Shown piece by piece: positions 1 to 64,000 of a DNA stretch of 64,000 nucleotides. A program made the position numbers and the translations under genes. Source of the DNA: Phorcus lineatus. Its lineage: Eukaryota > Mollusca > Gastropoda > Trochida > Trochidae. The notes under the pieces were generated by a model. The model ran no database searches, was not told where the DNA came from, and worked only from the letters and a program-made list of their open reading frames with translations. The DNA lies in the NCBI GenBank assembly GCA_921293015.1, contig OV121096.1:23137729-23201728 (forward strand), read 5' to 3'. Each line of letters opens with the position of its first letter. The stretch's first letter is position 1.

Positions 1-1499
1 CTCAAATTTTGATTGAATATTTTGATTTGATTTGAATCTTTAAGGGTTTTATTTACCACTTAAAAATGCCATGATGTCATGAATATACTTGTCAACCGAA
101 CCGTTCACATAATCAACACATATTTTAATTTGCCATGTCACCTGTAACTTAAACGACCTATCATTCAGACAAGAAAAAACAAAAGAGTAATGGATGGCTG
201 CGCTCGAGTTCACTTTTCTGCACTAATTGACTGGTCCAAATAAACTTAGGCAAATCTTCAAATACAAATTGAAATACTTTTTAACAATATACATATTAAA
301 AGGACTTTAACAACTATTAGAATTAACAATGTGTAGTAATCGTGTTATGCTCCTTTGTCAACATAAACAAAAATAAGACAAATATCTATATATTTACAGA
401 TTAAAATAACTTATGATTTTAATATGTACAGATCATAAATAGCTTTATGTAACACTTGATTAAACAGTATCTGACTCTAAGTTATGACAGTAAACCTTTG
501 CTAGGTATAGATACGTTTGAAAGAGCCTCAAGATCACAAATTTGGCCCATTTCAAGTACTTATCGTGACCTTTACACGAGTATTGTCGCTATACTGAACC
601 GATGAACACTAAGATAATGATTTCCATTAACGTCATGAAATAGAATAACACAAAAGAACTCTATGTCACTTGAGATGTCTTAGGGTGTCTGAAATCACTG
701 TTTTCCTAGTGGTATAGGAGAACTATGAGGGGGGGGGGGGAGAAGAAAGATATGTAAAAGGTCAACTTTGTTTTTAACAGGCAATCGCATATCTAAGTGT
801 AGACTTGTCAAGGATACATGTCAACTTTGTATCCTTCTTCTAAAAACCAACTAGAATAAATTTAGATCATGATATATGTTTCAATGTCAACAATGCAACG
901 GTTTTCTTAATATTACATGCGACACTGTAGTTTCCTGGACTTGTAAATTTAGATTTCCTAAACGAGAATCGAGACTTATAAAATGCTTCTATTCATACAA
1001 AGTTATGGAGAAAGATAAACACCAGCACTCGAAGATTTGTTTTCAGAAAGGATCTGCTATATACGATTAGAACTGGAATCAGATCTAAAACATTTTTATG
1101 AAGCTTCATTTTAGGCGTTTTAAGGCATATGTTTTTATGTAATAGAATTTCGACATTTTTTAAAGTTTTAAAAAGGAAAAAATTGGATACTTAAGTATAG
1201 TAGTAGGTCCCATCATTTTGTTAAAGGGAAATTCCGTGTATCATTTATTTTTCCTTGTTACGTGCCCAAATATCATATGAATATATCTGAAAACCGAAAT
1301 ATAATCAAACGTCCGATTTATAGTAGTTATATTATAAACCTATTAAAATATTCCAGAACCAATCTTTTTGCCTCTTTTACAAAAGTTTCCAATACAATGT
1401 TTGACTAATTTTCGTGACATTGTTCGGTTTTCGATCAGCATAGCGCCTTTATACCTCTATGTTATCACTACACTGGACCTATTAGCATTTGAACGATAC
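1..1499. other. AT-rich non-coding DNA
   Basis: Only short frames (up to 84 codons, low quality) and a poly-G run at 729-740. Nothing else recognised. Confidence 0.6.
729..740 (+). repeat. poly-G run
   Basis: Twelve consecutive G, a rare run in this AT-rich DNA. Confidence 0.95.
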
Positions 1500-1650
1500 T
1501 TTACAGCAGCATTCAGCAGCTGTCAGTTAGTGCTGGTTCCCAAACCTGAGGGTATGGGTTCGAATCCCATACGTGACTCGACCCGCAAAAGTACAAGAAT
1601 TTTGAGTACTCAGATAGTGTGATCCAAAATATAACAATGTCACACTATTG
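1500..1650 (+). mobile_element. tRNA-derived SINE-like fragment
   Basis: A perfect RNA polymerase III B-box GGTTCGAATCC (1557-1567) sits in an ideal T-arm: a 7-base loop closed by a 7-bp stem (1552-1558 with 1566-1572). A weak A-box-like tgtcagttagtgctgg lies about 30 bases upstream. No acceptor stem can be paired, so it is not a tRNA gene. Short hairpins (1614-1648) follow. Confidence 0.5.
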
Positions 1651-4600
1651 ATAAAGTTTGCCAGTTGTGACTCTAGCAACACGCAAGGTTTCTCTTTGAC
1701 CAAAACACTGGGTGAGATTTATGAGCTGTGGGGATTACTCCTGAGGGGTTCGCTACAGTAACGTCATACACCCTTGTCCGTACACTCTGGTATTAGATTG
1801 TGTCGTAAAGACAGACTCATTGCCCTCGAACGTGAACGTGAAACAAGCGTCCGCTCTTCTCATTGGCTGACAGGCTGACCAGTAACTCGGCGAGCTATTA
1901 CCTCATGGCGGGTCCTGGTTTGTAAGTTATGGTTGAGATTTCAAACACCTTACATTTGTCAAAATTTTGATTGTTAGTTGCATCAAATATAGTGTAAATA
2001 ATAATAATTTTGAGGTGTGCCATTACTAGGCTTTTAACATTATTTTGTTTTTATCTGTGTGAGTAGTATTAATGGAGTTAAGACACATTGCCGTTGTTAT
2101 GTATAAATATGAAACCTGCTAGGATCGGCTTCAACGTACGAACTATAATACTTACTGCAATTTTTTAAACGTTATTTGTCTCTTGGATTTGCTCGACGTG
2201 TTTTTCCTTCTGAAATTAAAGGCACCATGTCACGTTTTCTTTGTGAAATAAAGTGATCAAACAAAGTGATAAAGGAATGTTTCAAATTTTACGAAAATCA
2301 GATTTAAACAGTAAAATAATCCTTAAAGAACGTATTAGCTCGGTTACATATGGCAATTCGAACCCCGACTTTCTAAACCAAAGCCGAATGTAATAACCTC
2401 TGACGTCCCCTTCATAATTGTGACTCATACCACTCAATTGTCGAACTCCCTGTTATCTATTAGCAACTTTTTAAAGGTTTCAATATGTTAAATTTCCACA
2501 ACTTTCTAAGTAATTCTTCATATAGAGAATAGATATTTCATAATCCAAAAACGAAATTTTTACTTTACTGGTCAATATAAGTTAGGAATATTTGATTATG
2601 TATGTTTCAGATTTTATCAGAGTTGTAATGAATATATCGATTTCTTTTCATAGCTTGGGGAAAATGTTATATCACAAAAACAATTTTCAGTATATTTCAT
2701 ATTGATGACAAATGGAAACTCCATACAATTAAATAAATCGATTATCTACAAAAATAGGTTTCTGTGAATAGAAAGAAAACCCAGACCCAATATGAATGAA
2801 TGTACAGCCAAGTCTTTATTTAGAAATAAAAGCTATACAAACAAACCAAAATTATAAATTTTCTTTCCTTAAATTTATGAATAGAAACATTTAGCAAAAC
2901 ACGGCAAACAAAGTTAAGCACCTGAAAGTTAAAAATCGAGTATATCTATAGCAGTGTTCAGGTAAAACAATTTCCGTGTTACGAACAAAGGTGTTATTCC
3001 GGTTCTGAACTAGTGAAGCATGTCATATTAATTGGCTATCGTGAATGCAGCAATATGATAGTTAATCCTGCCATCCTAGATGTTTTAAGATGTAATTTCA
3101 TCCTTTGGTATTAAAATCGAAAAATCGTCTTTTAATTGGAATTTGATGTCACTTGTCGATTTCTGGACAATTGTACGAATGGGTAGCCTAAGGCATTAAT
3201 AAAAAAACTTAGCTTGCTATATGATGGGAGAGCTGGCTCCAGTAGTTATCGATAATTATGATGATATCAGATTCATCCCCAGGCCTCTCGCTATGGATTA
3301 TAATGCTCGTGTCAAGCTTTTTGGAAAACAGTTGTTTTACAGGGATCCCAAGGCGGAACTGTTTTAAAACCCTATCGAGCATGTCTTGGACAAAATGTGG
3401 CGACACTTTTGTATAAGACCCACAAAACCTGGGGGAATTGGAAGCAGCTTGACCTGGGAATGCCGAAAGGAGTAGCTGCATTTATTGACATCTTGTTGAT
3501 CCTAAGCTGTTGAATATGTATATTCAATTTACCTTCCTCTGATGAAAGATTCCAAGAACTTGTTCTTAACTCACACTAATGAATATGTGATTTTTTCAAA
3601 TTACACCATTGTCTTCGTGTGTGTCTTGATGCCCACTGCACACCTTATATAAAAATATCTCTTCTGCAACAAATAAAACTAAAATTCTCTTCTTTACATT
3701 TTTCTTTCGTAGAAGTTGGATGTTTAAAATCCACTGCCATGACAAATATCACGGGGTGCTCATTTTTTTGCAATGTATATAAGGAAGGTGCCAACAGTCC
3801 GATATAACGAACAAAATACATAAAAGTGACCAGTAATCATCGCTGGGAAAACAATAAAGTTTTTAATGTAAGTAATAATTACACTGTACCAAATATTGAC
3901 TCCCCCCTTCCTCCTCGTTCATACCATATCCAATTCCCAAAAGATCATCAGTGTTATGTATTCTTGTTTTCTGTGAACTCTTACGTGTATGCACAACTTG
4001 AGTAGCCATCTGATGCTCCTGAATCCAACTTCCCCACCCCCTCCCCGAACAAAAGGATAAAAAAACATCCAAAACCCTAAGAAGTGTACTCAACTTTGTG
4101 TAGTCGTTATGTAGCCCACTGTACTGGCTTTTCAACGATGACATAGCAAGAGCACACCATTATTGTTCCCAACGTGTGTGACTGCATCTGTATGTTATCT
4201 TTATGGCTCGTACTCGTGCCTTCGACACCGAGCCGAGTTTATCTAAACCTACACGCTATTAAACTAAAGTTGTTTATGTATTTTCCATTGCTCCTTTCAT
4301 GGTACAATATAACACATGTAATTGGGCAAGATATAACTGTGAGTTACATTCGCGGGTACAGAATGGGGAATCACCTTTTTGATATCCATAAGCTGATTGG
4401 CTGATTTCAGAGTATCCGTTTATTTGTTCTATAGATCCTCGTACGAGAATGACAACAGCTGCTTTAATGACTTAAAGCAATTCTATTGATTGACTTCAAA
4501 GGTAAGTCATTGATACTCCTTTGAAGATATAAGGATATTTGTTTTATTTTATTTCCCTATTCTTAAACTTAGATAGTTCTTTTCGAATGTTGGGAAAACT

Positions 4601-4853
4601 TCGTCTTGGTGACAGGTTGTAGCACGTTCCACAAGTCTCAAAATTACATCCGTTATGATCACTCTCAGTTGGAAAGTGACTGTGAAATTGTGATACTAAA
4701 TTTATTCTTTGCCAAGACTACGACACAATTGTACCAAAGCTGGAAGTATATCCCCAATGAAGTAAAGTGGTTTTTTTACTGACGATCTTTTGCGACTTGA
4801 AAATAAGATTGTTGTAGATTTCTCTCGATCAGTTGCATAGACGTTATTATCAT
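1651..4853. other. non-coding DNA
   Basis: A GC-richer patch at 1780-1930 has an inverted CCAAT box (1862-1866), but no TATA box or exon could be assigned. The unrecognised frame at 3209-3481 is listed separately. The rest is AT-rich and featureless. Confidence 0.5.
3209..3481 (-). other. unrecognised 90-codon open frame
   Basis: The frame reads AFPGQAASNSPRFCGSYTKV and VKQLFSKKLDTS with balanced composition, unlike the usual AT-driven frames here, and lies in a locally GC-richer block. The plus strand is also partly open over the same stretch. It could be an exon or a decayed transposon fragment. I do not recognise the sequence and give no function. Confidence 0.2.
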
Positions 4854-5001
4854 CAAAAACTGTGTTCCACAGGAGATATCGCTTGTGGTAGATCAAGCGA
4901 TATCTCCTAGGAGATATCGTTTTGACAGTAGATTTTGAACAATGCCCTATTACAGTCAAGTTCATGACATCACAATTGATTTACATCATCAAGTAATGAC
5001 A

Positions 5002-5628
5002 TCACAATGCTATGACGTCATAAACATGATGACTTCACAATGCTATGACATCACTCCACTGAGAGTCTTAGAGTAGTGCAGTGTCCAGGAATACACATTT
5101 TTCACGGAATCGAAATGAAAAATGATTTTGGATGATAAATAGAATCTCACCCTCGTGTCTTCTGATATCAAATATATCAACACTCTTTGATAAAAGTAAA
5201 ATATCCTAAATCACAATGCTATGACGTCATAAACATAATGACTTCACAATGCTATGACATCACTCCACTCAGAGTCTTAGAGTAGTGCAGTGTCCAGGAA
5301 TACACATTTTTCACGGAATCGAAATGAAAAATTATTTTGGATGATAAATAGAATCTCACCCTCGTGTCTTCTGATATCAAATATATCAACACTCTTTGAT
5401 AAAAGTAAAATATCCTAAATCACAATGCTATGACGTCATAAACATAATGACTTCACAATGCTATGACATCACTCCACTCAGAGTCTTAGAGTAGTGCAGT
5501 GTCCAGGAATACACATTTTTCACGGAATCGAAATGAAAAAGGATTTTGGATGATAAATAGAATCTCACCCTCGTGTCTTCTGATATCAAATATATCAACA
5601 CTCTTTGATAAAAGTAAAATATCCTCGG
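5002..5628 (+). repeat. 209-bp tandem repeat, 3 units
   Basis: Units start with tcacaatgctatgacgtcat at 5002, 5211 and 5420, an exact 209-base period, and differ at only a few positions. Each unit carries one TGACGTCA palindrome (5013, 5222, 5431). The near identity means recent local amplification. Confidence 0.92.
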
Positions 5629-5712
5629 CAAGCCTCGGATATTTGTAACTTTTATCAACTCGTGTTGATATATTTGATATCAGAAGACACTTGAGTGAGA
5701 TTCTCTATTTAT
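5553..5712 (+). repeat. long inverted repeat (hairpin) at the foldback element end
   Basis: The left arm (ataaatagaatctcacc... to ...aaaatatcc) is complementary to the right arm (ggatatttgtaac... to ...agattctctatttat) with a few mismatches and a roughly 12-base centre. If transcribed, it would form a stem of about 70 bp. Confidence 0.85.
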
Positions 5713-5879
5713 AAAAAAAATAACCAAATTCTAAATGTAAAATTTCGATACTATTAATGAATTGGTACACCGATTGTAGTTGGACTTCGTTGAGAACCTT
5801 TTATTGCTTTGATATAACATCCTTTTTAACAACAATTGTAACAACATTTGAATGAAAATAAAAGTTCACATTTCATCCA

Positions 5880-5945
5880 CTGACGCGACAGTCTGATAAA
5901 ACGCGAAAAAATAGGTTCGAATCCCGCTAGAGTCAAATTTAAAAA
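5880..5945 (+). mobile_element. B-box-bearing SINE-like fragment
   Basis: GGTTCGAATCC at 5914-5924 without a convincing A-box or tRNA fold. Likely the remnant of a tRNA-headed SINE. Confidence 0.3.
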
Positions 5946-6934
5946 GTTTTTGTTCCTCAGAACACTGTCGATTTTAAAGGAGCACAGAGTATGTTGTTGG
6001 AGTCAGATATGTCAATCTCTATGTGTGGTGTTATTTGATCAGGAAGTAGATGTTGTTTCTGAAAATCAGTATCCCAATGCTTATCAGTTGAGTATAGTGA
6101 CGAAAGTCATGATTTATGATCGAAAACCGGACGAAGGCGCTCCGGTGGCTCAAACGTAAATATGGAAACCCATTTACACTAGTCACAAAGACAAACATGA
6201 GTTGGCAGTGTCAAGTAGGTCATTTAACTAATGTACATGTAATTGGCACCCAGAATTTCGATTGCCTTTACATTAATATGGCCGTTTCCCGAGTATCATT
6301 GACAACAAGAAAATGTCATAATTTGGGCATTTTAGAGATAAAGATGAAAGTTCAGGGAGGCGATTTGAGGACAAATAGCCCTTATCAAATCCATATGAAA
6401 AGTCATAAAACATACTCTGTGTCACTTTAATGAGACTAAAACATTGAGGTTAACGTATTCTGGATCAGAATGTGCAACCTTTTGGTTTCTGTAAAGTGTT
6501 GCGAGAAATTGTTGCTTAATATAAAAAAAGACTCCGTGAATTTCAGGTATTTCAATACGTGTCAAAACACCAATTATGATGGTACTCATTTAAACTATGT
6601 CATTTTAGACATTTAGAAATATTTCCGTAATATTAGTTCATGCAAATTGAATGCAACGTTGCATAAGATACTTCCGGTCTTTTAGAATAAATCTTATAAA
6701 CTGAATACATAGTATATTCGCTTAATATCTTACAAGGAAGACTACCTGAGAGTTGATCGTTAGTAATATCGAGCGAGGTATGTGCATTATCAATGCAATT
6801 GTTGTATTTACGAAATATTGGTGTGCGCCAGTGTCTTTAAGATTCTCAAGGGTTAATGGTAAACCTCGGACCAGATTCCAAAATCATGTACATGAGTACA
6901 TATGACCAGACCTACATTCAGCAAATTGCACGAG

Positions 6935-7290
6935 ACCGACCCTCCATAATCCCACCCGGCGTTTCCGCCCCACAGATGTCTTCCGAGTTGGTGTTTACTT
7001 AACACGTGCAACACGTGTACAGGACACGTCAAGTGATTTTCTACCGGGGCTGGTGTCTGTGGTCTGACTACGCTCATTGATGACAATTGGACGGTGAGAA
7101 GCCGGAATAACACTGCCTCTTCTCATAATACGGCAACATCTGCTTTCTTCACCCTTATTGGTGAGAGAGAGCCGATAGAACGAGAGATATTTGAGAATAC
7201 TGACTATGTTAAAAGTGCTGACAGAGCCTTCTCTGTAGTTGTTGAAATTGCTGGCACAAGAGCTTCGCCAAAGCATTTAAGATCCTATAG
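6935..7290 (+). other. GC-richer island with open frames on both strands
   Basis: A 112-codon plus frame (7094-7432) and a 93-codon minus frame (6995-7276) overlap here. The plus frame starts near cggtgagaag, which could equally be a splice donor. It looks like an exon or promoter island of an undetected gene, but no homology is recognised. Confidence 0.2.
7003..7028 (+). promoter_or_regulatory. double E-box CACGTG cluster
   Basis: CACGTG at 7003-7008 and 7012-7017, 9 bases apart, with a third half-similar site CACGTC at 7024-7029. It lies in a GC-richer 350-base island (6935-7290). Such sites bind bHLH-Zip factors (Myc/Max, USF, Clock type). No exon is recognised beside it. Confidence 0.3.
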
Positions 7291-10200
7291 AGAGTCTTGG
7301 TGCAGCGTATTGTCAAATCGAAACCTGCAGACTGAAAGACATGTATATCCCATTAACTCTAAAAAAAAGAAACTTTCCCTTCATGGTTTATTAAAAATTC
7401 ACAAAAGTGCATGTCTGTTTTTCGCTGGATAAATTCAATATTCGATTTCGGGTAAACGTCAATTTGCAGAACAAACGTTTTGTTGTTGTTTTTAAAAAAG
7501 CGGAAGGTAAATTGTCCGCAAATGCAGTGTTCAAAAGCTTTCAGTAACCCCTTAATCGGTTTATCCACACGACACACTGAGTTTACGCTCGAATAATTGC
7601 TTTAAAAGTAGTCTAACAGACAGTAGTAGATAAACCCCTCACCCTCTCCCCCACCCTCCAAAAAAAATATTAAAGAAAGACAGAACGAAAACAAAAAACA
7701 AACAAGTAAAAACAAAATTCCTCTTTTGTAAACAACATGGTTCAACTACCCGCTGAGGATAAATACATTCTTGTAAGATATTATCAATATTTGCAGGGAG
7801 TACTCTGGATTATACCGATTACAGCCTGATTTGTCAAATTTTCATAACACGCGTTCCTTTAACCCGTTGAGTAGGATAAATAGTTAAATACATTTTTGCA
7901 AGATAGTGTCATTCCTTGAGAAAACAATCTCTGTATTCCATCTCTCAAGTTTTCATAGCCCGACTCCCAAAGATCGCTTTTAGATTTAAGACCGTTATCC
8001 AGACTGACTTAACGGAACAGCTCCATTTGTGAGTTACAGTTGTTATCGTCGTTTCCAGTCTACGCGGGAGGATAACATCTGGTAGTCGGTTTAAACCTTT
8101 CTAAATCTTGAAGTAGAATTAGGCTGAGAATAAAGTAATAAGTATAATGGAATTGTCAAAAGCTAGGAAACTCTCATCAACCAAACACCCCTTCGGTCTA
8201 TTTGGTATAGCCCATCGTTATATAAGCTTATTAATTGCTAAGGTCATTAAATAACTGCTGTTTACTACTCATAAATTTGAAATTCGTCGGATATGTGACA
8301 GTTGTTTCGAGATGCACAGTGTATTTTAGAAATTGAGAGAGGAGTAGAAACACGATTCTTAAAGATATATTTTATAGCAACTTAATGTTGTCAGCCCTCG
8401 AAACGTAGAATAAACACACAAAAACAAACAATTTAGGATTCATTTCATGTTTGTATATGAATTCTATGAAACCTTATGCAACATAAAATATTGATTCTAC
8501 AGTCGCGATATTAGCTAAAAGACACTATCAGTGCATGATTTTATCAATGGAGAAATTTTGAAAAAGGAAATATTGTTTTCACAACATCTTACAAAAATTG
8601 ACGTACAAAAAAAATAAATATTAAGGTAGTAAAATCCCTTTGGGGTTGAAATGTGATTTAAAGAAAGTACTAATATTCGTGTCTGTACATGTACGCAAAC
8701 TAGATCGCCGAAACGGGAAATCACCTTCGTCGGGAGATGATTCCAAGGCGTCCAACCATTGGTTGATACTAGCTGTTTTTAACCAATGAAATCACTCTCA
8801 GATACTGATACAAACATGGAAATGTATCTAATAATATTATGAAAAGACATGCATTTGTTTTCTTGAATAACGACATTGTTGTTAACACTTGAGGAAAAAC
8901 ATATTTTTTTAATATGGAAGGTCACGTTTTTTTGTGAGTATTTTGTGATGAAGTGATATGAATTTTCTTTTTAAATTTAAGTATACCTATTACGAAATAA
9001 AAAGCAAAATGTTTTTAAAAGTTTATATAAGAGGTTTTAAGATTATACATAATGCTAAAAGTAAAATTTCTTCTCTTTCAGCTTACTTTGAATAAAGGTA
9101 CTAATGCTTTAATAATTTATTTTTCTATAATTTTATACTACGCATGCTTTTGATATATCATTTCTTTTAAATCAATATTTTCAGTCTTCAAATGATATGA
9201 TATGATAAGTATCAGAAAATATAAGACAAAAATTGTCAATAATCTAATCGATGCGCCTTCTCTCGTCTGAGTCGAGAAAGAGTGACACATATATTTGTAT
9301 TGATGATAATCATAAATGAATCTAGTGTACTTCTCCGCCGGATATTCTTATTTAACATGAAGATACGACACATAGATTCATAATTAATATTATAATTTCT
9401 ATGAAGATACTTTATGATCTTTCTCTAGAATAATCATGCAAAATTACTAACTTTTCACAATTTAGTTTATAATGACATATTGTCGTCTCATGATGTCTGT
9501 ATCAAGAAACGAGATAAACAATTTTAAATGTAAATTGACAAAAATAATTTTCAAACTAATTTTTATAATCTTCTTATGAGATCTTGAACATGTAAAGACA
9601 CGTGTTAATATAATATGATGAAGTAAATTTTCTGATTTTAATATGGTAATAATTTTAATGGAATAAGTATTACAAGAAACATATATTCAACTGTTATTAT
9701 ATTGATCCTCAGTAATGAAAACAAAAGGTTCCTAACCCAAAATATACGACTTTTACTGTGCCATACCTTATGTTACACAACGTTGGTTATGAAACAGTAT
9801 GTGAGAATTTGCATAATTACTGGAACACAATCGTGCACTAGTGATTTTTATCTATGACAGACTTGCAGTCACATGTAAACTAACCCATCAGGAAACCCCT
9901 AAAGGATGCATTTGCTATTAATCAGTGTTTATCATCACACCCCAATCCCATATTTGATGTCGTAATTTTAAAGAAATGCCTCACATACTACAAGAAGTTT
10001 TAATTTTCAAGAATAAAAGTAAATACCTATCAAAAGCGACAAGTTTTACACGGCCATTTTTCCTTCAATGAAACGATAAATTTAAGGTTATTTAATCCCG
10101 GAAATTAAGCTTTGTACAAAAGGGCAATTCATCAACTGTCGTCATGAAATTCGTAAAAGATGTGCCAACTGTATTTCCGTGTTGTTTTACATAAGTGTAA

Positions 10201-10505
10201 TCTATTTCGACAAAATAAACAATCTTCTCGTGTCTATTTATACAACGCTGTGAATCTGATTGGTCAAACATCTCTTTCCTGTTTCCATGTAAAGATAGCA
10301 TCGTTTTGGATAGATCATTTATTTTTAGAAACATATTTCAATCTTCGACAGTTCAAAGCAATGGTTTACTGAAGGGCACATTAACGACACGTCAATTTAG
10401 TATCCTGCACATTATTTTGATAGCTCTGTGTTTCACGATATTTATCGTCGTTTTGTGCCTAATTTTGATGAAATATTAAAATATTTAGATTGTAAATATG
10501 GGTAT

Positions 10506-10885
10506 TTATCATCCAAAACTGTGTTCCACAGGAGATATCGCTTTTTGAAGATCAAGCGATATCTCCTAGGAGATATCGTTTTTGACAGTAGTTTTTTTAC
10601 AATGCCCTATTACAGTCAAGTTCATGACATCACAATTGTTTTTCATCAAGTAATGACATCACAATGGTATGACGTCATAAACATGACGACGTCACAATGC
10701 TTTGGCATCGACACACTGAGAGTCTTAGAGTAGTGCAGTGTTCAGAAATATTCATTTTTCACCGAATCGAAATGAAAAATGATTTCTGATGATAAATATA
10801 ATCTCACCCTCGTGTCTTTTGATATCAAATATATCAACACTCGTTGATAAAAGTAAAAATACACTTTGGTGAGATTCTCTATATC
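10506..10885 (+). mobile_element. second copy of the foldback element
   Basis: The order matches the 4.85-5.71 kb element: atccaaaactgtgttccac, palindromic head (22-bp palindrome at 10557-10578), acaatgccctattacagtcaa, a TGACGTCA at 10670-10677, gagtcttagagtagtgcagtg and the gatatcaaatatatcaacac arm. Only one internal unit is present and most of the second hairpin arm is lost (only ttggtgagattctctat remains). Confidence 0.78.
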
Positions 10886-11194
10886 TTAATTGAATATAAA
10901 TGTGAGTTTCGGAAGGGCTTCTCAAATCATTCTACGACAGAAAAATCATTGTTCTTAGTTTGTAAATGGATGGGAAAGTACTGGAGCTAGTATACAACCC
11001 CGATTAACACCTTTAAAGGGATTGGAGTGTTTGGATTTGTAAAACCCGATTAAATAAAAATATTACGTAATTTACAAAAATATTAGTATGTGATAAAGAC
11101 TCCATCCATGATTTGAATGAACTCTTAGGAATTTGAGATTGATTTACAACCGTCAATTTTACTTCTATACCTCTATATTCCGAAAAGTGATACC

Positions 11195-11465
11195 TGGGTT
11201 TATCATCTGAAAATGTGTTTCAAGGTTGTGTGATTCAAAATATATCGCTTTTAGGAGAGAAAAACAGTATTTTTTACAAATAACCTGCCATCATGAACAT
11301 GAATGCATAATGCTTTTACATCATCAAGTAATGACTCTTAAGTATTTGAAGACAAATACTACAATAAATCAAGAGACATAATCAAGAATGTTTTGGATGA
11401 TGAAAATAACCTCACTTTTGAGTCTTATGATATCAAATACAGTGAATACTATTATTCAACCTTTG
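11195..11465 (+). mobile_element. decayed copy of the foldback element
   Basis: Recognisable blocks in the same order: tttatcatctgaaaatgtgttt, atatatcgcttttaggaga, acatcatcaagtaatgac, ttttggatgatgaaaataacctcac and tcttatgatatcaaatac. It is heavily diverged, hence old. Confidence 0.5.
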
Positions 11466-11997
11466 GTTACATTTTGTTTAGTTGTAGACAGATTAATACT
11501 GTAGGCCGAATGAGAAAAGACCATACCTTAACTATAAAATCTCTATAACAGATCTAGTTATAAATTTACGGCGAAAACCAGCCGTTTGAAGACTAAATTT
11601 GAGGAATCCTTATTCATTTTTAATCTGAATTTGTTTTCTTTACGCATTTATGATATATGAGGTACAAATAGGTATTCTGTAAGAAATGCATGTGCAAATT
11701 GAGAGAAACAATACGAAATGTGGAATCTTTATTACAACGATACACAAACGCCTTGGTACATTAGATTGATTTATATTGGTCGCTATGCTTTTTTAAGCAA
11801 CGAGTCAGAAGAAAACATCATGTAAAGATAAGTTAAAATATTTACTACTGGAAATGTACTTGAAAAAACCTCATAATGGAGAACTTCATAATCTCAGAAC
11901 ATAACGAGACCACTATGCTTATGACATCATTGCATGTCTAAAAGAGAGACGTACAGAAGGACAGAAAATATGCCTCCCTTTCGACGCTCAGATACAG

Positions 11998-12027
11998 TGA
12001 CGTCACGAAAAGTGTTTTCTGACGTCA
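11998..12027 (+). promoter_or_regulatory. pair of CRE palindromes TGACGTCA
   Basis: TGACGTCA at 11998-12005 and 12020-12027, 22 bases apart, within a short GC-richer block (11980-12060). The near-equal spacing to the 12351/12372 pair (21) is about two helical turns. Confidence 0.38.
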
Positions 12028-12350
12028 CAGACGACGAAATACGGAAGCTCGAGCTGAAACATTCGTGAAAAAAGTGATATATGCACATGTGTAATATCAA
12101 AAACATGTCAGCTCGTAATTAACCATATGGTTAATAAATAGAGGATATTTGTAATTTTTCGTCGAATACCATATTTCACCGAGTGAAACAGAAAGTTATA
12201 TTTTCACGTATGTAAATAAATAATTTTCTGCTTTTCTTTGAGGAGAAATTTGAAATACTATAATATAAACTATATTTCAACAAAACGTCGGAAATGACTT
12301 CAACTTTATGAATAGAATAGTCAGATCGCTTTGTTTTCACTCTTGTCTTA

Positions 12351-12379
12351 TGACGTCATTCAATTATATTTTGACGTCA
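12351..12379 (+). promoter_or_regulatory. pair of CRE palindromes TGACGTCA
   Basis: TGACGTCA at 12351-12358 and 12372-12379, 21 bases apart. They match the full CREB/ATF site. No transcription unit is visible nearby, so function is unproven. Confidence 0.35.
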
Positions 12380-12399
12380 TGAATAATTTCATATGAATA

Positions 12400-13088
12400 T
12401 AAAGTTATGTCACTGACTAAAATCGCATTGTTATTTCATTCAGTGTAAATACCGATTTTATTACCGATTAATCGCGTATTTCCTCATTGAAAATGTTATT
12501 TATGATGATATAAAGTAAAGATGAATGAAACATGGTTTAATACGTAACAGACTAAATACAGGAACTAGAGGTGAAACAATCAATGCTAGACAAAGGATAT
12601 ATCTACATGTGCAAATATCAAATATATGTCACTGCTCATGATTTACATTACGGGTAATAAATGACGATATCATGTAAGGTGACAGAGATACAAAGAAACA
12701 TTGGTTCTGACACAGTGACATTCGATCATATCCGTGTAAGTAAATAGGGAAATCGGTTATCAAAACATAAGCAATAAGATCACCAGATGTCGCATAGATA
12801 TTATTAGAGGAAAAAAAATATTTTTATATATTCCTTCGTTTATTTATGATATATCAGTTGATGTACACAAAATAAGTGATGCGTATTGCTGTTGTAAACG
12901 TTTTTACAGCATGTACAATATGGGTATGTCAATGATTATGTAGAATTATTATATTCTGCAATGAAGTTTGTAATTTCGGATTTTGCAAATGATTTAGACC
13001 GTTGCGAACAAGGAATCGTCATATAAATGGCTTTTGGGATGAATATTCAAGTAGACTAAAGAGAATCAAAATCAGAATTGGTATTTTT
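12400..13088. other. AT-rich non-coding DNA
   Basis: No feature recognised between the CRE pairs and the 177-bp duplication. Confidence 0.5.
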
Positions 13089-13465
13089 GAAAGTATCACA
13101 ATCAACTTTTTTTTGAATTTTTTAAACTCACCCTCATTTCTTTTAAAAAATCCTTTATCAAACTTTGTTTTAATCAATTCAGTTCGATTCAGAAACGGGT
13201 ACAAAAGATGAATATAATTCCCTCCTTACAAATTTGCAACCAACTCACTCCTCATTATGTAAAATGAAAGTATCACAATCAACTAATTTTGGAATTTTTA
13301 AAACTAACCCTCATTTCTTTTTAAAAAATCCTTTATCAAAGTTTGTTTTTATTCAATTTAGTTCGATTCAGAAACGGGTACAAAAGATGAATATATCCCC
13401 CCCCCCCCCCCCCCCCCCCCTCCCTCACAAATTTGCAACCAACACATTCGTCATTATGTAATATG
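13089..13465 (+). repeat. 177-bp direct duplication interrupted by poly-C
   Basis: gaaagtatcacaatcaact begins copies at 13089 and 13266. Both continue through ctcatttcttt, aaatcctttatcaaa, ttcgattcagaaacgggtac and caaatttgcaaccaac. The second copy gained a 24-base poly-C at 13397-13420. Confidence 0.9.
13397..13420 (+). repeat. poly-C run
   Basis: 24 consecutive C, inserted in the second copy of the 177-bp duplication. Confidence 0.97.
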
Positions 13466-13799
13466 AACGTACGTAACCAAGAGCCTTTATTAGTGCTAGT
13501 ACCTAGATACGGACCTATTGTCTTGGTTCAGTCCTTCGTCTTATATTTTGTACCTATACAGCGTGAAAGACATTTTTGTATTAAAAAAATATCTATTTAA
13601 ATGCAGCTAAAATGATAACAGGACATAACGTTTAACCAATCAGAATTGTTATCCGCCAAGATGTTACAAAATAGATTGTTGTTTTCTCAGATCGATAACG
13701 TGACTAAAGTTACATCAACTAAAAATAGTTTCTGACACCATATTCTATTCATGGGATGATACTGTGAAATTTCCTCGTTGAGATAATAATGTACTTCTG

Positions 13800-14170
13800 A
13801 CTTGATGTTACAGAAAGCGATGTCATGTATTTATAAATTTCAGGGATTGTTCATAATCTGCTATCAAAGCGATGTCATGTTTTCATAAATTGCAGGGCAT
13901 TGTTCATAATCTGCTATCAAAACGATGTCTCAATAGTTTGATCTCTCACAAGCGATATTTTTTGTGGAATACAGTTTTGGAGGATAGAATCTCACGCAAA
14001 TCTCCTCTTATATAAAAAGAATCAACGCAACTTGATAGAAGTTACAAATATCATGTTAATGACGTCATAGCAGTGTGATGTCATGTATTTGACGACGACA
14101 GGTTATTGTGTGGTAAATATACTGTCAAAACGATATCTCCTGTGGAATCAGTCTTGGAAAACAAAAGATT
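13800..14170 (-). mobile_element. decayed, partly duplicated foldback-element copy on the minus strand
   Basis: Read on the minus strand, 14135-14165 and 13945-13985 match the head (ttccacaggagatatcg). The segments 13815-13870 and 13870-13925 are two tandem copies of the part after the head (ttttgatagcagattatgaa caatgccct). TGACGTCA lies at 14060-14067. The structure is rearranged and the ends are uncertain. Confidence 0.45.
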
Positions 14171-14174
14171 TCTC

Positions 14175-15789
14175 GTTGTTATTTATGGCGTCATTATTTT
14201 GTGTTTTCATCAATTTCTTAATGTCATTGTTTGAGTCACAAAATATTGCAAAATGACATTACATAAAGCAGTACAAAAAGTACACTGATTCTTAACGGCG
14301 TTCTTTGCTTAACCATTCACGAGTTTCATAAAAGAATGTTACATAGCAGAGAGCTTAATATTCTATTTATAACTCAACAATCTCATTAAAAAAGGTTCTT
14401 AAATTTTGTCTCTACATTATCATAATCTGCGAAGCGTTGTGCAGCACAATAATTGGATCTTCAGTTTTTTTAATTGAATAGTCCGCTATTTTTATTGCGT
14501 GTAATGACCGATAGTATCCTAAAACTTTGATTTCCGCTGTCGCGTCAAAACTGCAAACGTTCGTGACGTCATTATGCAGCGTGTTTACGCTGGTTTGAGA
14601 TTGACTTATGACTATTACACGGAAGTATATTACTCATGAGTTATAAATTGTCGATCCAAGCTAAGCGATCATCATATGTCGATATATATAAATACATAAA
14701 ACACGATCTATCTAAGTGTTATGTCGTTGCGAGTTCTATTTCTAAAGTGTAGACTCTATTCTGTGTTAAATGCATCTCAACCGCCAAAACGCTTTTAAAA
14801 CTTGGAAAACATGACGTTAGCATAAAAAACGTAAATGTTTCCTTGAGATTAAAAACACTATATGTAACAAGTTTCTATCATATGATACGCTTATCACATA
14901 AATAACATTTCTTTTTTAGTTTATTATATCATATCTATATTCTTTAATTTTTGTAAACAAGAAATACACTATCACATTGTCTTTTTCTCAAACACGTTAC
15001 AGCTCGAATAAACGTCATAGGCAATAAAGAAGGCTGGTTATAGTCTCAAAAGCAGAATTTGTACATTTAAAAGAACCGTGGCTAGGACAATTTTAATGTA
15101 AGAATTGCACCAAAAACAAACGTCTGAATAAAACAGAAACGAAGTACTTAAGGGCAACGTATCTGCTCAAAATAATTCAAAACACGTTAGAATGATATTG
15201 TGTTTTAATATTTGAAGAAATCTGAATTGAAGAAACTGTCGAGTTTACTTTTTAAACAATCCTGAGATGAAAGAAAATTTTAAAAAGTATCCCCAGAAAT
15301 CTTATATCATAAATCATATATGTTTTGTGGATTCATTACTATCATCATGCATCTCTTTGAATATTGGCATTATTCATACGAATAAAAAAAACTTGACTAT
15401 AAAACATGTCCTCATTTTACTTATTCGGTGACTTTGTCCACCGGTTTGGAAGAACATGCTAGCCAACATTTTAAAAAAAACATTTGTAAATTTTTTAAAA
15501 ATAAGTTTACTTATTAAACTTCAAATTCACTGCATTCTGTTTTTTACCAAATGATTTTATGTACATTGTAAGTCTATACTCGATACGGGTTATCAAGAAC
15601 TGCAGAAATGTTTAAGTGAAAAACCCGTACATGAAACATAAGCTATGTAATTATTTTCGTGTGTGAACATAAGCACATGGAACATTTGACTAGCAACGTT
15701 TGTTCAGCGCGGCTGTTTCATTGTTGTTTTTAACAATTTGCAGAATTTCTGCAAAATAATATCTCCCTTTACGATACGACGCAGATTCG
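14175..15789. other. AT-rich non-coding DNA
   Basis: One TGACGTCA at 14564-14571. No gene or repeat recognised otherwise. Confidence 0.5.
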
Positions 15790-15805
15790 ATAGATATGAT
15801 AGACT

Positions 15806-16120
15806 ATGATGTGTCAGAATATGTTTCTCTTGAATTTGTTTTATGGGAATCATTCAAATATATATCAAATATTGATTGATCTTTCCAGCAATCACAAATG
15901 TAAGTTGGAATATCTAGCTCCAATTCCTCTTGAACAAAGAATATGTAAATTGTGCGATATTAATGATATTGAGAATGCATTCCATTTTCTCAATGTTAGA
16001 AAAATATATGCAGATTCAAGACATGGATTCTTGAAATTTGCTTCATCTGCCGATCGTTCCTTTCTACATATCATTCAGCCCGACCTGACTGTTTATCCTT
16101 TATCAAGCGGTAACATATGA
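15806..16120 (+). pseudogene. LINE (non-LTR) reverse-transcriptase protein, C-terminal remnant
   Basis: A 104-codon open frame contains PLEQRICKLCDINDIENAFHFLNVRKIYADSRHGFL. This matches the conserved tail of many invertebrate LINE ORF2 proteins (an (I/V)P-x-E-x-R-x-C-x-x-C then E-x-x-x-H-F-L-x-x-C-x-x-Y pattern). The usual Cys after HFL is replaced here (NVRKIY), consistent with a dead copy. Everything upstream (RT, endonuclease) is missing, as in normal 5'-truncated LINE insertions. Clade assignment (I/Nimb or related) is uncertain. Confidence 0.72.
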
Positions 16121-16366
16121 TGTGTACAGGAGGTAGTTGCCCCTTACTTAATAAATATCCAAGTACCACCCTTTTGTCAAATATTATATCCAATGTTTTA
16201 TACTTAAATGCATCTACATTTTAATATCAAATATTGTATTAAGTGTATCATAGGCCTACCATTGCCGAGGGCTTAATATCTTACTTACGGTGATTTTATG
16301 CCTGTCACATGTTTTATTATACTATATATGCACTACTTGTAATAGAGAGTGACATTTGAATAAAGT

Positions 16367-16452
16367 ACTTTTCTTTTTCTTCTTTTTCTTTTTCTTCTTC
16401 TTCTTTTTCTTCTTCTTCTTCTTCTTCTTCTTCTTCTTCTTCTTCTTCTTCC
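16367..16452 (+). repeat. (CTT)n microsatellite
   Basis: About 85 bases of TTC/CTT units, interrupted by T-runs at the start, pure from about 16400. It is the tail of the LINE fragment. Confidence 0.95.
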
Positions 16453-18255
16453 CCAACAGTTCAGTCGATCGGCTACCTTATTCCCCCTGGTTTCTCCGTT
16501 GCCATAGTGATACTTGTAAATGTTGTTCCCCGGTTTCCTGAGTGCATCCCAGCATGAACAGTTGCCTCCCTTCCCGGGTCATTCGGTGCATATGTAGCCG
16601 TTCAACAAAACAAAGTCATTACTTTTCTACTAACATCTATTAATGACATCATTCCCTTATTCAAAAGTGCCTTTTTTTGAACATTTGAAATTATGAAAAA
16701 GTCTGATACTGTGTCAAGGGCCATTTTAAAAAAAATATGTTTCATTGAACAAAAGTGTAAGAATAATAAACAATAATAAAGAAACATTTAAATAATAAAC
16801 ATTTTAAGCTTTGGTTCAGATATGCAAGTGCCATGACTCATGTTGTTCTTGACAAATAGATGATAAAAACAACATTATATCAGAAAAATGAGGACAAACG
16901 TTTCTGAAAAAAATGGAATGTAATAAATGAACAAAATATATAAATATTCGACATATTCATTGACAAACTTGTTTCCTTGTTCAAGTGCATGAAGAATATG
17001 ACTCATGTAATGTCAGAATTATGATTTTTAAAATTGAGATTATGAATTTGAGATAGGATTTAATGTTGAAAATGATTATATCTACAATAGAAAAATGCCG
17101 TCAGAGACAAAATTGTAAAAAAGTTAGCACATCTATTTGGGATCTTTTTATACAGATGCTGATAAAAAATCAATCAATTAAAGATACCAACAGTAAACAA
17201 TCGCTGAAATAATATTAACTTTTATCTACATAAAAAATACACGCCTAGGCCATTAAACCTTGTGGTGCAATCAAAAGTTTCCATTTTCATAAATCAATTA
17301 TATAATTATGTAAAAAAAATGAAAACAATTCATAGTGGAATTTTATGCTCCATAAGCAACGTTGAGACATAGACTTTTATGATATTGCTATGTGTTGTCA
17401 ATCTTTATCACCTCGATTCCTTGACCTCAAATAAAAGACGTCTTGTAAGGAAGAATAAAATTATATCAATTCCTGGGACATTTAAAGTTAAGTTTCTTCA
17501 CGAACCTTGGGCAAATGAACAAGGTATGGTGTGATCTTAATTGGAGTGACGGAAGCTTTAACTGCCGTAATTATTTATTACATATGTAAGCCTAGGCAGC
17601 TGACTGACAACTGCGTATTTGAATAACACTGCCATTTCGTTGAGTTATGAACAGTTGTGCTGGTTAATCAAAATATAAAGTTTATTCACCTTTATCTTAG
17701 TGCAAAATTAAAGGATAGGTAACAACAACGTAATAAATACCGAGCTGCATTCAGAAAACAAGATTCATTGACCTTTATGTGATATACATATATATGTTGA
17801 TGTAAATGGAACTCCGCGTTTTGATATACGATAAAGGATTTCATAGTCGACTATCGGCGTCAGGGATCACTTCTGTGACCAAATAGTATTTGATAACTGA
17901 TCGCTTATCGAAAACCGGACAATATACCGCTATTGGCCAGCATAAAGTACTCAAAAGAAAGTAAGAAATTTAAATTAAACCGACAGAAATACAAGTTGTA
18001 TGTGAGAGTTTTTTGATAGGCATTATAACAAGTATTCATACTAAATGTTAACAGGACACATAATATCGGCTTCTGCACATATAATATAAGGTTATTCGGT
18101 TTAAATTGAAAACGTTCAAATGGGATATATCTCGCGTTTAAAGATGAATATGTGAGATGTGTTCTCCCGATTATGGTATTTTGACATGAATTAAATGAAA
18201 TAAATGATGACAATATTAAGTAGTGTCCCTTTGATGAAAAAGGGCATGACTTTAT

Positions 18256-18265
18256 TGCCACGTTT
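18256..18265 (+). repeat. target-site duplication, left copy
   Basis: TGCCACGTTT directly before the 74-bp inverted-repeat element; the identical right copy is at 18340-18349. Confidence 0.75.
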
Positions 18266-18339
18266 CAATCTAGTTAAAACTAACTGTAATATAATACGTC
18301 CCTATCGACGGATCAATACATCTAGTTTTAACTAGATTG
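18266..18339 (+). mobile_element. 74-bp miniature inverted-repeat element with 10-bp target duplication
   Basis: The ends are perfect 17-bp inverted repeats: CAATCTAGTTAAAACTA at 18266-18282 and its complement at 18323-18339. Both sides are flanked by the identical direct repeat TGCCACGTTT (18256-18265 and 18340-18349), abutting exactly. The 40-base centre includes a small CGTC/GACG hairpin. TIRs plus a 9-10 bp target duplication are what Mutator-like (MULE) transposases leave, though a 10-bp duplication alone does not prove the family. The perfect duplication suggests a recent insertion. Confidence 0.75.
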
Positions 18340-18349
18340 TGCCACGTTT
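18340..18349 (+). repeat. target-site duplication, right copy
   Basis: TGCCACGTTT directly after the 74-bp element, identical to 18256-18265. Confidence 0.75.
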
Positions 18350-21300
18350 GCACCCGTCACAGCCGATAAAGTCACTATCGTTAGCATACCAAATTGAAAA
18401 TTTCACCTTACGTCATTTCTGAAATGACACAGATTTCGAGAATGACTCAGATATCTCAAAGCCCTTACACATAAAAGCCAATCTCAAAACCTTTAAAAAA
18501 TAGCGCCTTGGGGAAAGTTACTTAAAGTTTAATTTTTTTTAAAATCAGTTGAAACGTCAAAAGTGTCAAAACGGTATGGAACATACTATGGTAACACCAA
18601 TGTTTTAATTCTGGAATCTGAAGTGCTGTTTAAGTTTTCATGTCCATTTGAATTCTGCATTTGCACTGACAAAAAATGTGAAATAAATTCAGGAATCACC
18701 AATACGTTTGAAAGAACATGAATTAACTTCTAAATAGAAGACTGTCTTTCTTTTGAAAATATGAATTTAGCAAAGCGAATTTACTATGCGCAGTTTTCAA
18801 CATTTATATAAACATAATTTCCAAGAAACTAAAAGTGTTTTGTTTACATCAGTTTTTTACTATTGGATGGCTTGAAAATTTGACATATAGCTTGGACATG
18901 TCTGGTATGTCACTTAAATGTCCCAAGGGTTTGTGTCTTTCAAGAATTGTATGGTATTCATCAAAATTAAACTCACCACTCATTAATGATACGTGAAGCG
19001 ATAAGATTCGATTCGATTCGGCTTGCACAAAGTTTTAAAAATAAAATTTTATTTATGACAGTCCCTTTAAGCCTGAAATCAAATCTTGGTTGTTTGAAGT
19101 TTATGTTCTTTGATTGATGTACTTTTCCTGTATAAACCTCTTTTATTTATATCGGGGTGTATACTACTGAGTCCTTTCTTGCTGTACCATGGCCAAGACA
19201 ATATTCCGTAATTTTGAAACGGGATTTCGCCTATTAATAATAGAGTGGGGGATGTGGTCACAATAGGGGATAAAAAAATTTTGTCAATTCATCCATAATT
19301 GTTCAAAGGATTGGTGTTTGAACTCCAAGAACCTGCTATACAACATTCAATGAAAAATACCAATTTATCAGACAAGTATAAAAACAAAAATTTATTATAT
19401 TGAAGGAAATTATTCCATTCATTACTTGCCAATAAACAAGCGAAAAGTCCAATTGTATGATAAAAAACTGATCACCATCACCATCACAATTGTGACAACC
19501 ATGCTAACATAACTGTAATCTTGCATGAAAATCAGATGTAGAACACTTGTTAAGTATTACGTATTACGTAAAATTATCCTCCTCGGGCAGGTAATAAATG
19601 ATGATGTTATAACGTCATAAAATCAATTTACGCTTACCATTTGGCCAATAGGCATAGAAAAACATGGTCACCTGCTATTGACAGGATGTAATGAACGATT
19701 AATGACAATAGCCTGATAATCCTGTTTCGTGGTTTTAATACGTTATTTTTATATTTATTTCTATTTTTTAATGTTGATTAGCTAATTCAACGATCTGAGT
19801 GCTGAAAACACGAGTCTTAAAAACTCTAAACAAGTTGTTGAAACTGGAAGACTCAAAATCTTCCTAAATCCTCAATTACATTTTACTTAACAACATAAAC
19901 ACTTTTATTATAAAAATAAGAATGTGGCAACTTGAGAGAGGAATATTTTAAGAAACCTCACAAAAAATTAGTGTAGTTTTAAGGTCTACATGTACATAAA
20001 CAACAAATTTCCCCATGTCATCATAACATTTCTTACTACATCAACTCCTGTACCCTTGAAAATGGTGGATCGTTTAATCATAAATACATTTATTTAAAGA
20101 AATTGAAGGACGTACATTTAATGTCAGATTGTTCAATAGAAATAGACATCCTGTTTCCAAATTAAATGAGGCATGACCAGTCATGTCATATTTACATCAA
20201 CAAAAGGGTCGACTTCAGATCCGGTTATAAGTATGTAAGATCGGGAACCCTCTCTGTGAAAAATGATATTGGGCGGAGTCGCCTGTGAATGCTTATAGCT
20301 TCATAAATATTACACATCCGTAAAACCTTATTTGTATCAATGGAATTATACAATTACAACATATTTGAAATAAAATAGCTTTATAAAGTTCCCTTTCATT
20401 TTTTCAACGGTAGGCATAGAACTCTGGTGTATATAATTATTTTGTATGAACCAATTTTCAAAAAGTTGTTTTTTTATCATGGTGCGGAGGGCGTGTTGGC
20501 GTACAGAAAAGATTTAATGGCTTAATAAAAGTTAGAAAAAGATCCGTAAGTGCTATTTATACGACTATTTCTATTTAGAATTATGTTGCTTTCGTGACTG
20601 TCCAAAAATATGGATGAAGTCGCTTGTAAAATTGATAGAGAATACAGAGAAAGTTTTATTGCTTAATAAACTGAAAAATTTCGGAGCATGAAAAGCTATT
20701 TATGTAAAAAAATGTATTAGTTATTTTATTGACAGCTCACCGATTGTAATAAACAGGCAAATGTTGGGGCCTTTCTGTAGTTTCCACTGCTTTCCGAGTC
20801 GTAATCGTAATGTTTCGATGGTTGGTTTGCATATGCTAACTCCCTGTGAGATTATAGGGACTGTGTCATAGTTTGCAATGTTTATTTGCTTTAATATACT
20901 GTATTTATATTTTCATAAGTTGGGGAATAAAATGGCTCGTATAAAATGAAAACTGCTGGAGGCAATTTTAATGTGAACACCTTTTAATCGTTCATGTTTG
21001 GGAACCTGAATCGAGTGGCTTAACCAAATGGTAGATAAATTGAATATTGATTAAATAGGATTTTCTTGCAATTGGTAACATTGAATTTCCCTTTTTCACG
21101 AAATCCCTTCATTGTCCAGAGAAAACGTGCTTTTATTTGTCTTTTATTGGTATTAGGAATTGCAACAATTCAATACAGATCGCCCTGATCTTGTTTGATC
21201 TGCTTTCCTAATAGAAACTTCACTTGTTATTGTAATTGATTTATAACTCAACATGAAAAATTATCTAACAAATCATAGGCTTTTAGAACATGAACAACTT

Positions 21301-21423
21301 CTTTCAAAATGTCCCTTTAAGAATGACTTACTGGCAACATACACCGTGTCATATTGACAGTAAGTGACAAATAGTATAGTTTACTTGATATGACCTTGTC
21401 TGGATTTTATATGACCTTACATC

Positions 21424-21990
21424 ATTGAAAAAGATCAAGATTATCGTGTCTAGCTTTAAGTAATGTTTGAAAACCATATTAATAACGAATCTCAAAACCA
21501 AAGATGGTCACGAAAGAATTAAAGCTGATTTCTGTTCCTTTAAACTCTAATAATCTGTAGACCATTGAGAAGAATCAAACCATTTCAATTTTTTTTTTCC
21601 AAATTGATCATTGTGATCAAGGGACGTAAGAAAACCATATACGTCATGAAGTTCAATATCAAAGATGATCTCTAAAAAATTAAAACTGATTTCTGTCCCT
21701 TTTTAGCTAAAAAAAACTGTTTACCACTGAGAAAGAACGAGCTGTTTGATTATTTTTCTCCCAATTGCTTATTGTGTCTAATTCTAGGTAAGTATGAAGA
21801 CCATATAATTCATGGATATCAAAATTGTAGAAGGTCACTAAAAATAAAAATAATTTATGTCCTTTTAAAATCTAATAATCGGTATACCATTGCGAAAGAT
21901 CAAACCATTTCATTGTTTACCATGGACCTCAAAAATTGAAGATGGTCGCCAAATAGAATAAAACTGATGTTCCTTTAATTTCTAATTTTG
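21424..21990 (+). repeat. old diverged tandem repeat, about 160-bp period
   Basis: The series cattgaaaaagatcaa (21424), cattgagaagaatcaaa (21563), cactgagaaagaacgag (21726) and cattgcgaaagatcaaa (21888), with the parallel series aaagatggtcac / aaagatgatctc / gaaggtcac / gaagatggtcgcc, shows about 3.5 decayed units. Confidence 0.7.
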
Positions 21991-24522
21991 AGAAAGCTAA
22001 AAGGTTGAAACGTAAACAGGAGTTTTACAATACAGTCATCATTAATGATTAAATTTTGAAAATGATAATTCTATTAAAGGAATGTTTATTTACAATAGAA
22101 CCAATCTAGGAGGCAGCATTCATACCAGAATTCTTGGAGAGCCGCACTTTTATGTCCAATTTGATATCATATCCAGTAAGTCCCGAAGAGGACAAAATAT
22201 CATTTTAAAGTTTGCATTTAAAACTCTTGGTTTGTTTGGTTACTGATTCTAAACGTAGCTGCCCTGGTGGGCCACTTCACTTACAGGGGTTGAAACAATC
22301 ATAATCAAACTGGTTATTTGCAGAGAAGAGTGAGGGGACAAGTTTTGATATACTGAAGATCAAAAGAAAGTTCTCACTTGTCAGAATAAAGTTACGAAAA
22401 TTATTAAAATTTATGGACATAGACATCAAATTTGCACACACAGAAAGGAAAACGTAGATTTTGTGTTTTTAATTTGAGATGAACTATATTCACACATTTC
22501 GTAAATAGAAAATTGAGAATCACCTGTCCTTGCTAGTTGTGAAAATGCAACAGAGGTAAAATTACCGATGTTGATCATGACCTTAATAGAGGTAACAAAA
22601 TAGAAGACTGAAAAACGTCCATAAGAAAAGTCGTCACTATTAAATGAAAATGGGAATACTTTGGGCAATGGATATGCCTACCCTCGTCTGTAACCTCGAG
22701 GGAGTTCCAACATATTGGTTGATAGGATATTGGTACAATCCTACAGCAGAAGAAAAAAGTCGTTCTTCGCTGCATGAAGGCTTATATCTGCTTGCTTTAC
22801 ATGTAGACCAACGTTAACAATTTCTCTCTGTTATTCTTTGTGTCTCTTTAAACTTTAAAGCTTTCATGAACCAGAAGACGTAGTCCTGCTTCTTGACGGT
22901 TTATATAAAGGAGCCTTTGATACAGTCTAGGTCCACATTCAGCAAGTCTAGATTGACTGAATACACATGAATATATGAAATTAGGAGCCCAAAGAAACAA
23001 TATTATGGATGAAGGATGAACAGTAAATTATTAAATATTTTCATAGACTAAATTTTAGTCTACAGAAGACGCTGCTCAGTAGAAATAAGATATATTGGAC
23101 ATTTTTAGAATAAAATATTGCAAAAACAACGCATTCTAAGGGATTGACATCGATTAATCCACTTAAAGATGCGTTTTGATAACGCGATATATAGTACAAG
23201 TACACCTGACAACAAATTACCATGCGTCGATGCATGTTTTAAATTTGGACCGATGCAGCCCTTAGGTGACGTCATTAAATACGCATCACTTTCGATTTGA
23301 CAGCGCTTTTTGGGATGTTTTGACGTAGGAGTTGACATATTTAAGAACTAATGTACCACATGTTCTGTGTTAAAGGAATACAGGCAATATAAGAGGTTCT
23401 TTAGTTTTATCTTTATCATTCTTATATAATCATTATGATATGGAGAAAGGTTTTTAAAAAACAGCGACAGCGAAAGATTAAGTTTTAGTTTTGAAGGTCT
23501 CTTTTTATCTTTCAACACACTTTTATTCAACCACGAACATCCGAATTACATGTACGAAGACTCACCTTTTACTTGTAAATTGTGTTTTGGTGGTTATTTT
23601 CCGGACGTAACAATTGTCAACATTCACAAATATGGTTAAAATAAATTATTGCACTTAACATGTACTTCATAGCAGATAGTCGATTTGTGATCAATTGCTA
23701 GCGTTCACATTTCTTACATAAAACATTTCATACAGTTTCATACAGATAAATTGAAAATGGGTCATGTTTGACATCAATAACTATATAGTGTATTGATTTG
23801 TTAGGTCCTTAAAATCGATTACGGAAGATAATCCGCTTCCTATCTGATGACGCAATGCAAACAGCTTCAAATTGCTATTGGCTAGTTTTTCAAGAGTCGC
23901 ATCGATATATCGATTTCCAAACGATAACCGTTTGCCTAGCAGGATAAATTAAGAGCTACTTGATGGAATAAGGTGTTTGCACTCTGTGGTCCTGGATCTT
24001 TCTCTCTTTAATTCGGGTAGCTCTCCAATTTCTACCACATTTCCCCTAATTGCTAATAGTTGAACAATTTACTCCATGTCTGTAGCTTGTCATTGACTCA
24101 AAGAGCCATGTCTATTGCATCATGTTGTTTTGAGAGGAAAGACATGGAAAAAGGTGTTGTACACTTACTAATTTTAGAATATTATAAATATAAAATAGAT
24201 GTTTGAAAATAACATGCACGTATCTACAAATGATGCATTATAAGTCTAATCACTGATTCCTTGTAATGCCGTAGCAAGGCCTTTCATAATCGTAACGCTG
24301 ATGAATGGCTTCACTTCTCATTCTTGTTTTATTTTACCGAATGTACGCTCTTATTTTTCTAGTTGTCCAATCCATTGAAATGTTACCCTCAGAAACATAT
24401 TTCAACTGGGTTTTATGAACTAATAACATACATGTGTAAACTGGAATGTCCCCTTCCACGAAAATTCCTCGATAGGGATTTGCTTTTAAGAGGTGTATCG
24501 TCACTATTCCGGTATACAACAC

Positions 24523-26140
24523 ATCATCCCTGCGATCTATGTTCCCGTTCATGACATCCCTGCGATTTCTGTTCACGTTCATGACATCCCTGCGATCTAT
24601 GTTCCCGTTCATGACTTATCATCCCTGCGATCTATGTTCACGTTAATGACTTATCATCCCTGCGATCTATGTTCCCGTTCATGACATCCCTGCGATCTCT
24701 GTTCACGTTAATGACATCCCTGTGATCTATGTTTCCGTTCATGACTTATCATTCCTGCGATCTCTGTTCCCGTTCATGACTTATCATCCCTGCGATCTCT
24801 GTTCACGTTCATGACATCCCTGCGATCTCTGTTCACGTTAATGACATCCCTGTGATCTATGTTTCCGTTCATGACTTATCGTCCCTGCGATCTCTGTTCA
24901 CGTTTATGACATCCCTGCGATCTATGTTCCCGTTCATGACTTATCATTCCTGCGATCTCTGTTCACGTTCATGACATCCCTGCGATCTATGTTCCCGTTC
25001 ATGACTTATCATTCCTGCGATCTATGTTCCCGTTCATGACATCCCTGCGCTCTCTGTTCACGTTAATGACATCCCTGTGATCTATGTTTCCGTTCATGAC
25101 TTATCGTCCCTGCGATCTCTGTTCACGTTCATGACATCCCTGCGATCTATGTTCCCGTTCATGACTTATCATTCCTGCGATTTCTGTTCACGTTCATGAC
25201 ATCCCTGCGATCTATGTTTCCGTTCATGACTTATCATTCCTGCGATCTCTGTTCACGTTCATGACATCCCTGCGATCTATGTTCCCGTTCATGACTTATC
25301 ATTCCTGCGATCTCTGTTCACGTTCATGACATCCCTGCGATCTATGTTCCCGTTCATGACTTATCGTCCCTGCGATCTCTGTTCACGTTCATGACATCCC
25401 TGCGATCTGTTTCCGTCCATGACTTATCATCCCTGCGATCTATGTTCCCGGTCATGACATATCATCCCTGCGATCTATGTCCACGTTCATGACATATCCT
25501 CCCTGCGATCTATGTTCCCGTTCATGACGTATCATTCCTGCGATCTATGTTCCCGTTCATGACATCCCTGCGATCTCTGTTCACGTTCATGACTTATCAT
25601 TCCTGCGATCTCTGTTCACGTTCATGACATCCCTGCGATCTATGTTCCCGTTCATGACTTATCATTCCTGCGATCTCTGTTCACGTTCATGACATCCCTG
25701 CGATCTATGTTCCCGTTCATGACTTATCATTCCTGCGATCTCTGTTCACGTTCATGACATCCTTGCGATCTATGTTTCCGTTCATGACTTATCATTCCTG
25801 CGATCTCTGTTCACGTTCATGACATCCCTGCGATCTATGTTCCCGTTCATGACTTATCATTCCTGCGATCTCTGTTCACGTTCATGACATCCCTGCGATC
25901 TATGTTCCCGTTCATGACTTATCATTCCTGCGATCTCTGTTCACGTTCATGACATCCCTGCGATCTATGTTCCCGTTCATGACTTATCATTCCTGCGATC
26001 TCTGTTCACGTTCATGACATCCCTGCGATCTATGTTTCCGTTCATGACTTATCGTCCCTGCGATCTCTGTTCACGTTCATGACATCCCTGCGATCTATGT
26101 TCCTGTTCATGACTTATCGTCCCTGCGATCTATGTTACCG
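24523..26140 (+). repeat. 30/35-bp minisatellite with 65-bp higher-order structure
   Basis: About 50 units of a 30-base sequence (atccctgcgatct-a/c-tgttc-c/a-cgttcatgac), alternately with and without a 5-base insert ttatc. Two unit types alternate: type A has ctatgttcccg, and type B has ctctgttcacg preceded by ttatcattcc. From about 24900 onward they form a regular 65-base dimer. Frames read through some 30-base units but are broken by the 35-base ones, so this is not coding. Confidence 0.95.
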
Positions 26141-28261
26141 TAATCTTGTTTTGTTATTGTGGATGATTTCTGATTGATACAGTATTGATGACAAATCGCT
26201 GAATGATTCACCAATTCGCTTACCTTAGGCGGTTCTTGCGTTTTTATAGGAAATACGGTACCACTGGCCATGTTCGAGTGCACGGGTATTTTACTGTTTT
26301 ATTGAACTTGAAATAGATCATGATGTATATTGATGAATTGATTATGATGAAGATTGAGGAGTCCTTTATCTGGGGCAGTGAAAGGCTTTAGAAAGGGCTG
26401 TTAATCGTTATTAGACCCTGTCCAGTTTGTTCTTGTGACATAGATTTGTAGATTTTGTCATCTGTCATGAAACAGAGAGAGCCAAAAATTGAATTTTAGG
26501 AATAAGTTGAAAATTGTGCAAAGAATTTTACAACTAATTCTCAAGCTTGGTATATTGAACAGCGATTATTTCTATGGCATTGGGACAACAATGTTATCAC
26601 GTGAAACATCATGAATAAAAGGTCATTTGTCTTTCGTTACTAACAGTAGTGTATATTTGCAAAAATACTCTTTCAGGAAGTAAAATCAAATATGTCGATC
26701 TCTCTTCATACATACAGTCATACATACAACTATTAACAACACATATTTATTCATATCTGATCTTTAAAAAAATGTTATATGTTTCATGGGAATCCAGATA
26801 TTAATGTGGCAGGGTTAGTATTTTAAGTTGTATTAATTGTTTATTGTATTGTATAAATAGGTGTACTGAATATATTGTCTTGTCACATTTTTATACATTC
26901 ATACAGAAAAACATTCTTATTAATAAAGAAAAGGAGAAATAAACACCACCGGAGTGTCGAATGAATCATGTTTCTCTGACATCGTGCACATGGGGATTAT
27001 TCCTTACGTGCATTTGAAGGAGAGGCAATGTAAAGAAAATTTGGAGCACGATCGATTTAAATAAGAATATCAATCAGATTATTTATAAGAGTTTTTATTT
27101 CAAAAACACACAACCCACATTGAACTGAAATGATATAATCAGGAAAAGAATACAAAGATAATCGATGTTCAATATTCAAAACCACTATTCAGTTCATGTA
27201 ATCAACAAATACATCGACAATTCTATTCTATTTTATTACTTTCAGTACGACCTGATATGAAAATGATGATCTAATCTATTTAGATTGTGAAATGTATGTA
27301 TCTGTACCAAGCGATACGTTTAGGTGCACGGAAGTTGTCCATTTCACCATGTGATGCACGTATTTAATGTATTTCACGGGGATTTGTGCAGCAAACAAAT
27401 GAAAGAAGATGGTTACAAGGACGTGGAGAAAATGGAGTGGTCCCCTGTTTCAAACAAAAATATATCAGTGTTCCAAGTTTTAGCAGAAGAAGTTGCATGG
27501 TGAAATATATTTGGTGTGTTATATTCTTTAGAATTGTATATTGTCCATTAAGTTTTTAGTGTATGATCTGACGTAAAACATCTAACTTCATCACCAAAAT
27601 AAATCTAAGAAAATATCAAAAGTCAAACTTGGAGGCAAAGGGACCCGCAAGCCTAGGGTGTAAGTCACGATTCAGTAAACGTGGCGAGGCGTAGCCGAGA
27701 CATGACCACCGTATCAAACTTAGAAGTTGGTTTTCAGATAGCAAACAGTTTAATAACCGACCTCTCGTTTGCTCTGAAATCAATCATCTAAATATAACTA
27801 CCTCTAATATTGATCTGATAACCAAACCACGTGGTGTATCTTTTTATGATGATGCCAGTATATTGAACAGGTGAGGTAACAGTATCACAGTTTCTTGCAT
27901 GCGTCCGAAAATACATCTCGAGTTTAGAATCCGATTTAGTTCGGATCATAAAACAACTAACTTTGTAGTTGCATGGATATTATTTAATGTATTCATAGTT
28001 GAGTGGTATTCATATAAGCTTATAGCTTTTTTACCAATCCAATTCTTTGTTGAAATAATTATTTTGAAAGCATACATAAATATGAAATTTATCTTCTTTT
28101 GTTACTGGTGCAATATTTGATCATTCCCAGTCTATCATCCCAGTCTTTAGGACCTCATCAGCATGGCGCGTGTGGAACATGGTTAGACTTTCAGCAATGC
28201 AACATCATCAACGTCGCAAAGCAATTTATGAAAATTCCACTCATTCACCTGGATGTCTAAT
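26141..28261. other. non-coding DNA
   Basis: AT-rich. A short inverted motif gcgaggcgtagccgag near 27680, within a GC-richer stretch (27630-27710), resembles hairpin tips of foldback elements but could not be extended into a full element. Confidence 0.45.
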
Positions 28262-28487
28262 ATATATATTATTAGCATAATTTGCAATATATCCTAGTAC
28301 ATTGTACTATATTTTGTTATAAAAACGCTTGTAATGCGATGTTAACGATCATATCGTTTCATCCCTCATGAGTCAATACTATTGACGAAATACTAGTATC
28401 GGATTAAAATGATTCTACAAACGACTATGTGAAGTATGTTATATTTAATCTATATCTGACCTTGCGTTTGAACCAATTCAACTTTTC

Positions 28488-28493
<6 letters not shown>
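28262..28493 (+). mobile_element. dispersed repeat copy 1 carrying a hammerhead-ribozyme fold
   Basis: It aligns by eye over about 200 bases with 46332-46538, including the shared blocks caatatatcct, aatgcgatgttaacgatcat and acgactatg, and both copies run into an AT microsatellite. This is a non-autonomous repeat family. The hammerhead inside (28347-28414) suggests kinship with retrozymes or Penelope-associated ribozyme elements, which are known in molluscs and other metazoans. Neither end shows a clear target duplication. Confidence 0.6.
28347..28414 (+). ncRNA. degenerate type I hammerhead ribozyme, copy 1
   Basis: Elements in order: outer stem I ATCAT (28348-28352); inner stem I ATCC (28361-28364); core CTCATGA (28365-28371) where the consensus is CTGATGA; stem II GTCAA/TTGAC (28372-28376 with 28382-28386, loop TACTA); GAAA (28387-28390); a very short stem III A-TAC/GTA-T (28390-28393 with 28396-28399, loop TA); then C at 28400 as the cleavage nucleotide. 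The 3' strand of stem I follows as GGAT (28401-28404) and ATGAT (28409-28413), with internal loops between. All stems pair. One essential core base differs, so activity is unlikely. Short stem III is typical of minimal animal type I hammerheads. Confidence 0.62.

Positions 28494-28548
<55 letters not shown>
28494..28548 (+). repeat. (AT)n microsatellite
   Basis: About 27 AT units directly downstream of hammerhead repeat copy 1. Confidence 0.97.
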
Positions 28549-28551
<3 letters not shown>

Positions 28552-29483
28552 AGTTAGTCTGAAAAACTGTCGAGACTTGCAAACAATATGTTCGAACTCG
28601 GTGTCTTTCTGCATACGCATGGACCCAGAGGCCCACGGATTTACCATTTAAAGTCAATAATGTTCGCGAAAGTCGAGACATATGTCCACAGATCATTACC
28701 CCAGAGGTAATCAACCTATGCCGATGGAATGCGTAGTACTTATACTAATGACAGTTGTTTACATAGTTATGCAGTAAAGGCGGTTGTGAATTTTATGAGT
28801 AAACGTGTGACCTTTCACCCCTGGTGCGGACAAATGTGATTTATGTTAGAAATATATTCACGCCCGTCGTTTATGTCATCTGGCTTCTAAGCGCCGTCTA
28901 AGGTTGCTTAAACTCAAGCGCTTAATCGCAACCGTTTCAACACAGATCGCCCCACGAGAGACGTTTAGAAGTTTGCGGTGAAGCAGGTCAAACATATGGA
29001 TGATAAGTTTCGTGAATTTTGTGAAGAGATTTCTACTTCCAAATTCTATTCAAGATCTTAAATCTTATACGATAATATGAGAAATAGAAAAAGTCACACC
29101 GGAATACTATTTATGACAACTATATTATGTATTTATATAACAACTGTTCTGCTTGTTTTCTTTTAAATCTGACTATTAATCAAGGAATCCGTGTAAAGTT
29201 CCTGGCAACTAACTTAGCTTGTTTATAATTCACACTTTAGAGTATACAACAGCTGCTTTAATGTTATTCTTCAGGTGAATACCATCCAAGAAGCCGTGTT
29301 ATCTTGAAAAAAGTGATATCTATATTAATCTTACTGTCCATCTTTATTCCCATGTCATACTTTATACTATGAAAATAAAACTGAACAAATATTGCAACTT
29401 GACTTCTTGTAAATGGTGTCGACCTCTCGTGCCTTGTTTGTGTGTGTGTGGGTGTGGGTGTGTGTGTGTGTGTGTGTGGGTGT

Positions 29484-29518
<35 letters not shown>

Positions 29519-30479
29519 CACTGTAGATCACGCCGCACTACCTACCTACTCTCCTAGCTGCTCTCTATATAGATTACCGTAGCCATATTCTGGAAATAAG
29601 GTGTTTTCGCAAGTACATATTTGTATTGATTTCACAACTTTTATATATTTTGGGGTTTTTACCTTTCGTTTACGGCAAAAAGGGTCATCAACCTATGAAC
29701 CAAACTAATCCTAAATTAAGTATATTACATTGTTGTTGTTTTTTTCTCTAAAATGCTAATTGCCAGTTATTCCGAAAATGATTATTCTCAATCCATGGTA
29801 ATGCACCCTTTGAACAGTATCAAACCAAGTTTAACACATTACAAAAAAATAAATGTTGATTGCTTAAATTTTTGCTTATTTCATTTTTATATAATCTTTT
29901 GTTTTGTTATTTTCCATCTTGATTTCCTTATTACCGATCCTTTTTACGTAACGGATCGTTTAAATTCATCTCCATACACCTAGTTTACGAATCCAATACA
30001 CACCAGACCATACACCAATCCCATGAGCAAGAAAATCATTCACTAAAAGACGTTAATTAAGTCTATTAGATACCAAGTCTAGATTAACAAACCCATGTAA
30101 TTCATCATTCATGGCTTTTTTCATGTGTTTTTGTTTGTGGACATTCATAAATTACATTTTTCGACACTTTCTAAGTGTTATTTCAAATCCCATAATTAAA
30201 AAAGAAAAATTATTCGGGGCACATATTTCAAAAAATCAATTATGTTTTTAATTCATTTTAATAAGTGATTTTTAAAATAAGTTAGCAGTAATGTCTCTGT
30301 TTACATCATGTGGTCCCGTAACTCAGCCGAACATAAATCACAACAGCCCTGTCCGAGGTAAATGATGCTTTTGTTTTATTACAGCTCCTAAAACCGTTCC
30401 ACTTGAGTGATTCGCCGACCCCGCTGTCTTAGACAGACTTTGCTAATGACATTTCTGTGATGATGACATTCACCTCTAT
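28549..30479. other. non-coding DNA
   Basis: A mildly GC-richer stretch at 28560-29000 and the (TG)n at 29438. No gene recognised. Confidence 0.5.
29438..29517 (+). repeat. (TG)n microsatellite
   Basis: About 80 bases of TG with gggtgtgggtg interruptions. It gives spurious His/Thr-Pro and Cys/Val frames. Confidence 0.97.
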
Positions 30480-30735
30480 CAAGTAAGGCGAATTTTCTTC
30501 CGTATAAGACACAGCGCTTTCATTGGCTGATTGGCGAGACGGCTCAACCAATGAAAAGCGTTGTGAAATGGGTCATTCTCATTGAAGCCCGTACGTAGAA
30601 ACAAGCAGCTTGGGGACACAATGCGAATATGACAGTAAGAGTGAGAGTATAAAGAAAACACGGCACTGCACTAGCGTTCGTCTTGAGTTACTGAGACTCC
30701 CCGGAGACAAGTGACACTGTATGGCAGCAGACAAG
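30480..30735 (+). promoter_or_regulatory. CCAAT/TATA promoter with a short candidate first exon
   Basis: Three CCAAT boxes (inverted at 30522-30526 and 30530-30534, direct at 30548-30552) precede a TATA box TATAAAG at 30648-30654 by about 100 bases. A start site would fall near 30675-30685. Downstream, ATG at 30721 gives M-A-A-D-K and meets a strong donor AAG|GTGAGA at 30736. The block is visibly more GC-rich than its flanks. Joining in phase 0 would fit the exon at 53268 of the ESE gene but would hit a stop at once if joined to the 52269 exon. It may be a distal alternative promoter of the ESE gene, or the start of a gene whose other exons I cannot see. Confidence 0.42.
30648..30654 (+). promoter_or_regulatory. 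TATA box candidate
   Basis: TATAAAG about 100 bases downstream of clustered CCAAT boxes and 25-35 bases upstream of a GC-richer leader. Spacing is right for RNA polymerase II, but no transcript evidence is available from sequence alone. Confidence 0.4.
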
Positions 30736-30739
30736 GTGA

Positions 30740-33700
30740 GAGAAAGCACTCTAGCATAGGAAAAACATACAGAACACAATACTCTTGAAGTTTTCTGTGA
30801 AGTGAGTTGATACCGGTGAAGCGTTTTCAAGGAAAATCAATCTATACGAAATACGAAGCTTTCCATTGAAGAAGTTTGTTATCAATATATTTAATCAATG
30901 TTTGGTACAGAAAGAAAACTTCATTGGGATGGATATTCAAATTATTTTGATTGGTGAAATGCAAAATTGTTTACCATAACGTGAGTACCTTTTTAAAGAC
31001 AAGTTTTCTTACATAAATTATATTTTGTATTGTTTTTTAATTTCGTATGACAATGATTCCATTTACCAATATTATCACAACCCTTTTATCAGGTTATACA
31101 GAAAGCTATCTGTTTTCAAAAGATAAGAGCAACTTCCTCATGATTCTTTGATGTTCGGTTAAATCTTTTGTAAAGAAAATTCATATTCATCAATTAGCAC
31201 CATTATTTACATGTTTAGCCTCTCATAACTTTCCTTAACTTGCTGTGTTTGTATTCATATAAAGACAGACATACATACATATGTTTTTATAGTTCTCAAA
31301 TCCCCACTTTGTTGATAATGAAAAAGAACTATCCAAAATCAAGTATACTCACATAAGACAGAGTTTTACTCCATAAACGATATGCAACGACATAATCAGT
31401 GTAGCATTTGTCTATTTCAAGCTTCATATTGACAGCATATAAGTGTGAAGTATATATATATATATATATATATTCACACATTTTGTATCTGCAATAAGGA
31501 AAACTACCAATACGTGAACTGTTCATATGAATGCTTCATTTGATAATCAATGCTCTCGTCATTATGACTAGTTGGGCAGAAATTTTCCTTCTTTATTTCA
31601 AACTTGATTTTCAAGTTATGTTGTCATACGGTTTAGTATCATGTGCAACGAAGACATACGCTTTATGAAGGCGTTATTATCCTTTATGTTAATCCTTTAA
31701 TCTCATTTGCAAGGAAAACTTAAGATTATTTTTCGTATTAAAAAAGACATGTATGCATAAATCCCGTATAGTTTTTCTTAGTGACTTGCATTTCTTATTC
31801 CTAAATTCAAATATTACTTGAATCGAAACCGTCTGTCCAGTATTTTCTGTATTAAGTATTCAAAGTATTTGTTAACAATTGTATCAAATATTAGGCATAC
31901 AATGTATTTTGTATTCAAGCTATTGTGTACTCACTAAATCACACGGTAAACGGTATCAAGACCTATTTGCTAAGTTAGTGCTGTTATCCTTTTAACCTTT
32001 TATGAATCTTTTAACATCGATTGGTAACATTTCAAGGTATGTCTCCATAGATAATGAGACATGAATGCTTCGGTTTTCGTGAAATCCACGCGCATTCATG
32101 CAAATACTTGATATCAAACGTCATTTCTTAAACTGTATAACGTTACGTCAATTGCAAATGTTTAATTTCGAGGAACTTTTCAAAGCAGTATAGACAGGGT
32201 TAGCTGATAATGATACTTATTATTATGATAGGGGACCCGTTTTTACACGTTATACACCTACATTTTGACATATTTTTGTCAAAACCTATGTTCCTCAGAA
32301 CTGGTACTTTTGAATTTCCACTCGTCAACCATGCGTAAAGACACCGATGAGATTACATTGTTGTTCTCCTAGCATCAAATCGTTTATTCATTTGAAATTT
32401 ATTATCACAGTCAGTATGCCTACTGATATTATATTGTATTTGGCATGGATCCATGCAATTCCCTTAGAAGTATTTCTTGTTCGGAAATGGCAGTGGTTAA
32501 TTTGTTGGCCAGACAAGTTTCGATCATTTCTATAGGAGTTTCAAGTGTATCTTATGCACTATGCTATGCAGTGCTAATGTTTCTTTCCTTAAAGACATTC
32601 GCATAAACTATTGGCCACTTTAGACTATACACAATATACTAAATACGCCCTTAGTTAAATGCTTACCACTTTCACATAGTTACTCGATCTTTAATGATCC
32701 ACTTTGAAGTTGTTAAATGTCAAATTAGGTCTCTATGATATTGGTTGACGACGAGCCTTGGGTTAAGGGTCAGGCTAGCCTGTTTGAGCCTCAAGGGCCC
32801 CAGGTTAGAGAGACCGCTTGGATAATGTTGACTTCTGACCCTGATTTTGTCACCGAATCGGCAGCTGGTTGTGCAACAAGGGAGTTTATGCGGGCAGGCA
32901 TTTCGCTGTGTGTTGCTACATGTTAAACAAAGCTAACTAGCTAGGTTAATATTGACTAACTTGCCAGATCACCGGGTCACGTGATCAACATTACAGCAAA
33001 AGGCGGTAACAGTTTACATGGAACTAAACATTCAAGGTTATGCTTTGTTTGCCTTTCCTTAAAAATGTAAATTTTGGCAAAAACGTTGCTATCTCCGACA
33101 AAGCAAAGTAGAGCGGGCTAATGCTCCCTCCCTGGCGAACACATACTCCGCCACAATAAACAGATACGAACCAATACAGTCTTTTACTCCATATTATTTT
33201 ATTTTCCTTTAATATTTTAACAAAGTTTGTTGATCAACTCAGCTCGGCGTGAGAGGCTATTTTCATGTTGATCGTCGGCAAAGAAAATCTTTCTCATGAT
33301 ATTAATTTGAATTTTGATACTCTTTATCGAATGAGATACTTTATGATTAGATCGAAGACCAATATACTTTTACGATATTTTCTCATCAATTTGTAAGTCA
33401 TTTTCTTTATGAAGCGCGCTGTCATTATGAATCTCAAAACATGAAGTCATAGGGGAAAATATTTGTACACGAATAGTTTCTTTCAAATTCCTCTTTACAC
33501 CCTTTTATTGTATTCAAAACGTTTATAGGTATTACGCATCATGCAATTTAACGGTCCACGACACATTTTATTAAAAATAATTTTTCATGTCTTTAACCTT
33601 CCACCGTCGGCTCTTATAAGCGATATCATTTTCTTTTTCAAACCATCATAGTAGTAAGATAATACATATGATACATTTTTCGCTTGACATTATTTTATTG

Positions 33701-34260
33701 ATTGGATTCTCAGAAACGTCGATACTGCTACTTCAGCGTATATCCTTGTGCATGTAAAGATTTGGCTAAAACAGTACATATATATATTTAATACTGATTT
33801 ATTTCAATGAACCATGATTTTTATTATTATTAGGTATGATAGTCTCATGTATGTTTATACGGGTCAAACGTTTTACCTAATATCATTTCATTTCATGGTT
33901 CAAAACTTGTGCATAACATGCACAGGTACATGTAGTGTGTGGTTGATTTCAAATTAAGAGTTCATTTCACAATATCACAGACACAATTGCCTGTCGGAAA
34001 AAAGGGTATTATAAGGGATACATATGTCTTTCTCTGATTACGACGATCTCATATCGCATGTCTCCCCAAAAATAAACATCGTATATACATGTATTATTTC
34101 AAGTAAAGTTATCGGATAATCGCCCGTGTATTGTAAAAGGGGATTTTTCACTCACGATCATATCATAAGATAAACTGTTGTGAAGTGTACCATTTCATTA
34201 ATTCAAAACCTCTACTGATTGTAAAAGATGACATGATATATGGGAGTCCCTTAAACTTTG
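30740..34260. other. AT-rich DNA downstream of the CCAAT/TATA promoter
   Basis: If the 30.5 kb promoter is real, this is intron. A GC-richer block at 32730-33000 has a 63-codon open frame (32735-32926) with no recognised homology. Otherwise featureless. Confidence 0.45.
31451..31473 (+). repeat. (TA)n microsatellite
   Basis: About 11 TA units. Confidence 0.95.
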
Positions 34261-34263
34261 TTT

Positions 34264-34985
34264 GTCGTGTTAACACTGATAAGTCTCTGTTAGTAAAGTC
34301 TGTGGTAGTGTGTCGGGTTTAAACTCAATGTTAGTCTCTGTTACTGACGTATCTGTTAGTATGTCGTGTTAACACTGATAAGTCTCTGTTAGTAAAGTCT
34401 GTGACAGTGTGTCGGGTTTAAACTCAATGTTAGTCTCTGTTACTAACGTATCTGTTAGCATGTCGCGTTAACACTGATAAGTCTCTGTAATAAAGTCTGT
34501 AGAAGTGTGTCGGGTTTAAACTCAATGTTAGTCTCTGTTACTGACGAATCTGTTAGTACGTCGCGTTTATACCAAATATGTCTTTGATGGTCTATCTCCT
34601 TTATATTTAATATCAGTCTCTGATACTTAAGTCTTTGTTTGTGTGTCCCGTTTATGGTGAATAGTAGTCTCTGGTTCTAAAGTTTATGTTAGTAGTCCCA
34701 CTTGTACTGAATAATAGTATGTAATTCTGAATTAGTCATCGCAGTCGTGTTTATACTAAATATTTGTCTCTATTAGTAAAGTCTTTATTAGTATGTCGCA
34801 TTTATTATGAATATTAGCCTCTGTTACTAAAGTCTTTATTAGCATGTCGCATTTATTATGAATATTAGCCTCTGTTACTAAAGTCTTTATTAGTATTTCG
34901 CATTTATTATGACTATAAGCCTCTGTTACTAAAGTCTTTATTAGTATGTCGCATTTATTATGAATATTAGTCTCTGTTTTTTCTT
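34264..34985 (+). repeat. tandem array: 99-bp dimers then 51-bp monomers
   Basis: Three 99-base units start with gtcgtgttaac or gtcgcgttaac at 34264, 34363 and 34462. Each is a dimer of two related 48-51 base halves sharing agtctctgtta. From 34795 the array continues as simple 51-base units (34795, 34846, 34897, 34948). The segment between (34560-34795) is degenerate. It is a nice record of monomer to dimer evolution. Confidence 0.9.
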
Positions 34986-35773
34986 AAAACAGACTGAAAA
35001 TACTAAACCTTTGATAAAAGAAAACTTTAAAAAAACGTTTAGTCGAAACACATTTTAGATTTACAATAACTGACTGATTAAAAAACGAGCATCAAATGTA
35101 GAAAAGAGACAAAAATAACGAGTTTTACCATTTGCATAGAAAACATATTATTGCATGTAAAATGAATAACAATTTAACTGTAGAATATGTAAACAAGTTT
35201 ACGTAACAAGAGTGGATGAGTCATAAACGAGAACATTAGGGTATCCTTATGGCAGATTTTGCTATAAAGCATATACAAAAATAAACATTTACTGACTCAT
35301 AAAATATTTTTAAAAACTCAATATAGATATATTAGATGAATATGAAATATTTCATTTTTAATCTTTCATGGTTCATTTGGCCTGACCTGCAGCTGTGAAT
35401 TCAGCTATATCTGACTTGTAGAGCTTGTTTATACACTGCAATAGCGCCAGGCCAGATAGCTCCGAGAAGATCTTTAGATTTACATGTTTTCAGTGTGTCA
35501 ACATCTAAAGATCGTTCACTTTCTCGAATACCTCCAAAAAAGTAATGATTAAGTTGAAGATCTGATCACAGACGGCGAGGAGAAGGGCGTTGTCTATATC
35601 CCCCGCTTTGGTCCAAGTGATAGTAAATCAGCATGCTCGCCCTATCCAGACACTTGCTTCTGCTGTCAGAATCTTGTGCGTCATCTAGATCTACTGGGGC
35701 GAGCATAGAATAGGTAATCGTCTTTCCATGATGAATTTACGTGTCCACAGCCGGAGATATCTTGAATATGAAA

Positions 35774-36097
35774 TATGACATATCATCTTAATATTTATCA
35801 CTGCTTTCGTATATGGACAAAAATTATTTTTTTACTTTAAAATAATTTAAAGCGAAACCAGATTATGCAAAAATTCAGGTGAATTCGAGAATGAATATGT
35901 AGCAAATGATGTATAAAGAGTTATGCGTTGTTCTATAATATTCATATGACATATCATCTTAATATTTATCACTGCTTTCGTATATGGGCCAAATATTATT
36001 TTTTTACTTAAAAATAATTTAAAGCGAAACCAGATTATGCAAAAATTCAGGTGAATTCGAGAATGAATATGTAGAAAATGATGTATAAAGAGTTATG
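35774..36097 (+). repeat. 171-bp direct duplication
   Basis: Segments 35774-35925 and 35945-36097 are nearly identical, from atatgacatatcatcttaat to gatgtataaagagttatg, offset by 171 bases. Few differences, so recent. Confidence 0.92.
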
Positions 36098-36414
36098 AGC
36101 TGTTTTTGTGGAATATGGTGTTACGTATTTGACATATTTGCATCTATATCAGTGTTCACCTTATCTATCTATCAATCTCATCCCCCTACACCTGTAGACG
36201 CGTATTACTAGCCCTTTGAACAGTTGATGCACCCTCTCTCCTTCTTTAAGTGATGATTATCAGTGCGCTTCTCTTTGACTCGCTACATAATAGCTGGGCC
36301 AAAAGGTAAGTCATGTCGTGTTTTAAGATTTTCAATTCTTGCCTTCCAATTTTATGAGCATTTAGGTAGCTTGATTCGCATACCAAGAAATGAATACTAT
36401 ACAATGACAGATTT

Positions 36415-36500
36415 ATGCATAGCTCGGTTGAAATGTACAGTAGTTACCGAGTTTGCCTTCGGATTGAGAGGTTCCTGGATTTGAACCCTGTCAGAGTCTA
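36415..36500 (+). mobile_element. tRNA-derived SINE-like fragment
   Basis: gagtttgccttcggattgag resembles a tRNA anticodon arm and is followed by ggttcctggatttgaaccctg, a slightly decayed T-arm. No acceptor stem. Consistent with a tRNA-headed SINE copy. Confidence 0.45.
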
Positions 36501-38427
36501 TATATTATTCTGTTATAGAGAAGTGGCTCTCCCAAAACATCTACCAAGGTTCAAATCAACTCCCATTATTAAACTTTACGCTATGGTTTCGTTAACTACT
36601 AACGATCATCTTAATGGTTTGAAAAATAAGGCCCTTAATTGTCTATGTGCGGTAACATCGGTTATTTTAATAATAAAATAAGAAAGTCAGTGTGATCGCT
36701 AGTAAAAGACAACGCTAACTGTTTTCACAGCTTTGTGTATTCCTCCTGTAATAATTATAAATATTATTTTTAAAAACTTGTCCATGATATGTGTTGTTTA
36801 ATTTTAATTAATTTTGGATATATTGGTCACTAAGAGATTATTGCAGTAGTGTATGCTTTGTGAGGTGGGTGGCCGTGTGTGTGTTCCCTATACTTTCAGA
36901 TTTGTTTTCAACAGAAATTCGAACATTTTTTCATAAACTATGTAGGTATTTACATATCTTGTGTTTTCAAAATTACATTTCGTGAATTTAAAAAATCGTT
37001 TGATCTATCGTGTTACGTATGCGTGATTTAGTTCGACCCTGATGACTACGTTTTTTGAAAGTATTAACATTTCTCAAATGAACAGATGTACAAGAATTAT
37101 TTTATCATTACTTTGGTTACATAGCAACGGTTATTACCTTCACAAACACACCTTCTAATGTGTGAATACACATTCTTTAAATAAATACAAATATGTAGAA
37201 CTTGATGAACAGTATGCTGAATTAATTCATAAAAACTTAAAATAGAACAGTCGTTGTTTTGATTTCTACAAATATTAACACCATTTCTGTGCACCTTTAT
37301 TCAAACAGAACACTTTTGATATTAATTTTATCTGACTTGGCAATGCTGGTCTCTCAATTTAGGAAAGATCACAATGTTTTCAAATCTATAAACATTGAAA
37401 TATTTCAAATTAAAGATTTTTAACTGTTAAAACATCGGTCCTATAATGTATGACAGTCCGTCTATTCGTCGTATGCTTCAAGATTTACATTCAGTATTTC
37501 TGGACGCACTTTATGCATCAAACCTTTGAAGGATAACATTTATCAAATGTTTGATAATGATAAGTAACTGGTAAACTTTTTTGTCACAATGCATTGCATT
37601 CCCTCTGTTCGGCCGTCTTTCTTTCTTAGAAATATAACCTTTATCAATTTTTTTTTATAATTAGTAACTTGTAAAACATCGTTCCCACAATGCAAACTGT
37701 CCTACTGTGCTAATTATGATATCGCTTCTGGTGATTTTTCTCCTCCTATCCCGTCAAACACCACATGAACACTTCCGCCTTTATTCCATATTTATCTAAC
37801 TTCTGAAGACGTTATTAAACTGCAATTTGATAATCATTATGTCACGGCATCTGCCTCACTTAATATTTCTGTTTACCTTGTTTCATCTCCGGAGGAAGTG
37901 AGTGGATTCGGGTGGCCGGAGACAATGTCTTCTAACGATTCACTAAATAAGCTGATTTGCGGCAAAGGGAATATTTTGAAAAGGCTTGAATCAGATCGCA
38001 TCGATTTCACAGGTTTACGATCTTGTTAACTCTGTCAATCTTAATTGACTTCTAAATAGTCCTTTAATTTTAAGAAAAATCAACTTTGATCTCGATCGTT
38101 TGAATTTTCAGATGAAAAATTTTCCAAGATGAATTGTGCATATGAAATGTGATTATTTCTCTATTGTATGGAATAGACAAATAATTGGTTGTTCCATACA
38201 AGAATGAAATATATTTGAAATAAATGAAATCGCTTTGAACTAGGTACACTTATCTTTTAAAGTATTGTTTATAGGCGGATAGAGGTATTTGAAAATGTTT
38301 GAATCTGTTTCATATGTAATCTTGATCGTTTGAAACAGTAAGAGAATGAAACTATTCCAATCGCATGCTATATTCAATGTAATGACTACATAGAACAGAA
38401 CAACGCACAGATGAAGAACAGAATGAT
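36500..38427. other. AT-rich non-coding DNA
   Basis: No gene, RNA or repeat structure recognised. Confidence 0.5.
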
Positions 38428-38456
38428 GGGACAGACAGACAGACAGACAGACAAAC
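38428..38456 (+). repeat. (GACA)n microsatellite
   Basis: A short run of gacagacagaca leading into the larger purine-rich array. Confidence 0.85.
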
Positions 38457-38559
38457 AAAGAGCCCATAGACTGAGGTACCGGGGAGATGTATCAGGGTAT
38501 TGTTGGAGCCTCGCAGATACACATATTTATCCTTATTTAGCCGATTTAAACCACACAGA

Positions 38560-40015
38560 AATATACTGAGACTGACAGTGGGACAGAGACAGATAGAAAG
38601 AAATAGAATGATAGAGAGAGCGATATACATATAGACTGACAGACAGAATTTGATAAACACACATGTGGAGATTGTGATGTATTGAGAGACAGATGCCGAT
38701 AGAAAGACAGAGACTTCCAGATATACAGGGACTAATAGAGGGCCATAGAGAGATGGACTAATACGTATTTGATTTGAGAATGATAGAGAGACGGAGACTG
38801 ATAGAAAGATAGAGATTGGTAGAAAGACAGGGAATGATAGAGAGACGGAGACTGGTGGAAAGATAGAGATTGGTAGAAAGACAGAGAATGATAGAGAGAC
38901 GGAGACTGATAGAAAGATAGAGATTGTAGAAAGACAGAGAATGATAGAGAGGCGGAGACTGATAGAAAGATAGAGATTGGTAGAGTGACGGAGACTGATA
39001 TAAAGATAGAGATTGGTAGAGTGACGGAGACTGATAGAAAGATAGAGATTGGTAGAGAGACGGAGACTGATAAAAAGAGATTGGTAGAAAGACGTAGAAT
39101 GATAGAGAGACGGAGACTGATAGAAAGATAGAGATTGGTAGAGAGACGGAGACTGATAAGATAAAGATTAGTAGAAAGACTGAGAATGGTAGAGTGACGG
39201 AGACTGATAGAAAGACAGAGAATGGTAGAGTGACGGAGACTGATAGAAAGACAGATATTGGTAGAAAGACAGAGAATGGTAGGGTGACGGAGACTGATAG
39301 AAAGACAGAGAATGGTAGAGTGACGGAGACTGATAGAAAAATAGAGATTGGTAGAAAGACAGAGAATGGTAGAGTGACGGAGACTGATAGAAAGAGATTG
39401 GTAGAAAGACAGAGAATGGTAGAGTGACGGAGACTGATAGAGAGACAGAGAATGGTAGAGTGACGGAGACTGATAGAAAGATAGAGATTGGTAGAAAGAC
39501 AGAGAATGGTAGGGTGACAGAGACTGATAGAAAGATAGAGATTGGTAGAAAGACAGAGAATGGTAGGGTGACAGAGACTGATAGAAAGACAGAGAGGGGT
39601 AGAGTGACGGAGACTGATAGAAAGATAGAGATTGGTAGAAAAAAAAACAGAGAATGGTAGAACGACGGAGACTGATAGAAAGACAGAGAGAGGTAGAGTA
39701 ACGGAGACTGATAGAAAGATAGAGATTGGTAGAAAAACAGAATTGTAGAGTGACAGAGACTGATAAAAAGAGATTGGTAGAAAGACAGAGGATGATAGAG
39801 AGACGGTGACTGATAGAAAGATAGAGATTGGTTGAAAGACAGAGGATGATAGAGAGACGGAGACTGGTGGAAAGATAGAGATTGATAGAAAGACAGAGAA
39901 TGGTAGAGAGACAGAGATTGGTGGAAAGATAGATTAGTAGACAGGTTGACAAAAGAGGTAGAGAGATAGAGGGACAGATACTGGCAGAGAGACAGGGATT
40001 GACAAACAGACAAGG
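38560..40015 (+). repeat. 18-bp (54-bp trimer) purine-rich minisatellite
   Basis: The basic unit is agagacggagactgatag (18 bases) and variants (aaagatagagattggtag, aaagacagagaatgatag), often cycling as a 54-base trimer. As 18 is a multiple of three, several frames stay open on both strands: 461 codons on the minus strand (38732-40117), another overlapping minus frame (39168-40130) and plus frames at 39194-39660. Two overlapping long frames in different registers show that the openness comes from the repeat and not from selection. The minus-strand product would be endless SLSFYQSPSLYH-type repeats. Confidence 0.93.
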
Positions 40016-40550
40016 ACAATGAGACTGGATGCCCTGCAGTGAGTCCCCATCGTCTAAGATCCCGACGACCGACAGGACTGTCCGGGACACTTGGATCAAG
40101 TACAGGAAGTCTATCACCTGCAGCGTCCACTTTGCCGTGCTTCCCGGAAGAACCTTAGATTACCAGCTCTTTGTTTACATCGAAACACATATCATTAATT
40201 AACTATGAAAGATGTAACTATTACTTTTTTCATTCATCGTTAGATACCCTTAACTGAACTCAATTCTTTCAGGATTATGATATGTAAACAAGAATTCATA
40301 CCTCCATTTATTGCTCTTACATTGACCGTTGTTCATTTGGTTGTTTGAAGACGCCCTATTTGATCTAATACTATGTTAAGGCCTATTGTGATATTTACAA
40401 TTCATGGGAGATTAAAGGGTGTGGTTTCCTTGAGAACCACTAAAAGTTACCAGTATGGTACATCAACTCACGTGTGAGTTCATTGGGACGTGGATTCGTA
40501 GGATAATCCTCCACGTATTTAAGATATAACAGGTGGAAAACCTTGATGTA
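40016..40550. other. unique DNA between two arrays
   Basis: A GC-richer flank (40020-40170) directly after the 18-bp minisatellite, then AT-rich DNA. No feature recognised. Confidence 0.45.
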
Positions 40551-40734
40551 AGATGGCGTAATGTATGTTAGACGTCAAGTACTTAAGTGTATATCCTGTG
40601 CAAGATTTAAGTTGCTGGGTCGTTGACATACCTTAAGCAAGACGACAAGTACTATATATACCTTTGCCAAGGGTATACGGATAACAGTCTACGCACTATG
40701 TAATTTGTAATGTTGATACCCTACAAGTATATAA

Positions 40735-40915
40735 GACGTCGAATATTGGGTCTACATCCTATGTAAGACGTCGGGTACTGGAACCTCCACCCTATGTAAG
40801 ATGTCAGTTCTGTAGTATAAACCCGATGTAAGATGTCGAGTATTTTAGTCTCCACCATATGTAAGAAGACGAGTACTGTAGCCTCCACCCTATGTAAGAT
40901 GTAAGTACTGTGTGA
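40735..40915 (+). repeat. 33-bp tandem repeat, about 5 units
   Basis: The motif atgtaaga recurs at 40761, 40794, 40826, 40859 and 40892 (spacing 32-33). Degenerate older units extend back to about 40550. Being a multiple of three, it leaves a 71-codon minus-strand frame (repeating YIGWR/LHRVE-like peptides) that I do not regard as a gene. Confidence 0.85.
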
Positions 40916-43264
40916 GTGTACGTCAAGCATATTCACAAAGACAATCGGCTCGACTCTGCATGTTGTTTGTGCCTAATGGTCGTGTGTAGCGGCTCAAGCA
41001 ACACAGCTTCACCCAGGCTCGAACGTGAGATTTCACCTGTTGAAAGAGTTTAGCCTCTCTTCATACGTCCAGGGTTTGTTACTGTCTTTCCAACTTCACT
41101 TGTCTCCCTTTGTTAGACTAATCACCTTGAAACAATACATAGTTTATCTTCTTCTGTTTTACTGACTTACGATGTTGGTGTCCTATAAGTTCATCTTTGA
41201 TAGTGGATTATAAGATTAAAGCGCCAGTGAGTGTAACTTACTCAGGCCAGTAGACTGGAGTCAGACCTGATGGCTCGTCCAGTGAGAGACAACCCTGATG
41301 TATGAGTCTCCTCTCTGGTCCCCTGCTTCTGCATGTGTATATATGCGCGTGTGTGTACGTACATGCACGGGATGGATGTAGGTGAGTCTGCATGAAGCTA
41401 TGGGAGACTTTACCTTAGACTTTCACAACATTTATATTCATAAACAATGACAGTTTTGAAATTGCATTGTTGATACCGTACCGTCAACCACGTGCTTTAA
41501 GAAGCTTTGCATGTGCATCTGTACACTTGTGACGATATAGTCTACTGGTGTTTGGTCTTTTGAAAATTAAGTTGATTAAAGTATTTCAAGGCAAGTTTAT
41601 TTAATAATCCTAATCGCAGAACAAAAGATAGTAATACTTTTTTGTCATCGCCAAAGGCTTATTTCAACGGATATATTCCCGGTGATGTAAAGAGGAAATC
41701 GTTTGGAATATCTATATACAAATATCATTACGTAGGAATAGGTTTTTTATTTTCATTTTGTCCTTTAACTCACAGTTTGACGTCTGAATCTTTCACCATG
41801 TTACTTTTTGGACTCAAGACATTTCCAAAACAAATGTCATTTTTTATTATCGTCTCTCATTTCTAATTAAGTTAGTAGATCTAATTATGAAGCATTGACC
41901 ATGAATATGGAAATCTAGATTTTTAAAAGATTCATCTTAAAGATTGCCGTTATTCACATAAAAACAAAACTCTTATTACAAATTTAATATTGAAAGATTA
42001 CCAAGAATGAACTAATGTCTGCTGATTTGGAACTATAAGATGCAGTGTGGTTTCAGCAATGGTTAATAATCTGCGGAAACATTGAGCTGACAACTCATTT
42101 ACGGATAATCAACTTCTTTATTTTCCTCTGTTAACTCTTCATTTCTTTGATGCCAACCTCATGAATGCCTCTTCTCATTTGTGAACATATATCTGTATAT
42201 TAAAAAGGTAATGCATATATACATATACACAAGACACATAACATGTAAAACATGAATCGTGCTCCTTAATAAGGTATCTATCGATTTCTATTATTGCTTA
42301 TACCTTGCATTATTACCTACATTCGTCCTTACTCAAATCGCTGTTTTTAATTTGTCCTTGGAATATTGTTATTGAGATATTAAGTTATCATATTCTACCT
42401 CTAATGTAAAAAATCAAGTTAAATATATAAATACTAACTTAGGCTATAACACTTTTTTGTAGATATTGTAAACATGATATCTTTAAAATTAATTGGATGT
42501 GATTAGACACTCAATTGACCATAATTCTTCACGATGATATATATTTTATATGTTAAAGCTCTCCTACCCTTCGGTCGAAGGTTACATGATAAAAGAGAGA
42601 CTTTAGTGATAATAACCTGATTCGAAAAAAAATATGGAACCTTTAACAAGATCCAGAACGTTCAAAATGTAACCTAAATAGTCTCTAGACCTCTCTTAAA
42701 ATAAAATTTTTGCTTCAATATTTCAAACAGACAAACAGATAAGTGAGTTGTACGATAGTTGTGAGTTACGATAGGTCGTGTAATGTGATGCATAAGACAA
42801 TCACTGCGTTTTATCCTTACTGTTACCATGATTATACAAAGAAAATGCCTATACTTTCGTCAAAAGTATCAGTTTGGCATCGAATAGGCATAGCCAATAC
42901 AACCTATTTCCTTTTCAAACAGTATTATTCTACAATACAAACTATAAGCAAGTGATCCTTTAAGCCTCAGGATAAAAGCAGGAAATGTTAGACCTAAAGG
43001 TATTATACAGAAAAGTGTACACGCTATAGATAGGGCAATCAGGAAATATTTCTGTATCTCGATGTAACCAGCAACAAACATGGCGGGTCAACCCGGAGGC
43101 CACCCACGTCAACTCTGAAAACCCTTGTAGCTGAAACAGAATATCTGTATCTTAAACTGATCACTAAATGACACTCGGGCTACCCTTTACTCCAAGATGA
43201 AACCAATGAAAATCTATATCTCTGGATATTACCAGCCACCAAATGAATACCTCTTCTCCAAAAC
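40916..43264. other. non-coding DNA
   Basis: A GC-richer patch at 40940-41060 and 41220-41400. No coding homology and no convincing tRNA fold. AT-rich elsewhere. Confidence 0.45.
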
Positions 43265-43930
43265 AGCAAGGTACCTTTTTCTTTAGACCGCCTTAACTAA
43301 CCCCTTAGGTCAGGTCTTTGTTCTGGTCCTGCCTAAAATCGTCATACATAGGGTACCTCTAAATGACATCAGGGAATATATAGTTGGATGCCAAGAGTCC
43401 AAGAGGCTAGCTGTAACCCTTGAGCAAAGGGTATCTCATATCCATCTAAGCTCTACTCTAAAAAAACTTAAAGCTGAGTGCGCTTGATTGTTTCAATCTC
43501 TGGCTACCCTTGTTACAACCGGAAACATATCTCTAGATGGGTGGTACCAGCAGGGTAGCTTTGGTCCTAGTGGACCATCACTCTAGAAAAACTTAACTTG
43601 ATCTAAAATTCGGGTACCTCTCTGTATGGTACCACCAACTGGGTATTCCTGACATAATACCACAAGGTACCTCTCTGGATGTTACTACCAACTCAGGGTA
43701 CCTCTCTGAATGGTTCCACCTACTGGTCACTCTAGAGAGTAAAAACAGGGTACCTATACCAAAGACCATTCTCAAATTCTGAAAAACTATTACAGCACAG
43801 TTTGTCTGTTTGTTTCGATCTCAGGGTACCTCTACATACCACCAGGAAATAGTTCAATCTCTGAATGGTATTTGCAACCAGGGTACCCTTCACTTAAATC
43901 ACAATACTTATACCCCCTGGCCTACCTTTA
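43265..43930 (+). repeat. degenerate tandem repeat rich in GGTACC
   Basis: gggtacctctctg-like motifs recur near 43350, 43609, 43666, 43697, 43749, 43825 and 43882, alternating with atggtaccaccaact. The period is irregular, about 30 to 80 bases. It is an old array with no coding signature. Confidence 0.7.
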
Positions 43931-44019
43931 CTATAAAACCCTTATAGCTGAGTCACACCGTTTCTAACTGGCCCTGCTCAAACTGTTACAGTTCTACTTA
44001 GCATCTTTTCACTAAGTTG

Positions 44020-44125
44020 TGGTATTTTTTTCCAAGTGTAAAACATGGCTGTGACCTTAGCGGGGATTCGAACCTTCATGTTGAATGTTGGCCACTCTTT
44101 GATACGCGGTGTGGCTCTCTGTAAC
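44020..44125 (-). mobile_element. tRNA-derived SINE-like fragment
   Basis: On the minus strand, GGTTCGAATCC (44064-44074) follows gccacaccgcgtatcaaag, an A-box-like start about 40 bases upstream, and is trailed by cgctaaggtcacagccatg. This is the arrangement of a tRNA-headed SINE. A full tRNA fold is absent. Confidence 0.48.
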
Positions 44126-46331
44126 TTCGGAACATTCACCCTCGATTTTCAATTATTAAAGTTTTAACATTTTATTGCAACTGAACGTTCACTATGAAAG
44201 CGTGAACGTTATTGAATATATTTCATCGCGGCGATGTCATACCCTATGAAAGCCTTTAAAACGCCTTGTTTATGTTCTTTATTCAAAGATTTTCCTCAAA
44301 GGCAAATAACAATTTGAAACAATTTTTTCAAACAACCACAACACTTTTGATCTAATCCAAGTCAGATTTCAAAAGGACAGATCACAATGGTTTGTGCATG
44401 TAAATCAAACGGAATTATTACTATTAATTATTAATACTATTAATATAAAACATAAACTTGAGATTCGTGAACGCTAACAAGTTTTCTACGATAGTTCAAC
44501 ACTTTACGGTTACATTTGATTCAGAAAATCATTTACAATGATGTTTCCCTTTTATGATCAAACATGATTGAGTTGAGTTGCTCTGAAACGGTTTCAACAA
44601 CATGAACTCTAATGTCTTGTATTTTCAATTCGAGTTTACATTTTTGTTAGCAAATAACAAAATGTAGATTAATTGTAATTATGACTTTGTTACTAAATTA
44701 TCATTATTGCATTGAATTATTAAAACAAGTTTAACAAACATTCATTGAGATTTTTTTCTACCAAACTTCAATATTTCAAAAAATGTAGAATTATAATTAT
44801 AGATAGCTGTTTACTATGATGTTAAAAGTTGTTTCTGAAATACACATTTTATTCCCAAATATTCCCTTTGAATTTTCAAAAAAAAAATGGAATAAGAAAA
44901 ACGCAGTTAATAGTTTTTACTATGATGTTTGAATTTCAATGAAACATGTCTTACTTTTTATCTTAACGTACACAAAGGCTACAAAGTAAGATGTATCAAC
45001 TATAGAAAGACCCCCCGTTAAGACGCAGTTGCATCCTTCTATTTATATATAGCTTCTTAAAATACTATATCAACTCATTGTGCAGTGACTACAGTATCTG
45101 TTATGGCTTATTAACACTGTCATTCTTGATTTGGTAATTCTCAATTTCAAGTGTTATTAAAAATTACAAATCTATATTTTATTTGAATACAAGACAAACA
45201 AACAAATCCAAATTTTCATATCCAATATGGCCGAACAGGTTCGATTCATACTGCTATACTTAAATCTAATACAATACTTAAAAGAGCACTGTAACGCGTT
45301 GTTTAGACATTTTATTTCTTCAAATTTTCCCCAATAGATATAAATTTATGCTAAATTTATTATTTCAGAGGGTAAATTTCATTACCCAGTATCTGTAGTC
45401 ATGGAAGAATGATCACGTATGATGCGAACAGTGCATGTTGTCATTTTAGTGTGAACAACTATTAATCATTTGAATTTGGTATATGGAGTCGAATATTTCA
45501 AACGAACGAAGTTGTTATGTTCCTTTTCTGATTAATAAAAAAGATGTATAAAAATTAATTCATTTCGTAAGATCCCCTTTTTTCCCATAGAAAACATGCT
45601 ACGGTGCCTTTCAGGTTTGTAATGCCAGTTGTGATTGTAATGGTTTTCATGCCTTAGATACATATTACATTGTAAGCCATTAAGTATGTCTTGGGATACT
45701 TTCCCATAAGATAGGAGTAAATCTATTAAGGGCGGAGAACACATACTAACTGCTATATGTGCTATATATTTTAAGTATATAGTTATAGTGTGGTCTATAT
45801 GTTACTAGTAGATTTAAGACGTTTGCTTATTAGACAAAAGATTAACACCATGTCTGTAGTTACATTCATTGGAATAATGGTTTGAGTAAGCAGGCTCTTT
45901 CTCGGTGGTATAACAGTTGGGTTTTAATGATAGTGTGTCTAATGGATTCGCGATGTTTAAGAAGCTTTCGTTTTATTTTGGAGGAATAAGTAACAAAATT
46001 TTACCCAATATTGAAGAAATTGTTAACGTCATGGAAGTCAACAACCAATATATGCATATGAAATATTAAAATACCTAAAATAAAATCTGCCTCCTAGTTA
46101 CCTCATATCATGCATGCATCAGAATGGTAATCAACGCAGAGAATGTGATGGGGAGTATTTTACTTATGTTTGTTTTCTTGTTTCATCCAAATTTGGAAGA
46201 ATAATATTCTTGTTATAATCAAAATATTTTAGAATTAGTCTAGTATCCCATAGTATCTTTATTTCCAAATACCAAACATGCAGAGGCTGTAAGACAGGTT
46301 TAAATTTTGTTCTGTTAGCATTTAAAGCATG
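44126..46331. other. AT-rich non-coding DNA
   Basis: No gene or repeat recognised. Confidence 0.5.
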
Positions 46332-46538
46332 TGATATATAATTATATAATAATTTTACAATATATCCTTGTACATAATTTTCAACATATCCTTTACATTG
46401 TACGTATATTTGAAATGCGATGTTAACGATCATATCGTCCCTGATGAGTCAATACTATTGACTAAATACTAGTATCGTATTAAAATGATTCATTCTGCAA
46501 ACGACTATGTAAAGTATGTTATATTTTATTTTTATTGT
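46332..46538 (+). mobile_element. dispersed repeat copy 2 carrying a hammerhead-ribozyme fold
   Basis: This is the second copy of the repeat at 28262-28493, in the same orientation, again immediately followed by (TA)n (46539-46562). It differs by scattered substitutions and a short gap in stem I, so the two copies have drifted independently for some time. Confidence 0.6.
46429..46489 (+). ncRNA. degenerate type I hammerhead ribozyme, copy 2
   Basis: Core CTGATGA is exact at 46441-46447. Stem II is GTCAA/TTGAC (46448-46452 with 46458-46462, loop TACTA). The second core block reads TAAA (46463-46466) instead of GAAA. Stem III A-TAC/GTA-T is the same as in copy 1 (46466-46469 with 46472-46475), with C at 46476 as the cleavage nucleotide. 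Outer stem I ATCAT/ATGAT is kept (46429-46433 with 46485-46489). Inner stem I is shorter and mismatched compared with copy 1. Because each copy has intact the core block that the other lacks, the family consensus at core positions matches a true hammerhead. Confidence 0.62.
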
Positions 46539-46562
46539 TATATATATATATATATATATATA
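46539..46562 (+). repeat. (TA)n microsatellite
   Basis: About 12 TA units directly downstream of hammerhead repeat copy 2. Confidence 0.95.
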
Positions 46563-46573
46563 ATTAACAAAAG

Positions 46574-46697
46574 ATATGTTCAATTTAAGGTGTAACCAGT
46601 TTCAAACGTTTTGTTTTGCTAAACAGTAAACATAAATATGTTCAATTTAGGTGTAACCAGTTTTAAACGTTTTGTTTTGTTAAAAAGTGCGTAAGGT
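46574..46697 (+). repeat. 62-bp direct duplication
   Basis: atatgttcaattt...ggtgtaaccagttt...aaacgttttgttttg occurs at 46574 and 46636, just after the (TA)n behind the second hammerhead repeat. Confidence 0.88.
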
Positions 46698-48065
46698 CAG
46701 CGCGTTTTTATTGGTTTAAGATAACATTTTGTTAATTCAGTTTCTGTTGACGTGCGCGATATCATTAAAAGATAAGTCTTAACTAAACCCAGTTTAACAT
46801 TTCATTAAATCTACCGATTACGTGAAAGGTATTTTCTGCAGTAGGGAATTTCATTTTTTTTTAAATTTAAAGTCTTGTTGGTCACATTGTTTGTATCAAA
46901 ATGATAAAAGTGAACCAGTACGGTATGGTCATATTTTCCATAATGTGTGAATGGTCGTGTTTGAGACCTCCAGTCACTGATATGTACTAATAAAGAACAC
47001 CTGCGCCCAGGTATGATAGATATAAGTAAGTATATAGGTAGATGGAGACTCTACCTGTCACTCACTACCTGCCCCAGGTTATCTATATAGCATCACTCCA
47101 TAATTCATACCTTTATTTCTTACTGCGAGGGCGAAAGAGTTATGTCTTGAAAGGGGAAATCAGGGTTATCAGGCGTTTATTTCCCTCTTGATACTTTCCG
47201 AATTTTTAAGTACCTGTTTTATGAACAATGTGCGTATCCACATGTATAATTGATTTGATTATATGCGGAAGTATTTATTTTTTCTAAACTTAGGTATGAT
47301 TGACAATCTGTCCTATCGGTATTCTGCGTTGAGACATAGTTAAACATCTATATATATATTCATTTTAGCTTATCTTTTATTATCATTTATTGTTTCATAG
47401 CTTAATGTTAATTTAGTTAAAGTGAAAACTGTGAAACGTGAAACCTAATGGACGGTTTATATAATTACAAGTCGGGCAATTAAAAATCACTGAATCAGTC
47501 AAATGCTTTAAATCAAAATATAAAACGTTAACGTATAAAGGTTTCAAATATCAAGATTTATTTTGTGAAAATTGATATTTTCAAAAGACGTATGTCGTTC
47601 GAGTGACAAGTAAGACAAATATGGCGAGACGTGGCCAATGCAGTGTTTAACTTATTACAATGACGTCATTCATGACCCATTTTCTTTCTGCGTTGCAAAA
47701 CACTTTTATAATCTGAATACGACGTGCACGAGTTACTAGCACTATGTGTACAATGATTAATAGAATAGAAGAATTTGATTGAAAAAGCAACAAAAAAATT
47801 CTCTGATATAAGTTTTTTTATTTCAAAATTAATAATTTACTGGGAAAACTTACATACATATGGATTTGCATAACAAGGTTATATGAATATATTTACCGTT
47901 CAATAAATTTTAGATGGAGTAACCAGTCATAAAAATCAAACTTAATCATACATATCACGCATAATCGTGTACATTTCCAGTAATTAGCGAGAGAAAAGAA
48001 ATATGATTTGATTATGAGAGTGGGAATTATATTAGATTTAATGACAATGTCATTGGTCAGAGGGG

Positions 48066-48200
48066 GGTATTTTCACAGAACAACCTTTACTAAGGTTAAC
48101 TTTAACTCTGTGAAATTTACCTTCGACTAACAGTTACCTTAGCGCCTTGTGGAGGGAGATTGTCATATACAATTCAAAGGTAACCTAAAAAAAGACATAG
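48066..48200 (+). mobile_element. MITE-like dispersed repeat fragment
   Basis: tattttcacagaacaacctttactaaggttaac shares its core with the 55.5 kb intronic repeat and, in reverse, with 61920-61990. No coding capacity. Confidence 0.4.
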
Positions 48201-49369
48201 GCCTCCGCCATATTTGTTTGATTACTCTAAATACAATTGCAAGTATGAAGATAAAGGAAAAACGTAGTTTCGTCATGAAAAGTGTATTCATATTCGATTA
48301 TATATGGATATATATATATTGACTCAGATAGCAAAGTGAAATATATCAAGCTCTTCCACCAGTTTTGAGGTATTCAATTTTATTAGTTCGAGTATCGAGA
48401 CATAACAAATACATAACTTATAAATGGTGAACTTTTATCAATAATGATAAGAATAACAATTAGCTAAGCACTTTTAATCTCTAAACCAACAGACAACGTT
48501 TCCGCCACATTGGTTTGAGTGTTCAATCGTGTTCATTGAAAGAAAACAAAAAGAATCAAATTCTATTCTGAAAGATAAATTCTAATTAAGTCTGATTGTG
48601 TTCTTTCATCCTTCAGTCCAGCTATACCCTTGATACAGCTAGATTAATTATTCCTTCCGGTCAGTTTGGCTGGACATAGCTATCAACTGACCACTCATTT
48701 CATGTATACAATGTCAACTGAAACTGACCGCTTTGTCTTCACAAAACAACCGAATCGAAAATGGAATCGACAATGGAATTGAATTCTAGGATTAAACAAA
48801 TTAGAAACCCCTTATCATTGTCTGTATATCGGACTTCATTTAGTAACTCGATATCTTTGCTTGTTCAATAAGTAAATACTTAAATTCAACTAATTACACG
48901 ATTCTCCTGTGTACGTCTATTTACAAACCTGAAAGGTTTTGTTTAATGACCAAGGGATTAAGTCCTATTGATTACAGAAATAGTCATTATTTCAAGCGTT
49001 TGTACAAATTGTCAAAATGGGTAAGTTTAAATTCAAAATAACAACAAAAACCTGTCTTTTCACTCCGATGTTGTCTTTATTTGCATCTCCAAATACATCT
49101 ACAAATTTAGTTTTATTTATTACGTATCAGTATTGAGTAAGAAACGAAAAGACACAAAAATCATTGACCAATATAATATCATAATTCAAACATTTTCAGA
49201 TACACGTCTAAAAACGAAATCTCATATTTATCCGAAACTATTCTTTCGAATTGACAAATGATCTAGTAAGAAAAATGAAACTATTTATCCTTTTGTTGAC
49301 CCCGGGTTTTCGAAAAGACTTTAGAGTGATTACTCAAAGCGTGTTAAGCTCCATGGGGCGCGCTCGTTT

Positions 49370-49485
49370 GTCTCTGTAAAGTCACGAACAGCGATGCTTG
49401 ATTCGTCCACTAGGACTCGAATCACGTAGTTCGGAGAGCAAGGTTTTGACGCGATCAACTCGACTTCAGTAAGTTCATATGGTAC
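49370..49485 (-). mobile_element. possible tRNA-like SINE head
   Basis: On the minus strand, gattcgagtcc (B-box-like) follows cgcgtcaaaaccttgctctc at tRNA-like spacing, and the block is more GC-rich than its flanks. Decayed and uncertain. Confidence 0.28.
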
Positions 49486-50439
49486 AGGGAATCATCTATA
49501 CACTTGTATTGCAATATTTTCTAATCTTAACCTACTTTCAAAGGGAAGACAAGCATCTACACTACGGACCACGGTTCCCCTAAAACGTAGGAAATGGTTC
49601 TATATACATTTGATTGAATTTATGTTTTTTGAAACAGATATTTTTCAAGTTTTTGTATTGAATGATCATTTTGTATAAATGTACTTTGCCGTGCTTTTGT
49701 ATTTTGTGTTTCACCTTTGCTGATATGGCAGAAAATGGTTACCAGGTTCGAGATGGATTATTTTTATTTTGAAAAGGTGTTTATCAAAGTTTCAAACAGA
49801 GAGAACAGCTTCATATCAGTTTTTTTTCATTATAGTCTGTTTACATATCAATATTTCTTAGTTTTTAATTTATAAAACTCGGAATATTTCTTTTCATCTT
49901 TTTAGAAATTCAAGTCTTATTAGCCTTTCTTAAACATGTCATGATTTTTTTTATAAAAATGATGAGTATCGCAACAACTGCATTGTTCCTACCAAGAATA
50001 AAAATATCATAATAACTGCAAAACATTTGCTTAAATTATTGCAATCGTTATTTTAAAAATGCAACACTGTAATCATGAGTAACAACAATAAAATATCAGT
50101 TGCATTTTCTTATACATTATCTTAAACATTATGATTTTATGATATTGACAAAGTTATTTCAAAAATCAAAAACAATGTTGTGATATTGACAACTTTGTCA
50201 CAAAAAATGATGATAATGTTGTAACGATGGCAAATAAGAGGACAATCATATAACTAAAACTAAAAAACTGTAACCCTAATGCGCAGAAATTTTATGATAA
50301 TGATATGTGATAATCTGATATTTTCAAATAATAATAGTGCGTCTATATTGAATTTATTCAATATCTATCAAAGTTAGTATGAATGATATCGCCATCAGTT
50401 TGATCTATCGACGAGTATCGGGGCCATGGCACGGTTGCG

Positions 50440-50870
50440 CTCTTGGACCGCCGTAAGGTCCCCACCTGGATTGGGGCGGCATGCTCGATGAGTGATATAT
50501 GGCTTCTTGATAAGTTAATTGCATTGTGAGTTACTCAGCGAAATCACTTGATTTGCATTCTGATGTGATCTGAGTGCTCCTTTGGACCAATACCTAGCCT
50601 ATGTCGATGTATATCAAGTCCGCCCCTCCCCCCTCTCGGGCTGCTACCTGATCTCTCGCTCCCCCGGGCTGTCAGGCAGTGTGAGGAGTTTGGAGCAGTG
50701 CGCGCCAGTCCCGCATCGCTTCACCTGACAGGTGACACGCACCTATCACTTACATTATCTACACTCAGAGAAATCTCACCGCGCATCTCGCACTGATTTG
50801 TCCCACCTCCCTACACCGCTCTATCGCCCCAGAGCGGGCAGGTGCGGGCCTTGAGGGCATCATGGCACAG
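50440..50870 (+). promoter_or_regulatory. GC-rich promoter-like block with E-boxes upstream of the ESE gene
   Basis: This is the most GC- and CpG-rich non-coding stretch of the window. It holds an inverted CCAAT (ATTGG) next to a GC-box (ggggcggc) near 50470-50480, a second GC-box-like ccgcccc near 50620, and CACCTG/CAGGTG E-boxes at 50463-50468, 50722-50727, 50729-50734 and 50839-50844. The middle pair forms the inverted dyad CACCTGACAGGTG. No TATA box is evident. It lies 1.4 kb before the first coding exon on the same strand, so a CpG-type promoter and 5' UTR exon are likely. CAGGTG E-boxes are the sites used by Snail/ZEB repressors and by bHLH activators. Confidence 0.5.
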
Positions 50871-52268
50871 GGCCACGCGTTCCTTCACCATTGACTTGCC
50901 CGTATTGTCATCTTGAGATGAGATTAGCACATTTGACCGTTTATCGAATATTGTCATCTTCAGGAGAGATCACCTCAAGATCAGAACTGACCATTTATCG
51001 GACAAATCACTTACTCTGTCCGTCTTGCTCTGAAAGAATCGTTCTCCAACAATTGGACTTTTATAAGTTTTTCTACGTGTTTTGTGAATATATATTGTTA
51101 TTTTGCGATGACATTTTCAATCAATCCTGATCAGCACTTTATCCATTATCGCCCTCTCTAGGACAAATCACTTACCAATGTACGTCTTAACTGTGCTCGA
51201 GGAACGCTCCCCTACATTTGGGCTTTTATTAAGTCAATTTTAAGTGTTTTTGGAGACCAGCTTTGATTTGAAGAGATAAACACCAACCACTTCACACATT
51301 GCCAGTTGGATTGCTGTTAAGAATCCGGGATTACATGATCTAATATGCGGGGTGAATACTTAACGGAGTGATAAAGTACGCGGCTACTATTATTCAAATA
51401 GGAAATCACTTTATGCAAAGTTCTCGATGCAGATGAGTGGTTAAGAAATCTTTATATTCACACAACACCAACAGCAGGAAGTATGAATTAAACAAATAAT
51501 TTGAATGAAAACAGAAGAATAATTGAGAGACAAGCAATAGCCTCGAAGCGTTTGTATGGGGACCAATCAGGAGAGAGAAGTTTATGACGTCAAAGAGAGA
51601 ATCTGAGTACCCGTGGGTTGGCTCTGCAAGATGTGGATTTTTGTACAATGACTCCGTAACCATGCAGACACAGTACCTACATACAGAGTGTCGTATAGCT
51701 TAGGCAGGATCTGTCCTTCAATCCGTCCGTCCATCTTCTCTCAAGTGGATCAATATGCCTTACTGGACTGGCACGCGTGCACACTGCCTGCTAACAAGTT
51801 TGTTTGTCTTCTTATACTCGGATATTAAAGACATTCATGAACATTGAAAGCAAATTGTTTTCTTAATCTGCAAAGTAAACTGAAGTCATATGTGGATGAT
51901 ATGGAACACTTCAAGAGATTAACCATTATGTTTCGGAACGCTTACCGGATATTGATACACCGAACAATTGGTTCTTATCAATGTTAAGCTAATGGGCGGT
52001 AATGGTACTGGAAACTAAGCTTAAAAAGTGTCAATAATTTTTCATTATTAACACGTTATTTTTTCTGGTTGACTAGTTGAAGAAATGCTTTCTTAATGTT
52101 TTTGTTTGTTTCAATATTCTGCATGTTTGATGGCAATTACTCATCGCTTTATTACATTTTGTCAATATGTCCAAACTCCTTTTTGATTAGTTGATACTAT
52201 AGAAGTTAGCCTTCTTTGTGTTAACCTTCTGAGCTTTCTGATACTAATGCTTCTGTCTTCCTTTTCAG
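50871..52268 (+). other. probable first intron or 5' UTR region of the ESE gene
   Basis: No coding signature is seen. It has moderately mixed composition, richer in GC near 51300 and 51600-51800 than the surrounding intergenic DNA. It ends in a polypyrimidine tract and cag acceptor at 52268. A non-coding exon may lie here, but I cannot place its donor with confidence. Confidence 0.3.
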
Positions 52269-52360
52269 AGTTGAAGTTTAGACTTTTGTCTCCGTCCCAC
52301 GTTCAGTCAGGCCTAGAAGAAGACTGCACCACTATGCCATCGGCCAGTCCACAATACAAC
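52269..52360 (+). CDS. ELF3: ESE gene first coding exon (5' UTR plus MPSASPQYN)
   Basis: The acceptor is pyrimidine-rich and ends cttttcag at 52268. The donor is AAC|GTGAGT at 52361. The ATG at 52334 has A at -3 and is the only ATG in the exon. It gives nine residues and ends in phase 0, matching TTC (F10) of the next exon. The frame is also open from this ATG back to the acceptor, with no in-frame stop, so an upstream exon in the right phase could extend the N-terminus. The coding start is therefore likely but not proven. The next intron is 907 bp. Confidence 0.72.
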
Positions 52361-55300
52361 GTGAGTACTTACATTGTGGACCATTAGGACACGATGACAG
52401 AACTAGGACTAGGACATGGCTAGGACATTACATGTGTTATAAATAAAAAACATATTGATATTCAAAATCAGAGACCGCCACTGCAAAGTATGGAAGTTAC
52501 ACATCCAATCTTGTAACGTCATGGTATGGCACCATCTGGATTCGAACCTCGACGTTCTCAAAGTTTATTTGTTTTGAGTGACGGTGCAGAAGGCACTGAC
52601 AAGTTCTGTACTTAGCTATCGCAAGAATTTTTACTTGCTTATTGATGGATTCGAATGTTATGTCTCAATATAGACATTGGGGTACGACTTATAGATACAC
52701 ATACAAATTATTAAAGCAGATATATGTTTTTATGGAGTGTAATTTGTTTGCAATAATGCTAATACCTTGAATGTCTTGAATATCAATGTTGGCGTCATTT
52801 TGACACCATTGGGAAAAGTTTTAGAACCTGATGAAAAAAAGGAAACATTATAGGATATGGACAACTCTTTTATTTAAAGAATACGATGTTTTGATATAAC
52901 ATGATGGCTCCCTAGCTTTATTGAATGCAAGAAAAGGTGACGAGCCGAAGGGAAAACAATTTGATTAATAACAAATACATGTTTGAAATGACATCAGTAT
53001 ACAAGAATGTATGTCAACTCAGTTATTCTTGAAATGGTAATTTGAAACGGAAATGCAGGATCATACTAAGATTTATTTGTGTTTTCTCTTTAAGTTCCAT
53101 GTTTATGTCCCTGATTTTGTCCTGTTAGTAGGAGTCCTTATAAATAATATCACTCATAAACTGACTAGCTTCATTTCATGTTTTCTTACGATCACTCTTA
53201 GGACAAGAGGTTTTCTGACATCAAGGCTTCACTTACTTATATTTTGACATGGGTATTATTATTGCAGTTCCCAGTAGGAGAATATGGTTACCCCGGCCAA
53301 CACAGCGACTGTTACCAGGAGAGCGGGTACCAGAATGGGTACGACCCCTTCACACAGCTGACAGCAATGGCGGCCGAGCACAACTTCACGGGTAACTTCA
53401 CCAGTAATTCACAATGTCCCAGTCCAAACTTCACGATGCAGAGTCCAAACCCCAACCAACACGTCATGACGTCATCACCACAACAGTACTTTCCGTCCGG
53501 CCTGTCTTGCAGATACAGCTCCGTAGGTAGTGAGAGAACGTCCTGTGAGATGGATACAAGCACGGAGTCCTGTAATAGGAATGCCGCTTGTAAGAAGTCC
53601 TATCCTTCCCACACAGAGGAACTCTTTGAAGGTAATACCAACATATATGGTCTTGCATTGTTCTTGCAAATATTTGCTTCCTTTCAAATTGCCATTGTGT
53701 AACAACTTTGGACTTTATTTGTTGATGCATGTCACATTGTCACAGTTGACCTTTAAAAGCCAAGACAGTATTTCAACTGCAAAATAACTTATGCACATAA
53801 AGCATACAAAACTTTAATTTGTAAATCAATGAGAAAACGGAACTGCAAACACATCCAATTGTAGTCCTTACGATACCGTTACAGTGGTGTCCTGTGGCTT
53901 AAAATGTTGTAAATATTTGCGCCCCTTCTCCATCTAATGCCTGCCCTCTGTCTGCAGATCAAGATAGTTTCCTGAGCTGGACACGGAAGCACCCTGAACA
54001 CTGGAACTGTAAAGAGGTGCTGGACTGGTTGTTCTACCTGGGCCAGGAGAAGGATCTCAATATGAGTCAACTGAGAGCAGAAGCTTTCCAGGACGTGACG
54101 GGATCACAACTCTGTACCATGACCTTGGAGGACTTCAACAAGATTGACCCCAAGTTCGGCAAACTCTTCTACGAGATGCTTCGGAAGCTGTTGCTCGGTG
54201 GAGGTTTGTACAGCTAAGAAGTTCTCTTACGCCAGAATATAATATATTTTGCAGCAAAATTAAATATCAAAGCTATTGCCTCATCTAGGGAAGCTTTAAA
54301 CATTTTCGAAAATGCTTTATGTCTTACTGTGGTAATTTCAAGCATTGGGTAAATATGAAATATGTTTAAGAGATGACAAGAATGCTTTGGAACGTTGCTT
54401 TTGAAGGTGTTATTTCAGTCGTGGACCAGGATGTCCGGATATAGTCCGATCATACTCAAATCCTCGTTACGTTATGACCAAAGGGTAGTGTCTTGACAGT
54501 ACACGAATACTCCTTGTCTGAAGAAGTCAATCAACAATTTCATGTGTCCGCAACTGTTACTTTGGATCGGGTTGAATTCCATGTGACTTTTGTGAATGAC
54601 ATGATGAGGCAAGTGGTAAAGGATAGAGATAGTGTCGGTTGAAATTCAATATCGAAGAGAGCAATGTATTCAACCAAATATCGAAAACTTTACATGAAAG
54701 ATTAATGTAAGTGATGAGTTATTTTCCTGGTTTGCTGAAATATTGTCCTTCTTAGATAATACTATTACTTAAAAGGCTCTACTGTTAATTCTGGATTTTA
54801 TACAACCCATATTTAACATATTGTGTTAATTATTTCATTTTTAGTGGTATTCACAAAGCCGACAGAAGTTGCCTCCCCTGATATGGCAGATCTCACGTCC
54901 TTCACCCCCGGGTCATGTGACTCGGCTGGTTCCAACTTCCAACCGTGCAACTCACCCGTTTACACAAACCTAGTCCGGAAGCAAGACCAAGGTGAGATAT
55001 AATTTTACAATTTAGAATTGTTTTGCAATCGATATAAGTAACCGAGAATCTTTTTTTAATACAGTAATGTAAACCAATTTATTTTCAAACCAATGGTCTG
55101 TTGAGACTGTTGTACTTTCAAGAATTGTAACATTTTGCCACAAACTGTCAAATTTTTTGACAATCATCAAATCGATATGCTTCGAAAAAAACAAGGCGAT
55201 TTCTCAATCACGTCCTTCTTATCATTACAGTTTTATATACTATGTCTTCGTAAAGATCTGCGATACCTGTGAAATAATTTGATAACGAGCTGAAAAGTTT

Positions 55301-57462
55301 GCTTTTCTTAGATTGAACACTCCAGATTTGACATCCATTTCATGGTTTAAACTTCTGTATGCAGAATACACAGATGGTCACATAAAGACAGAACGACAAG
55401 AAGTATTGCCTTGCTCGATCATTGACAACATGGCTCCCTACTTCGACTTCGATCCTGCAGACACGCCACAACTTCAGCCCAGTTCAGGTACGTACATAGT
55501 ATAGACGCCTCCATTCATAATCTAACCTTTACTAAGGTTGACCTTAACTTCCATTACTTAGTATTAGTCTACGATTACCGTACATAGTATAGACGCCTCC
55601 ATTCATAATCTAACCTTTACTAAGGTTGACCTTAACTTCCATTACTTAGTATTAGTCTACGATTACCGTACATAGTATAGACGCCTCCATTCATAATCTA
55701 ACCTTTACTAAGGTTGACCTTAACTTCCATTCCTTAGCATTAGTCTACGGTGACCTTAATGACTTACGATCACCTTAGAACTTAGTGAAAGGAGGAACTA
55801 CACTTTATGATTGCGTTCACTCCATTTAGCAAACAGAAATGTCTCCAACTCACATTATAGTTTGATCCATATGAAATAACGATGAATAGTTCAAACGGTA
55901 ACACAATCGTAAATAATATAGTCACCTATTGTGATATTGAGTTACGTCAGCTAAAATTAATCTGTGTCAAGGTCGCTTTGTGAAAGGAGCCCTCGATCTT
56001 TAACCAATACAAAGCCCTTAAATGAACCCAGTAGTGAGAAATAGGAGAAAACAAAACATTCGGACAGCAAACACTTACATCAACTTTCTTAGAATGTATC
56101 AATTAATTTAGTCAACAGATTCGTGTCATCAATATTTGATCTTATCATTTAAATCATTCATACATTAAAAATCACATAGCACATGGTTTGGAAGGCCAAA
56201 TACTATTGTCAGTCTTCTCAAAGCGAATTTATTCTATAGATTTTTGTAACTAACCACTTTATTCCTTTAAATCGAGATTCAAACATGAAGGTAAAACAGC
56301 ACTTTCTTCATTGTTAGTGTATGGCTAACATAACAGTACGAAAGTCAATACAAATGTTGTTACTAAGAGGTCATGAAAACCAAGCATTATATAAGGGCAT
56401 ACAACCAGAGATTTAAACGTCAATTTTGTCAACAGGCTCGGAGTTCTACCCCCCGGAGTATGTGTACCACCCGTCCTACCCCAGCTCCACCCCTATGCGC
56501 AACTCCTACACCTTCCCCGGCAACCACTTCCCCCAGCAGCTACCCAGGCGCCGCCCAGGCAGACCCCGCGTCAAGAGCATCCCAGATGATGGGTCCCGAT
56601 CTCAGAAAGACAAAAAGGGTAAGTGGAATAGTTCTGCTTTGAAGCAATAAATTGAATTGTTTATTCATCGTGTATTGGTATCCTACTTTCATTAAACCTG
56701 TATGCCCCAGGTAAAACAGGCCGTCTATACCAAAAGTAAAATAATCATATCAAAATTTTGTTTTGCAGTGAAGAACCAACACCTATGGGAGTTTATATAC
56801 GAGGCGTTGCTCAACCCCATGTACAACCCCTTGTATCTTCGCTGGGAGAACCAGAGAGAGGGCGTCTTCCGGTTTGTCCAAAGCGAGGCTGTGGCCCAGT
56901 TGTGGGGAGCTCTCAAGAATAACGACAACATGACGTACGAGAAACTAAGTCGGGCAATGAGGTAAACTTGAGAAACTATCAGATGTGCCTGAATGTCTTG
57001 AAATTTATGCTGATAAATAGTAAAATAATCAAACGATTTCGATACGACTCCGTAATGTAACTAAGTATTAGTCTTGTTGGCCATTATGTATTAGTTTCTT
57101 TCGTAAATGTGAATGGTATGTGTCCGTATCATTTTTTACGTTAGGTAAAAAATGCAAAAGAATGGTTCGATATCTTAACATCCTTAATATCCGTATAATT
57201 TCAAATGATTTATCAAGTTATAGTAAAGTGGATACTCATGTAGTACATGTGTTTATTCAGGATTCTCGTTTCCACCAACAATATCACTATAAATGCAAAT
57301 ATAAAACCAAGGTGATAATGCATGTGTTGAAATTTCCTCTTTACGGTCTGCAGACATTACTACAAGCGGGGTATCTTGGAGAGGGTTGAGGGACGCCGCC
57401 TTGTCTACAAGTTCTCTCGGAAAGCGATGGAGAGAGTAAGAGAAAAACGCAACTCTATCTGA
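52334..57462 (+). CDS. ELF3: ESE-class ETS transcription factor (ELF3/EHF/ELF5-like), 8 coding exons
   Basis: Joining 52334-52360, 53268-53631, 53958-54203, 54845-54991, 55365-55487, 56436-56618, 56769-56961 and 57354-57462 gives 1392 nt, or 463 residues plus TGA. All introns are GT-AG and every join keeps frame. Domains seen: a Q/S/N-rich N-terminus (10-130), a Pointed/SAM domain (about 131-212, WNCKEVLDWLFYLGQ then QLCTMTLEDF), an acidic linker with YFDFDPAD (287-294), an AT-hook RRRPGRPR (340-347) and an ETS domain (366-449, HLWEFIYEALL, then recognition helix MTYEKLSRAMRHYYKRGIL with the two base-reading arginines R425 and R428). PNT, AT-hook and ETS in this order is the hallmark of ESE factors, nuclear regulators of epithelial genes that bind GGAA/T sites. 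Human ELF3 is about 370 residues, so this one has a longer N-terminus. ELF3, EHF and ELF5 arose by vertebrate duplication, so the symbol is approximate. The class is near certain. Confidence 0.93.
52480..52600 (-). mobile_element. SINE-like fragment in an ESE-gene intron
   Basis: On the minus strand, GGTTCGAATCC (52538-52548) is preceded by tgagaacgtcga and followed by agatggtgccatacc, with loose similarity to the 44 kb fragment. Inserted antisense in the 907-bp intron. Confidence 0.38.
53268..53631 (+). CDS. ELF3: ESE gene exon: Q/S/N-rich N-terminal region
   Basis: The acceptor is attgcag|TTC and the donor GAAG|GTAATA; 364 nt, phase 0 to phase 1, residues 10-130. The encoded part is rich in Tyr, Asn, Ser, Gln and Pro, with no recognised fold, as expected of a disordered activation or linker region before the PNT domain. 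GC content and codon use stand out clearly from the AT-rich flanks. An in-frame read-through into the intron would stop at 53702. Confidence 0.88.
53958..54203 (+). CDS. ELF3: ESE gene exon: complete Pointed (PNT/SAM) domain
   Basis: The acceptor is tctgcag|ATC; 246 nt, phase 1 to phase 1, residues 131-212. It holds the whole Pointed domain: HPEHWNCKEVLDWLFYLGQ, LRAEAFQDVTGSQLCTMTLEDF and FGKLFYEMLRKLLL. PNT domains in ETS factors mediate protein contacts and oligomerisation. The donor GAG|GTTTGT lacks the usual purine at +3 and A at +4, so it is weaker than the other donors in this gene. Since the exon is a multiple of three, skipping it would give a PNT-less ETS protein in frame. Confidence 0.92.
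54845..54991 (+). CDS. ELF3: ESE gene exon: linker after the PNT domain
   Basis: The acceptor is tttttag|TGG and the donor CAAG|GTGAGA; 147 nt, phase 1 to phase 1, residues 213-261. It encodes VFTKPTEVASPDMADLTSF and on to VRKQDQ, a Ser/Pro/Asp-rich segment without a known fold. Its place between PNT and AT-hook corresponds to the activation and serine-rich region of vertebrate ELF3. Confidence 0.85.
55365..55487 (+). CDS. ELF3: ESE gene exon: acidic linker with a sumoylation-like motif
   Basis: The acceptor is gtatgcag|AAT and the donor TCAG|GTACGT; 123 nt, phase 1 to phase 1, residues 262-302. It encodes YTDGHIKTERQEV, which contains I268-K269-T270-E271, a match to the sumoylation consensus (hydrophobic-Lys-x-Glu). 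The acidic-aromatic stretch APYFDFDPADTPQL follows and resembles short activation motifs. Both functional readings are inference. The exon itself is supported by phase and codon use. Confidence 0.83.
55492..55755 (+). repeat. 88-bp tandem repeat, 3 units, in an ESE-gene intron
   Basis: Units begin with gtacatagtatagacgcctc at 55492, 55580 and 55668 (period 88). The first starts five bases after the splice donor of the 55365-55487 exon. Each unit contains aacctttactaaggttgacc, also found at 48080 and, inverted and diverged, near 61950. Confidence 0.92.
55500..55995 (+). mobile_element. MITE-like dispersed repeat in the ESE intron
   Basis: The left part has aacctttactaaggttgacc. The right part ends aaggtcgctttgtgaaaggagccc, whose complement resembles the left sequence of related copies (tttcacaga-caacctttactaaggtt at 48070). 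Related sequence also occurs near 61920-61990. This suggests a short inverted-repeat DNA element family. Ends and duplications are not resolved. Confidence 0.4.
56436..56618 (+). CDS. ELF3: ESE gene exon: Pro/Tyr-rich region and AT-hook
   Basis: The acceptor is gtcaacag|GCT and the donor AAAGG|GTAAGT; 183 nt, phase 1 to phase 1, residues 303-363. It starts FYPPEYVYHPSYPSS and ends with the AT-hook RRRPGRPR (340-347) plus a basic tail (SRSQKDKK). AT-hooks bind the minor groove of AT-rich DNA and can act as nuclear localisation signals; a hook just ahead of the ETS domain is characteristic of ESE-1/ELF3. Confidence 0.9.
56769..56961 (+). CDS. ELF3: ESE gene exon: ETS domain, first part
   Basis: The acceptor is gttttgcag|TGA and the donor ATGAG|GTAAAC; 193 nt, phase 1 to phase 2, residues 364-427 and the first two bases of codon 428. 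It encodes HLWEFIYEALLNP, LRWENQREGVFRFVQSEAVA, QLWGALKNNDNM and TYEKLSRAM. These match helices 1-3 of ETS domains, and SEAVAQLWG with NNxxMTYEKLSRAMR is the ESE-class spelling. R425 in the recognition helix is intact. Confidence 0.95.
57354..57462 (+). CDS. ELF3: ESE gene last coding exon: ETS wing and stop
   Basis: The acceptor is ggtctgcag|ACA. Codon 428 (AG|A, Arg) is split across the intron, a position commonly interrupted in ETS genes. The exon encodes HYYKRGILERVEGRRLVYKF, which completes helix 3 and the winged beta-sheet, then a short basic tail SRKAMERVREKRNSI and TGA at 57460-57462. The protein ends almost directly after the ETS fold, as in ELF3 and EHF. Confidence 0.93.
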
Positions 57463-58617
57463 TCCTGAGCTCTTCAGCTTACCGACCGTCCTTCAGAACA
57501 TTCCAACTTTACAAATGGCAGCTCTACACGGCCTTGTGGTACGGGAGTGACATTTCGTTGTACATGTGTAGATTCCAAAGCATGTGAGACACCGTGAGAC
57601 ATCACTGAGAAACACGTGAGACAAAAACTCTGGGAAGTGATATGTGAAAGAACACTTGCACCACCCAGACAGACACGGGAAATATAGACGAGAAAGAAAG
57701 AGACCGGGTTCCCGTCTCTATCTAACGTAGTTTGCGGTTGATCTGATTTGTATTAGTAATTCTGACGACACCTGGCGGGAAAAGACAGATTCAAGGACAG
57801 GGAACCCTTGTACGGAGGACTACTATGACGTCATTTCCGGTGTAAAGTAGGGGTGAAGTCACTTCGAGTTTGTTGATCGCCTCCTAATGACGTTACTGGA
57901 AGCACTGATGCTCTAACACGTCGGATTCTCAAAACGTATTTATTTGCAAGAAGTGAGTTTATTTACACTCATTGGCATCTAGTCATATATCAAATGCGGT
58001 CGTGTATTTGTGTTGACCGCCCATGACACTTTAAAAGTTATTTATATCATCATGTTGTAGTAATATCACCATGTTGATAGGATGAGATTGTAAGATATTT
58101 AAGCAATTTGGTGCAAAGGGTACCTGATAACGAGATATTTAGTTACCGTCGAGTTAAAGGTAATGTCAGGACCTCGTCCCTCCATCCAATACGTCATAGC
58201 AGGTACTACGGACCTCTTTAAGAGGACATTATAGCAAGTACTTTGTTGATGGTTTCATGCCCGGTGTGAGGCTAGTTATAAGTAAATAGAATCTTCTAGT
58301 AAAGAAATCCATGACATCCTGACGTATACTGGGAACAGATGAACTAAATCGTAGAATGGTACATAGCTGTATATGAAACGTCATACTGGCGATAGTTGTG
58401 ATGTTTTAACTAGACTAAGTGCTAAAATCGTGTATATTGTGTAGATAAGAAAGATGTTCGTCAAAATTTGCAATTACGCCCCGTGTTAGATCACATCTGT
58501 TATTTGTTACAAGGAGTTTGGTCTTTCCTGAAAGTTAAGTTCCAAAAACACAACAACACAACGCAAACATGGCATCCTGACCTCTGTCAACCCCTCCACC
58601 GCTTGTCCTCCTGACCT

Positions 58618-58642
58618 CCCCCCCCCCCCCCCCCCCCCCCCC
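58618..58642 (+). repeat. poly-C run in the probable ESE 3' UTR
   Basis: 25 consecutive C within a longer pyrimidine stretch (58590-58680). C-rich 3' UTR tracts are binding sites for poly(C)-binding proteins in animals; that role here is speculative. Confidence 0.95.
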
Positions 58643-59483
58643 ACCCCACCCTTCCCCTCTTCTTCCTCTCACACCCTCTTTCTTTCATTGCATCCAAACA
58701 CTTGTAGGTTTCAGTAGGCTACATTCTGGCAAGCATAGAAGCATAACGCAATACGCGCTCTCAGGATGCGTGTCACTGAATCGTAGCATTTGCAGCGCGT
58801 AGGAGCGTCTCGTATGTGATCCAGCACGTCATCAAATCATTATAAGTAACTCCTTTCCTTTCATTCTATCTGAAAATCAAAATCAATCTTTGCAAATTTA
58901 TATTTTGAACTTCGAAAAATTCATTTTTTTATTTCAAAACGCTTGTAGTTCTTCACCGCCGAAGTTTGGTATAGTTACTAAAAATCAGGGGGTAGCAATT
59001 TTCTTCTTACGTTCTGTGCTCTATACCCTAGGACCGACCTTAACACAACACACCGAACGCTAGCACATCCAAACAATTGCACATATACATACATACATAC
59101 ACGTCTACATGCCAAGATGAGATATTTTGTACAGATGTGTTACATACGTTGCGCCATGCCCAACGTAAACGTTTGTTGAAATGAAAGCTACACGTGAAGC
59201 ATAATGCTGTTTGAAGTCTTGTTTATTGTTTGTTTCAGTAATGTTTGTTTTCTGCTTAAATTATTCTATAATTGTTAATCGTTTCACTCTGTTTGCTTAA
59301 TTTGAAAAAAGTGCTATTCAAGTAAGAAGAATCCTGATTTGTATATAGGCAAAAGTATCCTGTGCTTATGCATTTGTATTCTTATTTTCTCAAACGCCAG
59401 ATCTTTCTGAACTTAAATCTACTTGTTTTGATATTGAACTTGATATTTTGTCACGATGGTTATTTTACATGAGTGTTAATGCA

Positions 59484-59760
59484 GGTTATAACATCTTGGT
59501 ATCTTTAAGGGTAAATCTTCCGGAGAAACATTTCTAATGTTATTTTGGCACAAAGATAATTTCACAATAGTTCTATAATAGGTAATAACAGCTTAGTATC
59601 TTTAAGGGTAATTCTTCTTTTATGGAGAAACATTTCTTATGTTATTTTGACGCAAACATAATTTCACAAGAGTACTACTATAGGTAATAACAGTATCCTA
59701 AAGGGTAAGTCTTCTTTTATAGAGACTTTCTTATGTAAAACAGTGTACTTTGTATCTAAC
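59484..59760 (+). repeat. about 100-bp tandem repeat, 3 units
   Basis: Units begin ggttataacatcttgg (59484), ggtaataacagcttag (59581) and ggtaataacagtatcc (59683), each followed by aagggta-a-tcttc, ggagaaacatttct and gttattttg. It lies in the probable 3' UTR of the ESE gene. Confidence 0.85.
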
Positions 59761-60613
59761 CCTATTGGAAAGATCTTAAAAATCTAAGCGTATGGAGTAT
59801 CACACAGACCATTTCACTTATCTCAATCCATGGATGGATGGATATTGAATATACTTTTGGATCTAATGTATATATTATTGATACATATAAGTAAAAACCT
59901 TTAAAAAATGGTGTTCATGCTTATAAGCTTTGTCCTTCGTTATGTTGGAAGTTAAAGGCAATAATAAAACGTACAGCTGTATTAATTGTATATTAGAATA
60001 CCAAAGAGAAAATATAAGTACTTTGGAGCTACCATGGTATAGCAATTGTCACTTCTTTATCATGGATTTTTCAAAAAATCCGGGATGTCTTTATAAGTGA
60101 AAGATTAAGGTAATCAAATCTTGGATGATATATATATGAATAATTAAATCCAAAGAGTAATCTTTTCATCAGTTAACTTTTAACAAGTGACAGGAAAGCA
60201 TATAATATGACATGTAAGACATCTTAAAAAAATATAATGAAAAACAAAACGATTTGTAATTAAGTGAATAAATGCTCATATAGATATTTAAAACTTTTGA
60301 ACTGCCATGACATAAATGTTTATTCATATCTAGGAAAGCGTTAGTCAAAGTTCATCAGTGTTACCTCAGGATTAGAACTCTACACATTGTTGGTTTATGT
60401 ACATATATGCTATTTTTGTTACTATTTAATGACGGTGCTAGGCTGTTTCGTTATAAATATACATATAGTCTGTAAGTGCAAAGCATCTGTTGCTATTTCA
60501 TAACTTGTACAAATGAAAATTGATGTTACATGGATTTATAGCATATTTTTTGTAAGAATGTATGTTTTATTTACACATTGACATTTTTGACAGATGTCAA
60601 AAAACACTTTGCA

Positions 60614-60619
60614 AATAAA
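60614..60619 (+). terminator. candidate polyadenylation signal AATAAA
   Basis: A canonical AATAAA hexamer, followed within 30-40 bases by a T-rich segment (ctccttgttatt). It is the last good signal downstream of the ESE stop codon. Alternative hexamers at 59963-59968 and 60267-60272 are equally canonical but have poorer downstream context. Confidence 0.35.
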
Positions 60620-60640
60620 AAAGGGAAAAGTATACTCCTT

Positions 60641-63600
60641 GTTATTAATGCTTTACATATGTTCCACCATGGTTTATTGTCATAAGTCATTAAAATTACA
60701 TTTAGTGAAAATTATACATTTATATGTATATTTGGAATATTTACTATTGGTCCGCTCTAAAGACTATAGATAAGTCGGATACCGAGCCATGTCAATCGCC
60801 CCTTTGAAGAGACACTCCGTGGTTTTAACAACTTTTGATTTACTTTTGATGCGTACGAAAATATTATAAATTATGAAAAATAGCACATCCCATTTCATCT
60901 TTGAACTCAATTCAATTTACATTTCTTGGTTTTGAAGGTAAATATTCAACCGCCATGTACAAGTACAAAAGTCGAAATCCCAAGAGTATAACATATCAAA
61001 CATCATCAATTACAATTACTCTGTTTCGGACAAGTTTAAACGTCTGTGAGGGAGCAGCATTTTGCCCCACGACTTAACATACTCAAATTCACCCTTATTT
61101 GTGTCTGCATACAGCGTCAATCAGACTTAAATGTTATTTTTCAGCACCAGTAATTTTTTCGATAAAATGGCAACGATGATAACATTTCGCATATGTGACT
61201 AAAGACCTCATTGAGTTTATCTCTCATAACAACTATCACCTCTAAGAAATATAAAGATATTGTCTTTTGTACAACGATTCTTATTGTGAAGATACACATG
61301 AATATTCTTTCCCCATTATCCTGAAATCTTAATAATTCAACATGTCCCTCATGCGAGCATTGAACCAACAGGTTTCTCAAGGTTTTACTCTGTCTTTAGT
61401 CATAAGTTCTTGAGAAGAAGTCGAAAATGCGAAAGATGTACCGACAAATGAACGTCGAAAGGACTGGTGTCCTTTTTTGGTACCCTTTGAGGAGGGAGAA
61501 TCCTGATGATCCGAAATTTCCTGATGATCCGAAACGTCTGTTTCGACTCTCTGTTCACAGTCTGTGATAAACCAGAGATGGGGTGGTTCCTCTCATTTAT
61601 AAACCGATAAAGCTTATCTATTCTTTAAACAATATAATATTATGAAGACGATGCAAACATACGATGGTTCCTTTCAAAGATTGCAATTGGGAGTTGAGGG
61701 AAAACTTGTGCATTCCACGGATTACTGTGTTTAAAAGAATATGATTCCCTCGCTTTGACCATATTGAGGTACAAGAAATTGGACTATTTAGGAGATCTTC
61801 TTCTAAATACATATGAAACAGAACGGTATTAGCTATAGAGTTATGACAGAGGTTGTCACTAGAACTGATTGAAATATCTGGGCTTCCTTGCACAAGGTCG
61901 TAAGTCAGTAAGATTACCTAAGTGCAATAGTAAAGAATGGGAGATAAGGTTAATCTTAGTAAAAGTTACATTGTGAAAGGGGCCTCTGAACATTATCATT
62001 GTATAAAGTATCAAACTGATAAAAAGTAAATTCTGATATGATGGACTTCACGGAGATTAAAAATGTATCCAGGTGATACTAACTTGAAAAGGCGAAATAA
62101 ATCATTAGACAATAGCTAACACCTCACCTCATCAATTTCTTGTCGGTCCTATCAGAATCTCATTAAAATTAGCACTACATACATCGAATTGGAACAATAT
62201 TGAGATCTCATTTTAATGAGATTTACGTCAACTTGCTCAAGCTGCTCAGGGAACCATTTGCTGTATAAACGGGGCAGTTGGACTTCGGTATTTTCTAAAG
62301 CGAATTCGCTGGAGTGCACTATATCAAAACAATACATTTGAGCAGCTCTAGGGGTGGTTGAAATTATAAAAAAGGAAGTATTCGTATTAAACGAAGAGTG
62401 TGAAAACCATGTCGAAATAAAAAAATTTGAGCTGTGTATTTTTGATATTTGTGTTTTAATATTTTCTTCTCGAAATGGCGAAAAAAATCAATTTCACATA
62501 GTGTAGCAGTTACCTTCATAACAAACTATATATTGTTTATACTTTCCTTTAAACTTAAAATCAATATCAAACACCGACATTTATTCTTCTTAAAAATTAC
62601 ATTAAGACACATGTGTTAGCGGAACGATACAGAGAATTGTACGGGCGCTTCAATGAAAGGTTGACCAAATAAGAGTTCTCAAAGCTAGCATGGAATTACC
62701 TACGACTTAAAACCCTGACAGTTCGAGTTTGAATTTTAAAATTAATTTTTTAAATATCATTAATTCTAATCAACATCAAGATTCCATGAAAAATTCTCAG
62801 GATGTTGTAAGAAATGAAATATGTTGACTGGAAACTGGATTAATTATTTTTATATGTCACCAGATACTAGAAACTATTAAACAAAAATAAATACGTTAAA
62901 TGAGCTATCATCTTAAACTATTACTAAACATAACTATGCCTATGTTCACCATACATTATTAAATATATTTTACACAGATTTTTTTATAAAATACTTTCTT
63001 TTTTTTTAAATATTGCGTGACTGACCACTTTTAGATCTCAAGAAAATATCTAATCCTACAGTTTAAATCCCTGGTTTTATTTTCATGTTTCTAGGAATAC
63101 TGACCAATGATACTTATTAATGATAAGTCAGTTTGCATTCTATATTAACATATATTTTAATGTTTCTTACTACAGTATGAAGCAAATAATTTCCTTAAGA
63201 TCCAATGAAGAGTTTTAAATTTGATGTCTGAGTTTACTAATATTTCACAATATAGAATGGCTAATTAACCTTGTGCCCATATTCTTATTTAAAATTAAAA
63301 TAATATTTTATTCCATCAATGATAAAATCCCTTTCTATTGTTTTATCATATAATGGCAAATTCTGTACTATTTAAAAAACCCAGATTGTTGGTTGAACTG
63401 TCATATTGATCAAATTTATTTCTTATTAAAAAACTTCAAAAACTTTTTAAAAAATAGATAATTATTTTAATTAGCCCAAGGTATGTATGTTTTCCTCTCA
63501 ATTCAAATAATTATAAAAAAATACTTTTGAAATAAAGGATATCTATAACTGTCGACAGCAACTTATAATGGTATTACATTTGACAGAATTTCAAAAAATG

Positions 63601-64000
63601 TTTAATGTGCATTTTGTTGCATGGCCGTGAATTGATTTAGCTGTCAGATCCAGCTGTAAGATCCAGCATTGAATATTGTCAAATAAATGACAAAGGTTAT
63701 CAAGACTTTCTTTGAAATTCTATTATTTAACACATAATAATAATAATATATTTCAAAGAATATGAAAATGTTTTCTTCTTCAGGACATTATGTTGATAAT
63801 TCAGTTTTGAAATGAAAAAAAAAACAAAGTCCTTTCCCTCAATTGAAAACCATTAAACAATAAATGTTATTGAGTTATTTAATTCATAATATGCATAATA
63901 ATCCGACTACAAAAGGAAAGTCTTGAAATTTGTAATGCTCATATTTTTTTTTTTTAGGTTTTTAATTTTTTATAAGATTTCATTCATCTCCCTTTTTTAT
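60641..64000. other. AT-rich DNA downstream of the ESE gene
   Basis: A short inverted repeat (aatctcattaaaat at 62158 with attttaatgagatt near 62210) and the MITE-like fragment at 61915. From 62700 to the end it is extremely AT-rich with many A and T runs. No gene recognised. Confidence 0.5.
61915..61995 (-). mobile_element. MITE-like dispersed repeat fragment
   Basis: On the minus strand it reads gaggcccctttcacaatgtaa then cttttactaagattaacctt, matching the family seen at 48070 and 55500. Confidence 0.35.

Follow-up and report, generated by a model that had tools for sequence, protein, structure and literature searches.

In the sections cited here, small animal repeats with type I hammerhead ribozymes are reported to be transcribed, to cut themselves, to form circles (probably by way of tRNA ligase), and to be copied by a foreign reverse transcriptase (PMC7229834, PMC7761336). 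Retrozymes, as part of PMC7229834 describes them, are 170–400 nt long with under 45% GC and a type I hammerhead, and they usually lie in tandem. Penelope-type hammerheads are characterized, in the passages cited, as being without helix III or loop-loop contacts (PMC7761336, PMC6155905). And the Sm-alpha element of Schistosoma mansoni is introduced in a passage of PMC6155905 as a non-autonomous retrotransposon with a type I hammerhead.

In the window (the whole stretch of DNA that we analyzed, 64 kb long), a dispersed repeat occurs twice, and its first copy probably contains a decayed type I hammerhead. We think it probable that copy 1 is a non-autonomous, non-coding element about 190 bp long, most likely a non-LTR retrozyme or SINE-like element of the metazoan kind. 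The first-pass annotation had also pointed to the retrozymes. The metazoan non-LTR retrozymes of Acropora, Mytilus, and Ambystoma, as PMC7229834 describes them in part, do resemble the repeat in their type I hammerheads, size, low GC content, and short stem III. But the same sections describe them as tandem, from dimers upward, while both copies in the window are single and damaged in the core, so the tandem arrangement does not fit; and the likeness is drawn from their published description. The repeat does belong among the small (about 150–450 bp), low-GC, non-coding repeats with a type I hammerhead, the hammerhead being a relic. Phage type I hammerheads (from IMG/VR) share the core and the stem layout with copy 1, but their context is unrelated; in one of them (L019), stem III is built from the same ATAC/GTAT pairs as in the hammerhead in the window.

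Hammerhead layout of copy 1

Read directly from the plus strand, copy 1 has the order ATCC CTCATGA GTCAA-TACTA-TTGAC GAA ATA-CTAG-TAT C GGAT. Stem I is open and stems II and III are closed, which is the type I topology. The relic, with an extended stem I, spans 28353–28413 (+), as judged from the listed pairs, an enforced fold, and a match at 28355–28410 to our covariance model R1 (described below). The three stems, GAAA block, and cleavage C that had been annotated at 28347–28414 can all be seen in the sequence and the pair listing within this span. The inner part of stem I pairs 28361–28364 with 28401–28404 (ATCC/GGAT, as listed by script). The core block at 28365–28371 (+) is CTCATGA instead of the canonical CTGATGA, so the single-base departure noticed earlier is real; the altered third base (C for G) is what we take to be G5 in standard numbering. 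Stem II, GTCAA-TACTA-TTGAC at 28372–28386 (+), pairs 28372–28376 with 28382–28386, and a sixth pair beyond these 5 bp is optional.

The core GAA (28387–28389) and stem III together occupy 28387–28399 (+) in the pair listing. Stem III itself, from A28390 to T28399, is ATACTAGTAT, a perfect 10-nt palindrome. It had been described as a minimal stem with a 2-base loop. Because a hairpin loop of 2 bases is sterically unlikely in RNA, stem III stands but is better read with 3 bp (ATA/TAT) closing a CTAG tetraloop. The predicted cleavage base, from its place in the type I layout, is C28400 (+), and the cut in an intact relative would fall between 28400 and 28401. When the core pairs were imposed, the folding program gave stem I, beyond its inner 4 bp, a 1x2 internal loop followed by an outer helix of 7 bp (28353–28359 with 28407–28413). 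Outer helices of such quality were obtained from 527 of 20,000 random segment pairs drawn from the window.

The hammerhead is not the predicted minimum-energy fold of copy 1: at 28344–28417, the enforced hammerhead has −7.0 kcal/mol, versus −9.6 kcal/mol for the free fold. In copy 2 (at 46415–46500), it is far from the predicted minimum, with −3.7 kcal/mol enforced and −15.4 kcal/mol free. The free fold of 28335–28425 was no better than the folds of shuffled sequences (z = −0.51, with 55 of 200 shuffles at least as stable). An upstream hairpin, AACGAT-CAT-ATCGTT, is present in copy 1, and near-identical letters are present in copy 2. A palindromic stem III or loop is tied to dimeric cutting in one passage of PMC3088659 (the legend of Fig. 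S8). Because stem III of copy 1 is palindromic and weak, optimal cutting may have taken place as a pair of hammerheads. We think it unlikely that the repeat is a solitary SINE-like family of about 190 bp, never in tandem arrays, in which the palindromic stem III would lead to cutting in trans as a dimer and the upstream hairpin would compete with stem I and could keep the ribozyme switched off.

The first-pass annotation had also pointed to the Penelope-associated hammerheads, and we considered that the repeat might be the remnant of a Penelope-like element, whose hammerhead would come from its pseudo-LTR. The minimal hammerheads of Penelope-like elements and Terminons have type I topology and non-coding dispersal in common with the repeat, and the portion of PMC7761336 cited here counts thousands of minimal motifs in many metazoan genomes, mostly dispersed and non-coding. 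However, the same portion describes these motifs as being without helix III or loop interactions, while the hammerhead in the window has both a stem III and a long, extended stem I. Furthermore, among the 77 ORFs of at least 45 amino acids listed near the copies, the 20 that we checked (10 near each copy) gave no match to a reverse transcriptase or GIY-YIG domain, although decayed short fragments could escape such a check. The association with Penelope is thus unsupported, and we doubt it.

Two copies of a dispersed repeat

Copy 1 of the repeat (28262–28455, +) is non-coding, single, and about 190 bp long, with a GC content of 26.8%. Copy 2 (46334–46535, +) has a GC content of 23.8% and is partly duplicated close to its 5' end. 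These limits come from BLASTN and global alignment, and the lengths they imply (194 bp for copy 1 and 202 bp for copy 2) are approximate, as are the upstream limit of copy 1 and the 5' limit of copy 2. BLASTN aligned 28276–28455 with 46373–46535 at 78.9% identity including gaps (E = 3e-41 and 3e-39), and the global alignment of the two copies has 12 substitutions at 173 aligned positions along with several gaps. BLASTN found no third copy within the 64-kb window (E up to 0.01). There is no tandem arrangement: both copies are single, and searches of the window give just that pair. In 28100–28900, the only direct repeat is one 17-nt AT-rich pair. TA tracts lie 3' of both copies, with differing distances and lengths.

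Copy 2 also contains a type I hammerhead relic, at 46431–46486 (+), which R1 scored at 26.9 bits (E = 8e-6). Its CTGATGA block is intact (46441–46447), but TAAA takes the place of GAAA, and mismatches together with a deletion of 5 bases break its stem I. The two copies, the only ones available for comparison, do not differ from each other in stems II and III. Thus, neither copy has the intact catalytic core (CTGATGA, GAAA, and H at the cut); each has one change, and the changes are in different places. Within the 36-nt ribozyme block, the copies differ at 2 positions, and at each of these one copy has the canonical base. Because each copy is canonical where the other is broken, the simplest history is one in which the core of their common source was probably intact. 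Both copies are probably dead and are predicted to be inactive.

Could either copy be a variant-core ribozyme that still works? Rare natural core variants do cleave, as a passage of PMC3088659 reports. But the same passage has mutations at most core positions sharply lowering activity, and we see no change in the copies that would compensate. Furthermore, copy 2 alters G12, which is the proposed general base in the section of PMC6155905 cited here. We consider a working variant to be highly improbable.

In the alignment of the two copies, the ribozyme block does not clearly stand out from its surroundings by better conservation: it has 2 substitutions in 36 positions, as compared to 5 in 55 downstream and 1 in 29 and 3 in 51 upstream. 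Nor do the lesions clearly cluster in the core (2/36 versus 12/173 overall), so we do not claim selection.

DNA patterns that are specific to the family had no match in viral contigs (5 patterns) or in genome contigs (1 pattern). This is not evidence against the family, because those contig collections are not expected to include animal genomes. Six short motif strings were absent from the paper texts that were searched, with supplements and sequence databases lying outside that search.

The window has other repeats as well. Immediately 3' of repeat copy 2 are two 61-bp tandem units (46566–46688). A 65-bp unit is present in about 25 copies at 24525–26141, with higher-order periods of 130 and 195 bp. 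A 209-bp unit has three copies with 98% matches (5001–5625, 10506–10858, and 13894–14141) and has diverged relatives elsewhere in the window, in both orientations. A long array of 18/54-bp units at 38776–39933 leaves several minus-strand frames open, with low-complexity ORFs of up to 475 amino acids; these are probably not genes. The end of an ORF at 15803–16120 (+), for which Pfam gave nothing above the cut-off, resembles, by eye, the C-terminal tail of a LINE reverse transcriptase. An exon-like ORF at 53903–54217 (+) has a Pointed (SAM_PNT) domain (Pfam, E = 3.9e-14), and its nearest solved structures are ETV6 entries, followed by EHF and ELF3. This ORF is probably part of a gene for an ETS-family transcription factor, judging by its domain, and it suggests that the window is DNA from an animal.

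Model searches, controls, and chance

At the gathering score, Rfam reported no family in the 64-kb window. With the threshold relaxed to E ≤ 10, Rfam still had no hammerhead in the window or in the separately searched stretches 28262–28493, 28340–28420, and 46415–46500; the relaxed output for the window and for the stretches around the copies consisted of weak matches to other families only. For controls, we drew on a search of IMG/VR with a general type I pattern, which gave at least 120 stretches; those listed contain 96 sites that show the whole type I layout. Eight of these loci, with intact motifs and 35,764 bases in all, were run through Rfam. Not one of the 8 had a match to a hammerhead family at the gathering score, so this score is of little use for such motifs. 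Below the gathering score, there was some match to the hammerhead clan at 6 of the 8 intact sites. L062 matched RF00163 at 28.5 bits against 34, and five other loci (L003, L036, L037, L051, and L061) had sub-threshold matches to type III, with clan mates hidden by the tool. L062 also contains, beside its hammerhead, a Twister-P5 ribozyme at 1199–1253 that reaches the gathering score. In another IMG/VR contig (L088:1882–6206), five type I hammerhead sites lie within 4.3 kb.

The remaining two controls, L019 and L028, had no match when the full loci were searched, but both (2/2) matched RF00163 when they were searched alone as 81-base stretches (at 24.8 and 23.8 bits). The matched lengths were 81 bases for copy 1, 86 bases for copy 2, and 81 bases for the controls. 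Because the relaxed search of short stretches sees both intact controls and neither copy, the copies in the window are clearly poorer than intact hammerheads. This shortfall is consistent with relics that have lesions in the core. At the same time, no other result speaks more strongly against reading the repeat as a hammerhead.

We also built a covariance model, R1, with the canonical structure from 38 phage type I hammerheads and no sequence from the window. We chose the 38 rows by hand out of the 96 IMG/VR sites among the matches listed (L008 was left out), and two rows whose 3' parts are shifted in the alignment (L061 and L072) were retained. Because the training sites were selected for an exact core and for a GTC/GAC base of stem II, R1 is biased towards those letters. 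When both strands of the 64-kb window were searched, copy 1 ranked first (31.6 bits, E = 2.2e-7) and copy 2 ranked second (26.9 bits, with the E-value given above); these E-values are rough. The top three matches were unchanged with the filters off. The third, at 60138–60182 (−) with 16.7 bits, skips stems II and III, and we set it aside. Of the covariance-model match that was expected at a relaxed score, then, Rfam shows nothing for either copy, while the locally built model finds both. The hammerhead ancestry that had been proposed for this dispersed repeat is supported by R1 and by the second copy.

As a yardstick for these scores, the best R1 match was at least 37.4 bits in all 20 of 20 other loci (from the at least 120 in IMG/VR); none of the 20 is a row of R1, yet at least three (L015, L026, and L066) contain motifs identical to rows. 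Weaker matches in the same loci include one of 30.7 bits that passes the intact-core pattern (L071, 8879–8941) and one of 23.9 bits (L067). So the scores of the copies in the window do not reach those of typical intact phage motifs and are roughly on a par with those of the poorest ones.

A descriptor that allows at most 1 core mismatch, and that requires at least 4 bp in stems II and III, an A-T pair closing stem III, and a cut base other than G, matches the window at exactly two places, 28365 and 46441, which is one per copy of the repeat. Copy 2 satisfies it only at the loosest setting for stem I (1 bp). In 1,000 dinucleotide shuffles of the window, the number of places that the descriptor found depended on the minimum length set for stem I: 0 at 4 bp, 2 at 3 bp, and 14 at 1 bp. 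These figures favor the site somewhat, because the descriptor was composed after the site had been seen and takes stem III to have 4 bp and a loop of 2 bases. The layout of copy 1 exceeds chance.

It might still be that an AT-rich repeat merely resembles a hammerhead by chance. Rfam is blind to both copies even though it found intact motifs in the matched searches, the free fold is no more stable than shuffles, and the site was chosen by a reader who was on the lookout for such motifs. However, this seems inconsistent with the empty result for shuffles at the 4-bp setting, with the E-value of copy 1 in an independent model, and with the second copy having the canonical base at the very lesion of copy 1. 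We consider chance resemblance to be very unlikely.

How the element may have spread

If copy 1 derives from a retrozyme or SINE-like element, as we propose, then the intact source element would have been transcribed, and its hammerhead would have cut the RNA after the C that corresponds to 28400, with a 2',3'-cyclic phosphate and a 5'-OH as the new ends. The cleaved RNA would then have been closed into a circle, probably by the host's tRNA ligase. Finally, the reverse transcriptase of another element would have copied the RNA, and the copy would have been integrated at a new site. We infer that the ancestral element was active, formed circular RNA, and retrotransposed, following the model published for the small animal repeats described at the outset.

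The Sm-alpha element of Schistosoma mansoni is SINE-like. The repeat could instead have spread as a retroposon of this kind, with a hammerhead but with single copies arising from linear RNA rather than from circles. In favor of this, the copies are single, with similar ends that are followed by (TA)n tracts. Sm-alpha, as PMC6155905 describes it in part, is like the repeat in being non-autonomous and in having a type I hammerhead; this likeness too is drawn from the published description. However, in a simple consensus scan, the repeat has no box A with a box B at the usual distance behind it, and so lacks the Pol III pair by that scan. The sole box B-like match (with 3 mismatches allowed, on the minus strand of copy 1 near its 3' flank) lies across the box A-like matches. 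Nor was a tRNA found, in a search at bacterial settings. We regard SINE-like spread as a real alternative, if a rather doubtful one; it is a narrower form of the explanation that we prefer, and the probabilities of the two overlap.

Curated thresholds can miss motifs such as these, as a small set of examples shows: all 8 intact phage loci fall below the Rfam gathering score, and relics with a single lesion such as these go unseen, yet a local model finds them. With its probable, decayed hammerheads, the family adds one more dispersed repeat of the animal type with hammerhead ancestry, as is expected given the published surveys.
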